DNA from: Bradyrhizobium erythrophlei
Lineage (GTDB): Bacteria > Pseudomonadota > Alphaproteobacteria > Rhizobiales > Xanthobacteraceae
Assembly: GCF_900142985.1 (NCBI RefSeq)
Contig: NZ_LT670849.1
Span: 4,356,501 to 4,420,500 of the forward strand
Reading direction: 5' to 3'
Length of the DNA: 64,000 nucleotides
Within the stretch, counting starts at the first letter, position 1, and each line of letters opens with the position of its first letter. The notes under the pieces are model-generated. The model saw only the letters and a list, made by a program, of their open reading frames with translations. It was not told the DNA's origin and did no database searches. Of this stretch, positions 1 to 64,000 are shown piece by piece. Made by a program: the position numbers and the translations under genes.

Positions 1-1
1 G

Positions 2-961
2 GCGGCGCTGGCGGCACGGGGATTGGCGATCTTCGCCGCCGGGCTGTTCAAGAAGGTGGTGATCGCGGACAACCTCGCGCAGTTCGTCTCGCCGGTCTAT
101 GCCCATCTCGACGCCGGCGGCGCGGTCACCCCTAGCTGGGCGTGGCTCTCGACATTGTCCTACGCGTTCCAGATCTATTTCGATTTCTCCGGCTATTCCG
201 ATATGGCGATCGGGCTGGCGCTGTTGTTCGGCATCCGCCTGCCGGTCAATTTCCGTTCGCCCTACAAGGCGACCTCGATCATCGATTTCTGGCGGCGATG
301 GCACATCACGCTGTCCCGCTTCCTGCGCGACTATCTCTACATTCCGCTCGGCGGCAACCGGCTCGGAGAGCGCCGCCGCTATCTCAACCTGATGCTGACG
401 ATGCTGCTCGGTGGACTCTGGCACGGGGCGGGGTGGAATTTTCTGATCTGGGGCGGTCTTCACGGCGTTTATCTCAGCCTCAATCACCGCTGGCAGAAGT
501 GGCGAGGCGCGGCGCCGAAGGCTGCGTCGTCCAATCACCTTGCTGACATCGCCGCATGGGCCGTCACGTTCAGCGCCGTCGTCATCGCCTGGGTGTTCTT
601 TCGCGCCAAGACGTTTGCCGGGGCGTGGGCGGTGTTGAGCGCGATGTTCGGCTTTGGCGGCGGCAGTTCGTCCTATGTTTCGCCGGGCATTCTGCGTGTG
701 ATGGACCTGCCGATTTTGGTAAGCGAAGAGCGTCTGCTCGCGATCGGCAGCGCCGCGGTGGCGCTGTCGCTTGCGCTTGCCTTGTTCCTCCCCAATGTGG
801 CCGAACTCTACGGCGATCGCGAATATCGCCGCGCGGTGGAACCATCACGCGGGCCGCGCTGGCGGCCGAACTTCGCGTGGGCCTTGCTGTCGGCGCTCGC
901 GATCGCCGTCTCGCTGTTCGGCATGTGGCAGCGGCTTGAATTTCTCTATTTTCAATTTTGA
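2..961 (+). CDS. MBOAT-family O-acyltransferase (AlgI-like), 5' end cut by window
   Basis: The reading frame is open from base 2, so the gene starts upstream of the window; about 319 C-terminal residues are visible. It is a polytopic inner-membrane protein of the membrane-bound O-acyltransferase family, which moves acyl groups onto exported polysaccharide or other envelope substrates. Counting from the TTG at 23, the family block FDFSGYSD is near residue 53, FWRRWHITLSRFLRDYLYIP near 89, and GLWHGAGWNF near 131 with the presumed catalytic His at 134. The acceptor cannot be told from sequence, because an AlgX/AlgJ-like partner, if present, lies outside the window. AlgI (alginate) and DltB-like members are the nearest comparisons. 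Confidence 0.88.
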   Translation, partial: AALAARGLAIFAAGLFKKVVIADNLAQFVSPVYAHLDAGGAVTPSWAWLSTLSYAFQIYFDFSGYSDMAIGLALLFGIRLPVNFRSPYKATSIIDFWRRWHITLSRFLRDYLYIPLGGNRLGERRRYLNLMLTMLLGGLWHGAGWNFLIWGGLHGVYLSLNHRWQKWRGAAPKAASSNHLADIAAWAVTFSAVVIAWVFFRAKTFAGAWAVLSAMFGFGGGSSSYVSPGILRVMDLPILVSEERLLAIGSAAVALSLALALFLPNVAELYGDREYRRAVEPSRGPRWRPNFAWALLSALAIAVSLFGMWQRLEFLYFQF

Positions 962-1059
962 GTGTTCGGTTTGACTGTTCGGCGCGGCGCTCTTGTGTTG
1001 CGAATCCCGCGCGACGCCTTTATATAGAGCGCATCGTTGCTCGAACCGGGGAGATTTGC

Positions 1060-1146
1060 ATGATTTCGACATTTTCGCAGATCGTATCCTCGCGTCCGAG
1101 GCCGATTTTGGATGCATGTCTTCTGGGTACCCTGCGGGCCGGTTGA
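1060..1146 (+). CDS. possible 28-residue leader peptide
   Basis: A short ORF begins with ATG seven bases after a good Shine-Dalgarno (GGGGAG, 1049-1054) and ends 21 bases before a rho-independent terminator hairpin. The peptide has no membrane segment and no run of one amino acid; it contains the stretch SSRPRPILD. Its position, a short translated ORF followed by a terminator ahead of a transporter gene, resembles an attenuation leader, but no competing antiterminator was worked out. It may equally be a chance ORF in the 5' region of the ABC gene. Confidence 0.3.
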   Translation: MISTFSQIVSSRPRPILDACLLGTLRAG

Positions 1147-1167
1147 GGGCCTTATCCGACAGCATCG

Positions 1168-1197
1168 ATCGGGGCTGAACCCCCGGTCCTTTTTCCC
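1168..1197 (+). terminator. rho-independent terminator or attenuator before ABC gene
   Basis: ATCGGGG (1168-1174) pairs with CCCCGGT (1181-1187) around the loop CTGAAC, followed by CCTTTTTCCC. It could end the transcript of the upstream short ORF or act as an attenuator for the ABC gene that starts 100 bases later. Confidence 0.6.
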
Positions 1198-1297
1198 AAG
1201 TCGTTGAAATTCAGATCGCCGCGTGCGCGCAAGGCTTTGCCTCGACGCGTCGCGCCCAGAGGAGCCGTCGCGCGTTTTCCCCCGACGGAAGAGAGCC

Positions 1298-3100
1298 ATG
1301 ATTGCAGATGCCAAGAAACGGCCGGCCGCCATCCGCGTGGTCATTCCATTCGTGTTCCGCCACTGGCTCGAGCAGCCGAGGCTGGCTGCCATCGTGGCCG
1401 GCGGTTTTCTCGGCGCGACCGTCGCCGATCTGTTCATGCCGGTTTTCTCCGGCCGGCTGGTCGATGCGCTCGCGCCGGGCGCCGCGCACGAGGTGGCGCG
1501 CCATGATGCCTTCGTTGCATTCGGCGGCATCGTCGCGCTCGGATTCGTGTCGATCATGCTGCGCATCGTCGGGATGCAGGCGATCGTGCCGTTCACGCTG
1601 CGCATCATGTCCGATCTCGCGCGCGATGCGTTTGCGCGCGTGCAGCGCTTTTCGACGGATTGGCACGCCAACAGCTTTGCCGGCTCGACCGTGCGCAAGG
1701 TCACCCGCGGCATGTGGGCGATCGATCTCTACAACGATACGATCCTGATGGCGCTGTTGCCGTCGTTGATGGTGCTGCTCGGTTCGATGATCCTGCTCGG
1801 GCTGCACTGGACCCTGCTTGGTCTCGTCGCCGCGGTGGGCGCGCTGGTCTACGTCCCGATGACGGTGGTGTTCTCGACGCAATACATCGCGCCGGTTGCG
1901 CGGATATCCAATGCCTGGGACACCAAGGTTGGCGGCACGCTGGCCGATGCCATGACCTGCAACGCGGTCGTGAAATCGTTCGGCGCGGAGGCGCGCGAGG
2001 ACGAAAGACTGGCGCGAGTCCTAAACCGTTGGAGCCGTCGCGTCAACCGGACCTGGCTGCGCTACAATTACACCAATGCGGCTCAGCTCGCGGTGCTGTT
2101 GTGCTTGCGTGGTTCGGTGATCGGCGGCGCTCTGCTATTGTGGATCCTGGGCCGCGCCACGCCGGGCGACGTGACCTACGTGCTCACCAGCTATTACGTG
2201 ATCCACGCCTATCTGCGCGACGTCGGCATGCACATCAACAACCTTCAGCGTTCGGTGAACGACATGGAGGAACTGGTCGCGATCCATGACGAGGCGATCG
2301 GCGTTTCCGATGCGGTGGGTGCTGCTCCGATCCACATCGCAAGCGGCCACGTCGTGTTCGAGGACGTGACGTTCCACTATGGCGGGCACCAGACGCCGCT
2401 CTATACGGGTCTGTCGGTCGACATTCGTGCCGGCGAGCGCGTCGGCCTTGTCGGCCGTTCCGGCTCGGGCAAGACGACCTTCGTCAAGCTGTTGCAGCGG
2501 CTCTATGACGTCTCGGGCGGAGGGATCCTGATCGACGGGCAGAATATTGCCGACGTGACGCAGCAATCGCTGCGCAGCCAGATCGCAGTCGTGCAGCAGG
2601 AGCCGATCCTGTTTCACCGCTCGCTTGCCGAGAACATCGCTTATGGCCGGCCGGATGCCGGGGAAGCGGCGATCGAGCGGGCGGCGCGGTTGGCCAATGC
2701 GCACGACTTCATCCGGCGTCTGCCGAAGGGCTACGGCACGCTGGTGGGCGAACGCGGCGTCAAGCTCTCCGGCGGCGAGCGTCAGCGCGTGGCGCTGGCG
2801 CGTGCGTTCCTGGCCGATGCGCCGATCCTGATTCTGGACGAGGCGACCTCAAGCCTGGATTCGGAATCGGAAGCGCTGATTACGGAGGCAATGGAGCGGC
2901 TGATGAAGGGGCGGACCTCGATCGTGATCGCGCACCGCTTCTCCACGGTGCGCGGTCTCGACCGGATTCTGGTGTTCGACCATGGCCGGATCGCAGAGCA
3001 GGGCACGCACGCGTTGCTTTCGCGGCGAAGCGGCGGAATCTATCGGAGCCTGTTCGAGCGCCAGGCGTCCGAATTCATGACCAGCGCGGCGGCGGGGTGA
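1298..3100 (+). CDS. ABC transporter, fused permease and ATPase (MsbA-like exporter)
   Basis: A 600-residue half-transporter with an N-terminal six-helix type IV exporter membrane domain (about residues 10-320) and a C-terminal nucleotide-binding domain. Visible motifs are Walker A GRSGSGKTT near residue 388, signature LSGGERQRVALARAF near 490 and Walker B ILILDEATSSLD near 512, with a switch His in IVIAHRFST. It should work as a homodimer exporting a lipid, peptide or drug. The ATG at 1298 is preferred over an upstream in-frame start at 1223 because GGAAGAG lies just before it and the extra 25 residues do not look like exporter sequence. It stands alone, converging on the TSUP gene 21 bp beyond its stop. 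Confidence 0.9.
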   Translation: MIADAKKRPAAIRVVIPFVFRHWLEQPRLAAIVAGGFLGATVADLFMPVFSGRLVDALAPGAAHEVARHDAFVAFGGIVALGFVSIMLRIVGMQAIVPFTLRIMSDLARDAFARVQRFSTDWHANSFAGSTVRKVTRGMWAIDLYNDTILMALLPSLMVLLGSMILLGLHWTLLGLVAAVGALVYVPMTVVFSTQYIAPVARISNAWDTKVGGTLADAMTCNAVVKSFGAEAREDERLARVLNRWSRRVNRTWLRYNYTNAAQLAVLLCLRGSVIGGALLLWILGRATPGDVTYVLTSYYVIHAYLRDVGMHINNLQRSVNDMEELVAIHDEAIGVSDAVGAAPIHIASGHVVFEDVTFHYGGHQTPLYTGLSVDIRAGERVGLVGRSGSGKTTFVKLLQRLYDVSGGGILIDGQNIADVTQQSLRSQIAVVQQEPILFHRSLAENIAYGRPDAGEAAIERAARLANAHDFIRRLPKGYGTLVGERGVKLSGGERQRVALARAFLADAPILILDEATSSLDSESEALITEAMERLMKGRTSIVIAHRFSTVRGLDRILVFDHGRIAEQGTHALLSRRSGGIYRSLFERQASEFMTSAAAG

Positions 3101-3121
3101 GGCATCGCCCCGCCGGGCCAG

Positions 3122-3865
3122 CTACGGCAGCGGCACGCTGCTCCACACCAGCGTCACGCCGGAGAGGAACAAAAGCCCGAGCACGACGTCACGGAAATTT
3201 CCATCACTCAAGGCGTGATAGGTGCGCGTGCCGAGCCATGCGCCGCCGATCGTTGCCGGCAATACGACGAGTGCCAGCCACATCGTCTCGCGGGTGATCA
3301 GCCCTGAGCCCGCCTGTGCGATCAACGCGGCCGTCAGGATCGTCCAGTTGAACATCTGGAACAGGCCGCGCCGCTCATCCTTGCCCCAGCCGCGCACGCT
3401 CGCCCACAGAATAGGAACGGGACCGGAGAGGCCGGCGAGCCCGCCGAGCACGCCGCCGACAAAGCCGATGCCGGTGTCGGCCGCCTTGCCGCCGATATTC
3501 GAGGCGATCGGCTGACGCTGGAAATAGAGCGCGGCCGGAAAAATCAGAAGCAGGACGCCGACCGAAAGTTTGAACAGCCGCGGATCGGCATAGGCGACCA
3601 GCAAGGTGCCGATCGGCACGCCGGCCAGTCCGCCGAGCACAAAGGGCCACACCAGCTTGAAGTCAATCGACCGCCAGATCGACGGCATCGTCCAGGTCTG
3701 CGCGATGATGGAGCACACCAGCACCAGCTGGACCGCGACATCCGGCGTCACAACGTAAAGCCAGATGCCGAGCGCCATCAGCGCGGTGCCGAAACCGGCA
3801 AGCCCTGAGACAAAGCCGCCGGCAAGCGCGCCGAACATCAGCACCCCGACGGTTATTCCGTTCAT
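3122..3865 (-). CDS. TSUP-family (TauE/SafE) membrane permease
   Basis: A 247-residue polytopic membrane protein of the TauE/SafE (TSUP) family, proposed exporters or importers of sulfite, sulfoacetate or other small anions. It begins MNGITVGVLMFGALAGGF and has the two-half organisation of the family, with glycine-rich SGLAGFGTALMALG in the first half and FVGGVLGGLAGLSGPVP in the second. The reading frame continues upstream, but that part is low-complexity Arg/Pro sequence overlapping the next gene, so ATG 3865 is chosen. The stop of the lipoprotein gene lies 4 bp upstream, implying co-transcription from the rnpB side. Substrate unknown. Confidence 0.85.
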   Translation of the reverse strand: MNGITVGVLMFGALAGGFVSGLAGFGTALMALGIWLYVVTPDVAVQLVLVCSIIAQTWTMPSIWRSIDFKLVWPFVLGGLAGVPIGTLLVAYADPRLFKLSVGVLLLIFPAALYFQRQPIASNIGGKAADTGIGFVGGVLGGLAGLSGPVPILWASVRGWGKDERRGLFQMFNWTILTAALIAQAGSGLITRETMWLALVVLPATIGGAWLGTRTYHALSDGNFRDVVLGLLFLSGVTLVWSSVPLP

Positions 3866-3869
3866 GTTG

Positions 3870-4391
3870 TTATTGGCCGCTGCTCTGCCGGGGTCCGAAG
3901 ATCGCGGTGTAAAGATCGGTGGTATGCCCGCCGGAGGGAATGCCGTAGGCGGTCGGAGCGTCCGCTTCCGGCGGCGGCGCGGGTGGCGCGGGTTGTTGTG
4001 CGACCGACTGAACCGGTGCGGGCTGGGGCGCCGGTTGCGGCGGCGTGCGGCCGGCCGCGGTGGTCCGGCCCGATCGGCCCGGCGCGGTTGCATTCTGGGG
4101 GGCCTGCGCGACCGGTTGCGCATCCACCGGCTGAACCGGTTGGGCCGTCGCGACGGCTGTCGTGGGAGCAGGCGGCGGCTGGCGCGAGCCGAAAAATTCG
4201 GTGTAGAGGTCTGTGGTCGTGCCCTCGCTGGTGATGCCGTACATGGTCTTGTACGGCTGCTCGCCCTGGTTCGACCCTTGGCTGGATGCTTGCGCGGAGG
4301 TCGCGTTGTTTGCCGCGGCGCATCCGGCAGCGACGACCGCGATGGCGGCGAGTGCTGTGGCAGCCCGGATGCAGGACAATGCGCGGCTCAA
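3870..4391 (-). CDS. lipoprotein with two TTDLYT repeats around a Pro/Gln-rich linker
   Basis: A 173-residue predicted lipoprotein starting at TTG 4391, seven bases after AGGGGGA; no ATG suits the hydrophobic N-terminus. The lipobox VAAGC gives a lipidated Cys at residue 24. The body consists of two copies of a 21-residue unit at residues 51-71 and 149-169, of pattern YGI-x-S-x-G-x-TTDLYT-x-x-FG-x-RQ (15 of 21 identical). They are separated by about 75 residues of Ala/Pro/Gln/Thr-rich, probably unstructured linker. I do not recognise the unit as a named domain. It lies 4 bp ahead of the TSUP gene on the same strand. The function is unknown; two identical short modules on a flexible arm suggest a binding or bridging role in the periplasm. 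Confidence 0.75.
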   Translation of the reverse strand: MSRALSCIRAATALAAIAVVAAGCAAANNATSAQASSQGSNQGEQPYKTMYGITSEGTTTDLYTEFFGSRQPPPAPTTAVATAQPVQPVDAQPVAQAPQNATAPGRSGRTTAAGRTPPQPAPQPAPVQSVAQQPAPPAPPPEADAPTAYGIPSGGHTTDLYTAIFGPRQSSGQ

Positions 4392-4506
4392 GACGTTCCC
4401 CCTGACCGATACCGATATTCGGCCGATTTCCCAAGCAATAAAGCGGGGATATGGCGCTCGCAAGGCAAAGCATAGCGCCGAAACAGGGCCTCCCGCCATG
4501 CCCTTG

Positions 4507-4546
4507 AAATGGCGAGGGGTCCGGCGCGTTCCCGCCGAACCCCTCG
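4507..4546 (-). terminator. hairpin terminator after rnpB
   Basis: On the minus strand CGAGGGGT followed by TCGGCG pairs with CGCCGG then ACCCCTCG (4513-4546), followed by CCATTTC. It lies just beyond the P1 helix of rnpB, where its terminator is expected. The U-run is weak. Confidence 0.6.
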
Positions 4547-4552
4547 TTATCG

Positions 4553-4962
4553 GTATCAGCCGGCCTGTAAGCCGGGTTCTGTAGGGCCTTGCCCGCATTG
4601 CTGCGGCCAAGACGTGGCGGCCATTCCTCTGGGACAGCGCTTGCGCGTTGCCTCGAGCAACCTACCCGGACGGCGAGCCTGACATCGCTCCCGCGGGCGT
4701 TTTCGCTTTCGCGAACGACCCGCGTCGCCATCCCTATTCGGTCTTGCTCCCGGTGTGGTTTGCCGTGCCGGTTCCGTTGCCGGACCCGCGGTGCGCTCTT
4801 ACCGCACCTTTTCACCCTTACTGCCTCCCGAAGGAGGAAGCGGTTCGTTCTCTGTGGCACTTTCCCTGGGGTTGCCCCCGCCGGATGTTATCCGGCACCG
4901 TATGTCGATGGAGCCCGGACTTTCCTCTCCCGCGAGGGAGCGGCCGCCCGGCCGACTGACGT
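4553..4962 (-). ncRNA. rnpB: RNase P RNA (class A)
   Basis: This is the catalytic RNA that matures tRNA 5' ends. On the minus strand the hallmark 5' segment GAGGAAAGTCCGGGCTCC and the 3' segment CAGAACCCGGCTTACAGGCC are both present, together with the internal GGTAAGAGCGCACCG block and GGGTGAAA. The closing helix P1 forms between the complements of 4950-4958 and 4557-4565 (nine pairs, one U-G), which sets the ends to within a few bases. Length about 410 nt fits alphaproteobacterial RNase P RNA. All apparent ORFs across this interval are artefacts. Confidence 0.95.
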
Positions 4963-5042
4963 GCCAAGGCATGGGGTTTATGGCTGATGGCGTCAAGCCG
5001 TTAACGCCGGGGAACAGGGGCCAAAAATAATTATCGTGAAGA

Positions 5043-5069
5043 TGTCGTTTGGAGGTGGGCTTACCCGAC
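5043..5069 (+). promoter_or_regulatory. candidate ECF42-type promoter
   Basis: TGTCGT (5043-5048) and CGAC (5066-5069) are separated by 17 bases and lie 40 bases before the DGPF gene. As I recall, ECF42 sigma factors recognise TGTCGA-like -35 and CGA/TC -10 elements upstream of DGPF genes; this fits with one mismatch. It suggests that the downstream sigma factor drives its own operon. Confidence 0.45.
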
Positions 5070-5109
5070 TAGTGGCTGGCAATGATGCCGATCCAAAGGG
5101 AGTAGAACG

Positions 5110-5493
5110 ATGCAGTATTTGCTGATGATCTATCGAAGCGAGGCCGAACTCTTCAAAATGAACGACGCCGACCGTCAGAAGATGTCGGCCGAGTACGGTA
5201 CGTTTACGCAGTCGATTATCCAGAGCGGCCACTTCAAGGCCGGCGACGGATTGCAGCCCTCGACCACGGCGACCACCGTGCGCGTGCGCGACGGCAAGGT
5301 CCTGACCACCGACGGCCCGTTTGCGGAAACCCGCGAGCAACTCGGCGGCTACTATCTGGTCGAAGCCAAGGACCTCGACGCGGCGATTGCGATCGCGGCG
5401 CGAATTCCCGGCGCCAGGGATGGTTCGATCGAGGTCCGGCCGATCATGATCTATTCGCCGGAGTTGGTTCAAGCGAGAGCCGGCAGGGCATGA
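5110..5493 (+). CDS. DGPF / YCII-family protein
   Basis: A 127-residue cytoplasmic protein of the YCII-related superfamily, with the family signature DGPF at residues 68-71 and the typical start MQYLLMIY. The ferredoxin-like fold of this family has an unknown reaction. The family is repeatedly found beside ECF42 sigma factors, as here: the sigma gene starts 10 bp after this stop. RBS AAGGGAG (5096-5102) precedes the ATG. A role as target or sensor of the sigma factor is inferred from context only. Confidence 0.88.
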
Positions 5494-5503
5494 TCCAAAA
5501 ATA

Positions 5504-6742
5504 ATGAGGCCGGCCGAGATCGAAAAAATATTTCGCGACGAGACGGGGCGGGCGCTCGCCACGCTGATCCGCCTCGTCGGCGATTTCGATCTCGCCGAAG
5601 ACGCGCTCCAGGAAGCCTTTGCGGCTGCGCTGGAGCGCTGGTCGTCGACTGAAGCGCCTGCCAATCCGCGGGCGTGGCTGGTCAGCGTGGCGCGCAACAA
5701 GGCGATCGACCGCATTCGCCGGCAAATCTCGTTTCGCGAGAAAGAAGCCGAGCTGATGCATGAGACGCTGTTGAATGCCGAGGGCCTGCCGGAAGAAGAC
5801 CGTGCGATCCTCGACGACGACATGTTGCGGCTGATCTTCACCTGCTGTCATCCGTCGTTCGCCGCGGAAGTGCAGGTCGCGCTGACCTTGCGCACCGTCT
5901 GCGGGCTGACCACCTCGCAGGTGGCGCGGGCCTTTCTGGTCAGCGAGGAGGCGATGGGCCAGCGTCTGGTCCGCGCCAAGCAGAAGATCAGGCTGGCCGG
6001 CATTCCCTATGAAGTGCCCGAACGCGATGCGCTGGCGTTAAGGCTGCGCGGCGTGCTGGCGGTGATCTATCTGGTCTTCACCGAAGGCTATGCAGCGACA
6101 TCAGGCGAAGCGCTGATGCGGCCCGATCTGGCGCGCGAAGCGATCAGGCTGGCGCGCCTGCTCGACGTCTTGATGCCGGGCCGCCGCGAGGTGAAGGGCT
6201 TGCTCGCCTTGATGCTGCTGCACGATGCGCGCCGCGCGGGCCGCGAGACCAAAGGCGGCGATGTCGTTCTGCTCGAAGAGCAGGACCGCACGCTGTGGGA
6301 CCGGTCGCAGATCGATGAAGGGTTGCGCCTCGTCGAAGAAGCGTTGCAACTGCCAGGTCTTCCGGAGCCCTATGCCGTGCAGGCGGCCATCGCAGCGCTG
6401 CATGCGCAAGCGCCAAGTCACAACGATACCGACTGGAAACAGATCGCCGGACTTTATGAGGTGCTGCTGCGGATCAGCCCCTCGCCGGTGATCGAGCTCA
6501 ACCGCGCCGCGGCGGTGGCGATGGTCGACGGACCGGCGCGCGCGCTCGACCTCATCGAGGCCTTGCAGGCGCGCGGGAGTCTGGATGGCTACGAATTACT
6601 GCCGGCGGTGCGCGCCGACCTGTTGCGCCGGCTCGGCCGGCGTGAAGCGGCGCGCGAGGCTTATCTGGCGGCAACGGCCGCCACGCAGCTCGAGCCGTTG
6701 CGGCGGCTTTACGCAAGGCGATTGGCGGAGATCGACGTTTAA
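5504..6742 (+). CDS. ECF42-type RNA polymerase sigma factor with C-terminal extension
   Basis: A 412-residue sigma-70-family protein. Residues about 10-75 carry region 2 ([19 protein letters not shown] and [16 protein letters not shown]) and about 115-165 region 4 ([34 protein letters not shown]). The remaining roughly 240 residues are the long helical, TPR-like C-terminal domain (DUF6596 type) found in ECF42 sigma factors, which replaces a separate anti-sigma factor. No anti-sigma gene is adjacent. The gene follows the DGPF gene by 10 bp and probably shares its promoter at 5043. It converges with the carbamoyltransferase gene. Confidence 0.9.
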
Positions 6743-6786
6743 GAGCGAAACCGGATCAGTTCTTCAGGACCATTTGGCCACCACGA

Positions 6787-8463
6787 TCATTTGGTCACCA
6801 GGATCATGTCGTCGATGACGAGCGCGTCGATGCCGGATTTGCGGAAGGTGACGATCGCGTCGGTCGGCGTGCAGACGATCGGCTCGCTGTCGTTGAACGA
6901 AGTATTGACGACGATGGGCACGCCGGTCAGTTCGTGGAAAGACGAGATCAGCTCGTGATAGCGCGGATTAAGCTTGCGGCTCACAAGCTGTACGCGCGCC
7001 GTGCCGTCCTTGTGCACGACCGCGGGGATGCGGTTGAGCTTGTCGGCGTTGACGCGTGGTGTGAACAGCATGAACTCGTGGCTTGCCGAACGCGGTCCGA
7101 CGTCAAACCAGTCGTCGGCATGTTCGGCGAGCACGCTCGGCGCAAAGGGGCGGAAGTCTTCGCGGTGCTTGACCTTCTGGTTGAGAATGTCGCGCATCTC
7201 CGGCCGGCGCGGATCGGCCAGCAGCGAGCGGTTGCCGAGCGCGCGCGGGCCAAACTCCATCCGTCCCTGAAACCAGGCGACGATCTTGCCGTCGGCGATC
7301 AGTTTGGCAGCGTCGCGCGCCGGCGACTTGCTGCGCCGCGCGCTGAGGCCGGACGCCTTGATCGCCGCCGCAATTTCGCGCTTGTTGAAGGACGGGCCGA
7401 GATACGGCGTGGAATGGCCGCGCTGCGGCAGCTTCTTCTGCGTGTCGACATGCACGGCAAAGGCGGCGCCGATCGCCGTGCCTCCATCGTGCGGCGCGGA
7501 AGGAATGAAGAGGTTGGCGAACGCGCCGGACTTCTGGATGACTTCGTTGGCTACGCAATTCAGCCCGACGCCGCCGGAGAGGCACAGATTGTCTGACGGC
7601 ACCAGGCGTTTGATACGCCGTACCAGCGCCATGACCGCCGCATCGGTCGCCTCCTGAAGCGCGGCTGCGATATCGCCGTGTCTTGGCTCGAACGGATCAT
7701 CCTCATAGCGTGGCGGACCGAACAAGGCCACGATCCTGTCGTGGCTTTCCGGCGTCATGCCGAGCAGGCCTTGGGCGACGCCGAAATTCTCCTTCTCGGA
7801 GCGAAGGATCGATTGAAACTTTTCGCGGTAGACCGCGGGATTGCCGTAAGCGGCAAGTCCCATGGTCTTGGACGCGTCGTAGTGCGAGAAGCCGAGATAG
7901 CCGGAGAACACCTCCCACAAAAAGCCCATGGAGTGCGGATAGTCGAAAACCTCGATTTCCTTGATATTCGTGCCGGCGGCCTTCGCCAGCGAGGCGCCCG
8001 CGGTCTCGCCGATGCCGTCAATGGTGAGAACGGCCGCATGGTCAAACGTCGAAGGGAAGTAGGCCGACGCAGCATGCGCCAGATGATGCGACACGAAATG
8101 CAGTCGCTTGCCGAGCGTACGTCCGAGCAGTTCGTCGACCGCCGCAGGGACCTGACCGATCCGCAGGCGGAAGGTTTCCTCAAACTTCGGATCCCACCAC
8201 TGAGGCTGATATGACTTCCGGCGGCGCTTCGGGTCGAAGGAGTATCCGACGTAATCGATGTCCTTTGCGGTGAGCCCGGCGGCTTTCAGGCAGTAGCGGA
8301 TCGAACGCTCAGGCAGCTGGTGCGGGTTATCGAAGCTCGCCTCCTTGCCGTGCTTGATGCGATTGAACCGCTCTTCCTCGACGGCGGCCACCAGCTTGCC
8401 GTCGACCAATAGCGCCGCCGCCGACTCGTGGTACACGCAGTTAATCCCAAGGACGTTTGCCAC
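6787..8463 (-). CDS. carbamoyltransferase, NodU/CmcH family
   Basis: A 558-residue protein transferring carbamoyl from carbamoyl phosphate, via carbamoyladenylate, to a hydroxyl of a sugar, antibiotic or nodulation factor. The N-terminal Kae1-like domain has GINCVYHESAAALL with His12 and the metal-binding SHHLAHA block at about residues 125-131. LTIDGIGETAGAS (about 146) is a nucleotide-binding loop, and the C-terminal YrdC-like domain carries RMEFGPRALGNRSLLADPR near residue 400. Length matches NodU. No nod box or nod gene is near, so a housekeeping glycan role is as likely as Nod factor carbamoylation. It is monocistronic, with an RBS-like GGGAGGAG just before the ATG. Confidence 0.9.
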   Translation of the reverse strand: MANVLGINCVYHESAAALLVDGKLVAAVEEERFNRIKHGKEASFDNPHQLPERSIRYCLKAAGLTAKDIDYVGYSFDPKRRRKSYQPQWWDPKFEETFRLRIGQVPAAVDELLGRTLGKRLHFVSHHLAHAASAYFPSTFDHAAVLTIDGIGETAGASLAKAAGTNIKEIEVFDYPHSMGFLWEVFSGYLGFSHYDASKTMGLAAYGNPAVYREKFQSILRSEKENFGVAQGLLGMTPESHDRIVALFGPPRYEDDPFEPRHGDIAAALQEATDAAVMALVRRIKRLVPSDNLCLSGGVGLNCVANEVIQKSGAFANLFIPSAPHDGGTAIGAAFAVHVDTQKKLPQRGHSTPYLGPSFNKREIAAAIKASGLSARRSKSPARDAAKLIADGKIVAWFQGRMEFGPRALGNRSLLADPRRPEMRDILNQKVKHREDFRPFAPSVLAEHADDWFDVGPRSASHEFMLFTPRVNADKLNRIPAVVHKDGTARVQLVSRKLNPRYHELISSFHELTGVPIVVNTSFNDSEPIVCTPTDAIVTFRKSGIDALVIDDMILVTK

Positions 8464-8742
8464 TTACTCCTCCCGTTCCTGACACGTCAGCGGGCGGCGG
8501 TCGCCTCAACGCAAGGCAACAGCCGCCCGGCTGGTCTGATGACCCGCATGGGGTCTATCCCTTTGTAATCAGGGCCATGCCTCCGGTTCAATTTCCGAGG
8601 TCTTGGATCGCCTTGCCGTGCTGAACCGATGCTGAACGCGGTTGTCAGAATGGACGAGCCCGGCCCACGATCGGATGCCGTCCCCCATTCTCCCGTGTCG
8701 AAATAACGGGAGTCAACGGCGGCTGGCGGCTGAAAGCAGGCG

Positions 8743-9603
8743 TTAAGTTGTCGCGGCCGCGATCGCTTCCGCCGGCAGGCTGGCCAGCAGCGTTTGCAGC
8801 GTGACCAGCGTCGAATGATCGGCGACGCCGTCGACGCGGGCAGGGCGGAAATGACGCTGGAAAGCGGTGACCACTTCCATCGTGGTGGTGTCGTATTTCC
8901 CGGTCACCGGAACGCCATAGCCGTAGCGGGCGAGCGCCAGTTGCAGATCGCGAACGGCGTCGCTGATCCTGCCGATCTTGAGCCCTTCGCTGCGTACGAT
9001 CGGCGCCGGCTGAACCCAGTGGCCGACGCCGGAATTCGCCATCGAATGCCACGGAAATTTTTCGCCCGGATCCTTCTTGCGCGTGGGCGCCACATCGGAA
9101 TGCGCCAGCACCCGGTGCGAGGGCACGTTGCGGCGAAGCATGATGCCGCGGCACAGCGCGATGACGGCTGCGATCTGGCGCAATGGATATTCCGGATAAC
9201 CCCAGTCGTGCCCGCGATTGACGATCTCGACGCCGATCGAACAGGAGTTGATGTCGTCCTCGCCGGCCCAGGTCGCGACGCCGGCATGCCAGGCGCGCTT
9301 GGATTCGGGGACACACTGAATGATGCGGCCGTCTTCCAGAACGATGTAGTGCGCCGACACGTCGGTGCCCGCGGTGCAAAGCTGGGCAATCGCGCCCTGC
9401 ACGTCGGGCATGCCCGTGTAGTGCAGCAGGATCATGTCGGCGATTCGGCCCTTGTTCCGCTCGCCGAAATTGGCCGACGGGATGACGTCGGAGGCGATCG
9501 AGGAATCGGGATTGAAGGTCTGCATATTCGCGATAGGCCGGGGCAGCGGGGTGGCGCGCCGCTTCGAATCAGGAACAGGAGATGCGAACGAACCGAGCGA
9601 CAT
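8743..9603 (-). CDS. N-acetylmuramoyl-L-alanine amidase, AmpD type, with peptidoglycan-binding domain
   Basis: An amidase_2 domain is followed by a C-terminal peptidoglycan-binding domain. The zinc ligands expected for AmpD/T7-lysozyme folds are visible: His in MILLHYTG, His in HRVLAHSDVAPTRK and Asp in KKDPGEKFPW. The C-terminal 70 residues (DAVRDLQLALARYGY...VTAFQRHF) form a PG_binding_1 module. It would cleave anhydromuropeptides during wall recycling. No signal peptide is evident, suggesting a cytoplasmic AmpD-like role. Starts at ATG 9603 or ATG 9525 are both possible, since no strong RBS decides. It is transcribed away from the dcw cluster. Confidence 0.88.
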   Translation of the reverse strand: MSLGSFASPVPDSKRRATPLPRPIANMQTFNPDSSIASDVIPSANFGERNKGRIADMILLHYTGMPDVQGAIAQLCTAGTDVSAHYIVLEDGRIIQCVPESKRAWHAGVATWAGEDDINSCSIGVEIVNRGHDWGYPEYPLRQIAAVIALCRGIMLRRNVPSHRVLAHSDVAPTRKKDPGEKFPWHSMANSGVGHWVQPAPIVRSEGLKIGRISDAVRDLQLALARYGYGVPVTGKYDTTTMEVVTAFQRHFRPARVDGVADHSTLVTLQTLLASLPAEAIAAATT

Positions 9604-9639
9604 ATCAATACTCAAAAGCGGGCAGTACGGCGGCAACGG

Positions 9640-9656
9640 TATATTTTCAAAATATA
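9640..9656. promoter_or_regulatory. AT-rich 8-bp-arm palindrome upstream of the amidase gene
   Basis: TATATTTT-C-AAAATATA is a perfect inverted repeat with a single central base. It lies 37 bp upstream of the amidase start and stands out in GC-rich DNA. Such a site could bind a dimeric regulator or be a promoter -10 region; no factor is assigned. Confidence 0.35.
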
Positions 9657-10197
9657 TGCCACCACTATTCTCCGACCCGGGCCCGCGCGCAATCTCATGG
9701 CCGTTCCGTTACCAGCATTTTGCCCAACTGTGTGCGGAACGCATCACTTCGGCCGTCATGTCGGTGGATAACCCGGCCGGAGGAGCGGTGACCGGTGATC
9801 AACCAGCCGGAGGAGCCGTCAACGCTTTCTTAACGCTACCTGTCGTTACTAAGTCGTGAAGAGCTGTGCCCGGTTTCGGTCCGGCTGGCGCCGTCGCATG
9901 AGGTCGACGCCAGAGGGCGCGCGCCTTGGGCCAGGTCGGGAACCTCCGGGCGGTGGAGGGGGCTGGAAGCATAGGTTTGACGTGCCCTTTCGAATCCCAG
10001 CTTCGCAGGAGAAGGCGCCGCGCGTTGCGGCGAAGGCTCAAAGCTGGCTGGGAACAGGGCTCGTCGGGGCGCAGATTCGGCCTTTCCGTCCGCTGGTGAC
10101 ATCGCAAGGGCGGGTCAAAAGCTTATTGTCGAGGCGTTATGGACGACCGAGCCTCCGAGTTCCCTGTTCGGCTCCGGTGTTGGCCGGGAGAGCCGGC
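9657..10197 (+). other. gene-free leader before rsmH, mraZ missing, structured
   Basis: This 540-bp stretch holds no convincing gene. In most bacteria mraZ precedes rsmH, and no MraZ-like frame is present here. The frame of rsmH is open upstream to 9856, but that sequence is Arg/Gly-rich and not protein-like. CCAGCTT (9997-10003) can pair with AAGCTGG (10041-10047) enclosing GCCGC-GCGTT-GCGGC (10017-10031), giving a strong stem-loop. A 31-bp-spaced direct repeat (AACCCGGCCGGAGGAGC at 9770 and AACCAGCCGGAGGAGC at 9801) is also present. In Rhodobacter the dcw 5' UTR yields the sRNA UpsM, and a comparable leader RNA is a speculation here. Confidence 0.4.
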
Positions 10198-11199
10198 ATG
10201 ACCGAGCCGGCCGGCCGCCTGCCCCACATTCCCGTGCTCGGCCGCAAGGTGCTCGAGTGGCTCGCGCCGCGCGAGGGCGGAATCTATGTCGATGCGACCT
10301 TCGGCGCCGGCGGCTACAGCCGGGCGATCCTCAACACACCGTTGGCGCGCGTCATCGGCATCGACCGCGACCGCACCGCGATTGCCGGCGGCTTCGACCT
10401 CGTCGAGCGTTCGCAAGGCCGCCTCACGCTGGTCGAGGACCGGTTCTCCAATCTGGCAGAGGTCTGCGCCGCGCAAGGCGCGGCGTCGGTCGACGGCGTC
10501 GTGATGGATATCGGCGTATCGTCGATGCAGCTCGACCAGGCCGCGCGCGGCTTTTCGTTTCGCGCTGATGGTCCGCTCGACATGCGGATGGGACAGGACG
10601 GCCCGACCGCGGCGGATGTGATCGCAAAAGCCTCCGAGGCCGATCTCGCCAACATCATCTATATCTTCGGTGAGGAGCGTCACTCGCGCGCGGTGGCGCG
10701 GGCGATCGTCGCCGCGCGCAAGGAGGCGCCGATCACCTCGACGCGCGCGCTTGCCGATCTCGTGGCCAAGGTGGTGCGCGCAAAGCCCGGCGACATTCAC
10801 CCGGCGACGCGGACGTTTCAGGGTTTGCGGATCTTCGTCAACCAGGAACTCGACGAATTGCATCTGGCGCTGATCGCCGCCGAGCGCGTGCTCAAGCCCG
10901 GCGGCCGGCTGGTCGTGGTGTCGTTTCATTCGCTGGAAGACCGCATCGTCAAGAACTTCTTCAATGAACGCGCCAGGACAAGCGGCGGCTCGCGGCACCA
11001 GCCGGAGACGTCGCTGCGTCGGCCGAGCTTTGCCATTCTCACCAAGCGGCCGGTCGTGGCCGATGACGACGAAGTCGCGGCCAATCCGCGTGCGCGTTCT
11101 GCCAAGCTCCGCGCCGCCGCGCGCACCGACGCCGCCGCCCATTCGGCCGGCGACCTGCCGGGATGGCCGACGATTGCCACCGTGATGAGGGGAGGCTGA
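10198..11199 (+). CDS. rsmH: 16S rRNA m4C1402 methyltransferase
   Basis: A 333-residue SAM-dependent methyltransferase (MraW) that N4-methylates C1402 of 16S rRNA. Visible are [13 protein letters not shown] at the N-terminus, the SAM loop [45 protein letters not shown], and the C-terminal [19 protein letters not shown] 10198 follows GGGAGA by five bases, so the longer upstream frame is discarded. It is the first gene of the dcw cluster, and ftsL starts 4 bp after its stop. Confidence 0.95.
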
Positions 11200-11202
11200 C
11201 GC

Positions 11203-11595
11203 ATGCGCCTCATCCATCTTCTCGTGATCGGTGCCCTGGTGTTTGCCGCGGCCTACGTCTACCGGATCAAGATGGAATCGACCGAACGCACCGAGCGGGT
11301 GCTGCGGCTGCGCGCGCAAATTCGTGAGGAGCGCGACGCGATCGCGGTGTTGCGCGCGGAATGGGCCAAGCTCGATTCACCACTGCGGCTGCAAGGGCTC
11401 GCCGAGCGTCATTTGCCGCTCAAGCCGCTCAATGCCAATCAATACGATTCCCTGAAGAACCTGCCGGATCGTCCGCCAAGCCTCGTCAAGCCCGGCGATC
11501 CCGACCCGATCGGTTCAATGCTCGAAACCATCGAGGCCCGTGTCGACGCCCCAGTGACAACGGGCTCGATCCCGCGACAAGAGGGTAGCCGATGA
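11203..11595 (+). CDS. ftsL: cell division protein FtsL
   Basis: A 130-residue bitopic membrane protein: a short cytoplasmic start, one transmembrane helix (LIHLLVIGALVFAAAYVY, about residues 3-20), then a periplasmic coiled coil rich in Glu/Arg (about 25-60) and a Pro-rich tail. Size, topology and position between rsmH and ftsI identify it as FtsL, part of the FtsQLB divisome complex that activates FtsWI. Its stop overlaps the ftsI start by 4 bp. Confidence 0.88.
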   Translation: MRLIHLLVIGALVFAAAYVYRIKMESTERTERVLRLRAQIREERDAIAVLRAEWAKLDSPLRLQGLAERHLPLKPLNANQYDSLKNLPDRPPSLVKPGDPDPIGSMLETIEARVDAPVTTGSIPRQEGSR

Positions 11596-13334
11596 CCGGT
11601 CGCTTGCCTGCCGTTCACCAGCGGGAGCCGTGGCGGCAACGGCTGGTCCGCAGCCTGCTGTACGGGCGCAATGTCGATCGCGCCGCGAAGGCGCGCGCCC
11701 GCGTCGGCTTCGTGATGCTGGCCTTTGTCGCGGTCTATGCCGTGATCGGCGGCCGGCTCGTGATGTTTGCGACCGGCGCGTTCAACCAGAGTGCGCATCG
11801 TATCGCTGCACGGGAGCGCCTGGCGACCGCCCGGCCCGACATCGTCGACCGCAACGGCGAAATCCTTGCCACCGACGTCAAGGCGCCAAGCCTGTTCGGC
11901 GAGCCGCGCCGCATCATCGACAAGGACGAGGCGATCGAACTCCTGACGGCGACGCTGCCCGATCTCGACACTGGCGAAGTGCGCGAGCGTCTGGCGGGGC
12001 GCAAGGGATTTGTCTGGCTCAAGCGCGAAATCACGCCGCAACAGCAGCAGGAAATCCACCGCCTCGGCATTCCCGGCATCGGCTTCCTGCGCGAGAACAA
12101 GCGCGTCTATCCGACCGGCAACGAGGTCGCGCACCTGATCGGCCTCGTCAACATCGACAATCAGGGCATCGCCGGGATGGAGAAGTGGCTCGATGACAGT
12201 CATCTGACCGACCTCCACCAGGCGGGATTTGCGACCGATGACAATCAGCTTCCAATCCAGTTGTCGGTCGACCTGCGGGTCGAGCATGCGCTGCGCGATG
12301 AACTGCTCAAGGCCAAGGAAAAATTCCACGCCAAGGCGGCGTCCGGCCTCGTCACCAATGTCAGGACCGGCGAAGTGGTCGCGATGGTCTCGGTGCCGGA
12401 TTTCGATCCGAACAATCCGAAGGAAGCGCACGATCCCGACCGTATCAATCGCCTGACCACCGGCGTCTACGAGATGGGCTCGACGTTCAAGGCGTTTACG
12501 CTGGCGATGGCGCTCGACACCGGCAAGTACAATCTCGATTCGCAGTGGGATGCGCGCGGCCCGCTGCACTTTGGAAAATTCGCGATCCACGACGACGAGC
12601 CGAAGGGCCGCTTCCTCAACATGAAGGAGGTCTTCACCTTCTCCTCCAACGTCGGTGCGGCGCGCATCGCGTTGTCGCAAGGCGTCGAAGCCCACAAGGC
12701 GTTCCTGCGCAAGATGGGCCAGCTCGACCGGCTGCGCACCGAATTGCCGGAGAGCGCTTCGCCGATCGTGCCGCGGCGCTGGAGCGAACTGAACACCATC
12801 ACCATCGCCTTCGGCCACGGCATGGCGGTCGCGCCGTTGCAGGCGGTGATGGGCGTCAGCGCGCTCGTCAACGGCGGCTATCTCATCCCGCCGACCTTCC
12901 GCAAGCGCACCGAGGAAGAGGCGATGGAAGTCGCCAAGCGGGTGATCAGGCCGGAGACGTCGGAGAAGATGCGGTTCCTGATGCGGCTCAATGCCGAGAT
13001 CGGCACCGCGCGCAAGGCCGACGTCAAGGGCTACTATATCGGCGGCAAGACCGGCACGGCCGAGAAAGTCATCAACGGCCGCTACGCCAAGAAGCGCGTG
13101 CTGACCGCCTTTACCGCGATCCTGCCGGTCGACAAGCCGCGCTATCAGCTCCTGATCATGCTGGACGAACCGCAGCCGCTGAAGGAAACCCACGGCTTCA
13201 TCACCTCGGGCTGGAACGCGGTGCCGACCGCCGGCAACGTGATTTCGCGCATTGCGCCCCTCCTGGGCGTCGAGCCTCGCTTCGACCTGCCGCCGTCCGA
13301 CCGCCTTATTCTTGCGGCATCGAAGACGCCCTGA
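11592..13334 (+). CDS. ftsI: septal peptidoglycan transpeptidase FtsI (PBP3)
   Basis: A 580-residue class B penicillin-binding protein that cross-links septal peptidoglycan with FtsW. It has one N-terminal membrane helix (about residues 38-58), a pedestal domain, and a transpeptidase domain with nucleophile Ser297 in STFK, SSN at 351-353 and KTG at 486-488. The ATGA overlap with ftsL implies translational coupling. Its last 154 bp (13173-13326) recur at 14771-14924, on the far side of an opposite-strand luxR gene; the final residues differ between the copies (proximal SKTP-stop, distal AKTTR-stop). The present 3' end may therefore be an acquired replacement. Confidence 0.95.
13173..13326 (+). 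repeat. ftsI 3'-end direct repeat, proximal copy
   Basis: This segment of ftsI aligns without gaps to 14771-14924 at an offset of 1598 bp, with 11 mismatches in 154 bp (about 93% identity by hand count). The two copies bracket the luxR-type gene. Confidence 0.9.
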
Positions 13335-13412
13335 GACCGTAGCAGACGGCGAACATCGCCGCAGTTACGCCGCCGCAAAGTAATCTTTTATCCATCCGCC
13401 CATTTAACCGCA

Positions 13413-14510
13413 TCACAGCCGCGACAAAAGCGAAGCGAGCTCGCTCTGCCGGTGCGTATCGGTTTTTGCAAATATAGACTTCAGCTGTTTTCGTGCGGTT
13501 TCGCGCGCGATGCCAAGCATCTCGGCAGCTTTTTCCGGAGAGGCGCCTGCTGCGATCAATGGGGCAAGCCGTGCTTCCGCAACTGTCAAATCGAAAATCT
13601 GACGCAGAAGCCTGGGATCGGCGTTTCGCGCCGACCCAAGGTCGTTAAGAATCAAAAGGGCGCGTGCGCCGAGGAACGGACTGCGTGCTGCTCCGTCGAC
13701 CGGCATAATCTGCATGACTACCGGTGCGGAATTCTCTCTTCTCACAACAATGGGGAGAACGGAAAGCGCAGCGGCGTCGCTTGTCGATCGGGACCGGTCA
13801 ATAAACGCACCGAGCGCCCGGTTGGCTTCGCGGTCTCGGAAGACGAGGCGCTTGTTGCTCACGCGAATCTCGTCGTTAAAGATCCTGGAGGCAGCCGAGT
13901 TAAATTCCAGCACGAGACCTTGTCGACTGAGGGCAATCGCCGGTTTCTGAACGAGATCAAGAGCATTGGTGGCAGCAAGGAGCGTTTGACGACCAACCGC
14001 CTTGGACAAGGTTGCTGTCTCGGTTAGGCGGGTTGGTAAAAATGCAAGTGCTTGCATTTCAGAAGCCTGGAAAGGCCCTTCTTGCGAAGTCCTTTGCAAA
14101 GCAAGCGCCCAGAGAGAGGTCCCTGCGAAGAAGCCAACTCCTGCCCACCATCGCAATTTCCAGTTTGCGGCATGTGCGTAGAGCGGGTCGTGCATCATCT
14201 CTCGCTCGGTCGCGAAAAGGTTCTGGTCCGTGATGATCGATCGGCCGGTCAGTAGCAAGGGCACACCGCGGCTCGCCCGGACGTCGACGATGTGGAGATT
14301 ATTTTTGAAATAGCTCTTGATAAAATCGTCAACCGAAGGCGTTCTTGGGATCTCGGGAGTTCTGACATCGCTTTGAAGCAAAGCGGCTCCCTTCGTAGAC
14401 AAAGCGCTACATATTTCCTCCATGAGGAGAGGCCACCTACCGGGATCGATGACGGCTTCCCCAAGGCGCCCGGTGGCCTTATTCAGTCTTTCGATATCGA
14501 CACTTCCCAC
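13413..14510 (-). CDS. LuxR-type HTH transcriptional regulator inserted in dcw cluster
   Basis: The C-terminal 60 residues are a LuxR/GerE helix-turn-helix: LTVAEARLAPLIAAGASPEKAAEML followed by GIARETARKQLKSIFAKT. A central PAS-like segment (ALDLVQKPAIALSRQGLVLEF) suggests ligand or redox sensing. No acyl-homoserine-lactone-binding signature was recognised. GTG 14510 precedes GSVDIERLNKATGRLGEAV, which looks like the true N-terminus; a TTG at 14552 would add 14 Arg-rich residues. It lies on the opposite strand between ftsI and murE, in visibly lower-GC sequence than its neighbours. It is flanked by duplicated ftsI 3' ends, so it is very likely horizontally acquired. No integrase is present. 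Target genes unknown. Confidence 0.82.
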   Translation of the reverse strand: MGSVDIERLNKATGRLGEAVIDPGRWPLLMEEICSALSTKGAALLQSDVRTPEIPRTPSVDDFIKSYFKNNLHIVDVRASRGVPLLLTGRSIITDQNLFATEREMMHDPLYAHAANWKLRWWAGVGFFAGTSLWALALQRTSQEGPFQASEMQALAFLPTRLTETATLSKAVGRQTLLAATNALDLVQKPAIALSRQGLVLEFNSAASRIFNDEIRVSNKRLVFRDREANRALGAFIDRSRSTSDAAALSVLPIVVRRENSAPVVMQIMPVDGAARSPFLGARALLILNDLGSARNADPRLLRQIFDLTVAEARLAPLIAAGASPEKAAEMLGIARETARKQLKSIFAKTDTHRQSELASLLSRL

Positions 14511-14624
14511 TCGGCGTCGCCAGGTACCACGGTGGTAAGATTTGCGCCTCAACCGGCAGCGCCATAGTTTTTGAACTCCGGTCTGTTTTCAATCCCATTT
14601 TTGGAAGCAAGAGGCCTGCATGTG

Positions 14625-14639
14625 GCCTATTTAATAGGC
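14625..14639. promoter_or_regulatory. perfect palindrome upstream of the luxR-type gene
   Basis: GCCTAT-TTA-ATAGGC is a 15-bp perfect inverted repeat, 72-115 bp upstream of the two possible starts of the regulator. A dimeric HTH protein binding its own promoter would fit; unproven. Confidence 0.35.
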
Positions 14640-14770
14640 GAACGATAGCTCCGTCGACCGGTCAGGCATCGTTCATTCAGAGATGTAATCGGTTTGATCT
14701 GTGTCGTGGCCCATTTGGGTCATGACGAGAGTTCATTCAGTAGACAATGCGCTTCGATCGCGCCGCGCTA

Positions 14771-14935
14771 CAGCCGCTGAAGGAAACCTATGGCTTCATC
14801 ACCTCGGGCTGGAACGCGGTGCCTACCGCCGGCAACCTGATTTCGCGCATTGCGCCGCTCCCGGGCGTGGAGCCCCGTTTCGACCCGCCGCCGTCCGACC
14901 GCCTTATTCTTGCGGCAGCGAAGACAACCCGGTAA
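14771..14935 (+). pseudogene. ftsI 3'-end remnant, distal copy
   Basis: An open in-frame segment reading [19 protein letters not shown] and onward matches the FtsI C-terminus and has its own stop at 14933-14935. It lacks all of ftsI upstream. It lies 64 bp before murE, where the native ftsI end would be expected. Differences from the proximal copy include both silent and replacement changes (H to Y, V to L, two L to P, S to A), and no stop has appeared. It is best read as the original ftsI end displaced by insertion of the luxR-carrying segment. Confidence 0.85.
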
Positions 14936-14999
14936 TCCTCGTACCGTGCCCGTATGGATTCGGTAACGGCCCGAAGGGCGTCGACCGAACTGGAACACG

Positions 15000-16466
15000 A
15001 TGAAGTTGCTGGATCTTTTCAGCGAAGACGCTCGCCCCGCGATACAGCCCGAGGCGGCCGCAATTGAGATTTCGGGGCTTGCGGTCGACAGCCGCGCCGT
15101 GAAGCCGGGCGATCTGTTCTTTGCACTCGCTGGCGCCAAAACCGACGGCGTGCGCTTCGTCGAGGCTGCCGTTGCGGCCGGTGCGGTGGCGGTTGCCGGA
15201 AATCATCCTCCGGTCGGTGGATGTCGCGTGCCGTTTGTGAGGATAGCAAATCCGCGGCGCGAACTGGCACAGGCCTCCGCGAGATTCTTTCCCAGGCAAC
15301 CCGCAACCATCGCGGCCGTCACCGGCACAAGCGGCAAGACTTCGGTGGCCGCTTTCACGCGCCAGATCTGGCAGCGTCTTGGCTTTCAGGCCGCCAGCAT
15401 CGGCACCATCGGTCTCGTCTCACCGAAGCGCACGGTTTATGGCTCGCTGACGACGCCGGATCCGGTCGCACTGCACCGGCAGCTCGACGAAATCACGCGC
15501 GACGGCGTCACCCACCTGGCGTTCGAGGCTTCCTCGCACGGGCTCGATCAACTCAGGCTCGATGGCGTGCGCGTGAATGCCGGCGGCTTCACCAATCTTT
15601 CGCGCGACCACATGGATTACCATCCGGATGTCGCGCATTACCTTGCGGCGAAACTTCGGCTGTTCGGGGATCTCGTGGTCGACGGCGGCGCCGCTGTGAT
15701 TTCGGCGGATCACGACTGCTCGCCTGAAGTGATCGAGGCGGCGCGGCAACGCAAGCTCGTGACGATGACGGTCGGCCGCAACGGCGACGGCGCGGGCGAG
15801 GGCATTCGTGTCGCGGCCAGTGCGATCGACGGTTTTGCGCAACGGATCGAGCTGGAACATCGCGGCCGCCGTACTTCGATTCATCTGCCGCTGGTCGGCG
15901 AATTTCAGATCGAGAATGCCGTCGTCGCGGCGGGGCTCGCGATCGGCACCGGCAGCGATCCCGCGCAGGTTTTCGCGGCACTCGAAACGCTCGAAGGTGC
16001 GAAAGGCCGTCTGGAGCGGGTCGGCGAATTCAACGGCGCGCCGATCTTCGTCGACTACGCGCACAAGCCGGACGCGCTGACGAAAGCTCTGCAGGCCCTG
16101 CGGCCCTATACGCAACGAAAGCTCGTTGTCGTGTTCGGCGCGGGCGGCGACCGTGACGCCGGCAAGCGTCCCCTGATGGGCGCGATTGCGGCCGAGAATG
16201 CCGACGAGGTGATCATCACCGACGACAATCCGCGCAGTGAAAATCCGGCGGCGATCCGCGCGGCGATCATCGCCGCGGCCAAGGGCGCAACGGAAATCGG
16301 CGATCGCACCGAGGCGATCGGCAAGGCCATTGCCGGTCTTGCCAAAGGCGATGTGCTCCTGATCGCGGGCAAGGGCCACGAGACCGGACAGATCATCGGC
16401 GATCGCGTGCTGCCGTTCAGCGACCACGATGCGGTGGCATCCGCTTTGGCGGAGGCGGTAGCATGA
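15000..16466 (+). CDS. murE: UDP-MurNAc-L-Ala-D-Glu:meso-DAP ligase
   Basis: A 488-residue Mur ligase adding the third stem-peptide residue in the cytoplasm. It shows the ATP loop TGTSGKTSVAAFTRQ near residue 107, FEASSHGLDQLRLDGV, and FVDYAHKPDAL. The DNPRSENP motif near residue 408 is the signature of meso-diaminopimelate specificity. The ATG is 64 bp after the displaced ftsI remnant. It overlaps murF by 4 bp. Confidence 0.95.
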   Translation: MKLLDLFSEDARPAIQPEAAAIEISGLAVDSRAVKPGDLFFALAGAKTDGVRFVEAAVAAGAVAVAGNHPPVGGCRVPFVRIANPRRELAQASARFFPRQPATIAAVTGTSGKTSVAAFTRQIWQRLGFQAASIGTIGLVSPKRTVYGSLTTPDPVALHRQLDEITRDGVTHLAFEASSHGLDQLRLDGVRVNAGGFTNLSRDHMDYHPDVAHYLAAKLRLFGDLVVDGGAAVISADHDCSPEVIEAARQRKLVTMTVGRNGDGAGEGIRVAASAIDGFAQRIELEHRGRRTSIHLPLVGEFQIENAVVAAGLAIGTGSDPAQVFAALETLEGAKGRLERVGEFNGAPIFVDYAHKPDALTKALQALRPYTQRKLVVVFGAGGDRDAGKRPLMGAIAAENADEVIITDDNPRSENPAAIRAAIIAAAKGATEIGDRTEAIGKAIAGLAKGDVLLIAGKGHETGQIIGDRVLPFSDHDAVASALAEAVA

Positions 16467-17902
16467 GCGCGACGCCGCTATGGACATCCGGGGCGATGGC
16501 CTCAGCCATGAGTGCCGGGACCAGCGGCGCGTTGCCGGACGCCATATCAGGCATTTCCATCGACAGCCGCACGTTGGCCCCGGGCGAAGCGTATTTTGCG
16601 ATTCGTGGCGCGGTGCATGACGGGCACCACTTTGTCGATGCCGCGCTCAAAGCCGGCGCTGGCCTTGCGGTCGTGGAAAAAGCGCAAGCCGACAAATTTG
16701 CATCCGACGCGCCGCTGCTCGTGGTTGACGACGTGCTGGCGGCATTGGTCGATCTCGGACGCGCCTCGCGTGCTCGCTTCGACGGGCAGGTGATCGCGGT
16801 CACGGGTTCGGTCGGCAAGACCTCGACCAAGGAAGCGCTGTTGCACGTGCTCGCAAGCCAGGGACAGACGCATGCCTCCGCCGCGTCGTTCAACAATCAC
16901 TGGGGCGTGCCGCTGTCGCTGGCGCGCTGCCCGGCGGGTGCGCGGTTCGCCGTGTTCGAGATCGGGATGAATCACGCCGGTGAAATCGCCCCGCTCGTCA
17001 AGATGGTGCGGCCGCACGTGGCGATCATCACGACCGTGGAGCCGGTGCATCTGGAGTTCTTCTCCGGCATCGAGGCGATTGCCGATGCCAAGGCGGAAAT
17101 CTTCGAAGGCGTCGAGCCCGGCGGGGCCGCGGTGCTCAACCGCGACAATTCGCAATTCGCGCGGCTTTCCCGCCGCGCCAGGGCTTGCGGCATCGCGCGC
17201 ATCGTGTCGTTCGGCGCCGACAAGAAGTGCGAAGCCCGCCTGATCGATGTGTCGCTGCATGCGACCTGCTCGGCGGTGCATGCCGAAATTCTCGGGCATG
17301 AAGTGACCTACAAGCTCGGCATGCCCGGCCGTCACATGGCGATGAATTCGCTGGCGGTGCTGTCGGCGGCCTCGCTGGCGGGCGCCGACCTCGCACTGGC
17401 CTCGCTGTCGTTGTCGCAATTGGTGCCGCCGGCCGGCCGGGGCGTCCGCCAGATCCTCGAAGTGCCCGGTGGCGAAGTCACCCTGATCGACGAGAGCTAT
17501 AACGCCAACCCGGCGTCGATGGCGGCGGCACTCAGCGTCCTTGGCCGCGCCAAGGTCGGCCCGCAAGGCCGGCGGATCGCGGTCTTGGGCGATATGCTCG
17601 AATTGGGTCCGGCCAGCGCGAAATTGCATGCCGGCCTGAATGACGCCATCAAGGCCGATCATATCGACCTGGTGTTTTGTTGTGGCCCGTTAATGCGTAA
17701 CCTCTGGGACAGTCTTTCCACCGGCAAACGGGGCGGCTATGCCGATAGCGCGGCTGGCCTCGAAGCGCAGGTTCTGGCTGCGGTTCGGGCCGGCGACGTC
17801 CTGATGGTCAAAGGCTCGAACGGATCGAAGACGAAGACCATTGTTGCCGCGCTCGAAAGGCGCTTTCCCGGCAAAGCGGCGTTCGACGAGGCCGCGGTAT
17901 AG
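16463..17902 (+). CDS. murF: UDP-MurNAc-tripeptide:D-Ala-D-Ala ligase
   Basis: A 479-residue Mur ligase that completes the UDP-MurNAc-pentapeptide. It has the ATP loop TGSVGKTSTKEALLHV near residue 114, the central-domain motif FNNHWGVPLSLARCP, EIGMNHAGEI, and C-terminal LIDESYNANPASMAAAL. It is translationally coupled to murE through an ATGA overlap. The downstream gap to mraY (275 bp) is unusually long and filled by three palindromic repeats. Confidence 0.95.
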   Translation: MSATPLWTSGAMASAMSAGTSGALPDAISGISIDSRTLAPGEAYFAIRGAVHDGHHFVDAALKAGAGLAVVEKAQADKFASDAPLLVVDDVLAALVDLGRASRARFDGQVIAVTGSVGKTSTKEALLHVLASQGQTHASAASFNNHWGVPLSLARCPAGARFAVFEIGMNHAGEIAPLVKMVRPHVAIITTVEPVHLEFFSGIEAIADAKAEIFEGVEPGGAAVLNRDNSQFARLSRRARACGIARIVSFGADKKCEARLIDVSLHATCSAVHAEILGHEVTYKLGMPGRHMAMNSLAVLSAASLAGADLALASLSLSQLVPPAGRGVRQILEVPGGEVTLIDESYNANPASMAAALSVLGRAKVGPQGRRIAVLGDMLELGPASAKLHAGLNDAIKADHIDLVFCCGPLMRNLWDSLSTGKRGGYADSAAGLEAQVLAAVRAGDVLMVKGSNGSKTKTIVAALERRFPGKAAFDEAAV

Positions 17903-17940
17903 GCTGGCGAATGTCAAATCCAACCAAAATTCGATATTTG

Positions 17941-18011
17941 CCAGTGGTCCTTTGATTCCAACATTTGTAAAAGTGCCTGCTGAGCAGGGATACCAAGAAT
18001 CGGACCACTAG
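17941..18011. repeat. palindromic repeat A (murF-mraY)
   Basis: Outer arms 17941-17950 and 18002-18011 pair except for one mismatch; GATTC (17954-17958) pairs with GAATC (17997-18001). The loop contains a small CCTGCT-G-AGCAGG hairpin. Its left half resembles repeat 43878-43953 base by base (CCAGTG, TTGATT/TTGGTT, ACATT, GTGCC). It is the most degenerate copy of the family. Confidence 0.75.
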
Positions 18012-18086
18012 TACCGCCGATCTGAAGTCCCTACAGCGCAAGCGGCGAACCCGATCAGGGACTTCAGATCGATTAAGCGGTACTAG
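18008..18086. repeat. palindromic repeat B (murF-mraY)
   Basis: CTAGTACCGC (18008-18017) pairs with 18077-18086, and CGATCTGAAGTCCCT (18018-18032) with 18057-18071. All 25 pairs are perfect, with a five-base bulge ATTAA on the right arm only. It shares its CTAG end with repeat A. Confidence 0.9.
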
Positions 18087-18100
18087 AATCAATGAGTTTG

Positions 18101-18177
18101 CTAGTGCCCATTGGCTTTCCGAAGTTCGCGAAGGTGGGCGCTGCGATGGATCACGAACTTCGGAAAGTGGGCACTAG
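18101..18177. repeat. palindromic repeat C, abutting the mraY start codon
   Basis: CTAGTGCCCA (18101-18110) pairs with 18168-18177, and CTTTCCGAAGTTCG (18115-18128) with 18154-18167. All 24 pairs are perfect, with a four-base TTGG bulge on the left arm. Its last base is immediately followed by the ATG of mraY, so any ribosome-binding sequence is inside the right arm. Confidence 0.92.
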
Positions 18178-19281
18178 ATGTTTTACTGGTTGATCGAACT
18201 GTCCAACACGGTTCCGGCGTTTGCCTTCCTGCACAGTCTTCTGAACGTGTTTCGCTACATCACGTTTCGCACTGGCGGCGCGATGGTGACGGGTGCGCTG
18301 TTCGTCTTTCTGTTCGGGCCCTGGATCATCGACCATTTGCGGCTCCGCCAGGGCAAAGGCCAGCCGATCCGCACCGACGGCCCGCAGTCCCATCTCGTCA
18401 AAAAGGGCACGCCCACCATGGGCGGGCTGATGATCCTGTCGGGGCTCGTGGTCTCGACCGTGCTCTGGGCCAATCCGGTCAACCCTTATGTCTGGATCGT
18501 GCTCGCAGTCACGCTCGGCTTCGGCTTCATAGGCTTCTATGACGACTACCTGAAGGTCACCAAGCAGAGCCATAGCGGCTTTGCCGGCCGCATCCGCCTG
18601 CTGCTCGAGACGATCATTGCGCTGGTCGCCTGTTATGCGCTGGTGCGGCTCGGACGCGAACCGTTCTCGACCTCGCTGGTGATTCCCTTCTTCAAGGATG
18701 TGGCGCTGAATCTCGGCTGGTTCTTCGCGGTGTTCGGTGCGTTCATCATTGTCGGCGCCGGCAATGCGGTGAACCTGACCGACGGGCTCGACGGGCTTGC
18801 GATCGTGCCGGTGATGATCGCGGCCGCGAGCTTCGGCATGATCTCCTATCTCACCGGCAACGCGGTGTTCTCGGACTACCTTCAGATCAATTACGTGCCC
18901 GGCACCGGCGAACTCGCGGTGATCTGCGGCGCGGTGCTCGGCGCAGGCCTCGGCTTCCTCTGGTTCAACGCGCCGCCGGCCTCGATCTTCATGGGCGACA
19001 CCGGTTCGCTCGCGCTTGGCGGCATGCTCGGCTCGATCGCGGTTGCGGTGAAGCACGAGATCGTGCTCGCGGTGATCGGGGGGCTGTTCGTGCTGGAAGC
19101 GGTCTCGGTGATCGTGCAGGTGACGTCGTTCAAGCTCACCGGCAAGCGCATCTTCAAGATGGCGCCGATCCATCACCATTTCGAACAATTGGGCTGGACC
19201 GAGCCGCAGATCGTGATCCGGTTCTGGATCATCTCGGTGATGCTGGCGCTCGTCGGCCTCTCAACACTAAAGCTGCGGTGA
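18178..19281 (+). CDS. mraY: phospho-MurNAc-pentapeptide translocase MraY
   Basis: A 367-residue ten-helix membrane enzyme making lipid I from UDP-MurNAc-pentapeptide and undecaprenyl phosphate. Catalytic landmarks are [11 protein letters not shown] (Asp122/Asp123), [10 protein letters not shown] near residue 199, and the HHH motif [11 protein letters not shown] near 331. The start ATG directly follows palindromic repeat C. The only purine-rich sequence upstream (GGAAAGTGGG) lies in the hairpin arm, so translation may depend on coupling or on opening of this hairpin. The stop is 4 bp before the murD start. Confidence 0.95.
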
Positions 19282-19285
19282 TCAC

Positions 19286-20686
19286 TTGATCCCCGTCACC
19301 TCCTTTGCGGGCAAGACGGTCGCGGTGTTCGGCCTTGGCGGCTCGGGGCTCGCAAGCTGTCACGCGCTGAAAGCCGGCGGCGCCCACGTGGTCGCCGGCG
19401 ACGATGGCGCCGAGCGGCTGGCGGAAGCGGCCAAAGCCGGTTTCATCACCGCGGACTTGCGAACGGTCAACTGGTCGCGCCTTGCCGCATTGATCCTGAC
19501 GCCGGGCGCGCCGCTGACTCATCCTGCGCCGCACTGGAGCGTGCTGATGGCGCGCCAGGCCGGCGTCGAGGTGATCGGCGACATCGAATTGTTCTGCCGC
19601 GAGCGTCAGCGTCACGCGCCGGATGCGCCATTCGTTGCGATCACCGGCACCAACGGCAAATCGACGACGACGGCGCTGACGGCGCATCTGATGAAAGTGG
19701 CCGGTTACGACACCCAGATGGGCGGCAATATCGGCACCGCGATCCTGTCGCTGGAGCCGCCGCGCAAGGGCCGCGTGCATGTGATCGAGATGTCGTCGTA
19801 TCAAATTGATCTGACTCCCTCGCTCGATCCGGCCGTCGGCATCCTCATCAATGTCAGCGAAGACCATATCGACCGTCACGGCACGCTCGAACATTATGCC
19901 GCCGTGAAGGAGCGTCTCGTCGCCGGTGTGCAATCGCAGGGCACGGCCATCGTCGGCGTCGATGACATCTGGTGCCGCGCGAGCGCCGACCGGATCGAGC
20001 AGGCGGGAAAGCGCGTCGTGCGTATTTCCGTGAAGAACCCGCTGCCTGACGGTCTCTTTGTCGATCACGAGACGATCTGGCGCGCATCCGGCGGCGCGCG
20101 CAGCGAGATCGCGAAAATCGGCGGCATCGGCTCGCTGCGCGGTCTGCACAATGCGCAGAACGCGGCCTGCGCTTCGGCTGCCGCATTGGCGTTGGGCGTT
20201 GCCGGCGATGTCCTGCAAAAAGGCTTGCGCAGTTTTCCGGGGCTGGCGCACCGGATGGAGCAGGTCGGCCGCCGCGATCACGTGCTGTTCGTCAACGACT
20301 CCAAGGGCACCAATGCGGACGCCACGGCGCATGCGTTGTCGTCGTTTGGCGATATCTTCTGGATCGCGGGCGGAAAACCCAAGGCCGGCGGCATCACCGG
20401 CCTCACCGAATATTTCCCGCGCATCCGCAAGGCCTATCTGATTGGCGAGGCCGCGCCGGAATTCGCCGGCACGCTGGGTGCGACCGTGCCGCATGAGATT
20501 TCGCAGACGCTTGATGTCGCGGTGGAGAACGCCGCGCGCGATGCGCAGGCGTCGGGATTAAAGGAAGCCGTGGTTCTTCTGTCGCCGGCTTGCGCCTCGT
20601 TCGACCAGTACCGCAACTTCGAAATCCGCGGGACGAAGTTTCGCGACCTGGTGCAGGCGCTGCCGGGCGTGAAGCCGGTGGTCTAA
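19286..20686 (+). CDS. murD: UDP-MurNAc-L-Ala:D-Glu ligase
   Basis: A 466-residue Mur ligase. The N-terminal Rossmann motif [14 protein letters not shown] binds [19 protein letters not shown] near residue 123 binds ATP, and [11 protein letters not shown] and [13 protein letters not shown] follow the usual order. The start is TTG at 19286, four bases after the mraY stop, suggesting coupled translation. It adds D-glutamate in the cytoplasm. Confidence 0.95.
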
Positions 20687-20689
20687 CCT

Positions 20690-20779
20690 CGTCATGGCCG
20701 GGTTTATCCCGGCCATCCACGTCTTTCTTATTTCGTCGCTCTCAAGACGTGGATGCCCGGCACGGGCCGGGCATGACGG
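20690..20779. repeat. TCATGGCCGGG-type dispersed palindromic repeat
   Basis: CGTCATGGCCGGG...CCACGTCTT pairs with AAGACGTGG...GCCGGGCATGACGG. It is the same family as 23196-23288. Such elements are very abundant in Bradyrhizobium and Rhodopseudomonas intergenic regions. Confidence 0.9.
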
Positions 20780-20868
20780 TCGAGTGCGCCAAAACATCTC
20801 GATTCCATTAACCCCTTGGAAACCATCATGGGCGACCAATGGGCGATCTCTCTCCCTTGGGAACGCCC

Positions 20869-22017
20869 ATGCTCTCCCGTGAACAGCGAAACCCCCTCAG
20901 CGACTGGTGGTGGACGGTCGATCGCCTGCAACTGGCGGCGATCGGTGCGCTGATTCTGGGCGGGGTCATCCTGTCGCTGGCGGCGAGCCCGCAAGTGGCG
21001 ACCCGGATCGGGCTCGATCCCTTCCACTTCTTCAATCGCCACGTCATGTTCCTGCTGCCGTCCTTCACCGTGCTGCTCGGCGTGTCGTTCCTGTCGCCGC
21101 GGCAGATCAGGCGCACCGCGCTGATCGTCTTCGCCGTCAGCATCGCACTGATCGTGATCACGCTTCTGGTCGGGCCGGAAGTGAAGGGTTCGCGGCGCTG
21201 GATCACCTTGATCGGCGTCAACATCCAGGCCTCGGAATCCGCCAAACCCGCTTTCGTCGTGCTGGCCGCGTGGCTGTTTGCGGAATCGACCAAGCGGCCG
21301 GAAATGCCGGCAACCTCGATGGCGATGACGCTGCTGCTGACGCTGGTCTCGCTGCTGGTGATGGAGCCCGACTTCGGTCAGACCATGCTGATCCTGATGG
21401 TATGGGGCTCGCTGTTCTTCATCGCCGGCATGCGCATGATCTGGGTGGCGGGGCTGGCGGGCGCCGCCGGCACCGGTCTGTTCGCCGCCTATCTGTTCGT
21501 GCCGCACGTCGCAGGCCGCATCAAACGTTTCATGAATCCCGCCTCCGGCGACACCTTCCAGGTCGACACCGCGATGGAGGCCTTCGGCAATGGCGGCTGG
21601 TTCGGATTGGGGCCCGGCGAGGGCACTGCCAAGCGCAGCCTGCCGGACAGCCACACCGACTTCGTGTTTGCGGTCGCGGCAGAAGAATTTGGAATTATTC
21701 TGTGCCTGGTGCTGCTCGCGCTGTTTGCGTTCGTCGTGATCCGCGCGCTGTCGCGCGCCTATTCCAGCGAGGACATGTTCGCGCGCTTCGCGGCTTCCGG
21801 CCTTGCCATCCTGTTCGGCGTCCAAGCCGCGATCAATATGTCGGTCAATCTGCAACTGATTCCGGCCAAGGGCATGACGCTACCGTTCATCTCCTACGGC
21901 GGTTCCTCGATGGTCTCGCTGGCCTATGGCGTCGGCATGATGCTGGCGCTGACGCGGCAGCGGCCGCGCACGGAGCAGGAATCGATGAACGCCTCGGCCG
22001 CGCAAAGCTACGCGTAG
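20869..22017 (+). CDS. ftsW: septal peptidoglycan glycosyltransferase FtsW (SEDS)
   Basis: A 382-residue SEDS-family polymerase with about ten membrane helices, which polymerises lipid II at the septum with FtsI. Recognisable are GSRRWITLIGVNIQASESAKPAF (the conserved SEDS loop), MEPDFGQTM, and the C-terminal PFISYGGSSMVSLAYGVGM. ATG 20869 (MLSREQRNPLSDWWW) is preferred over ATG 20839, because the extra ten residues look non-conserved and TTGGGAA lies upstream. Confidence 0.93.
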   Translation: MLSREQRNPLSDWWWTVDRLQLAAIGALILGGVILSLAASPQVATRIGLDPFHFFNRHVMFLLPSFTVLLGVSFLSPRQIRRTALIVFAVSIALIVITLLVGPEVKGSRRWITLIGVNIQASESAKPAFVVLAAWLFAESTKRPEMPATSMAMTLLLTLVSLLVMEPDFGQTMLILMVWGSLFFIAGMRMIWVAGLAGAAGTGLFAAYLFVPHVAGRIKRFMNPASGDTFQVDTAMEAFGNGGWFGLGPGEGTAKRSLPDSHTDFVFAVAAEEFGIILCLVLLALFAFVVIRALSRAYSSEDMFARFAASGLAILFGVQAAINMSVNLQLIPAKGMTLPFISYGGSSMVSLAYGVGMMLALTRQRPRTEQESMNASAAQSYA

Positions 22018-22065
22018 GACTTTCGCTCCTCGCCATATCCATGCTTTGGCAGTAAAGAAGCGGCC

Positions 22066-23166
22066 ATGGAGCAAAACCCTCTCATCCTGCTTGCCGCCGG
22101 CGGCACCGGCGGACATCTGTTTCCGGCCGAAGCGCTCGGCGTGGAATTGACGAGGCGCGGCCTGCGTGTTCGCCTCGCGACCGATGCGCGCGCGCTGCGT
22201 TACTCGGGCCTGTTCTCGCGCGACACCATCGACGTGGTGCCGAGCGAGACCTTACGCAGCCGCAATCCGTTGTCGCTAGCACGCACAGCCTTCACGCTTG
22301 CGGCCGGTATGGTCGTTGCAACGCATCTGTTGTGGAAACTCAAGCCAGCCGCGGTGGTCGGCTTTGGCGGCTATCCGACATTACCGCCGCTTCTTGCAGC
22401 AAAGTTGCTCCGCATTCCTTCCGTCATTCACGACGCCAATGCGGTGCTTGGCCGCGCCAATCGCTTCCTGTCTGCCTACGTCAGTGCGATCGCGACCTCG
22501 CTGCCCGGCGTGCTCGATCGCGATCCGCAACTTGCTTCGAAGACCACGGTTGTCGGCACGCCGATGCGGCCTGCGATCGTTGCCGCAGCCGCCGTGAAAT
22601 ACGCAACGCCAGAGGTTGGCGGTCCGATGCGTCTCTTGATTACCGGCGGCAGCCAGGGCGCGCGCGTGATGGCCGATATCGTGCCGGGCGCGATCGAGAA
22701 ACTAGATCCGTCGCTGTGGCGCCGGCTGCTGTTGACCCAGCAGGTGCGCGAAGAGGACATGACGCGGGTGCGCGCGGTCTATGACCGGCTCAAGATCAAC
22801 GCGGAGCTTGCGCCGTTCTTTGCCGATCTGCCGGCGCGGCTCGCCGCCAATCATCTCGTGATCTCGCGTTCCGGCGCGGGCACGGTGTCCGAACTCGCCG
22901 CGATCGGCCGGCCCTCGATCCTGGTGCCGTTGCCCGGCGCGATCGACCAGGACCAGTTCGCCAATGCCGGCGTGTTGTCGGAAGCCGGTGGCGCGCTGCG
23001 GCTTCCGCAAAGCGAGTTCACGCCGGAGCGGCTGGCATCCGAGATTTCGGCGCTTGCCGCCGATCCCGCAAAGCTGGCCAACATGGCGAAAGCCGCCCGG
23101 AACGCCGGCCGGCTCGATGCCGCCGAGCGGCTCGCCGATCTGGTGGTGAAAGTCGCCGGGATTTAG
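22066..23166 (+). CDS. murG: UDP-GlcNAc:lipid I GlcNAc transferase
   Basis: A 366-residue peripheral inner-membrane GT28 enzyme that converts lipid I to lipid II. It has the N-terminal GGTGGHLFPAEAL loop (residues 12-24), VGFGGYPTLPPLLAA, IHDANAVLGRANR, ITGGSQGARVM, and the donor-binding SRSGAGTVSELAAIGRPSILVP. It follows ftsW by 48 bp. Confidence 0.95.
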   Translation: MEQNPLILLAAGGTGGHLFPAEALGVELTRRGLRVRLATDARALRYSGLFSRDTIDVVPSETLRSRNPLSLARTAFTLAAGMVVATHLLWKLKPAAVVGFGGYPTLPPLLAAKLLRIPSVIHDANAVLGRANRFLSAYVSAIATSLPGVLDRDPQLASKTTVVGTPMRPAIVAAAAVKYATPEVGGPMRLLITGGSQGARVMADIVPGAIEKLDPSLWRRLLLTQQVREEDMTRVRAVYDRLKINAELAPFFADLPARLAANHLVISRSGAGTVSELAAIGRPSILVPLPGAIDQDQFANAGVLSEAGGALRLPQSEFTPERLASEISALAADPAKLANMAKAARNAGRLDAAERLADLVVKVAGI

Positions 23167-23195
23167 GCGATCGCGGGGAAATTTTGGTCCTCGGG

Positions 23196-23288
23196 CGTCA
23201 TGGCCGGGCTTGTCCCGGCCATCTACGTCTTTCATAAGTTGCTTGTGAATCAAGGCGTGGATGCCCGGGACAAGCCCGGGCATGACGA
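23196..23288. repeat. TCATGGCCGGG-type dispersed palindromic repeat before murC
   Basis: CGTCATGGCCGGGCTTGTCC pairs with GGACAAGCCCGGGCATGACG at the ends of a 93-bp unit. Read as protein it gives the familiar spurious MAGLVPAI...RDKPGHD start, which is in frame with murC and tempts gene callers to extend it. Confidence 0.92.
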
Positions 23289-23301
23289 AGATGAGGAAAT
23301 C

Positions 23302-24705
23302 ATGAGACTGCCGCGCGAGATTGGACCCATCCACTTTGTCGGGATCGGCGGTATCGGAATGAGCGGCATCGCCGAGGTCTTGAGCAATCTCGGCTACACG
23401 GTGCAGGGCTCCGACGCCTCCGAAGGCGCCAATGTCGTTCGTTTGCGCGAGAAGGGCGTCAAGGTCGTCGTCGGCCACAAGGCGGAGAACGTCGATGGCG
23501 CCGACGTCGTCGTGGTGTCGACCGCGATCAAGCGCGACAATCCGGAATTGATGGCGGCGCGCGCCAGCCGTATTCCCGTGGTGCGCCGCGCCGAAATGCT
23601 CGCCGAGTTGATGCGGCTGAAGAGTTGCGTGGCCATTGCCGGCACCCATGGCAAGACCACGACGACGACCATGGTTGCAACCTTGCTCGATGCCGGCGGG
23701 CTCGATCCCACCGTGATCAATGGCGGCATCATCAACGCCTATGGTTCGAATGCGCGGCTCGGCGCCGGCGACTGGATGGTGGTCGAAGCCGATGAGAGCG
23801 ACGGCACATTCCTGAAGCTTCCGGCCGACGTCGTGATCGTCACCAATATCGATCCCGAACATCTCGATCACTTCAAGACCTTCGATGCGATCCAGGACGC
23901 ATTCCGCGACTTCGTCGAGAACGTGCCGTTCTACGGCTTTGCCGTGATGTGCATCGACCATCCGGTGGTGCAGACGCTCGTCGGCAAGATCGAGGACCGC
24001 CGCATCATCACCTATGGCGAGAACCCGCAGGCCGATGTGCGGCTCGTCGACCTTTCGCCGATGGGCGGCGGCTCGGCGTTCAAGGTCGTGATCCGCGACC
24101 GCAAGGGCGGTGCCGCGCACGAGATAAATGACGTCACGCTGCCGATGCCGGGACGGCACAATGCGCTGAACGCGACGGCGGCAATTGCGGTGGCGCATGC
24201 GCTCGGGCTTTCCAACGATGCGATCCGCAAAGCGCTGGCGGGCTTCGGTGGCGTCAAGCGGCGCTTCACCAAGACCGGCGAATGGAACGGCGTCACTATC
24301 ATCGACGACTACGGTCATCATCCGGTCGAGATATCAGCCGTGCTGAAGGCTGCGCGCGAGTCGACCAACGGCAAGGTGATCGCGGTGGTGCAGCCGCATC
24401 GCTTCACCCGCCTGCAATCTCTGTTCGAGGAGTTCTGCACCTGTTTCAACGATGCCGATACCGTGATCGTGGCAGACGTCTATCCGGCCGGCGAGACGCC
24501 GATCGAAGGCATCGACCGCGATCATTTCGTGCTCGGCCTGCGCGCCCACGGTCATCGCGAGGTGATTCCGTTACCGAATGCGGCGGCGCTCGCTGGTATC
24601 GTCAAGGGACTCGCCGGTAGTGGCGATCTCGTCGTCTTGCTCGGCGCGGGCAACATCACGCAATGGGCCTACGCGCTGCCCGGCGAGTTGAAGGCGCAGG
24701 GGTAG
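23302..24705 (+). CDS. murC: UDP-MurNAc:L-Ala ligase
   Basis: A 467-residue Mur ligase catalysing the first peptide addition. It begins [25 protein letters not shown] (UDP loop). The ATP loop is [17 protein letters not shown] near residue 112, and EADESDGTF and [12 protein letters not shown] follow. The frame is open upstream to 23200 only because of the repeat at 23196-23288; ATG 23302 with RBS GATGAGGA is the real start. Confidence 0.95.
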
Positions 24706-24748
24706 GCATTTCGATGTTGAGCACGGCTTGTGGCGCTCGCACTGCTCT

Positions 24749-24782
24749 GCCCTCTCCCCCCTTGTGGGGGAGAGGTGGAGGG
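24749..24782. repeat. CTCTCCCCC...GGGGGAGAG short inverted repeat
   Basis: CCTCTCCCCCC-TTGT-GGGGGAGAGG is a near-perfect hairpin of a type dispersed in Bradyrhizobium genomes. It lies in the 121-bp murC-murB gap and lacks a U-run after it. Confidence 0.7.
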
Positions 24783-24826
24783 AACGGAGATAGCAAGCCC
24801 GGCCATGACAAGTTGAGAGATCGCGA

Positions 24827-25747
24827 TTGACCTTCCCTGACCTCACGCCCGACCTCAAAGCCGCGATGCCGGAATTACGCGGGCGGCTGACGGCGAACCA
24901 GTCGCTCGCGGAGCTGACCTGGTTTCGCGTCGGTGGTCCGGCGCAAATCCTGTTCACGCCGGCGGATGAAAACGATCTCGCTTATTTCCTCGCGCGTCTT
25001 CCCACTGAGCTGCCGGTCCATGTCGTCGGCGTCGGCTCGAACCTGATCGTACGCGATGGCGGTCTGCCGGGCGTTGTCGTTCGTCTGGCTCCGCGCGGTT
25101 TCGGCGAGACCTCTACGCAAGACGTTGTCGTCACGGCCGGCGCGGCGGCGCTCGACAAGCGCGTGGCGGAGACGGCAGCATCCGCAAACCTCGCCGGGCT
25201 GGAATTCTTCTTCGGCATTCCCGGCACCATCGGCGGCGCGCTCCGCATGAATGCCGGCGCCAACGGCGCGGAGACCAAGGATGTGCTGATCGAGGCGTCC
25301 GGCATCAGTCGCGATGGCCGCAAGCACGTCTTTACCAATGCAGAGATGAAATTCGTCTACCGCAACTCCGGCGTCGATCCATCGATCATTTTCACTTCGG
25401 CCCGCTTTCAGGGCAAACCGGCCTCAGTCGAGGCGATCCGCGCGCGGATGAACGAGGTGCAGGCCCATCGCGAGGCGGCGCAGCCGATCCGCGAGAAGAC
25501 CGGAGGCTCGACCTTCAAGAATCCGCCCGGAAACAGCGCCTGGAAGCTGGTCGACGCGGCCGGCTGCCGAGGTCTGCGCGTCGGCGGCGCGCAGGTTTCG
25601 GAAATGCACTGCAACTTCCTGATCAACACCGGTGAGGCCACGGCCGCCGACATAGAGACGCTGGGCGAAACGGTTCGCACGCGCGTGAAGGAAAATTCCG
25701 GAATCGAGTTACAATGGGAAATCAAGCGGATCGGGATTTTGGCTTAA
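24827..25747 (+). CDS. murB: UDP-N-acetylenolpyruvoylglucosamine reductase
   Basis: A 306-residue FAD/NADPH enzyme (type II MurB) that makes UDP-MurNAc. It has the FAD-binding segment [35 protein letters not shown], and the catalytic [21 protein letters not shown] with its Ser. The start is TTG 24827 after GAGAG. It lies between murC and ddl as in other alphaproteobacteria. Confidence 0.94.
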
Positions 25748-25794
25748 GTGTCATGGCGCATTAACGGCGTGAATCGAATCGACGGAATCAACTG

Positions 25795-26793
25795 ATGCGG
25801 ATCACCATTCTCTTCGGCGGCACGAACAAGGAGCGGCTGGTGTCGGTGGCATCGGCGCAGGCGCTGCACACCACGCTGCCCGACGCGGATCTGTGGTTCT
25901 GGGATGCCGACGATTCCGTGCACGCGGCCGGCGGCAAGGCGCTGCTCGCCCATGCGCGCCCGTTCGAGGATCCGTTCACGGCGGATGGCGCGAGCGTCGG
26001 GGGATCGATCGAGCAGGCGATGGACCGCGCCAAGGCCGAGGACCGACTCTTGGTGCTCGCTCTGCACGGTGGCCGCGCCGAGAACGGCGAATTGCAGGCG
26101 ATCTGCGAGATGCGTGGCATCGCCTTTACCGGTTCGGGCTCGGCCTCGTCCAATCTCGCTTTCGACAAGGTCGCGGCCAAGCGCTTTGCGGCGATCGCGG
26201 GCGTTACATCGTGCGACGGCATTGCGTTGGACGATATCGAGGCGGCCTTTGCCGAACATGGCAGGCTGATCGCCAAACCGGCGCGCGACGGCTCGAGTTA
26301 CGGGCTTATCTTCGTCAATTCGAAGCAGGATATCGTCGCGGTTCGCAACGCCGCGAAATCCGAGGAATACGTTATCGAGCCGTTCATCGCCGGCACCGAA
26401 TCGACCTGCGGCGTGCTGGAGCAGGCGGACGGTTCGGTGATCGCGCTGCCGCCGATCGAGATCATTCCGGCCGAGGGAGGGGAGGGCTTCGACTACCGGG
26501 CGAAATATCTCGCCAGCGCCACGCAAGAGATCTGTCCGGGCCGCTTCGCGCCGGAAATCAGTACGAAAATCATGGACATGGCGCTGCGGGCGCACCTGGC
26601 CCTGTCGTGCACGGGTTACTCGCGCACCGACTTCATCGTTTCGGACAAGGGGCCGGTCTATCTCGAGACCAACACCCTGCCGGGACTGACCAAGGCCTCG
26701 CTTTACCCCAAGGCCTTGAAGGCCCAAGGCATCGAATTCGCCGATTTCCTTAGAGGTCAGATCGCGATCGCCGAACGGCGGGCAGGGAGATAG
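25795..26793 (+). CDS. ddl: D-alanine--D-alanine ligase (divergent)
   Basis: A 332-residue ATP-grasp ligase supplying D-Ala-D-Ala to MurF. The N-terminal GGTNKERLVSVAS keeps the substrate Glu13, and KPARDGSSYGL, GFDYRAKY and LETNTLPGLTKASLYPK are the expected substrate- and metal-binding blocks. Some usually invariant positions differ: the HGxxGEDGxxQ block reads HGGRAENGELQ, and EVNTxPG reads ETNTLPG. Identity and position are otherwise good. A second, more canonical Ddl elsewhere in the genome is possible. It converges with the next gene, 1 bp apart. Confidence 0.85.
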   Translation: MRITILFGGTNKERLVSVASAQALHTTLPDADLWFWDADDSVHAAGGKALLAHARPFEDPFTADGASVGGSIEQAMDRAKAEDRLLVLALHGGRAENGELQAICEMRGIAFTGSGSASSNLAFDKVAAKRFAAIAGVTSCDGIALDDIEAAFAEHGRLIAKPARDGSSYGLIFVNSKQDIVAVRNAAKSEEYVIEPFIAGTESTCGVLEQADGSVIALPPIEIIPAEGGEGFDYRAKYLASATQEICPGRFAPEISTKIMDMALRAHLALSCTGYSRTDFIVSDKGPVYLETNTLPGLTKASLYPKALKAQGIEFADFLRGQIAIAERRAGR

Positions 26794-26794
26794 T

Positions 26795-27838
26795 TCAACC
26801 GACCGCCACGGTTTCATCAGGTGGATCGAGTGCGCGATTATAACTCCAAGTTCCTTGGGCCTCACGGCGTGCGATAATCTCGACTTCGCCTACGATGTTT
26901 CGATTCAAGTCCTTGATGAGCCCCGCTGGGATGGCATAGTCCGGCCCGGTCTGCCCTTCCACGAGAGCGAGGAACGGCAAACTGCCTACATTAACATGCA
27001 CGAGAGCGACCGCATCGCTGTGTTCGATCAAGCGCCGCGTCGCATCGTCATCTGGTGGCTCGAAAAGCAGGCTAACTGTAACGGTGGAGTTTTCCGTAGG
27101 TGGAAGCGCGCGATATCCAGTCATCTCGATCCACGCCAACTCCTTGGCGTTGACGGCCCAATAGACCGGCAGGCAGCCAAATCGGCGGCGGCGCCTGCGG
27201 AATTCCTCGATCCACCAATCATTCTGCCATTCCTCGTATCCGAACAGCATGCCTTCCATGCGCTCGAAATCCTCGCTCCATTTGGATTTTGCCACCGCAT
27301 CCTTGATCAGTTTCCACGCGGGCACGCGCCACTCCTCACCAATGCGGGTGTAGTAAACGGTGCGAAGGCCCTCAGCGACTTTGCCATGTTTGAGATGGAT
27401 GGGCTCCTCAAACGGCTCGACCACCACTTCCTTGTGAAGCGCGCCCTCGGCTACGTACCGATCAAACTTCTCCTCGTTCCAATGGCGTTCCGGCGGATAC
27501 TCCTCGCTGAACCGAGCCAACTGCTTCCTGCCTTCGAGTAGCAATGGCAACTCGTAGCCGCCGTGGATCAGGTAGGGGACGTCGCGGATCGAATGCCATG
27601 AAGCCAGCAAGACCTCGCGCCCTTCAGGGTCAAATGCAGTGCCAAAGCGTTCGTTGATCGCCGCGAGTTCGGTCGTATCGAGGAAGTAGCCGCGCTCAAG
27701 CGTCGGATCGTCACTCGTATCCGCGAGCAGGGCTCGAAGATCCTCGACCTCATTGACGAAGAACTGAGCCTCTAGCACCGGACTTCCGTGATCGGGATCA
27801 AGGGCCTGGAGGAGAAAGCGACGGGGTTCGGGATTCAT
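26795..27838 (-). CDS. protein of unknown function, opposite strand inside dcw cluster
   Basis: A 347-residue protein I do not recognise. It begins MNPEPRRFLLQALDPDHGSP; the frame is open further upstream but without a good start. It is soluble, acidic, and rich in Trp, Glu and Arg, with no signal peptide or membrane helix. Notable features are a WQNDWWIEEFRRRRRRFGC segment and a FDRYVAEGALHKEVVVEPFEEP segment. The family's ddl-ftsQ junction is normally uninterrupted, so this antisense gene looks acquired. It ends 1 bp from the ddl stop. Toxin, nuclease and regulator motifs were looked for and not found. Confidence 0.7.
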   Translation of the reverse strand: MNPEPRRFLLQALDPDHGSPVLEAQFFVNEVEDLRALLADTSDDPTLERGYFLDTTELAAINERFGTAFDPEGREVLLASWHSIRDVPYLIHGGYELPLLLEGRKQLARFSEEYPPERHWNEEKFDRYVAEGALHKEVVVEPFEEPIHLKHGKVAEGLRTVYYTRIGEEWRVPAWKLIKDAVAKSKWSEDFERMEGMLFGYEEWQNDWWIEEFRRRRRRFGCLPVYWAVNAKELAWIEMTGYRALPPTENSTVTVSLLFEPPDDDATRRLIEHSDAVALVHVNVGSLPFLALVEGQTGPDYAIPAGLIKDLNRNIVGEVEIIARREAQGTWSYNRALDPPDETVAVG

Positions 27839-28236
27839 GAAAACCAGCCAATTCGACCGACATGTTCTTCGTTCGATTGTATTGGGTGGCAAGTACACGC
27901 GAAAGCAGATCGGGCCTGATTTCCCTCCCTCGGCCAGGGGAACCGGTTCAAGCGTTACGGAAATCCTAACGTTACTTACCAAAGCCTTATCAAAACACGC
28001 GAAATCGAGGCCTCAGCGGGCCGAATTTACCTTTTGTTTACCAGGAAGTCCGAAGGTTAACGCCGGCGGCGCATATGCGCTTGGCCGCCGGGGCGCGCTG
28101 TTCGCGTACAGCACGCGTGGGGACGGGAACTTGTCTTGGGGGGCAAGACCCAACGCTCAAAGCCCGGCACGGCCGAGCCGTCAGATGCGCCCGCTCCGCA
28201 ATGGTTGCGGGCTTCAACGGTTTGCGAGCTCGAGTA
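27839..28236 (+). other. 400-bp gene-free region before ftsQ
   Basis: The frame of ftsQ is open to 28075 but that part is Arg/Gly-rich and not protein-like. AT-rich DNA at about 27985-28055 may hold promoters for ftsQ and for the opposite gene. No terminator or recognised operator was found. ftsQAZ probably starts transcription here, because the antisense gene separates it from ddl. Confidence 0.4.
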
Positions 28237-29220
28237 ATGAATGGTGGAGGACGTCTCGCCCGGTCGCCGAGATCGCCGAGGCAACAGACGGATCTGATGG
28301 ACGCCCTCGCTGGCGTCGCCGCCGCCTTGCGCGCGTGGCTGCCTTTTGCCGCCTCTCCCGCCAAAGTGCGCCGTCGCAACGATCAGCCGTCCGGCCTGAT
28401 TGCATTCATGGAAAATCGCCTGCCGCGCCGCAGTGGTCTCGCCGCGACGCTGCTGTTGCTGATCGCGAGCACAGGTCTTGGCGTCGTCAAGGGCGGCCAT
28501 CTCGAAGCGTTCCTCGCGACCTTGAGCGAGGCGCGCAACGCGATCGCCAACTCGGCCGGTTTCCGCATCACCTCGGTCGCCATCAACGGCCGCAAGCAGC
28601 TGACGCAGGACGAAATTCTCACCATCGGCGGCGTCAACGGCCGCTCTTCGCTGCTGTTCCTCGATGCCTCCTCGGTGCGCGAGAAGCTGAAAGCCGATCC
28701 CTGGATTAGCGAAGCCACGGTGCTGAAACTCTATCCCGGCCAGTTGCGCATCGATATCGTCGAACGGGCGCCGTTCGCGCTCTGGCAACGCAACGGCCAG
28801 CTGTCGGTGATTTCCGAAGATGGCGCGGTGCTGGAGCGGTATGTCTCGCCGCGTTTCGTGAAATTGCCTCTCGTGGTCGGCAAGGGCGCCGAGACCCGTG
28901 CCCGCGACTTCCTGGCGCTGCTCGCCCGTTATCCGCAGATCAATGATGTGACCAAGGCCGCGGTTCTGGTCGGCGAACGCCGCTGGAACCTGCGCCTCAA
29001 CGACGGTCTCGACATTCGCCTGCCGGAAAACGACGTTAGTAACGCGCTCGCAACCTTGAGCAATCTCGACAAGAACGAGCATCTGTTCGCCAAGGACATC
29101 GTCGCGATCGACCTGCGGCAGCCCGACCGGCTCGTCGTGCAACTGTCCGACGATGCGGCCAAGGCGCGCGAAGAAGCGCTCAAGAAGAAAGATCCGAAGA
29201 AGAAGGTCGGCGACGCATGA
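28237..29220 (+). CDS. ftsQ: cell division protein FtsQ
   Basis: A 327-residue bitopic divisome protein. A long cytoplasmic N-terminus (about 65 residues) precedes one membrane helix (SGLAATLLLLIASTGLGVV) and the periplasmic POTRA domain (FRITSVAINGRKQLTQDEILTI...). A beta domain containing WISEATVLKLYPGQLRIDIVERAPFA follows. The Lys-rich tail is unusual in charge but common in this order. ATG 28237 (MNGGGRLARS) is chosen over the longer frame. It overlaps ftsA by 4 bp. Confidence 0.9.
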   Translation: MNGGGRLARSPRSPRQQTDLMDALAGVAAALRAWLPFAASPAKVRRRNDQPSGLIAFMENRLPRRSGLAATLLLLIASTGLGVVKGGHLEAFLATLSEARNAIANSAGFRITSVAINGRKQLTQDEILTIGGVNGRSSLLFLDASSVREKLKADPWISEATVLKLYPGQLRIDIVERAPFALWQRNGQLSVISEDGAVLERYVSPRFVKLPLVVGKGAETRARDFLALLARYPQINDVTKAAVLVGERRWNLRLNDGLDIRLPENDVSNALATLSNLDKNEHLFAKDIVAIDLRQPDRLVVQLSDDAAKAREEALKKKDPKKKVGDA

Positions 29221-30539
29221 CGGGCCTCGATCGCAAACAGGCGCCGAAGACGCGACAGATGCCGCAGAAGCGCACCGCGCTGGTGGCCTCGCTCGATATC
29301 GGTACCCACAAGATCGCCTGCCTGATCGCGCGGCTGAAGCCGAGCGCGCCGCATGAATCCCTGCGCGGACGCACCCATGCGGTCGAATTGATCGGCTACG
29401 GCCAGATCCGTTCGCGCGGCGTCAAGGCCGGCGCGGTGGTCGATCTCGCCGAATGCGAGCAGGCGGTCCGGCAAGCGGTTGCGCTTGCGGAAGACATGGC
29501 CAGGGTTCGCGTCGAATCGGTATTGCTGTCGGTGTCGGCCGGGCGGTTGCAGGCCCAGCTGGTTGAAGCTGCGGCCGACATCAAGGGCGGCGCTGTGACC
29601 TCGGCCGACGTCGCGCGCATCACCTCGGCCGGCATGCACCATGCGACCGTCGAGGGCCGCACTGCGCTGCACGCCTTGCCGACCGGATACTCCATCGACG
29701 GCGTCAAGGGCGTCCGCGATCCCAAGGGCATGATGGCCCGCCAGTTCGGCGTCGATATGAACGTGGTCACGTCGGATACGACCGTGGTCAAAAACCTGAT
29801 GCTCGTGGTCGAGCGCTGCCATCTCAACGTCGAGGCGATGGCGGCGAGCCCCTACGTGGCGGGCCTGGCGATCCTGACCGACGACGAGGCCGATCTTGGC
29901 GCCGCTGTGGTCGAAATGGGGGCGGGGACCACCACGATTGCGACCTATTCGGGGGGGCGGCTCGTCCACACATCCGGGTTTGCGCTGGGCGGCCACCACA
30001 TCACCATGGATCTTGCGCGAGGGGTCTCCGCATGCATTGCGGATGCCGAGCGAATCAAGACGTTATATGGCACTGTGCTGACCGGCGGGTCTGACGCACA
30101 CGAGCTGATGTCCGTGCCGTCTACCGGCGACGACGAGCTGGATGTTCCGCAGGTCGTGTCACGCGCCACGATTGCAAACATCGTCCGGCACCGTGCCGAG
30201 GAGATTTTTGAGATGGTCAGGGACCGGCTTGCGGATTCTCCCTTTGCGGCGGAGCCCAAAGCCCGTGTCGTCCTGAGCGGTGGCGCCTGTCAGCTCACCG
30301 GAACGCTGGAACTTGCCACCCGAATCCTCAACCGCCCGGTACGAATCGGCCGCCCGCTCGGCTTCAGCCGCCTTCCCAACGAGGCCAAGGGCGCCTCCTT
30401 CGCGGTGCCGGCCGGCCTCCTGGTCTATCCGCAATACGCTCATCTCGAACATGTCGAACCGCGGTACACGCGGCAGCTCCGGACAGGGACCGACGGCTAT
30501 TTTGGAAAAGTCGGACGATGGCTTCGTGAGGGCTTCTGA
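29217..30539 (+). CDS. ftsA: cell division protein FtsA
   Basis: A 440-residue actin-like ATPase that anchors FtsZ to the membrane. It shows the phosphate-1 loop [16 protein letters not shown], the FtsA-specific 1C insertion with [16 protein letters not shown], the phosphate-2 region [17 protein letters not shown], and adenosine motif [12 protein letters not shown]. The C-terminal amphipathic helix [13 protein letters not shown] is the membrane-targeting sequence. It is coupled to ftsQ by an ATGA overlap, and ftsZ follows after 88 bp. Confidence 0.95.
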
Positions 30540-30627
30540 TGAATCTTTTTCGCAAATCCGAAATTTCACCAACACCCGCGGCTCAATGCCGGGGCGAAAC
30601 CACGCGCGCGTGACCCGAGAGGCAAAC

Positions 30628-32421
30628 ATGGCACTCAATATTACTCCTCCTGACATTCATGAGCTGAAGCCCCGGATCACCGTCTTCGGCGTCGGTGGCG
30701 CCGGCGGCAACGCCGTCAACAACATGATCACGGCGGGCTTGCAGGGGGTCGACTTCGTCGTCGCCAACACGGACGCGCAGGCGCTCACGATGTCGAAGGC
30801 GCAGCGCATCATCCAGATGGGCACGCAGGTCACACAGGGCCTGGGCGCCGGTTCGCAGCCCGATGTTGGCGCAGCCGCGGCGCAAGAAGTCCTCGACGAG
30901 ATCCGCGATCACATCTCCGGCGTCAACATGGTGTTCGTCACCGCCGGCATGGGCGGCGGCACCGGCACGGGTGCTGCCCCCGTCATCGCCAAGATCGCGC
31001 GCGACCTCGGCATCCTCACCGTCGGCGTCGTCACCAAGCCGTTCCACTTCGAAGGCCAGCGGCGCATGCGCACGGCCGAAGCCGGCATCACCGAGCTTCA
31101 CAAGGTGGTCGACACGCTCCTGATCATCCCGAACCAGAACTTGTTCCGGGTCGCCAACGAAAAGACCACCTTCGCCGACGCCTTCGCGATGGCCGACCAG
31201 GTGCTCTATTCGGGCGTCGCCTGCATCACCGACCTGATGGTCAAGGAAGGCCTGATCAATCTCGACTTCGCCGACGTCCGCGCGGTGATGCGGGAGATGG
31301 GCAAGGCGATGATGGGCACCGGCGAGGCCACCGGCGAGAAGCGCGCGCTGACCGCCGCCGAAGCCGCGATCGCCAACCCCCTGATCGACGACTCCTCGAT
31401 GAAGGGCGCGCGCGGTCTTCTGATCTCGATCACCGGCGGCAAGGACCTGACGCTGTTCGAGGTCGACGAAGCCGCCACGCGGATTCGCGAAGAGGTCGAT
31501 CAGGATGCCAACATCATCGTCGGCGCCACTTTCGACGAAGCGCTCGACGGCGTCATCCGCGTCTCGGTGGTCGCCACCGGCATCGAACAGGCGCTGATCT
31601 CCCGCAACGCCGGGGTCTCGCCGCCGTCTGTCGCCACCCCGATCGCGCCCGCGGCTTCGTCAGGACCGGATTCGCGTCTGGCCGAACTGACCGCCCGGCT
31701 CCGCGCCGACAATGCGCGGCTGGCCGAACGCGCCCACAAGTTCGAAAGCTCGAACAGCGCCCAGCCTGCGCCCTTGACGCCGCCGCGCCCGACCGTCGAG
31801 CGCGCCGCGCTCGCGGCGATCGCCGCTGCCGTGTCGACCGACGCGCCGCAGGCGCACGCCGCGCCGTTGCAGCCGGCGGCTTATGGCGACGTCACCGTTC
31901 GCCCGATCGCGCAGAAGCCGACCCTGTTTCCCGATCCGGAAGTAGCGTCCGCGCCCGCTGCCGAAGCCGCCCCGCCGGAAAACTTCATTCCGCAGGCGGC
32001 CGAGCGGCCGCCAGCCCGTGCGCCGCGGATGCCGAAGTTCGAGGACCTGCCGATGCCGGCCCAGAACGAAATCCGTCAGGCCCGCGGGGAAATCGAGGAC
32101 GACCATCCGCAGAAGGCCAAGATGTCGCTGTTGCAGCGTCTGGCCAATGTCGGCCTTGGCCGCCGCGACGAGGAAAGCGAGCCGCCGATTGCCGCGCGCG
32201 CCGCAGGACCGGCCATGCCGGCCATGCCGCCGCTCCCCGACCGCAAGCCGCAGCGCACGGTTTCTCAGCAAATGGGGAATCATGGGCCGGTATCAGAGTA
32301 TGCGCCGCGCCAGGTCCCGCAGGGGTTGGACATCCACGGCCGCCAGGCGCCTGTGGCCCCCGCGCCACAGGGCGATGACCATCTTGATATCCCAGCTTTC
32401 CTGCGCCGGCAGGGCAGCTGA
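30628..32421 (+). CDS. ftsZ: cell division GTPase FtsZ, long C-terminal linker
   Basis: A 597-residue tubulin-like GTPase forming the Z ring. It has the GTP signature [10 protein letters not shown] near residue 110, the T7-loop region [11 protein letters not shown], then an Ala/Pro-rich linker of about 230 residues. It ends in the conserved peptide [10 protein letters not shown] that binds FtsA and other partners. The long linker is typical of Bradyrhizobium and Rhodopseudomonas. ATG 30628 follows GAGAGGC; the frame upstream overlaps ftsA and is not real. A strong terminator follows. Confidence 0.96.
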
Positions 32422-32446
32422 AACTTGTTACAATCTTGACGATGCC

Positions 32447-32485
32447 AAGAGGCCCCGGTCTGACCGCCGGGGCCTCTTTCGTTTT
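32447..32485 (+). terminator. rho-independent terminator of ftsZ
   Basis: AAGAGGCCCCGG (32447-32458) pairs perfectly with CCGGGGCCTCTT (32467-32478), loop of eight, followed by TCGTTTT. It marks the end of the dcw transcript 25 bp after ftsZ. Confidence 0.92.
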
Positions 32486-32775
32486 GCGGCCCGCTTGAGG
32501 CTGTGTTTCGATCCAAGCCATTGAAAATAAAATGTTATATTTGTCTGCTAAAGTTCCGATGACAGCCGTTTGAAGGTTGCTTTCGGTGCCGGATTTGGGT
32601 CAGGCCTTGGCGCGAATGCGGCAGAGATAGGGTAACAATCGGTAAAAAAGCGTGAGTTGGCGTGCAATAAGGCAATGACTATTCTGACCGCGACTTGGGG
32701 AACCACTGAGTCGGACCGGCGACAAATAGGGGTAGCTGGTCTGGTCTCACGGTAAGTCAGTGTGGGCACTTCTGT

Positions 32776-33738
32776 ATGAAATTCGGCCGGCAGACAACGC
32801 TGCGTTCGCAAGCTACCGTGACAGGTGTCGGCGTCCATTCCGGACTACCGGTCAATCTCACAATCGGACCTGCATCCGTGGATGCGGGTTTTGTTTTTGT
32901 CCGCACCAGTCCTGATGGCGGCGACCGTGAAGTTCGCGCTGTCGCTGAATCCGTCATCGCCACCGAATTTGCCACCGTCCTTGGCGACCGCCAGCAGGGC
33001 CCGCTCGTCTCCACCGCAGAGCACGTGCTGGCCGCATTGCGCGGCATGGGTGTGGATAACGCCACCATCGAAGTCGACGGCCCCGAAGTGCCGATCATGG
33101 ACGGCAGCGCCGCCGCTTTTGTGGCCGCGATCGAGCAGGCCGGCATCGTCAGCCAGTCGGCGGCACGCCGTTTCATCCAGGTCACCAAGCCGGTGCAGGT
33201 CGCAATCGGCGATTCCTTCGGTGAGCTGCGCCCGAACAATTCCGGTTTCCGCGCGGAAGTGGAAATCGATTTCGCCAATCCCGTGATCGGCCGGCAAAGC
33301 TACATCCTCGATCTCAGTGCGGAGCGCTTCCGCCGCGATATCTCCCGCGCCCGCACCTTCGGCTGCGTCAACGACGTTGCCCGCCTCTGGAGCGCCGGTT
33401 TTGCGCTCGGCGCCTCCTTCGAGAATTCGGTGGTGTTCGACGACACCCGCCTGCTCAACACCGAAGGCCTCCGTTACAGCGACGAATGCGTCCGTCACAA
33501 GGTCCTGGACGTGATCGGTGATCTCGCGCTGGCGGGCCTGCCGCTGCTTGGCACCTACCGCTCGGTGCGCGGCGGTCACAAGCTCAATCATGCGGTTCTG
33601 ACCGCGCTCTTGGCCGACCGCTCGGCCTGGCGGGTGGTCGAGGCCGAAGCCGGCCGCCGCACGCGCGCTCCCGCCGAGGTCGGCCGCGGCATGGTCGGCG
33701 GTCTGGTCGCTCCCGCCTACGGTCCGGACGTTTCCTGA
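32776..33738 (+). CDS. lpxC: UDP-3-O-acyl-GlcNAc deacetylase
   Basis: A 320-residue zinc deacetylase, the committed step of lipid A synthesis. Zinc ligands are visible as His83 in STAEHVLAAL and His268 in GGHKLNHAV, with a general-base region following. It begins MKFGRQTTLRSQATVTGVGVHSG. A 250-bp gap after the ftsZ terminator should contain its own promoter. The stop codon lies in the loop of a terminator hairpin. Confidence 0.95.
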   Translation: MKFGRQTTLRSQATVTGVGVHSGLPVNLTIGPASVDAGFVFVRTSPDGGDREVRAVAESVIATEFATVLGDRQQGPLVSTAEHVLAALRGMGVDNATIEVDGPEVPIMDGSAAAFVAAIEQAGIVSQSAARRFIQVTKPVQVAIGDSFGELRPNNSGFRAEVEIDFANPVIGRQSYILDLSAERFRRDISRARTFGCVNDVARLWSAGFALGASFENSVVFDDTRLLNTEGLRYSDECVRHKVLDVIGDLALAGLPLLGTYRSVRGGHKLNHAVLTALLADRSAWRVVEAEAGRRTRAPAEVGRGMVGGLVAPAYGPDVS

Positions 33739-33752
33739 AACGTCCCTTTCTT
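33726..33752 (+). terminator. terminator overlapping the lpxC stop codon
   Basis: GGACGTTT (33726-33733) pairs with AAACGTCC (33738-33745), loop CCTG, followed by CTTTCTT. The lpxC TGA (33736-33738) straddles loop and stem, so terminating ribosomes would cover the hairpin. Confidence 0.75.
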
Positions 33753-33963
33753 GCCCGCCGTCTCATTATCCGCGTGATTTTGCGCTATCCACGCCAATGG
33801 ACCGTGTTTTTGCCGATAGCCATCCGCCTTAATCCGGGCGAAATGCCTACGTATCCGGTTGGTTAAGGGGCTTGTTTTAGATAAACAGGGGCCGGGGCGA
33901 CGATTGCGCCGGTCCCCATTATGCTGCGCCCCCTGCGCATGAAAGGCGTCAGGCCTGAACTCG

Positions 33964-34887
33964 ATGTCGATAAACCGTATGGCGCTCACTCTGCGACTTT
34001 CGAATCGTTGGAGTCTCGTGGCTCTCGCGCGGCAAGACGTTGTGCGACGCCTGCGTGTCGCCGCCGGCCTTGTCGTGGCCGCGACCATGTTGAGCGCGTG
34101 CAGCTCGGCCACCGAGCTCTGGGACAAGGTCACCCAGAAGGACGACACCTTCGTCGAGCAGCCCGCCGAACAGCTCTACAACGAAGGCCTGTTCCTGACG
34201 AACGAGAAGCGCGACGCCAAGGGCGGCGCGAAGAAGTTCGAGGAAGTGGACCGTCAGCATCCCTATTCGGACCTGGCGCGCAAATCGCTGCTGATGTCGG
34301 CCTACGCCTATTATCAGGCGAACGATTATGACAGCTGCATCGGGGCTGCGACCCGCTACGTCACGCTGCATCCGGGAAGCGCGGACGCGGCCTATGCGCA
34401 ATACCTGATTGCCGCGTCGCATTACGACCAGATCACCGACGTCAGCCGCGACCAGACCCGGACCGAAAAGGCGATCGCGGCGCTGGAAGAAGTCGTACGA
34501 AAATATCCGACGTCGGAATATGCCGTCAGCGCCAAGGCCAAGCTGGAGGCCGCGCGCGACCAGCTTGCGGGTCGCGAGATGAATGTGGGCCGCCAATTAT
34601 TGCAGAAGCGCAACTACATCGGCGCCATCAACCGATTCAAGACCGTGGTGACGCAGTACCAGACCACGCGCCACGTCGAGGAAGCGCTGGCGCGGCTAAC
34701 CGAAGCCTATATGGCGGTCGGCATCGTCGGCGAGGCTCAGACCGCGGCCGCCGTGCTCGGGCACAATTTTCCCGACAGTCCCTGGTACAAGGACGCCTAT
34801 AATCTAGTAAAAGGCGGCGGCTACGAGCCGACCGAGAACACGGGCTCCTATATTTCCAAGGCCTTCAAGAAGCTCGGTCTCGGCTAG
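33964..34887 (+). CDS. bamD: outer-membrane assembly lipoprotein BamD
   Basis: A 307-residue lipoprotein of the BAM complex. After a basic N-terminus, the signal segment LVVAATMLSACSS gives a lipidated Cys near residue 46 (counting from ATG 33964; ATG 33979 is an alternative start). The rest is TPR-like: AEQLYNEGLFLTNEKRDAKGG, YSDLARKSLLMSAYAYYQAND, AAIRYV-type helices and NYIGAINRFKTVVTQY. The lpxC-bamD-recN order is standard for Rhizobiales. Confidence 0.93.
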   Translation: MSINRMALTLRLSNRWSLVALARQDVVRRLRVAAGLVVAATMLSACSSATELWDKVTQKDDTFVEQPAEQLYNEGLFLTNEKRDAKGGAKKFEEVDRQHPYSDLARKSLLMSAYAYYQANDYDSCIGAATRYVTLHPGSADAAYAQYLIAASHYDQITDVSRDQTRTEKAIAALEEVVRKYPTSEYAVSAKAKLEAARDQLAGREMNVGRQLLQKRNYIGAINRFKTVVTQYQTTRHVEEALARLTEAYMAVGIVGEAQTAAAVLGHNFPDSPWYKDAYNLVKGGGYEPTENTGSYISKAFKKLGLG

Positions 34888-34944
34888 GATCTGATTCCAA
34901 TCAGGCATGGAATCGGGTTTGATTCCTCTAATTGGAACCTGATC
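34888..34944. repeat. two-layer palindrome between bamD and recN
   Basis: GATCTGATTCCAAT (34888-34901) pairs at 12 of 14 positions with 34931-34944. Inside it GGAATC pairs with GATTCC. No U-run follows, so it is an imperfect repeat rather than a clear terminator. Confidence 0.55.
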
Positions 34945-34960
34945 TGGGATTTATCCTCTC

Positions 34961-38798
<3,838 letters not shown>

Positions 38799-38819
38799 CA
38801 CCGCATCCGCAACTTCCGT

Positions 38820-38920
38820 CGTCATCATCCGCGAAAGCGGATGATCCAGTATTCCAGAGACATCGATTTGTTATCGAGAGGGCTCGGTGTACTGGATACC
38901 CCGCTTTCGCGGGGTATGAC
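38820..38920. repeat. CATCCGCGAAAGCGG-type dispersed repeat
   Basis: GTCATCATCCGCGAAAGCGG near the left end and CCCCGCTTTCGCGGGG near the right end each form short hairpins, and GTCATCATCC/GGGTATGAC and CCAGTAT/ATACTGG-like segments are opposed. This element type is common in Bradyrhizobium. It fills the ligA-MFS gap. Confidence 0.75.
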
Positions 38921-38943
38921 CAGGAGCGGGGCATTCTCTGGCC

Positions 38944-40221
38944 TCACACGATCCCGCTCTCTTCTTCCGCCTGTTCGATCAGTTCCTCGCTCACCACCAC
39001 ATTGCGCCGGGGAATGATGAAGACCATGGTCGAGGCGCAAGCGAGCGAAAGCGCGAACACCGCGGCGTTGAGCGGGGCGGGCGTGGTGAAGTGGCCACCG
39101 AGATAAGCGCCGAACTGCGACAGGAACGATCCCAGCCCCATCTGCAAGAATCCCATCGCGCCCGAGGCGGTACCGGCGGCCTCGGGCCGCACGCTGATGG
39201 CCCCGGCCGCCGAGTTCGACATCACGAAGGCATTGGCGAACATCACGATCATCTGGGTGCCGAACAGCCACGCCGGCGCCTGGTTGATGCCGGTGAGGCC
39301 GCAGACGAGGTTGAGCAGGCTGCCGGCGAGTTGCAGCGCGAGCCCGAACCAGATCAGCCGCTCCAGAGAATGGCGCGGCGCAAAGCGCACACAAAAGAGA
39401 TTGCCGACCAGGTAGGCGAAGCCGATAAGAGCAAACCACGCGCCATATTCAGCGCCGGTGCGCCCCATATGCGTAATGACGATATAGGGGGCGCCGCCTG
39501 CGAAGGTGAAGATGATCTGCGAGGCCAGCACCTGGCACAGCATATAGCCGATGAAGGCGCGGCTGGTTAGAAGACCGCCGACATCGCGGCGGAAGCTCGC
39601 GCTGGCGAGCCTTTCGCGGCGGGTCTCCGGCAGCGCCAGCGCAATGGCGGCGGCCACAACCAGTGACATCGCCGTAGTGGCGTAGAAGATGGCGCGCCAG
39701 CCGAATGAGTTCTCGATCAGACCACCGGCCAAGGGGCTCAGCATCTGCGCGATCATCATGACGCCGATCACGAGTGAGATCATCGAGGAGATACGTTCGC
39801 GGCTATAGAGGTCGCGGATGATGGCACGGCTTATCACCATGCCACTGGCGCCGCCGAACGCCTGGAAGAAACGCGCGGCGATCAGTTGCGGCAGCGTCTC
39901 GGCGAAACTGCACGCCGCGCTTGCCACCACCATCAGGCCGAGACCCGCGAGCAAGACCGGCCGCCGTCCGAAGCGATCGGACAGCGGCCCCATCAGGATC
40001 TGCGAGCAGGCGATGCCGACCATGTAGAGCGACACCGTCATCTGCGCGATGGAGACGTTGCTATCGAACGTCTTCGCAAGTACCGGCAGCGCCGGCACCA
40101 GCATGTAGAGCGAGATCGGCGCCACGCCGGTCATGGCGACCAGAAGCAACAGCATGATCCGCGTCTTCGCGGAGCTTTCGCTGTCGGTCAGTGCGGCCGA
40201 TCTGCCGACGACGCCGTGCAT
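38944..40221 (-). CDS. MFS drug-resistance exporter, Bcr/CflA type
   Basis: A 425-residue twelve-helix major facilitator. The family motif GPLSDRFGRRPVLLAGL follows helix 2, and PISLYMLVPALPVLAKTF in helix 1 is typical of the Bcr/CflA (DHA1) group. It would export small drugs in exchange for protons. ATG 40221 (MHGVVGRS) is chosen over an upstream in-frame start. No regulator gene is adjacent. Confidence 0.88.
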   Translation of the reverse strand: MHGVVGRSAALTDSESSAKTRIMLLLLVAMTGVAPISLYMLVPALPVLAKTFDSNVSIAQMTVSLYMVGIACSQILMGPLSDRFGRRPVLLAGLGLMVVASAACSFAETLPQLIAARFFQAFGGASGMVISRAIIRDLYSRERISSMISLVIGVMMIAQMLSPLAGGLIENSFGWRAIFYATTAMSLVVAAAIALALPETRRERLASASFRRDVGGLLTSRAFIGYMLCQVLASQIIFTFAGGAPYIVITHMGRTGAEYGAWFALIGFAYLVGNLFCVRFAPRHSLERLIWFGLALQLAGSLLNLVCGLTGINQAPAWLFGTQMIVMFANAFVMSNSAAGAISVRPEAAGTASGAMGFLQMGLGSFLSQFGAYLGGHFTTPAPLNAAVFALSLACASTMVFIIPRRNVVVSEELIEQAEEESGIV

Positions 40222-40431
40222 GAGGGTCCAGTTTCCGCAGTCGCGATCAGACCGCAAAGCGGTCCGGTATGCGTCCTCTGCTTTGTTGGAGTGATCTTGT
40301 TGAGTCGGACTTTAGCCGCATTCGGCGAAGCGCAAATGCGGTGTTTCGGAATGCCGCTACTCGTTTTCCGGGATGCGTTGCGCGCAATCGGACCTGTTAT
40401 TCAGGCATGGCGAGAAAGGCGGCAGCTGCAC

Positions 40432-42261
40432 CTACAGCGACAGCGGCGCGGTAGCCCCGTCGAGCCAGGCTTTCGTCGCCTCGTCGACATGGCCGCGCAC
40501 GGCGTGGCGCACCCGCTCGTGGTATTCGTTGAGCCAGCTCAATTCGTCGCTCGCGAGCATGTTGAGGTCGACCAAGCGACGATCGATCGGCGCGAGCGTC
40601 AGGGTTTCGAAAGCGTTAACCGGCTTCTCGGCGCCTGCGACGTCGGCGGCGACGACGAGTTCGAGGTTCTCGATGCGGATGCCGAAGGCGTCGGTCTTGT
40701 AGTAACCCGGCTCGTTGGAGAGGATCATGCCGCGCTTGAGGGGCGTGGTGCCGAGCTTGGAAATCCGCGCAGGTCCCTCGTGCACCGAGAGGTAACTGCC
40801 GACGCCGTGGCCGGTGCCATGCTCGAAATCGACGCCGGCCTGCCAAAGATATTGCCGCGCCAGCGTATCGAGCTGCGCACCTGTCGTGCCATCCGGAAAC
40901 AGCGCACGCGAGATCGCGATGTGGCCGCGCAGCACGCGGGTGAAGCGATCGCGCATTTCTTGCGTCGGCTCGCCGATCGCAATGGTGCGGGTGACGTCGG
41001 TGGTGCCGTCTTCATATTGCGCGCCGGAATCGATCAGCAGCAGATCGCCGCGCGCGATGCGGCGGTTGCTCTTGCGGGTGACGCGGTAATGCACGATGGC
41101 GCCATTCGGCCCGGTGCCCGAAATGGTCGGAAACGAAACGTCCTTCAGTGCGCCGGTGTCGCGGCGGAAGGTTTCCAGCGCCTCGACGGCGTCGATTTCA
41201 GTCAGGCTGCCTGCGGGCGCCTCGCGGTCGACCCAGGCGAGAAACCGTGCCAGTGCGATCGCATCGCGCCGATGCGCGGCCTTCGTGCCGGCGATTTCGG
41301 TGTCGTTCTTGACGGCCTTGAGCAGAGCGACCGGATCGCTGCCGCGGATCACCTTGCCGCCGGCCGACGAAATCAGGCGGGTCAGCGCGTCCGCAGCGGT
41401 CGCGCTGTCGAGCGCAATCGAAGCGCCGCTTTTCGACAGTTCGATCAGTTTCGGCGTCAGCGCGCCCGGCTCGACCACGGTTGCAGTCTGTTCGAGGTGG
41501 TCACGCACGCTGTTGGAAAGCTTGCGATGGTCGATGAACAGTGTCGGCCGGCCGCTTTTCGGCAGAAGCGCGTAGGACAGGGGCAGGGGGGTATGGGCGA
41601 CGTCAGCGCCGCGGATATTGAAGGCCCAGGCCACGGCATGGCTGTCGGACAACACCAGCGCGTCGGCGCCGACCTTGGCGATCTCGGTCTCGATCCGCTT
41701 CAGCTTGTCGGCTTCGATTTCGCCCGCGAATTGCTTGCCGTGCAGGGCGACCGGCGCGAGCGGCAGCGGCGGGCGTTCGGTCCAGACCGCATCGACCGGG
41801 TTAGTATCGACCGCGACCAGTTCCGCGCCCGCCTTGGCGCAAGCCGCCGCAAGCTTCTCGGCGGATGCCGTCGTGTGCAGCCAGGGATCGAAGCCGAGGC
41901 GGTCGCCGGCAACAAGATGCTGTGCCAGCCAGGCCTCCGGCGGCGGATCCACCAGCGGCTGGACGCTCCAGACCTTGGTGTCGACCTGCTTGCCGGCTTG
42001 TAGCGTGTAGCGCCCATCGACGAACACCGCGGCCTCGCGGACGAGCACGATCGCCATGCCGGCCGATCCGGTGAAGCCGGTGAGCCAAGCCAGCCGTTCC
42101 TCGGAGGGCGGCACATATTCGTTCTGCTGCTGATCGGCGCGCGGCACCACGAAGCCGGTCAGGTTGCGTCTCGTCAACTCCTCGCGGAATGCGGATAGAC
42201 GCGCGGACAAAGCGATGCCGGTTTCCGGCTCTTCGAAGGTCTGGAAGTGGGCTTCAAACAT
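40432..42261 (-). CDS. aminopeptidase P family protein (Xaa-Pro aminopeptidase)
   Basis: A 609-residue cytoplasmic M24B metallopeptidase that removes N-terminal residues ahead of proline. Two creatinase-like N-terminal domains precede the pita-bread catalytic domain. The metal ligands are seen in LIDSGAQYEDGTTDVTRT (two Asp), HGTGHGVGSYLSVHEGP (His) and ILSNEPGYYK (Glu), with a last Glu region near the C-terminus. Length is typical of the longer, eukaryote-like aminopeptidase P form found in alphaproteobacteria. Confidence 0.92.
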   Translation of the reverse strand: MFEAHFQTFEEPETGIALSARLSAFREELTRRNLTGFVVPRADQQQNEYVPPSEERLAWLTGFTGSAGMAIVLVREAAVFVDGRYTLQAGKQVDTKVWSVQPLVDPPPEAWLAQHLVAGDRLGFDPWLHTTASAEKLAAACAKAGAELVAVDTNPVDAVWTERPPLPLAPVALHGKQFAGEIEADKLKRIETEIAKVGADALVLSDSHAVAWAFNIRGADVAHTPLPLSYALLPKSGRPTLFIDHRKLSNSVRDHLEQTATVVEPGALTPKLIELSKSGASIALDSATAADALTRLISSAGGKVIRGSDPVALLKAVKNDTEIAGTKAAHRRDAIALARFLAWVDREAPAGSLTEIDAVEALETFRRDTGALKDVSFPTISGTGPNGAIVHYRVTRKSNRRIARGDLLLIDSGAQYEDGTTDVTRTIAIGEPTQEMRDRFTRVLRGHIAISRALFPDGTTGAQLDTLARQYLWQAGVDFEHGTGHGVGSYLSVHEGPARISKLGTTPLKRGMILSNEPGYYKTDAFGIRIENLELVVAADVAGAEKPVNAFETLTLAPIDRRLVDLNMLASDELSWLNEYHERVRHAVRGHVDEATKAWLDGATAPLSL

Positions 42262-42476
42262 TGGACGATAGTAGCATCATTCCCGGGACGGCGGGGTAAC
42301 CGACTCAATTCGCTTCCGATTCGGAATTTAGTGTGATTGAATTGCTGCACCCGCATTAGACGGGGTTGAACGTTTCATGACGCGAAAATGTCCTGAAGCG
42401 AATCAAGAAGATCCTTCCGGGTGGAATTCCAAGGCCAGTTCCAAGGGCGTCAGTTTCCAGCGTCGAGGGATTAACC

Positions 42477-42662
42477 ATGCCCGTCTTCACCTTCGAGAAG
42501 ATTTCGCCGCCGATGCGCCGCGTAACCGCTTCTTCGTCCACCGCCGAGAAACCGCGCGGCGTTCTGCCCCGGCTTCTGGATCGATTTGCGGAGAGCCGCG
42601 CCAAGCGCAAGGTCAGTGCCGAGAAGGCGGCTCAGCAGAAGTCGCGGAAGCAGGCGAAGTAG
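42477..42662 (+). CDS. small basic protein of unknown function
   Basis: A 61-residue ORF with RBS GAGGGA eight bases before ATG. It starts MPVFTFEKISPPMRR and ends in a Lys/Arg/Gln-rich tail (KVSAEKAAQQKSRKQAK). No membrane segment. I recall similar short proteins in Bradyrhizobium but not a function. A nucleic-acid-binding role would fit its charge; that is a guess. Confidence 0.6.
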   Translation: MPVFTFEKISPPMRRVTASSSTAEKPRGVLPRLLDRFAESRAKRKVSAEKAAQQKSRKQAK

Positions 42663-42664
42663 GC

Positions 42665-42847
42665 CCCTCATCCTGAGGGCGGCGCTTGCGCCGCGTCTCG
42701 AAGGATGAAGGCCCGGATAGCGGCCTCATGGTTCTCCCGGCGATGCGAAGCATCGTCCGGACGTCGCATATCCCACTTTGCACCGTTCGCGACGGCCTCG
42801 CTATAGCTCGGCCTGCTCGGGTGCTCGCTCCTCCTCACCATGAGGGT
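42665..42847. repeat. CCTCATCCTGAGG-type dispersed repeat
   Basis: It opens CCTCATCCTGAGG, contains GGCGCTTGCGCC and GGCGATGCGAAGCATCGTCC hairpins, and closes CTCACCATGAGGGT. It is the same family as 50949-51063 and abundant in Bradyrhizobium. It fills the gap before prmA. Confidence 0.8.
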
Positions 42848-42856
42848 CAACGTTTC

Positions 42857-43753
42857 CTACCGCGCTTTGTGAAGTAACAGGCTGCTCCAGCCTTCGATCC
42901 GGATGTGGCGCTCGACCACGAGCCCGCGCGCCCGATAGGCCGCGATCACCGCCGGCGCCTGGGGCGTCAGCAGTCCCGACAGGATCACGCGCGCCCCACC
43001 AGCCAGATGCCGGGACATCGCCGTTGCCATCTGCCGCAGCGGATTGGCGAGAATGTTGGCCAGCACCAGGTCGAACGGCTGACGCTCCCGCAACCTGGGC
43101 GCGGCAAAGCCATTGCCCCACGTCACCTCGACAAATGGGCCGACGCGGTTGGACCGCGCGTTGCCGGCGGCCACTTTCACCGACAGCGCATCGATGTCGC
43201 TCGCCAGCACTTTGGTTTGCAGCGCCTTGGCGGCGGCGATCGCCAAAACGCCGGTGCCGGTGCCGAGATCGAGCGCGCGCCGGGGCTGATGCGCCTTCAG
43301 GACGTGGTCGAGCAGCAAGAGGCAGCCGTGGGTGGTGCCGTGATGGCCGGTGCCGAAGGCCAGCGCCGCCTCGATCTCGATGCCGAGCTTGTTGGGCGTC
43401 ACCTTGGCCCGGTCGTGCTGGCCATGGACGACGAAACGCCCGGCATGGACCGGCACCAGTTCGTCGAGCGTGGCGCGGACCCAGTCCTTGGCCTCGATCG
43501 TGTCGAACCGGACGGACCGCCCGGCGTCCTCGCCCGCGGCGAGGCCAACCAGCTCGCGGATCGCGGCCTCATTGGGGGCGTCGGTAAAGTAGATGGTGAT
43601 ATCCCAGCGCCCGCTTGGTCCCTCGAAGGCGCCGATGGCGGCTTCGCTCTCATCGAGCGTCTCGGTCAGGAGGTCGGAGATGCGCCGGGCGGTGTGTTCA
43701 TCGCCGATGGCCAACGTGGCGCGATGGCTTTGGGGTGTGAGCGTCGAGGTCAT
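42857..43753 (-). CDS. prmA: ribosomal protein L11 methyltransferase
   Basis: A 298-residue SAM-dependent enzyme trimethylating L11. It has an N-terminal recognition domain and a C-terminal Rossmann domain with ALDLGTGTGVLAIAAAKAL, LASDIDALSVKVAAGNARSN and FDLVLANILANPL. AFGTGHHGTTHGCL is the usual pre-SAM block. Palindromic repeats lie 33-200 bp upstream of its ATG, so its promoter is in or between them. Confidence 0.92.
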   Translation of the reverse strand: MTSTLTPQSHRATLAIGDEHTARRISDLLTETLDESEAAIGAFEGPSGRWDITIYFTDAPNEAAIRELVGLAAGEDAGRSVRFDTIEAKDWVRATLDELVPVHAGRFVVHGQHDRAKVTPNKLGIEIEAALAFGTGHHGTTHGCLLLLDHVLKAHQPRRALDLGTGTGVLAIAAAKALQTKVLASDIDALSVKVAAGNARSNRVGPFVEVTWGNGFAAPRLRERQPFDLVLANILANPLRQMATAMSRHLAGGARVILSGLLTPQAPAVIAAYRARGLVVERHIRIEGWSSLLLHKAR

Positions 43754-43785
43754 TTGTGAAATTCAGGAAAGAGGGTGGGCGGGGA

Positions 43786-43863
43786 CTAGTGCGGCGACTC
43801 TGACGTTCCTTTCAGTTTCGCAGCGACCTGTTCAAAGGAACGTCAGAGTCCAAGCCGCACTAG
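43786..43863. repeat. palindromic repeat D1 (upstream of prmA)
   Basis: CTAGTGCGGC (43786-43795) pairs with 43854-43863, and GACTCTGACGTTCCTTT (43796-43812) with 43834-43850: 27 perfect pairs with a three-base CAA bulge on the right arm. It has the same plan as repeats B and C at murF-mraY. Confidence 0.92.
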
Positions 43864-43877
43864 AAAACCAATATATG

Positions 43878-43953
43878 CCAGTGTCCCGTTGGTTCTGACA
43901 TTCGTAGCGGTGCCCGTTGTGACAGATTACGAATGTCAGAACCGGGACACTGG
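43878..43953. repeat. palindromic repeat D2 (upstream of prmA)
   Basis: CCAGTGTCCC (43878-43887) pairs with 43944-43953, and GGTTCTGACATTCGTA (43891-43906) with 43928-43943: 26 perfect pairs with a three-base GTT bulge on the left arm. The left half and flank (ATATATGCCAGTG) match repeat A and its flank (GATATTTGCCAGTG). Confidence 0.92.
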
Positions 43954-43976
43954 TATGGCGCAGTTTAAGGCTTCAT

Positions 43977-44126
43977 TCACCTTGTTCTTCTAGGTTCCTG
44001 CCCCGGAACGGCCTCTGGCCAGCGTATACCGTGCTGATCCAGTGCCTCGCGTGATCTGTTGGTTAAAAACAGATTAATGCGCAAGGGTATAGAGGTGGTT
44101 TTAAACCATCCTGTGAGGCGCTTCAT
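43977..44126 (-). CDS. possible 49-residue basic protein
   Basis: ATG 44126 follows TTGAGG by six bases; an alternative GTG at 44165 follows GGGAG. The product begins MKRLTGWFKTTSIPLRINLF and is basic, with no clear membrane helix. The frame overlaps a CtrA-type motif at 44063, so it may instead be chance coding in a regulatory region. Confidence 0.3.
   Translation of the reverse strand: MKRLTGWFKTTSIPLRINLFLTNRSREALDQHGIRWPEAVPGQEPRRTR
44063..44077. promoter_or_regulatory. CtrA-type motif 1
   Basis: TTAA-AAACAGA-TTAA is an exact match to the TTAA-N7-TTAA full site of the alphaproteobacterial cell-cycle regulator CtrA. The same motif recurs 121 bp away. Confidence 0.5.
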
Positions 44127-44183
44127 CCGCAGCCTCAATTTTCCTACCGCTTTCCCCAAATGCACGCCAGATCTCCCGAACGA

Positions 44184-44198
44184 TTAAGTGTTGGTTAA
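44184..44198. promoter_or_regulatory. CtrA-type motif 2
   Basis: TTAA-GTGTTGG-TTAA is a second exact TTAA-N7-TTAA site, about 290 bp upstream of the GrlR-like gene. Confidence 0.5.
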
Positions 44199-44286
44199 AG
44201 CCGGCATTCCATCGTTTTGAATTTGTTAAGAGATCGCGCACGTCTCGAGCATGCCGGCGTCGCTGCTGCGCGTCTTTGCGTCATCG

Positions 44287-44403
44287 TCATCCACAGGCGC
44301 ACATGAGACGAGGCCCACCGCCGCAGCTTCGATTTGCGCATATCCCCATTTTATCCACGCTACTTCACAGCGGACGCAAAGCTCATCCACAACACTATCC
44401 ACC
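44287..44403. promoter_or_regulatory. cluster of DnaA-box-like 9-mers
   Basis: TCATCCACA (44287 and 44383) and TTATCCACG (44351) each differ by one base from TTATCCACA; CTATCCACC (44395) differs by two. All are in the same orientation within 117 bp, just before the GrlR-like gene and downstream of the two CtrA-type motifs. Chance cannot be excluded. Confidence 0.35.
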
Positions 44404-44489
44404 GAACATACCGCGACCATTCGACCGAACACGCGGGTCCTTCGGGTAGGATGGGTGCGCTTGAGCCCCAGGAGAAGCGGACCGGATCG

Positions 44490-44837
44490 ATGCGGAACGG
44501 GCTTTACTCCATCCACATCCACATGCTCGACGGCGTGAAAGGCCGCGACAGCGGCGTTCTCATCCTGAGGGACGGCGAGCTGCTCGGCGGCGGTCCGTAC
44601 TTCTGGTCGGTCGGGCGCTACAGCGTCGGTGACGGAACCTGGAAGGGCGAGCTCGTCACCAACCAGCACACGCCCTTCAACGATCCCTTCGTCCGCCCGC
44701 TGTTCGGCGGCGAGGAGGTTTCAAGCGGATTCACCGGCAAATTCTCCGGCGACGCATCCGAGGTGTTCGGCACCACGCTGGTGGGCGCGCGCAGCCTCAG
44801 TTTTCACGCGGTGCTGAAGCGGCTGGCGGAGGGTTAG
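44490..44837 (+). CDS. GrlR-like small protein
   Basis: A 115-residue protein starting MRNGLYSIHIHMLDGVKGRDSGVLILRDGELLGG, which follows the pattern of GrlR-type beta-barrel proteins. GrlR binds and inhibits the GrlA activator in enteropathogens; rhizobial members have no known partner. The frame is open upstream to 44334, but conservation of the family start favours ATG 44490; the nearest RBS (AGGAGAA) is somewhat far at 13 bases. No type III secretion gene is near. The upstream DNA carries CtrA- and DnaA-like motifs. Confidence 0.65.
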   Translation: MRNGLYSIHIHMLDGVKGRDSGVLILRDGELLGGGPYFWSVGRYSVGDGTWKGELVTNQHTPFNDPFVRPLFGGEEVSSGFTGKFSGDASEVFGTTLVGARSLSFHAVLKRLAEG

Positions 44838-44893
44838 GGGAGGGGGTGGGAAGGGTTCTTTTGGCGGTGTTGGTGAATCTGTCACCGTGACCG

Positions 44894-45114
44894 CTAGTTT
44901 GGCGGACCTTGCACCAAAAATATGATGAGAATGATTGGCCAAAGCGCGTTGATGGCCACGGATTCTGCCAGTCCTATGAGAAAATCGCTCGCGCTATGAA
45001 TATGGCCGAATGCGCCGGAGCGATAAGCGCTAAGAGCGCGTTAAATTCCAATAGGACAAATCCGATTAGGTAAATCCAGAGAACAATTCGAGCCAATCGC
45101 TTTACGGCCGCCAT
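44894..45114 (-). pseudogene. small two-helix membrane protein, apparently frameshifted
   Basis: ATG 45114 follows GGAAG by seven bases. The first frame encodes 46 residues (MAAVKRLARIVLWIYLIGFV..., one membrane helix) and stops at 44974. From about 45030 a second frame continues with FGHIHSASDFLIGLAESVAI then NALWPIILIIFLVQGPPN, another membrane helix, to a stop at 44894. Joined by a one-base shift, the two give a coherent two-helix protein of about 73 residues. Either this is a decayed gene, a sequencing error or, less likely, recoding. The function is unknown. It lies just upstream of the oxidoreductase gene's stop, on the same strand. Confidence 0.5.
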
Positions 45115-45152
45115 TTTGCTTCTTCCACACCCGTCCACAGCCTATCCACCGT

Positions 45153-46754
45153 CTATCCAAACAGCGCGCGGTGATCCCGCAGGATCGTCTGCGCGGCGTT
45201 GTGGCCGGGGGCGCCGGTGACACCGCCGCCGGGGTGGGCGCCGGAACCGCAGTGATAGAGCCCCTTCAGGGGGCCGCGGTAATCGGCGTGGCCGAGCATC
45301 GGCCGTGCCGAGAACAACTGGTTCAGCGTCAGTGCGCCGTGGAAGATGTCCCCTCCGAGCAGGCCGAACTGCCGTTCGAGGTCGAGCGGCGAGAGAATCT
45401 GGCGTCCGATGATGCTACTCGCAAAACCCGGCGCGTACCGGTCGACGGTTGCGACCATGAGGTCGGCGACTTCCTCTCTGGTGTCGTCCCAGGAACGCCC
45501 ATCCGGCAATTCCGGCGCGACGTGCTGGCAGAACAGGCTCGCGACATGCTGGCCGGCCGGCGCAAGGCTGTCGTCAAGGGTTGACGGGATCAGCATTTCC
45601 ACGACCGGCGCGCGGCTCCAGCCGTGTTCGCGTGCGTCCTGCCAGGCGCGATCCATATAGGCGAGGCTCGGCGCCATGATGATGCCGGAGGTGAGGTGAT
45701 CGCCGTTGCCCGGCAGCGCCGTGAAGGAGGGGAGCGCGCTCAGCGCCACGTTCATGCGAAACGTGCCGGAGGCATTCTTCCAGCTTTTCATGCGCGCGAG
45801 AAAGTCTTCCGGTAGCGCGTTTGAAGGCACCAGGCGGGTGTAAAGCAGCTTTGGATTGACACTCGAAGCGACATATTTTGCGCGCGTCGTCTCGCCATTG
45901 TCGAGCACGACGCCGACGGCGCGGTCGCGCTCGACGATCACCTCGCGCACACCAGCATCGAGCGTGATCTCGGCGCCGGCCTGTCGCGCCGTGGCCGCGA
46001 TCGCCTGACCGATCGCGCCCATGCCGCCGATGGCATGACCCCAGACGCCCTTCTTGCCGTTCACCTCGCCGAAGGCGTGATGCAACATCACATAGGCCGA
46101 GCCGGCGGCGTAGGGCGAAGCGTAGTTGCCGACAATGGCATCGAAACCGAACAGCGCCTTGATCAGGTCGCTGTCGAACACTTCGTCCAGCATTTCGCCG
46201 GCCGAGCGCGTGAACAGATCGAGCAATAGGCGCTGCTGCTCCAGCGACAGCTTTCTTAAGATGTTCGCGGTGCCGAGCGCGCTGAAACTCTCGCGGATCG
46301 CGGCCGTCCCGAAGCTCTCGACGAGGTTTGGCGGCGCGCGCAGCACCAGGGCGCGCAGCACATCCGCGATCTCTTCGAGTTTCCGGTTGAAGCCGTCGAG
46401 TTCGCCGGCGTCATGTGGGCTCAGTCTGGCGAGCGAATCCTTGGTGCGGCCTTCGCCGGTCAGGAGATAACGGCCGTCGGGCGCGGGCAGGAAATTTTGC
46501 GCGCGGCGTTCGACGATCCGCAAGCCATGCTGGCTAAGTTTCAGGTCGGAAATAATTTTCGGATTGAGCAGGCTCACCGTATAGGCCGCGACCGAATTGC
46601 GGAACCCCGGCGCGAATTCTTCCGTAACCGCCGCGCCACCCACGACCTTGCGCCGCTCGACCACGCGCACGCCAAGGCCTGCCTGCGCCAGATAGGCCGC
46701 GCAAGTCAGGCCGTTATGTCCGGCCCCGATGATAATGACATCCGTTTCGTTCAT
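45153..46754 (-). CDS. FAD-dependent oxidoreductase, phytoene-desaturase/PYROXD2-like
   Basis: A 533-residue flavoprotein. The N-terminal dinucleotide motif DVIIIGAGHNGLTCAAYLAQAG is at about residues 4-25, followed by RVVERRKVVGGAAVTEEF. The C-terminal FAD block contains YRGPLKGLYHCGSGAHPGGG. This group (PYROXD2-like) is related to carotenoid desaturases and amine oxidases but has no settled substrate. ATG 46754 gives the canonical start. No carotenoid genes are adjacent. Confidence 0.85.
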   Translation of the reverse strand: MNETDVIIIGAGHNGLTCAAYLAQAGLGVRVVERRKVVGGAAVTEEFAPGFRNSVAAYTVSLLNPKIISDLKLSQHGLRIVERRAQNFLPAPDGRYLLTGEGRTKDSLARLSPHDAGELDGFNRKLEEIADVLRALVLRAPPNLVESFGTAAIRESFSALGTANILRKLSLEQQRLLLDLFTRSAGEMLDEVFDSDLIKALFGFDAIVGNYASPYAAGSAYVMLHHAFGEVNGKKGVWGHAIGGMGAIGQAIAATARQAGAEITLDAGVREVIVERDRAVGVVLDNGETTRAKYVASSVNPKLLYTRLVPSNALPEDFLARMKSWKNASGTFRMNVALSALPSFTALPGNGDHLTSGIIMAPSLAYMDRAWQDAREHGWSRAPVVEMLIPSTLDDSLAPAGQHVASLFCQHVAPELPDGRSWDDTREEVADLMVATVDRYAPGFASSIIGRQILSPLDLERQFGLLGGDIFHGALTLNQLFSARPMLGHADYRGPLKGLYHCGSGAHPGGGVTGAPGHNAAQTILRDHRALFG

Positions 46755-46914
46755 GCGAGCTTTTAGAAACATCCCGTCAAAAAAGTGACACCTCCATATC
46801 AGACCGCGCGTCGCCTGCACATCCGCCGGAGGGGCCACATTGCCCGCCGCGCGTTCCTATGCTCCATTGCCGCCGGAACGATCCCGCATCACGAAACACC
46901 CCGCCGGAGTTTTC

Positions 46915-49191
46915 ATGACCCCATCCGATCCGCAACTGCCTGCGGAAACGTCTTCTGCGGGCCGCAACCGGCTGGTGCTTCTGACCTACACCGCGGCGAT
47001 TTTCGTCAGCGCATTGTTGCTGTTCTCGGTCCAGCCGCTATTCACCAAGATGGTGCTGCCGCGGCTCGGCGGTTCGCCGGCGGTGTGGTCGGTAGCGATG
47101 GTGTTCTTCCAGTCGCTACTGCTGGCGGGCTACGTCTATGCGCATCTTCTGATGCGGATCAAAAGCCGCGTCATCCCGATCGTGGTGCATCTGGTGCTGC
47201 TGATCGTGGCCTTTATCACGCTGCCGCTGGCGATCTCGGCGCATTGGGGCGATCCGCCGACCAGTGGATACGCGCTATGGCTGCTCGGCCTGTTCGTGGC
47301 CTCGATCGGCCTGCCGTTCTTTGCGCTCGCCGCCAACAACCCGCTGCTGCAAGCCTGGTTCGTCCGTACTGGCCATCCCGACGGCGCCGATCCGTACTTC
47401 CTCTACGCGTCTTCCAATATCGGCAGCTTTCTCGCGCTGCTGTCTTATCCGCTTGTGCTGGAACCGATCTTCAGCCTGCGGACGCAAAACCTGATCTGGA
47501 CCGGTGGCTATGGTCTTTTGATCGTTCTCATCGCCGCTTGCGGCTTCCTGTTATGGCGTTCGCCGGCGCGATCCCCTGCGGCCTTGGCGGCTGAAAGTGA
47601 CGCGCCGGCGCCTTCATTTGCGTTGCGCGCGCGCTGGGTGTTCCTCGCAGCCGTCCCGTCCGGCCTTCTGATCGCGGTGACCGCGCATATTTCGACCGAC
47701 GTCGCCGCGGCGCCGCTGCTGTGGGTGCTGCCGCTCTCGCTCTATCTGTTGACCTGGGTGCTGGTGTTTCAGCAACGCCCGTGGCTGCCGCACAAATGGG
47801 TGCTGTGGGCGCAGCCGGCGGCCATCGCCGGCGTCATCGTGCTGCTCGCTGTCGGCGGCGAACAGAATCTACTGCTGACGATCGGCGGGCATCAGCTTTG
47901 TTTCTTCGTGATCGCGATGGCCTGCCACGGCGAACTGGCGCGTACGCGTCCGCCCGCCAAATATCTCACCGGCTTCTATGTTGCGCTGTCGTTCGGCGGC
48001 ATGATCGGCGGGCTGTTCGCCGGCTTGATCGCGCCGAATGTATTCTCGTGGGTGGCGGAATATCCGATCCTGATCGTGCTTGCCGCACTCTGCCGTCCGC
48101 CGGCGAATGAACGCCTGCCGTGGCTGAGCCGCCTGGCCTGGCCGTTGGTGGTCATCGTGGCGCTGGCCTTGATTGCTCTCTCGCAAACCAAGGGCGAGAC
48201 GTTCGACTGGCTCGATGAGCATCGGGTCTATGTGGCGGGCAGTATCGCCGTGCTCGGCATGCTGCTGGCGCTCTTGCTCAACACTGCGCGCCTCAAGCTT
48301 GCCGCCGTCGCCGCACTGGCGCTGGCGCTCGTCCGTGTCTATCCCGCCGACGATGGACGCGTCGATACCGTGCGCAGTTTCTTCGGCGTCCACAAGATCG
48401 TAACGACGCCGAGCGGCCAGTATCACGTGCTGCTGCACGGCACGACGATTCACGGCGCCGAGCGATTCCAGAACGACGACGGCACGCCGGCGCAAGGCCG
48501 GCCGGAGCCGATCTCCTACTATCACAAGGATGGCGGCATCGGTCAGGCGGTGGCGGCGATCCGCGAGCGCAAGGGTGCGCCGCTGCGCGCGGCGGCGATC
48601 GGGCTTGGCTCGGGCACGCTCGCCTGCGTCGGACTGCCCGGCGAGGACTGGAAGTTCTTCGAAATCGACCAGTCGATGGTCGATACCGCGCGCGATCCGA
48701 AATACTTCACCTACGTGCAGAATTGCCAGCCGGACCTGAAGCCGGTGATCGGCGATGCGCGGCTGACCTTTGCGCGCGAGCCGGACGGCCTCTACGACAT
48801 CATCATTGTCGACGCCTATTCGTCGGATGCGATTCCGATCCATCTCGCCACCCAGGAGGCGATGAAGATCTACAAGGACAAGCTGGCGCCGGAGGGTGTC
48901 GTCCTGATGCACGTCTCCAACCGGCATCTGGAACTGGCGAGCGTCGTGGTCGGCATTGCCGACGCCAACGGGATGAAGAGCTGGGTCTACAACGAGGACT
49001 CCGGCCGCGACGGCGAATACATCTTCGCAACCAACGTGGTGGTGTCAGCGCGCGACGAGGCCGACGTCGGCAAGCTTGCCTCGTCCGACAAATGGGAAGA
49101 GACCGACCCGACCGCCAACCAGCGGGTGTGGACCGACGATTACTGCAACGTGTTGGGTGCGGTTTATCGGCGGCTGCGCGATGGCGAGTGA
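46915..49191 (+). CDS. membrane protein fused to spermidine-synthase-like domain
   Basis: A 758-residue protein. Its N-terminal two thirds hold about 12-14 membrane helices (SALLLFSVQPLFTKMVLPRLGG, typical of the family). The C-terminal third is a spermidine-synthase-like methyltransferase fold with AAIGLGSGTLACVG, a FFEIDQSMVDTARD segment, then GDARLTFA and DIIIVDAYSSDAIPIHLATQ. Such fusions are widespread and their substrate is unknown; true polyamine synthesis is doubtful. ATG 46915 follows CGGAG. Confidence 0.82.
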   Translation: MTPSDPQLPAETSSAGRNRLVLLTYTAAIFVSALLLFSVQPLFTKMVLPRLGGSPAVWSVAMVFFQSLLLAGYVYAHLLMRIKSRVIPIVVHLVLLIVAFITLPLAISAHWGDPPTSGYALWLLGLFVASIGLPFFALAANNPLLQAWFVRTGHPDGADPYFLYASSNIGSFLALLSYPLVLEPIFSLRTQNLIWTGGYGLLIVLIAACGFLLWRSPARSPAALAAESDAPAPSFALRARWVFLAAVPSGLLIAVTAHISTDVAAAPLLWVLPLSLYLLTWVLVFQQRPWLPHKWVLWAQPAAIAGVIVLLAVGGEQNLLLTIGGHQLCFFVIAMACHGELARTRPPAKYLTGFYVALSFGGMIGGLFAGLIAPNVFSWVAEYPILIVLAALCRPPANERLPWLSRLAWPLVVIVALALIALSQTKGETFDWLDEHRVYVAGSIAVLGMLLALLLNTARLKLAAVAALALALVRVYPADDGRVDTVRSFFGVHKIVTTPSGQYHVLLHGTTIHGAERFQNDDGTPAQGRPEPISYYHKDGGIGQAVAAIRERKGAPLRAAAIGLGSGTLACVGLPGEDWKFFEIDQSMVDTARDPKYFTYVQNCQPDLKPVIGDARLTFAREPDGLYDIIIVDAYSSDAIPIHLATQEAMKIYKDKLAPEGVVLMHVSNRHLELASVVVGIADANGMKSWVYNEDSGRDGEYIFATNVVVSARDEADVGKLASSDKWEETDPTANQRVWTDDYCNVLGAVYRRLRDGE

Positions 49192-49348
49192 TATCTAAAC
49201 TCGTTTTAATCCTCCAAGTGCCTGCGAACGTCCCGCTTTGAAGGAACCCGGAAGTTCCCTCCGGCGTTGGTGACATTAAATGTCCCAATCGTGCCGCCGC
49301 ACGCGTTCGCGTGCGATGCCGGCACCGCAGTTGTGCCGGAGGAGCGTC

Positions 49349-50929
49349 ATGCGAAGTATCAAATGGTTGTCGGTGATTGTGTTGTCGGTCACGCTTGCAG
49401 GCACCGCCTTCGCGGCGGGACGTGGCGGCGGTGGAGGCCGAGGTGGTGGAGGCGGTCACGGTGGCGGCGGGCATGGTGGCGGGGCTCACTTCGGCGGGGG
49501 CGGCGGACACTTTGGCGGCGGACATTTCGCTGGCGCCCGCGGTGGCGGCTTCCGTGGCGGCGGCGCCCGCTTTGCCGGCGGCGGACGACATTACGGCGGA
49601 AGGGCGGCCGTCTCACATGCATCGGGCGGACGGGCGGCGGCGTTCTCGCGTGCCGCCGGCGGCAGCAGTTTTCGCGGCAATCGCACCGCCGCGACCAATG
49701 GCAACCTGAACCAAGGGAATCGCCAGGCTCTGAACGGCCGGAGTGCGATACGCGCCAACGCGATTCATCACGCACTCGCCGCAGGCGCCGTTGCCGGCGC
49801 GCTGCATAATCACAACGCGCTGCATAACCCGGACACCCGCGCGCATATCTCGGCGGCGGCGGCGACCGCTGGATGGCGCGGCCACGGCCGCAACGGCGGC
49901 TGGTGGCGTCATGCCCATGGCGGCTATGGCTGGGTCGGCCCGTTGTTCTGGCCGTTCGCCTATTACGATCTCTCCGATTACGCGATGTGGGGGTATGATC
50001 CCTCGCTCTGGGATTACGGCTACGGCGACATCTATGCCGGCATCTTCGCACCCTACGGCTATGACGATCTTGCCGGCTATCTGCCGTACGGCGGACGCGG
50101 CTATTCATCGGGCGGTGCGGCGCCATCGGCCAACGCGCCGAGTGAAGTGGCGCAGATGTGCGGCGATGACAGCCAGGAGATCGCGGGCCTTCCGATCGAC
50201 AAAATCCAGCAGGCCCTCAATCCGAACGACGAGCAGCGCAAGGCGCTCGACGATCTCGCCAATGCCTCGGTGAAGGCGGCCCAGGCCATCAAGGCGGCCT
50301 GTCCGAACGACGTCGCCTCGACCGCGCCGGGCAGATTGGCTGCGATGCAGACCCGGCTGGAGGCGATGATTTCGGCGGTGCGCATCGTGCAGCCGCCGCT
50401 CGATCATTTCTACGGCCTGCTCAACGACGAGCAGAAGACGCGGCTGACCTCGCTCGGCGAAGATCAGCGGCGCGGCCGCAACGATCAGGGCGCGCTGGCG
50501 CCAAACTGCGGCACCAGCGGACAGGCGACCGACTGGCCGGCGGCCGAGATCGAGAGCCGTGTTCATCCGACCGACGCGCAGCGCGCGAGCTTCGACAATC
50601 TGAAGGACGCGAGCGCCAAGGCCGCCGACTTGCTTAAGAGCACCTGCGAACCCAACGAAGCGTTGACGCCGCCGGCGCGGCTCTCGGCTGCGGCTAAGCG
50701 GCTGGATGCGATGTTGCAGGCGGTCGAGACCGTCAAGTCGGCGCTCGACAGCCTCTACAGTGAGCTGAGCGACGAGCAGAAGGCGCAGTTCGAATCGATC
50801 GGACCGGGCCGCAATGTCGCCGCTTCCGCGTCGTCACCGGATGACGGTGCTGCGCCGTCGTCGCGGCATTCTCACCGGCGTCATCACGTCAATGTCGTCG
50901 GTCTCGTCCGTCGGCTGATCGGGTTCTAA
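49349..50929 (+). CDS. secreted Gly/His-rich protein with two LTXXQ-like helical domains
   Basis: A 526-residue exported protein: signal peptide (MRSIKWLSVIVLSVTLAGTAFA), then about 70 residues of Gly with Arg/His/Phe repeats, a Tyr/Trp/Gly-rich middle, and two related helical domains of about 95 residues. Each domain starts at CG, runs through N/T-D-x-QR and ends LNDEQKTRLTSLG or LSDEQKAQFESIG. The xxDEQK motif resembles Spy/CpxP-type LTXXQ proteins, which buffer envelope stress or bind metals. ATG 49349 follows GGAGGAG. A metal-linked chaperone role is an inference. Confidence 0.75.
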   Translation: MRSIKWLSVIVLSVTLAGTAFAAGRGGGGGRGGGGGHGGGGHGGGAHFGGGGGHFGGGHFAGARGGGFRGGGARFAGGGRHYGGRAAVSHASGGRAAAFSRAAGGSSFRGNRTAATNGNLNQGNRQALNGRSAIRANAIHHALAAGAVAGALHNHNALHNPDTRAHISAAAATAGWRGHGRNGGWWRHAHGGYGWVGPLFWPFAYYDLSDYAMWGYDPSLWDYGYGDIYAGIFAPYGYDDLAGYLPYGGRGYSSGGAAPSANAPSEVAQMCGDDSQEIAGLPIDKIQQALNPNDEQRKALDDLANASVKAAQAIKAACPNDVASTAPGRLAAMQTRLEAMISAVRIVQPPLDHFYGLLNDEQKTRLTSLGEDQRRGRNDQGALAPNCGTSGQATDWPAAEIESRVHPTDAQRASFDNLKDASAKAADLLKSTCEPNEALTPPARLSAAAKRLDAMLQAVETVKSALDSLYSELSDEQKAQFESIGPGRNVAASASSPDDGAAPSSRHSHRRHHVNVVGLVRRLIGF

Positions 50930-50948
50930 AAAGGCACCGATCGATAGA

Positions 50949-51063
50949 GCCTCATGGTTCGAGACGCCGCGTCAAGGACGCGGCTCCTCACCATCAGGGT
51001 CAAGATCGAGCTATGAGTCACGACCTCATCCCGAGGAGGCGCGAAGCGCCGTCTCGAGGGATG
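50949..51063. repeat. CCTCATGGTTCGAGACG-type dispersed repeat
   Basis: CCTCATGGTTCGAGACGCC, GCTCCTCACCATCAGGG and CCTCATCCCGAGGAGGCGC followed by CGTCTCGAGGGATG are the typical modules of this family. It lies between convergent genes. Related to 42665-42847. Confidence 0.8.
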
Positions 51064-51085
51064 TGTGGGCTCGGATGCCGAAGCT

Positions 51086-52489
51086 TCAGTGATCGCCGCC
51101 GACGTTGGCGAACTTCGGAGCCGGAGTTTTGGCCGGGTTCGTGGCGATCACCGCGCGCCGGTCGGCCACCGCATGATGGAATTGCTCGAGCACGAGGCCG
51201 TAGGCGGAGAGGTCGCTGTCGTCGATCGCGCCGTCTTCGTAGCATTCGAGCGTCTCGCGCAGGAATTCGTCGGCTTCCTCCTGCAAGGCATCGAGTTCCT
51301 CGACGGCGTCGGTCTTGCGGACCTGCGTGATGTGAGCTAGCAGCTTGTCGCGATGCTCGGCGGTGATGTTGCGCTCATCGCGCCTTGCGTAATGGCGTAG
51401 CCACGCGCCGATCGAGCCGAGCGCCGACATCAGCAGGATGGCACCCCAGAAGTAATCGCTGTACTTGTCGAGGAAGGTCCGCTCGTTGCCGTCGATATAG
51501 GCCGCTGCGCCCGGATGTGCCGGGATCGCCGCGTCCTTGTCGGTGTCCGGCTTCTGGAGCTTCGCCGCCGCGCGATCTTCCCTGACAAGCGCAGGCCGTA
51601 CCGCAAACAGCGCCCGCGTGAACGTGCCGACTGTCGTGTCGGACAGCGACTTCGGCGCCACGATCAAATGGTCGACGCCGAGGGTCTCGACCTTGTCCTC
51701 GGGTCGCGCTGGCGCCGATGTGAAGGAACTGCCGGGAATCTCTTCGGACTCGTAAAGCGGGTGCTTGTGCGAGATCGCTTCCGAAACGTCGATCGGAATG
51801 AACACCGGCTCGCCGCGCAGGCGCGCGGTCGTCGCGATGGCGTCGGTCGTGATCCTGCTGTCGAGGGGGCCGACCGTCATGAAGGCGTCGATCGACGGGT
51901 CCTTCACCATGTCGTTGATCTGCGCGACGGAGAACCGCGAGATCGTGACCTTGTCGGGGTTGAGGCCGGATTCGCTCAGGATCACCTTGAGCAAGGTGAC
52001 ATTGACCGCGGTGCGGCCAAGGACGCCGACGCGCCGGCCGTCGAGGTCGGCGACCTCCTTGATTTTTGCTTTCTCTTTTTTGCCGCCGCCTTTGCCGGAG
52101 GGGGCCCACAATACCACGACGTTCTTCCGCAAGATGGCAACCGCCCCGGCGCCCTTGGGCATGTCCTCGTCGGCGCGACCGACCGCCAGATCGGTTTCAT
52201 TGGTGTTCAAGAGCCCGAGGCTCTCGACCGGGCCGGCCGTCGGAATCACCGTCAGCCGGACCGGGCTGCCCTCGTTGATGAAGGTCTGCGCCAGTGACTG
52301 GATGATTTTTACGTCGTCGCTTCCGGGCGGTCCCACGGCAATGCGTAAGGTGGCGGGCCGCGAGAGCATGAAAGCCGCGCCGGCAATCGCCGCGACGATC
52401 AGGAGCGCGGCGGCAATGAGCAGAAACGGCGAGCTCTGCTTTCGCCTCCGGATCGCCCGGTTAACGCTCGAACTGTCCGACACAGACAT
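51086..52489 (-). CDS. TAXI-family solute-binding protein with C-terminal cytoplasmic tail
   Basis: A 467-residue protein. An N-terminal membrane anchor (SPFLLIAAALLIVAAIAGAAF) leads to a TAXI-type TRAP binding fold (LRIAVGPPGSDDVKIIQSLAQ, then DLDGRRVGVLGRTAVN and FMTVGPLDSRITTDAI). A second membrane helix near residue 345 (YFWGAILLMSALGSIGAWL) is followed by a charged helical tail of about 100 residues. No TRAP permease (DctM/Q) is adjacent. Tethering at both ends is unusual for a transport binding protein and suggests sensing. Confidence 0.8.
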   Translation of the reverse strand: MSVSDSSSVNRAIRRRKQSSPFLLIAAALLIVAAIAGAAFMLSRPATLRIAVGPPGSDDVKIIQSLAQTFINEGSPVRLTVIPTAGPVESLGLLNTNETDLAVGRADEDMPKGAGAVAILRKNVVVLWAPSGKGGGKKEKAKIKEVADLDGRRVGVLGRTAVNVTLLKVILSESGLNPDKVTISRFSVAQINDMVKDPSIDAFMTVGPLDSRITTDAIATTARLRGEPVFIPIDVSEAISHKHPLYESEEIPGSSFTSAPARPEDKVETLGVDHLIVAPKSLSDTTVGTFTRALFAVRPALVREDRAAAKLQKPDTDKDAAIPAHPGAAAYIDGNERTFLDKYSDYFWGAILLMSALGSIGAWLRHYARRDERNITAEHRDKLLAHITQVRKTDAVEELDALQEEADEFLRETLECYEDGAIDDSDLSAYGLVLEQFHHAVADRRAVIATNPAKTPAPKFANVGGDH

Positions 52490-52859
52490 GTTGCAGCCGG
52501 TTTGAGAGGGGCGCCCTTAAACTCCAGGAATGCGCTGCATCATCCTTATCATGTCCCGTGGTTTCACGGGGCAGGATTTGTGTCGCCAGCGCCTGCGAAT
52601 CGCGTCACGATGGTTACCGTTTGATGGTTCGTCCGGCCCGCAGGCGCTCATTCCCGGCAGCGATCCTGCGCGCTCATTTTGGACGCGATTTTTGACAGAA
52701 CTGGCAGGCCTGCCGATCGTTATCGGACCGGCAGCTTTCATGGCCAGGACCGAAAAGCCAGAACTTGAAACATTCGCATCCTCATTCGGCGGCTGTTTTG
52801 CCGATTGTTAAAACCATAATGCCGCAAGCAACGTATTGGATTCGGTCGGAGTTTACGAT
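52490..52859. other. 370-bp region without a supported gene
   Basis: A 93-codon plus-strand frame (52530-52811) is open, but lacks a ribosome-binding site and protein-like composition. Probable promoter DNA for both flanking genes; no motif recognised. Confidence 0.5.
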
Positions 52860-53108
52860 TTGGCAATAGCGCTTCACGAGCTCGCCGCGCGATGGCGAGG
52901 GCTGGCCGGACTATTGCTGCTTGCCGCGGGTTTGTCGGCCTGTTCGCAGGAGATCGACTACACCCCGGAGCAGCGGAGCTGTATCGCCCAGCACTACAGC
53001 GCTTACGACGCCAAACAGATCAACCAGTGTGTGGACGTGTGCCGGGTCTGCATGAAGGGCAACGTCGTGACCTGCAACACCTCGTGCCGGCTACGGGGCG
53101 CGAGCTAG
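52860..53108 (+). CDS. small Cys-rich lipoprotein
   Basis: An 82-residue lipoprotein: LAGLLLLAAGLSACSQE is a signal peptide II site. The mature part carries six Cys (RSCIAQH, INQCVDVCRVCMKG, VTCNTSC), enough for disulfides. TTG 52860 is preferred; TTG 52836 would add eight residues. I do not recognise a family. Probably outer-membrane-anchored in the periplasm. Confidence 0.6.
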   Translation: MAIALHELAARWRGLAGLLLLAAGLSACSQEIDYTPEQRSCIAQHYSAYDAKQINQCVDVCRVCMKGNVVTCNTSCRLRGAS

Positions 53109-53216
53109 CGACGTTTTTCAACAAGTGAGCGACGTTTACCTAACTGTGCCAATCCGGTGCAAACGGCCCTGCGGCTGTGCTGCGGGGCTTGACCGGCTTT
53201 TGAAGACATTGAATCA

Positions 53217-53242
53217 TTGGGGCTTTCAGGCGTAAGCCCCAA
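53217..53242 (+). promoter_or_regulatory. hairpin immediately before a start codon
   Basis: TTGGGGCTT (53217-53225) pairs with AAGCCCCAA (53234-53242); the ATG of the next gene is at 53244. An in-frame TTG at 53217 would instead read through it. The hairpin could hide the ribosome site. Confidence 0.45.
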
Positions 53243-53243
53243 G

Positions 53244-53609
53244 ATGTTAGAGATTGGTATTATTAGTATCATTGTGCTGGCGGTCGGCTACTGGGTCACC
53301 CTGTGGCTGATGGGCCGTCATGACGACGTATTGCATGGTGATTTCGTTCACGAAGAAGAGGGCGCCGAAGCGTCCGTGGCTGCCGGTCAGCCGCTGCACG
53401 CCGGACCGGTTTTTCCGCCCCGATCGCCATTCCCGCCTAAGATCGTAACCCGGCGATCCCCCATCACGTCTTCCGCTGCGACCAAGCCTGCTCCGGCGCT
53501 TCCCGCGCAGGCTCCGCCGCCAACGCCGGCCCTTTCAGAGCGTTCGGATACGCTGCAAACGCTGCTGGCGTCCATCAAGCGAGACTTGAAGGACGCCTCA
53601 CAGCTTTAA
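53244..53609 (+). CDS. small single-helix membrane protein, Pro-rich tail
   Basis: A 121-residue protein with an N-terminal helix (LEIGIISIIVLAVGYWVTLWLM), a HEEEG acidic patch, a long Pro/Ala-rich linker and a C-terminal helix SDTLQTLLASIKRDLKDAS. The start could instead be TTG 53217. Unknown function; the layout suggests an adaptor with an outlying helix for a partner. Confidence 0.6.
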   Translation: MLEIGIISIIVLAVGYWVTLWLMGRHDDVLHGDFVHEEEGAEASVAAGQPLHAGPVFPPRSPFPPKIVTRRSPITSSAATKPAPALPAQAPPPTPALSERSDTLQTLLASIKRDLKDASQL

Positions 53610-53639
53610 GTGAAGTGGGGATCGGCGCTGGATCGCTGA

Positions 53640-54491
53640 TCAGTAAAGCCCGCCGCGCGGTTGATAGTAGTAGCCGCGTGGTGGCTGCTGATACGGATCG
53701 TTGTAGCCGCCACCATAGGGCTGAGGCTGTGGCTGCTGCTGATAGTACGCCTGTCCGTCATAGGCGCGGCGGCGCGGCGCCGGATAACGCTGGTCGGTTG
53801 AACTGCCATCGGCCGGATAGATGTAGCCGTCATCGGCCTGCTGCTGCGGTTGCGGCTGCGGCATGGGACGGCGGCCGGGGAGAAATTGCGGCTGCGGCGT
53901 CAGCGTGACCGGCTGGCCGGAATCGGAATATTGCGGCTGGGCATATTGCTGCTGATACGGCTGCTGCTGCTGATAGGGTTGTTGCTGATATTGCTGGTCG
54001 GGCTGCGCAGGCTCGGCGCGCGCGACCGCGGTGTTGCGGCGCGGATTGCGGGCCAGCGCCACTGTGGACGAACCCGTCAACGTCACGGTGGTGTTGAGCA
54101 CACCTTGTTGCTCCACCAGTGCGTATAGCGTCGTGGCATTGGCTTTCGACAACCGCACGCAGCCATGCGATGCGGGCGTGCCGAGCCGGCCTTCGGAATC
54201 GGTGCCGTGGATCGCATGTCCGATCTTGGTGAAGAAGATCGAATGCGGCATCGGCGCGTCGTCGAATTCCTTCGAGTAGTGCTCCGCTTCCATGCGGAAG
54301 GCGCGGAAGGTGCCGTTCGGTGTTTCGCGCGAGGGGATGCCGGAGGAGACGGGCCAGTGATAGCGCTCGACGCCGTCGACCGCGACGGTCATTATCTGCG
54401 CATCCTTGTCGATGGTGATGTAGACCTTGGCCTGCGCCGCGCCCGCGGCAAACAGCATCAGGGTGGTTGCGGCTACGAGAAGGGAACGCAT
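53640..54491 (-). CDS. L,D-transpeptidase (YkuD) with Gln/Tyr-rich tail
   Basis: A 283-residue periplasmic enzyme forming 3-3 cross-links or attaching lipoproteins to peptidoglycan. The signal peptide MRSLLVAATTLMLFAAGAAQA is followed by the YkuD domain with the catalytic motif HGTD then SHGCVRLSKANA (His109, Cys111). The last about 140 residues are QQPYQQQ/PQPQ/YY-rich repeats without known homology, perhaps binding the wall or outer membrane. ATG 54491 gives a proper signal peptide. It converges with the previous gene. Confidence 0.88.
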   Translation of the reverse strand: MRSLLVAATTLMLFAAGAAQAKVYITIDKDAQIMTVAVDGVERYHWPVSSGIPSRETPNGTFRAFRMEAEHYSKEFDDAPMPHSIFFTKIGHAIHGTDSEGRLGTPASHGCVRLSKANATTLYALVEQQGVLNTTVTLTGSSTVALARNPRRNTAVARAEPAQPDQQYQQQPYQQQQPYQQQYAQPQYSDSGQPVTLTPQPQFLPGRRPMPQPQPQQQADDGYIYPADGSSTDQRYPAPRRRAYDGQAYYQQQPQPQPYGGGYNDPYQQPPRGYYYQPRGGLY

Positions 54492-54773
54492 GTACCTATG
54501 GCCTCCGGCCTTGACGACTACTCCCCTGTCCCCGACGGCCAATATGCCCGAATTGCGGCCGCGGTTCCAGTGACGCTTTCGGGATCGTTAATGCCACCCT
54601 TGAGCAAAAGCCTGACCGCGAGGTGGCGACGATGTGTCGTTCATCTTGATGACCAGTGGAGTGGATTTGACATTAGCTGCCGGCCCCACCGGCCTCATGA
54701 CGAAGCGGTGAACGCGGAACCGGCCCGTCACGCCAGCGTTATATCCTCACATTCATGGGATGAGGAATTGACG

Positions 54774-55109
54774 ATGGCGAAGCGAGGTAATGCGATCAAG
54801 ACCGTGGCGCACCCTGTCGAGGTGCCGGCCCTGCGTTGGCTGGCAGCAGTGGCGTTGGCGCTCGCTTTGATCGCCATTCCGCATCTGGCGCATGCGCAGG
54901 GCGTCGTGGGCGGTATGGAGCGCGGCGCTGCACAGGGTTCTTATGACGGTGGCCGCGTCGCGGGTCCGGTGGGCTCAGTGGTTGGCGGAGCCGTTGGCGC
55001 CGGTGTTGGTGGCGCTATTGGCGCGGTCGACGGCGTTCTCGGCATCCCCGGTCCGCGCTGCCATGGCTACTACAACCGTTACGGCCACTGGCGCTGTTAC
55101 CGGTACTGA
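54774..55109 (+). CDS. small secreted glycine-zipper protein
   Basis: A 111-residue protein with a signal peptide (ALALIAIPHLAHAQ), then a Gly/Val-rich glycine-zipper segment (GPVGSVVGGAVGAGVGGAIGAV) and a Tyr/Arg C-terminus (CHGYYNRYGHWRCYRY). Such small proteins are common in Bradyrhizobium and of unknown role. TGAGGA precedes ATG by eight bases. Confidence 0.7.
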   Translation: MAKRGNAIKTVAHPVEVPALRWLAAVALALALIAIPHLAHAQGVVGGMERGAAQGSYDGGRVAGPVGSVVGGAVGAGVGGAIGAVDGVLGIPGPRCHGYYNRYGHWRCYRY

Positions 55110-55126
55110 GCTTCGAATAACGAAAC

Positions 55127-55164
55127 GATCCCGGGTCGCGCATCGCGCGGCTCGGGATCCTTTT
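55127..55164 (+). terminator. terminator between convergent genes
   Basis: GATCCCG (55127-55133) pairs with CGGGATC (55153-55159) and the GC-rich interior pairs partly; CTTTT follows. It serves the plus-strand gene and perhaps the convergent ABC permease. Confidence 0.7.
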
Positions 55165-55169
55165 CGAGA

Positions 55170-55931
55170 TCAATTCTTCAGCCGGTATCCGGTCTTGAAG
55201 ATCCACGCCACCACGATCATGCAGACGACGAGGAAGGCCACGGTCATGCCGACGCTTAGGGCGACGCTGACGTCCGCGATCTCATAGAAGCTCCAGCGGA
55301 AGCCCGAGATCAGATAGACCACCGGATTGAGCAGCGTGATGGTGCGCCAGCCTGACGGCAGCATGTTCACCGAATAGAAGCTGCCGCCGAGGAAGGTCAG
55401 CGGCGTCACCACCAGCATCGGAATCATCTGGAGTTTTTCGAAACCATCGGCCCAGATGCCGATGATGAAGCCGAACAGGCTGAACGTCACCGCCGTCAGC
55501 ACCAGGAAAGTCAGCATCCAGATCGGATGGTGAATGTGCAGCGGCACGAACAGGCCGGCGGTCGCCAGGATGATGAGGCCGAGCACGATCGATTTGGTCG
55601 CGGCCGCCCCGACATAGCCGAGCACGATCTCGAAATAGGAAATCGGCGCCGAGAGGATTTCGTAGATGGTGCCGACGAATTTCGGGAAGTAGATGCCGAA
55701 CGAGGCGTTCGCAATGCTCTGGGTCAGCACCGACAGCATCACGAGGCCCGGCACGATGAAGGTGCCGTAGCTCACACCCTCGACCTCTGTGATGCGCGAG
55801 CCAATGGCGGCGCCGAACACCACGAAGTAAAGCGAGGTCGACACCACGGGTGACACGATGCTTTGCAGCAGCGTGCGCCAGGTGCGCGCCATTTCAAACT
55901 TGTAGATTGCGCCGACGGCCCGGAAATTCAT
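55170..55931 (-). CDS. ABC-2 type exporter permease (YadH-like)
   Basis: A 253-residue six-helix ABC-2 membrane protein. It starts [20 protein letters not shown] and has the conserved [14 protein letters not shown] and [16 protein letters not shown] segments of YadH-like permeases. It overlaps the ATPase gene by 4 bp (ATGA), giving a two-gene operon. Substrate unknown. Confidence 0.9.
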
Positions 55932-56851
55932 GGCTGACGTACCAAACTGACGAAAATATCTTCCAGCGAGCTCTGACTGGTTTCGAGATCGGCCAAGCGG
56001 ATGCCGGCATTGCGGAGATCGCCGAGCAGGCTGGTGATCCCGGTGCGGTCGGCTGACGTGTCGTAGTTGTAGACGAGGTCCTGGCCGCCGTTCGCAAGCT
56101 CGAGATTGTAGGCGGCCAACGCCGGCGGAATCGCCGCGAGGCCCGATTGCAGATGAAGCTTGAGTTGCTTCTTGCCGAGCTTCTGCATCAGGTCGGCCTT
56201 GTCCTCGACCAGAATGATCTCACCCTTGTTGATGACGCCGACGCGGTCGGCCATCTCCTCGGCCTCACCGATGTAATGGGTGGTGAGAATGATGGTGACG
56301 CCGGAGGCCTTGAGGCCGCGCACCACCTCCCACATGCCCTTGCGCAATTCGACATCGACACCCGCCGTCGGCTCGTCGAGGAACAGCACCTGCGGCTCGT
56401 GCGACAGCGCTTTTGCGATCATCACGCGGCGCTTCATGCCGCCGGACAGCGTGACGATCTTGGAATCCTTCTTCTCCCACAACGAGAGATCGCGCAGCAC
56501 TTTTTCGATGTAGGCCGGGTTCTTCGGCTTGTTGAACAGGCCGCGGCTGAAGCTCACCGTTCCCCACACCGTCTCGAAGGCGTCGGTGTGCAATTCCTGC
56601 GGCACCAGGCCGATCAGCGTGCGCGCGGCCCGGGCGTCGGTGATGATGTCATGGCCGTCGACTGTGACGCGGCCGGCGCTCAGATTGTTGATGCCGCAAA
56701 TGATGCTGATCAGCGTGGTCTTGCCGGCGCCGTTCGGCCCGAGCAAAGCGAAGATTTCGCCTTTCTCGATCTCCAGGTTGATGTCCTTCAGCGCCTGGAA
56801 ACCGGAGCCGTAGGTCTTGGAGAGGTGGGAAACGGAAATGATCGAAGGCAT
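55928..56851 (-). CDS. ABC-2 exporter ATPase (YadG-like)
   Basis: A 307-residue ATP-binding subunit: Walker [11 protein letters not shown] (38-47), signature [15 protein letters not shown], Walker [17 protein letters not shown] and H-loop TTHYIG. A C-terminal extension of about 80 residues is typical of YadG/CcmA types. ATG 56851 is chosen over an upstream in-frame start. Coupled to the permease. Confidence 0.92.
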
Positions 56852-57057
56852 GCCGGAGCGAAGCTTTTTGTCGGAAATGAAGCAAGGCGGGATCACACAG
56901 ATAGGAAATAAAAATCCTTCTGCAATCCTGCCATTGGGTTTTCTCGGTTGTTTATGACCCGTCGAAGGAAATATCCTGTTGCCAACGAGAAATCAAAACA
57001 ACCGGCAAAATAGCCGGTGCCAAGGAAGCGTCAGGGAAACGTCGGGGCTCTGTCAGC

Positions 57058-58251
57058 ATGATGTCAGCAGGGAAGAATGTGCGCGCCGCCTTGATCGTGG
57101 CGACGGTGTTTGCGGCAGCGCAGAACGCCTCGCGCGCGGCGGAGACGACCATCCGGCTCGGCAATACCGCGCCCTATAGCGGTCCCGCGTCGGCTTACGG
57201 CACGATCGCCCGCGCCGAGGCTGCCTATTTCCAGATGCTCAACGACCAGGGCGGCATCAACGGCCGCAAAATCGAGTTCCTTACGCTCGATGACGCCTAC
57301 TCGCCGGCGAAAACGGTCGAGCAGACCCGCAAGCTGGTCGAGCAGGACGACGTGCTCGCGATGTTTTCTTCCGTCGGCACGGCGCCGAACATCTCGGTAC
57401 AGAAGTATCTCAACGCCAAACGCGTGCCGCAGATCTTCGTGTCGTCCGGCGCCACGCGCTGGAACGACCCCGGGCATTTTCCATGGACGGTCGGCTTCAA
57501 CCCGACCTACGAACTCGAGGGCAAGCTCTACGCCCAATATATTCTCAAGACCAAGCCCGACGCCAAGATCGCGGTGATCGCCCCGAACGAGGATGCGGGC
57601 AAGGATTACGTGCGCGGCTTCAAGGAGGGCCTTGGCGAGCATATCAATCAACTGGTCTCGGAGACCACCTACCTCACCGCCGATCCCACCATCGACTCGC
57701 AAATGGTGACGATGCGCGAGTCCGGCGCGGATGTTTTCTTTGCGGAAGCGACGCCGAAATTTGCGGCGCAGGCGATCAAGAAAGCCGCCAGCATGGGCTG
57801 GAAGCCACTGATCATCCTGCCGACGGTGTCGAATTCGTTCTCGGCGGTGCTGGAGCCGGCGGGGCTTGAGAATTCGATCGGCGTCGTGACCGGGCTCTAT
57901 CTGAAGGACCCCAACGATGCGCGATGGGCCGACGATCCCGCGCTCAAGGACTGGTTTTCCTGGATGCAGAAGTATCAGCCCAATGCGTCGACCGGCGATC
58001 TCTTCAACGTGCAGGGCTACACGGTGGCGCAGATCATGGCGCTGGTCCTGAAGAACTGCGGTGATGATTTGAGCCGCGACAACATCATCAGGCAGACCAA
58101 GTCGCTTGATGGAGTAGAGATGCCGCTGTTGCTGCCCGGCATCAAGGTCACCGTCGATCCAGACAACGTCACGCCGATCCGCCAGATTCAGATGGCGCGG
58201 TTCGACGGCAAGTCCTGGGTGCTGTTCGGGGATGTGCTGGGGGAGAAGTAG
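57058..58251 (+). CDS. branched-chain amino acid-type ABC binding protein (LivJ-like)
   Basis: A 397-residue periplasmic binding protein (Peripla_BP_6) with an N-terminal signal segment (RAALIVATVFAAAQNASRAAE). The family motif IRLGNTAPYSGPASAYG opens the first lobe, and NDQGGINGRKIEFLTLDDAYSPAKT follows. Neighbouring liv permease or ATPase genes are absent, so it is an orphan. It could bind amides, amino acids or aromatic acids. Two ATG codons overlap at 57058 and 57061. Confidence 0.88.
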   Translation: MMSAGKNVRAALIVATVFAAAQNASRAAETTIRLGNTAPYSGPASAYGTIARAEAAYFQMLNDQGGINGRKIEFLTLDDAYSPAKTVEQTRKLVEQDDVLAMFSSVGTAPNISVQKYLNAKRVPQIFVSSGATRWNDPGHFPWTVGFNPTYELEGKLYAQYILKTKPDAKIAVIAPNEDAGKDYVRGFKEGLGEHINQLVSETTYLTADPTIDSQMVTMRESGADVFFAEATPKFAAQAIKKAASMGWKPLIILPTVSNSFSAVLEPAGLENSIGVVTGLYLKDPNDARWADDPALKDWFSWMQKYQPNASTGDLFNVQGYTVAQIMALVLKNCGDDLSRDNIIRQTKSLDGVEMPLLLPGIKVTVDPDNVTPIRQIQMARFDGKSWVLFGDVLGEK

Positions 58252-58454
58252 GTGAAGTCCTGTTTCTCCGCTTCCTTGAATTTAGCCTTCTGGCGAATTT
58301 CGGGGTAGAAGCGTCCTAGCTTCGTGCCCGGCACCGGGATCCCGACCGTGAAGGACGACGCCGGCCACGATAATAACGTCCAATAGCCGATATCGAGATG
58401 GGGTCATTGCCTTGCGTCTGTCACTGGCTGAGACCACTCAAGCGAACAAAGTCA

Positions 58455-59186
58455 ATGGCCCAGGATAGGTTCAATCCCGCATTACGATGGTTTGCCACGA
58501 TCTGTCTGGTGGGCTTCATTTCCAGCGGTTGTCTGCGGTACCTTTTGCCGCACGATTTTCATCCTGCGAAGAGTGCCAGAGTTGACCCGGCGGCGGTCCC
58601 GCCAGAATCGTCGTCGAAATCGCCGCCGTCCCAGCCGCCGGCGGTAGCTGCGCCCGCTCCTGTTTCGCAGCCACCGGCAGCGCAGCAAATGACAACACTT
58701 CAGCCAGCCGATGCTGGCCCTTTGCCGCCGCAACCCAAGCAGCCTCTGACAAACGCGCTCCCGTCGCAGCCACTATCGCCGGCCGAGCCGTCCAAGCCGA
58801 CTGAGAAAGTACGCGCTTGCGTTATCGGCGATCCTGAGTTGCGTGATCTGTTCGCTGCCCAACTTCTGCAATCGATGACTGGAAAGATTGTTAGCGGGGA
58901 TTGTTCAACCGTCGAAGGGCCCATCGTCATCGTATCCGGGTTTGCAAGCAAGCTGGCGACGAGTGATCCAGCGTGCAGAACCACCGACGGGCACCTCTAT
59001 GAAATCATCGTTTCCATCTCGCGGCCGGGAAGCAATTCCGACATCAGCCGGACCGTTTCCGCCAGCCGCTGTTCGAGCCGTATCAGGAATGAGGATATAG
59101 CGCTTGGACGTGAAGCGAAAAATCAAGCTGTGCTTCAGGGCATCATCAGTTTACGTGACCTGCTGCAGCATCTGTCTGAAAATTGA
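58455..59186 (+). CDS. Pro-rich lipoprotein of unknown function
   Basis: A 243-residue protein starting MAQDRFNPALRWFATICLVG. The segment FISSGCLRYL is a plausible lipobox. Residues about 45-120 are Pro/Ser/Gln-rich and unstructured; the C-terminal 120 residues are folded, with four Cys (VRACVIG, GDCSTV, DPACRTT, ASRCSS) and helix NQAVLQGIISLRDLLQHL. I do not recognise the domain. Confidence 0.6.
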   Translation: MAQDRFNPALRWFATICLVGFISSGCLRYLLPHDFHPAKSARVDPAAVPPESSSKSPPSQPPAVAAPAPVSQPPAAQQMTTLQPADAGPLPPQPKQPLTNALPSQPLSPAEPSKPTEKVRACVIGDPELRDLFAAQLLQSMTGKIVSGDCSTVEGPIVIVSGFASKLATSDPACRTTDGHLYEIIVSISRPGSNSDISRTVSASRCSSRIRNEDIALGREAKNQAVLQGIISLRDLLQHLSEN

Positions 59187-59283
59187 TTTGGAGATTTCGT
59201 CTTTCATGCGTGGCTTGTGTCGGTCTTTGGCGGACACGCCGGCCGGCGTCCGAAATCTCGCCGCGGACAAGCTTGGCAGGCTT

Positions 59284-59556
59284 CTACTGAAAATAATTAT
59301 TGATGATGCGCAGGTCGGAGAGCGACGGCTGGGCGCCGTTCATGCTCGCCTCGATCACCCGCCGGCAGACCGCCGCGGTAGCCTCGTCCCGGAAGTCGTT
59401 CGCGGCTTCCAGCACCGTGCGCGCGGTATCGAGCGCGCCGCCGTCCTGCTTGGGCGCATCGGATGGGTCGAGCGACGCGCCGCCCTTGCGGCCGAAACCC
59501 TGGCCCGCGGCCCTGCCGAAGGCGGGCACACCCTTGCCGAATGGAATTCCGCTCAT
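59284..59556 (-). CDS. conserved small protein next to DUF2336 gene
   Basis: A 90-residue cytoplasmic protein. An N-terminal Gly/Phe/Lys-rich part (MSGIPFGKGVPAFGRAAGQG) precedes a helical part (DTARTVLEAANDFRDEATAA, then VCRRVIEASMNGAQPSLSDL). The frame is open upstream, but ATG 59556 gives the sensible start. It lies 19 bp after the DUF2336 gene, likely in one operon. Function unknown. Confidence 0.65.
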   Translation of the reverse strand: MSGIPFGKGVPAFGRAAGQGFGRKGGASLDPSDAPKQDGGALDTARTVLEAANDFRDEATAAVCRRVIEASMNGAQPSLSDLRIINNYFQ

Positions 59557-59575
59557 GCTCGCCGATCCCCCTTCA

Positions 59576-60721
59576 TCACGCATAGAGCGCGGCCGCGAGG
59601 CTCGGATCGAGCGGCGCGGTGCCGTTCTTGCGTGACTGGTAGAAGGCAAGCACGCTGCGCGAGGTCTCGATGTTGAGATTCTCGTAGTCGGTTTCGAGCC
59701 GCTTGAGGTCGCTCGCCGTGATGCGGTGATCCTTGGCGCCGAGGAACAACAACGCCATCATGGTGGCCCAGGAGAAATTGAGCGCCTTCGCCAGGATCAG
59801 AAGCGTCTCGCGATTCTTGTCGAACAGCGCGCGTTCGATCACATCGTTGGGCAGCGCGCACAACAGCGACAGGCCGATTGTGACTTCCTCGAGCCGGTGC
59901 GAGCGCGCATAGGTCGAGATGCTGGCTTCGTTCAGGTTGCCGCTCTTGTGTTGCGTCGTCACGACGCGCTTGGCGACGAAATGGGTGCGCGAGACGGGGC
60001 CGAATTTCGACTGCAACTCGCCGCCAAGGTCCGTGACCGACGACTGGATCTGCCGCGCCATGTCCGGACGCTCGCTCTCCAGGCGCTTCCTCACGTCGGC
60101 GGTCGCCTTTGCGATCAGCTGCTGGAATACGTGGCGCGGGATGTCCTTGCGCAGGCCAAGCTGCTCGGCGAGGATTGAATCGCCTTCCGCGCGCTGGACC
60201 ATGTTCAGGAAACCGAAATCGGAAAACTTGGCGCCGGTGTTGCTGGCGACCGAATTGACGACGTCCTGGTCGCCGCGCTTGACGAGTTCGTCGGTGACGC
60301 GCTCCTCGAGCGTTTCGCGCTTGGAGATCGAGAGCAGGTGGGCCTGGCTCTTGGTGCAGGCGTTGGCGACCAGCGCGTAGGTCTCGAGCTGCTTGGAATC
60401 CCGCAGTACGGGCCCGGCGACTTCGATCACGTCGTCGAATGCGAGCTTGTGAATGATGTTGACGGGAGCCTGGTCGAAGTGCGCCAGCCGCTCGGATAGC
60501 TGCGCACGGGCCGCGACCTCGATTTCGTCGGCGAGCCGGGTGACCACTTCGCCGAAGGTCCAGATCTCGTCGTCGCTGAAGTCGCCGGCGATCATCAGGT
60601 CGGTGGTGTGCCACAGCGCGCGCGCCCGGCTTTCCGGCGTGCCGCGGGCAACCGCTTCCTCGAGATCATCGAGGAACGACTTCGATTCGGTCTTTCTGGC
60701 CGTCTTGAATTGCAGGCTCAT
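59576..60721 (-). CDS. DUF2336 domain protein
   Basis: A 381-residue helical protein of the DUF2336 family, abundant in alphaproteobacteria and without an established function. Features are LDDLEEAVARGTPESRARALWHT at the start, FGEVVTRLADEIEVAARAQLSERLA, VRDSKQLE-type blocks and SISKRETLEERVTDELVKRGD. The real start is ATG 60721; the TTG at 60733 adds four residues. No membrane helix. Confidence 0.85.
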   Translation of the reverse strand: MSLQFKTARKTESKSFLDDLEEAVARGTPESRARALWHTTDLMIAGDFSDDEIWTFGEVVTRLADEIEVAARAQLSERLAHFDQAPVNIIHKLAFDDVIEVAGPVLRDSKQLETYALVANACTKSQAHLLSISKRETLEERVTDELVKRGDQDVVNSVASNTGAKFSDFGFLNMVQRAEGDSILAEQLGLRKDIPRHVFQQLIAKATADVRKRLESERPDMARQIQSSVTDLGGELQSKFGPVSRTHFVAKRVVTTQHKSGNLNEASISTYARSHRLEEVTIGLSLLCALPNDVIERALFDKNRETLLILAKALNFSWATMMALLFLGAKDHRITASDLKRLETDYENLNIETSRSVLAFYQSRKNGTAPLDPSLAAALYA

Positions 60722-60957
60722 TTTGGGTGCCAAATCCTTCGGCGTAACCTCATGTGTCGACGAGGATACAGATCAGGCCCGAGTTTTCGGTAAAAAAGGC
60801 CGCGAAGTATTATCGATCAAAATTCGCTCAAGTGAGAACCATTCGTTAAGGATTGTGGCGACGCGGCAGGAGCGCGTCAGCGAGCGCCGAAGATAGCGAC
60901 AGCGAGCGCGATCCGCGCGACGGTCCGGGGTCCGACTCCTGTGCCACGGCTCGCCCT

Positions 60958-60992
60958 AAGAAAAATCCGCCGGCCTTTCGGGCCGGCGGATC
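60958..60992 (-). terminator. terminator of the phosphoesterase transcript
   Basis: On the minus strand ATCCGCCGGCC pairs perfectly with GGCCGGCGGAT around a CGAA loop, followed by TTTTC. It closes the multicopper oxidase-phosphoesterase operon. Confidence 0.92.
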
Positions 60993-61018
60993 GATGGTGT
61001 CGTTGATAACGGCCGCTA

Positions 61019-63217
61019 TCAGGGCAGGAATTCGCCGAGCGGGCCGCCGCCGAAGTCGAACAGGTCGAACAGGTCGCTGATCGCCGGGCTGTTCAGCGGC
61101 ACATACGGATTGTTCGGCAGCGCGATCGGGTTCGGGTAGTTGTCGCGGCTGCGATGCGTGATCGGCCGCAGGCCCCAATTCCGCTCGATGAATTTAACGA
61201 TCGAGACGTGATCGGAATAGGTGTGCGAGACGTGGCCGGGGATCGCGTGCGGCGACACCACGATCAGCGGGATACGGGTGCCGTCGCCGAAGTAGTCGAG
61301 CGGCTGCACGTAGCCGGAGTCGAAGTAGCCGCCACCTTCATCGAAGGTGATGAAGATCGCCGTATCCTTGGCGTAGTCCGAGGCCTCGACCTGGTCGACG
61401 ATCTTCTTCGCGAAGCCTTCGAACAGGTTGAGCTTCGACGACGACGGGTGACCGTCGACGTATCCGCTCGGCTTGACCACCGAAACCGCGGGCAGGTTGT
61501 GGTTGGTGATGTCGCTATACAGGTTCACCGAGTCCTGAATATGCGCTGCGACCTGATCCGGATGCGACATGATCGAGGTGTCGTACTGGAACGGATTGCA
61601 GATGTTGCAATACTCGTCGGCATTCGGTCCGGCAGAAGCCCAGTTCAGCTGGTAGGGGTCGTTGACGTAGTTGTTCCACTGGTCGCCGTAGTACTTCCAC
61701 GAGATGTTCTTCTCGCTGAGGCGGTCACCGATGCTCGGCACCGACGACGGCGGGATGGTGAACGGCGTGTTGGACGGGTTCTGGTCGATATCGGCGCGCT
61801 TGCCGTTGCCGAAGTAACCCGGATTGTAGTTGTTCAAGAGATAGTAGTGGCCCGGTTGGCAGTTCGGGTCGATCTGGAGCTTCTTGAGATACGACACGAT
61901 CGGACCAACGCCGGGCTGGCTGGTGTCGGCGCAAGCCGAGTAGGAGCCGCCACCGGAGACCGGAGCGGTTTCGAAGGGCGGCGGGAAGCCGCCGTTGCCG
62001 CCGGCGCCATAGCCGTCCTCGGTGTACCAGTTGTTGGTGCCGGGCTGCGGGTTCGGGTTTTCGATCGTGTTGATGATGCCGGCGTCGGGGTTCGGGCCGT
62101 TCTGGTAGGGCGCGGTGAACACCTGAGTGCCGTTCGGCGGAACGGCCGCGTTGCCGTTGCCGTCCGAGTACCAGAGCATGTCGGCGTGGCCGAACATGAT
62201 GTGGTTGGCGCCGGTGCCGCCGTTGACGGACTGGTGGAAGTTGTCGCTCATCGCGTACTTCTGCGACAGGCTCGCGAAGTAGGGTACGTCGCCCTTCTGC
62301 ACGTTGTAGAAGCCGAGCGCCGTCGATCCTTCGCCCGTGCTCGCGAAGCCGAAGTTGGTTGGCTGCGCCGCGCCGTTGGTGCCGGCGCCGACGGTTACCT
62401 CGACCCAGGCGAACAGGTTGGCGTTGCAGCCCGACGGATTGTCGCGGCTGGCGGCGTTGTGGTTGCAGTTCAGCTGCTGCCACATCTGATAGAAACGATG
62501 CACCGGGCTGGCCGAATAGGAGTCATAGGGCAACGCGGCGCCGTTGGTGAGCTGGAAGGGACCCGCCGGCAGGGCATTCACGTTGGTGATGCGCGCATCC
62601 GGCGTACCCTTTTGCAGGCTCGGGTCGGTCGACTGATAGCTGCCGGTCAGCAGGAACTGATAGTAGTCGGGCGCCAGACCGCTTTCGGTTTGCTGGGCCA
62701 GCGACAGCGTGACCAGGCACTGAGCGAAGCTGTGGTCGCCGCAGGTCTTGGGGCCGCCGACGATCGGGGGAGGCAACTGGTCGTTCGGGAAGTTCTGCTG
62801 CGGAGGGCTCAGCAGGAAAGCGTCGGCCGGACCCGCGTCACTCGCAGCCGCCTGATGCGCCTTCTCGAAGTTGGGGCCGGGGATCGCGTTCTTGTTGCTA
62901 TCCAGCTTGATGATGCCCTTGGAGAGGAGATTGTCGACGCTCTCGCCGTGCTTGTTCGGCACATAGGTGGCGTACACGTGGTCGAAGCTGCGGTTTTCAC
63001 CGATGATGACGATCACATGCTTGATCGGCGTCCTGGGTTCGTGTCCGTCGCCGCCGCCCGGAAAGCCGATCGGGAAGGGGAAGCCGGGGGGAAAACCGGG
63101 GAAGCCCGGGAAGAGGGGTTCGGCCAGCACGGGCGTGGCGATGAACTGGCCCAGCGCCAGCGCGCTGAGGGTGAGGCGGCAACTTTGCAGCCAACGTGAC
63201 TTTTGCTTGTCGCGCAT
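61019..63217 (-). CDS. secreted phosphoesterase (phospholipase C/acid phosphatase-like, PF04185 type)
   Basis: A 732-residue exported enzyme. Signal peptide (LTLSALALGQFIATPVLAEP) is followed by a short Phe/Gly/Pro repeat (LFPGFPGFPPGFPFPIGFPG). The phosphoesterase domain has HVIVIIGENRSFDHVYATYVP with its metal site, DNFHQSVNGGTGANHIMFGH, IFITFDEGGGYFDSGYV and the C-terminal SHTYSDHVSIVKFIERNW. Substrate could be phospholipid or phosphomonoester. Its start overlaps the upstream oxidase stop as TAATG. Confidence 0.88.
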   Translation of the reverse strand: MRDKQKSRWLQSCRLTLSALALGQFIATPVLAEPLFPGFPGFPPGFPFPIGFPGGGDGHEPRTPIKHVIVIIGENRSFDHVYATYVPNKHGESVDNLLSKGIIKLDSNKNAIPGPNFEKAHQAAASDAGPADAFLLSPPQQNFPNDQLPPPIVGGPKTCGDHSFAQCLVTLSLAQQTESGLAPDYYQFLLTGSYQSTDPSLQKGTPDARITNVNALPAGPFQLTNGAALPYDSYSASPVHRFYQMWQQLNCNHNAASRDNPSGCNANLFAWVEVTVGAGTNGAAQPTNFGFASTGEGSTALGFYNVQKGDVPYFASLSQKYAMSDNFHQSVNGGTGANHIMFGHADMLWYSDGNGNAAVPPNGTQVFTAPYQNGPNPDAGIINTIENPNPQPGTNNWYTEDGYGAGGNGGFPPPFETAPVSGGGSYSACADTSQPGVGPIVSYLKKLQIDPNCQPGHYYLLNNYNPGYFGNGKRADIDQNPSNTPFTIPPSSVPSIGDRLSEKNISWKYYGDQWNNYVNDPYQLNWASAGPNADEYCNICNPFQYDTSIMSHPDQVAAHIQDSVNLYSDITNHNLPAVSVVKPSGYVDGHPSSSKLNLFEGFAKKIVDQVEASDYAKDTAIFITFDEGGGYFDSGYVQPLDYFGDGTRIPLIVVSPHAIPGHVSHTYSDHVSIVKFIERNWGLRPITHRSRDNYPNPIALPNNPYVPLNSPAISDLFDLFDFGGGPLGEFLP

Positions 63218-63999
63218 TAAAGCTCTCCTTTGTTCTGCTGATGGGTCGGCGTCGTTGAAGTCACAGTGCTCCTCGGCACGACCTTGATCCGTCCCATCAT
63301 GCCGCCGTCCTCGTGCTCGAGGACGTGGCAGTGGTAGACAAAGGTGCCGACGATGTTGGGATCGCGAAAATCCATGCGTAGCCGCACGCTGGGATAGGCC
63401 AGCATCCGGCTTTTGTAGTAGGGGACGTTCACGGTATCGCGCAGGAACGGTTCGTTGACGGCGATGCCGGACCAGTCGCGCAGCTGGAAGTGAAGCTGAT
63501 GAATGTGGAAATCATGCAGCTCCATCGAGCGGTTCTCGATGATCCAGTCTTCGACGTCGCCCTGCCTGACGACGATATCCGCTGTGTCCGAATGCGGATC
63601 GAACGGCTTCGGATCTTCGCCGTCGGTAGTCAGAAAAAACTTGGTGGGACTATTGGGATCGTTCGCGTTCTCCTGTTTCTCGGAAAAGAAAAGTTTTCTG
63701 ACGCGCACCGGCGCGGTGTCGCCGACCCACGGCCGCTGCGGCTTCGGCAACGGCTCGGCGTGCACCGGCAGCGCGGATTGCGGCTCGCTCGCGTCGGCAT
63801 TGGCCGTGATCGCCAGCAGCGCGCGGTTGGGATCGTTCTCGCCGGCCGGCCCGGTGTCGACAGCACGCGTCACCAGGAGGGCGCCCGAGCCGGCCGGCGG
63901 TCCTTCAACGACGAATTCGGCGCGCGAGCCCGGCGGCACGCCGACATGGTCAACCCATTGCACCGGCTGTGACGGGCTGCCCTGGAATTGCAGCGGCAC
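63217..63999 (-). CDS. multicopper oxidase, 5' end outside window
   Basis: The C-terminal 260 residues of a multicopper oxidase are visible. Copper sites are seen in ELHDFHIHQLHF and the C-terminal VYHCHVLEHEDGGMMGRI, which carries the T1/T3 ligands and a Met axial ligand. The N-terminal cupredoxin domain lies beyond 64000. The stop shares one base with the start of the phosphoesterase gene (TAATG), implying translational coupling. A role in copper or phenol oxidation is possible. Confidence 0.88.
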   Translation of the reverse strand: MPLQFQGSPSQPVQWVDHVGVPPGSRAEFVVEGPPAGSGALLVTRAVDTGPAGENDPNRALLAITANADASEPQSALPVHAEPLPKPQRPWVGDTAPVRVRKLFFSEKQENANDPNSPTKFFLTTDGEDPKPFDPHSDTADIVVRQGDVEDWIIENRSMELHDFHIHQLHFQLRDWSGIAVNEPFLRDTVNVPYYKSRMLAYPSVRLRMDFRDPNIVGTFVYHCHVLEHEDGGMMGRIKVVPRSTVTSTTPTHQQNKGEL

Positions 64000-64000
64000 G

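Follow-up and report, generated by a model that had tools for sequence, protein, structure and literature searches.

The Correia elements of Neisseria and the RUP elements of Streptococcus pneumoniae are reported to derive from the IS630 family of insertion sequences (PMC2817692), and an IHF site has been reported within Correia elements (PMC2649163). ISY100, a member of the same family, is described as duplicating the dinucleotide TA upon insertion. IS630 itself reportedly prefers the TA in CTAG, a preference attributed to Tenzen and Ohtsubo in 1991 (as cited in PMC2170065). In Bradyrhizobium, Br-REP1 and Br-REP2 have been described as repeated palindromes of intergenic regions (PMC5082802). 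GTAG-14 families with large loops have also been reported from this genus, and the GTAG/CGTC repeats are characterized by a GTAG or CGTC tag and by stems of 6–13 bp, the GTAG families being linked to tyrosine transposases (PMC3733652).

The window, by which we mean the whole 64-kb stretch of Bradyrhizobium erythrophlei DNA that was analysed, contains five palindromes that a sequence-only reading had assigned to one family: A (17941..18011, plus strand), B (18008..18086, minus strand), C (18101..18177, plus strand), D1 (43786..43863, minus strand) and D2 (43878..43953, plus strand). When the window was read and each palindrome folded, all five were found at these positions and with the plan proposed for them, comprising 10-bp outer arms, a bulge on one side, inner arms and a loop; the arms of B, C, D1 and D2 do pair perfectly, over 24–27 pairs each, while differing in sequence. 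Folding gives 10+15 perfect pairs and a loop of 24 nt for B, 10+14 pairs and 25 nt for C, 10+17 pairs and 21 nt for D1, and 10+16 pairs and 21 nt for D2; A is imperfect and its arms have decayed. Perfect arms of at least 13 bp enclosing loops of 15–30 nt occur at four centres in the window, which are B, C, D1 and D2, and by the same criterion 20 dinucleotide shuffles of the window produced one instance in total.

The palindromes are not five separate units. B pairs with C, and D1 with D2, each pair forming one composite of 168–170 bp. In composite 1, the type-I hairpin B, with a 5-nt bulge on its spacer-proximal arm, is separated by an AT-rich spacer of 14 nt (18087..18100, plus strand) from C, a type-II hairpin with a 4-nt bulge that ends at the start codon of mraY. 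Composite 2 consists likewise of D1 (type I, 3-nt bulge), an AT-rich 14-nt spacer (43864..43877, plus strand) and D2 (type II, 3-nt bulge), the last having CCAG...CTGG ends. Folded as single-stranded DNA, B+C and D1+D2 reach z scores of -8.9 and -15.0 respectively, and in neither case was any of 200 shuffles equally stable. Palindrome A is the type-II hairpin of another, older composite. The stretch that precedes it (17907..17940, plus strand) holds the inner-arm sequence of a lost type-I hairpin (17907–17921), followed by a degenerate stretch and the spacer, and its alignment with the remainder of L042, which is an intact member of the same subfamily, shows that A closes an older copy now truncated. 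The last CTAG of A is also the first CTAG of B, and composite B+C begins inside this terminal CTAG of its predecessor. The three tandem copies described between murF and mraY represent one composite and the remnant of another. CTAG had also been noted as a rare sequence that nonetheless marks palindrome ends, and this proved accurate: the window has 18 such sites against approximately 216 expected from base composition, and six of them form the ends of B, C and D1, so that the element accounts for a third of these rare sites. No Rfam family was matched on the palindromes at gathering score when the window was scanned. The only Rfam match in the window at that score is bacterial RNase P class A RNA, at 4552–4959 on the minus strand (288 bits).

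With composite 1 and the remnant between them, murF and mraY stand 275 nt apart, and these sequences touch the mraY start codon. The corresponding gap measures 9–10 nt in 13 and 45–185 nt in 15 of 28 relatives, none of which has a hairpin of this plan between the two genes, and the gap is too rearranged among them to show the target. Within 18101–18190, the mraY ATG (18178) follows immediately on the last CTAG of C, and GGAAAG, the only purine-rich stretch a short way upstream, lies inside the stem, so that the translation start of this essential gene may be affected.

Further genomic copies had been expected and are abundant. A pattern search of the 7.5-Mb genome of origin (G000) located 41 places on the plus strand, and a covariance model derived from 20 hairpins returned 150 matches there from the best 150 of 2896 candidates, all with E below 1e-4 and including some hairpins counted on both strands. 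The alignments of model matches contain at least 245 distinct hairpins in this genome, which form at least 117 mirror-image pairs and leave 11 hairpins without a partner; hairpin counts throughout come from the best 150 of 174, 150 of 167 and 150 of 262 alignment rows, those beyond the best 150 being the lowest-scoring and in many cases the second strands of hairpins already counted. The composite is non-coding and about 165–170 bp long, with one hairpin, an AT-rich spacer of 13–14 nt and a mirror-image hairpin; in the copies that were read, the two halves are unlike in sequence (types I and II) and have bulges that face the spacer. It is the occurrence of such mirror pairs with a spacer throughout the genome that identifies B+C and D1+D2 as two copies of one composite. 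The spacer is 12–14 nt long in 110 of 117 composites, 241 of 245 hairpins carry the bulge on the arm nearer the spacer, and the foot of the hairpin is CTAG or a close variant. A script that presupposes a bulge found it to be exactly TTT in 109 of 245 hairpins, and by the same script 99 of the 245 are perfect, mismatches affecting 274 of 6323 pairs overall. Close neighbours in this genome, considered as possible split copies flanking a gene, turned out to be separate composites. A simple codon-usage script called both neighbouring genes for 81 of the 117 composites, the other 36 being unclear; the neighbours are co-directional for 47 of the 81, divergent for 19 and convergent for 15, and for nine the overlap with a called gene exceeds 30 nt. 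The spacers have a GC content of 25% and a consensus near CAAAYTTAT(T)GATT. The consensus for IHF binding is WATCAANNNNTTR, and 39 of 117 spacers come within one mismatch of it, compared with 2.2 for shuffled spacers, a comparison in which kinship among the spacers is retained; an IHF-like site in the AT-rich spacer is at most hinted at by this resemblance.

The affinities of the element most likely lie with IS630. The DDE domain of that family (PF13358) is present in six of the seven genomes searched and absent from the genome of origin, where three matches to NF033545 all fall below cut-off and have no matching ends around them. With no IS630 transposase (PF13358) detected in that genome, its copies of the composite are probably fossils. 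In related genomes, several IS630 elements of about 1.2 kb lie between CTAGs and have the ends CTAGTGTCCTGAA[CT]CA[GA]AAGTTCG; the protein of one of them (L375) belongs to the IS630 family by NCBIfam NF033545 (274 bits, cut-off 100), and Pfam assigns it a DDE_3 domain. Among 40 IS630 stretches scanned, two of which are the same place, the 24-nt type-II end of the composite from one relative, G010, recurs with at most four mismatches at both ends in six distinct loci. When the same 24-nt end was compared with the window, it matched three times at up to seven mismatches, on each occasion at an outer arm of these elements: that of C (18154..18177, minus strand) with five mismatches, that of D2 (43930–43953) with six and that of D1 (43786–43809) with seven. 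The outer arm of B (18008..18031, plus strand), which is the other end of composite 1, has the same layout with more than seven mismatches, and the type-I end in general lies further from the IS630 end than does the type-II end; three of the four ends in the window are thus 5–7 mismatches away. The core motif falls at position 17 in all eight IS630 ends, in 204 of 245 outer arms from the genome of origin (31 lack the motif and 10 have it elsewhere) and in 111 of 123 outer arms from other species (11 without, one elsewhere). On the evidence of sequence, the outermost 24-nt arms are arranged like the terminal repeats of IS630-family elements in related genomes. In the inner arms the bulge shifts the motif relative to the outer arms, to positions 20–22 in 215 of 245 hairpins and 19–21 in 109 of 123 cross-species hairpins, so that the inner arms are probably not used as ends. 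At 14 of the 17 PF13358 places in G010, which were inspected, the ends of intact elements are 6–7 mismatches off, and the nearest IS630 end, with five, belongs to a broken copy with one end; in none of the genomes examined do recent copies of the composite occur together with an IS630 whose ends match closely. The genome of origin contains many IS1182-family transposases, 13 of them full-length and above cut-off with further frame-split ones. IS1182 was considered as a source, but its ends, such as GGCTGTGTGAAAAC, do not match.

The element has spread recently in G010, where seven copies are 98–100% identical over 165 bp. Comparison of flanks at one of its insertions there shows a single CTAG in G056, G054 and G061, beside which G054 and G061 carry other DNA, and CTAA in G004. 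An insertion in G061 corresponds to a single CTAG in G004 and G056 and to TCAA in G010. At a third site, also a G010 insertion, the four relatives are divided between TTAG (two) and TCAG (two), with no CTAG. Occupied sites have CTAG at both ends and the empty counterparts of two of the three sites have one, which fits duplication of TA or of CTAG alike. The terminal CTAG also belongs to the hairpin and changes in matched fashion, as in the CCAG...CTGG of D2 and the CTGG...CCAG of L029. In one insertion common to G013 and G018 (L057, L063, L071) the type-II hairpin ends GTAG...CTAC, like a GTAG-REP tag, directly before an ATG. Because the outer arms match IS630 ends with the same motif spacing and empty sites have a single CTAG, the composite is most likely an IS630-type MITE and not a REP/RAYT element; we are fairly confident that it is a non-coding, non-autonomous element of IS630/Tc1-mariner type. 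An IS630 transposase supplied in trans would bind the outer arms and cut there, and the element would be pasted at the TA of CTAG with duplication of the TA. The inner arms repeat the end sequence with the motif displaced by a bulge of 3–5 nt, often TTT, and the spacer may serve as an IHF-like bend site, bringing together the ends of so short an element, while the arms of each hairpin would be kept matched at the level of DNA, either through correction of one arm by the other or through selection of the DNA hairpin.

At an E value of 1e-3, with the best 150 candidates per genome scored, the model found matches in 10 of 31 genomes, the genome of origin included and all of one genus, ranging from 1 to at least 150 per genome. 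The exact pattern recovered at least 118 stretches across GTDB genomes, and among the 80 loci listed are records of Bradyrhizobium, Afipia, Nitrobacter, Hyphomicrobium, Caulobacter, Phenylobacterium, Devosia and Magnetospira, besides a few labelled as other phyla that include metagenome bins and two actinobacterial isolates. The element is present in several alphaproteobacterial orders. The model gave 262 matches in the GTDB loci, of which the best 150 contain 123 hairpins in 62 loci, making 54 mirror pairs. In 18 pattern loci with no second hairpin, inspection of the longest reading frames by eye recognised no transposase beside the end. Three loci (L169, L219 and L209) have the same end and a different interior, with 167, 167 and 284 bp between ends. 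The two 167-bp elements come from actinobacterial records and the 284-bp element from a gammaproteobacterial bin; all have CTAGTGYCCTGNNYCCGAAGTTCG ends and no double hairpin, and they are perhaps simpler relatives of the composite. Partial matches to the composite, at 60–80% identity and with no named feature underneath, were found in nine plasmid records, from Roseibium, Labrenzia and Ochrobactrum; phages gave no match to the composite. Other short repeats occur at L325:4092-4260 and L325:10870-10985, about 125–170 bp and 105 bp in size, with dozens of copies in G004, G056, G054 or G061.

Identification as a MITE alone leaves three features unaccounted for, namely the hairpin ends, the covariation of the arms and the slower change of arms than loops at shared insertions. 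Covariation, which the sequence-only reading had recognised from the palindromes, is borne out beyond all of 500 shuffles and beyond slid controls. As the search pattern had fixed one type-II arm, the partner, type-I hairpins were used in this test; 47 were taken from other records, out of 54 pairs, with at most one per locus and with some loci from the same genome bin. Across these, 98.2% of 1079 cells are paired and 18 of 23 pairs have changed on both sides; two-sided changes affect 168 cells and one-sided changes 11, and 19 cells are unpaired. None of 500 shuffles reached any of five covariation measures and slid controls were 27–41% paired, relatedness being retained in these controls, and RNAalifold predicted nearly the same helix. 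In the genome of origin, 241 of 245 hairpins entered clustering and 228 fell into eight clusters of six or more, within which there are 276 matched and 23 unmatched double changes, against about 32 doubles expected if the arms were independent. Paralogues diverge by 5–15% in their arms versus 20–45% in their loops. Four insertions are common to several species, and in the comparisons G005/G018, G018/G013, G004/G061 and G015/G061 the arms differ at 18 of 364 sites and the loop, spacer and bulge together at 43 of 227 (Fisher p 1e-7), although shared insertions were found through a model match of both members and the slower change of arms may in part be ascertainment. The arm changes concerned are four matched doubles, two unmatched doubles and six one-sided changes. 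Further comparisons of shared insertions gave arm differences of 0/108 (G005/B. zhengyangense), 0/108 (G061/G054) and 1/54 (G018/B. zhengyangense), one of the two hairpins being counted for the last pair and for G018/G013.

The initial assignment to a mobile or structured-RNA family stands in its first half, in that this is a dispersed mobile family. If the hairpins were instead transcribed and selected as RNA, with a role in processing, stability or attenuation within operons, this would agree with the strength of the covariation, with arms that change less than loops after insertion, with the position of composite 1 between murF and mraY and with the 47 of 81 composites that lie between co-directional genes. 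Yet on the transcript strand of those 47 composites G·U is no more favoured than A·C (34 vs 40, p 0.56), and compensations by transversion are not depleted, the ratio of transitions to transversions being 56:27 in matched doubles vs 112:69 in singles (p 0.41). Transversion compensations as free as single changes, together with the want of a G·U preference, make the covariation point to DNA rather than RNA; the 15 convergent and 19 divergent settings and the lack of an Rfam match at gathering score also count against a structured RNA, which we consider improbable. Mobilization as REP or REPIN elements by a Y1 (RAYT) transposase, to which the palindromes had also been likened, deserves scarcely any credence. 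Two inverted hairpins around a spacer do recall the layout of REPINs and BIMEs, the copies are many and intergenic, and there are the GTAG...CTAC ends of the one insertion common to G013 and G018. However, the Y1 transposase domain PF01797 was not found in G000, G010 or G004, with G015 giving one weak match (24.5 bits, cut-off 23); the foot is typically CTAG and not GTAG, the hairpins are about 78 nt long rather than 20–40 nt, and the element has a CTAG target and ends that match IS630.

We favour an origin of the matched arms in the DNA itself, through copying from arm to arm or through selection on the DNA hairpin. Copying, with one arm as the template of the other in replication or repair, could proceed by template switching, by correction of quasi-palindromes or by mismatch repair acting on an extruded hairpin; it would make the covariation a mutational by-product and is compatible with a MITE; template switching has been described as an arm-matching mechanism for RNA genes (PMC8794818). 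We would give this account close to an even chance. It agrees with the 299 doubles observed against some 32 expected for all variants, with the 83 matched doubles beside 181 one-sided changes among rare variants of the 228 clustered hairpins (those carried by no more than two cluster members), with the make-up of doubles, in which transitions and transversions are proportioned as in singles, with the very few wobble cells (11 one-sided vs 168 both-sided) and with the four matched doubles at shared insertions. Against it, no inverted loop occurs in 228 hairpins, doubles are not clustered (four adjacent vs 2.9 expected), the one-sided bulge is retained in 241 of 245 hairpins, and copying alone should not slow the arms, which it would have to do to leave them behind the loop, spacer and bulge. 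Selection for a DNA hairpin or cruciform, whether for transposition or for a role in the host, would remove copies with mismatched arms, and would suit the conservation of the bulge and its side, covariation with no wobble preference and arms slower than loops both in paralogues and at shared insertions. Nevertheless, related IS630 elements, examined by eye, have no such end hairpin, and inserted copies should escape any requirement of transposition, yet four matched doubles have arisen at shared insertions; this account is plausible, but we would sooner expect it to fail. A wider proposal is that there exists a widespread IS630-type class with DNA-hairpin ends, in which the transposase reads the outer arm, the bulged inner arm pairs, and the arms co-evolve by DNA copying. 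We put this forward tentatively and think it rather unlikely; if true, elements of this kind would be taken for structured RNA in comparative tests with no RNA involved. The covariation of this mobile element does pass the usual tests for structured RNA without the G·U signature, which bears on how such tests are read, and more than 100 copies in one genome, with insertions common to species, amount to a natural experiment on arm matching in long palindromes.

We found no description of a double-hairpin design in the open-licence literature, which was the scope of the search, subscription papers and ISfinder lying outside it. The consensus of Br-REP1 has no match in the window at up to three mismatches, and Br-REP2 differs from the composite in a comparison by eye. 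Br-REP1-like sequences, again within three mismatches, number 15 in the other stretches analysed. REP, REPIN, BIME and GTAG/CGTC repeats resemble the composite as intergenic and often paired palindromes, but the GTAG/CGTC repeats are distinguished by their descriptions in tag, stem length and transposase link. The IS630 elements with CTAGTGTCC ends (L371, L375, L381, L382, L387 and L419) have in common with it the outer 24-nt end, the position of the core motif and the flanking CTAG, and differ in being about 1.2 kb long, in having a transposase gene and in having no end hairpin. Correia and RUP elements are, like the composite, short, non-coding and present in many copies, with ends in common with IS630-family elements; in contrast to them, the ends of the composite are long, bulged hairpins placed mirror-wise around a spacer of 13–14 nt. 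Most probably the composite is a MITE of IS630 type with a new double-hairpin design, and it would add a two-hairpin architecture to the MITEs already known.
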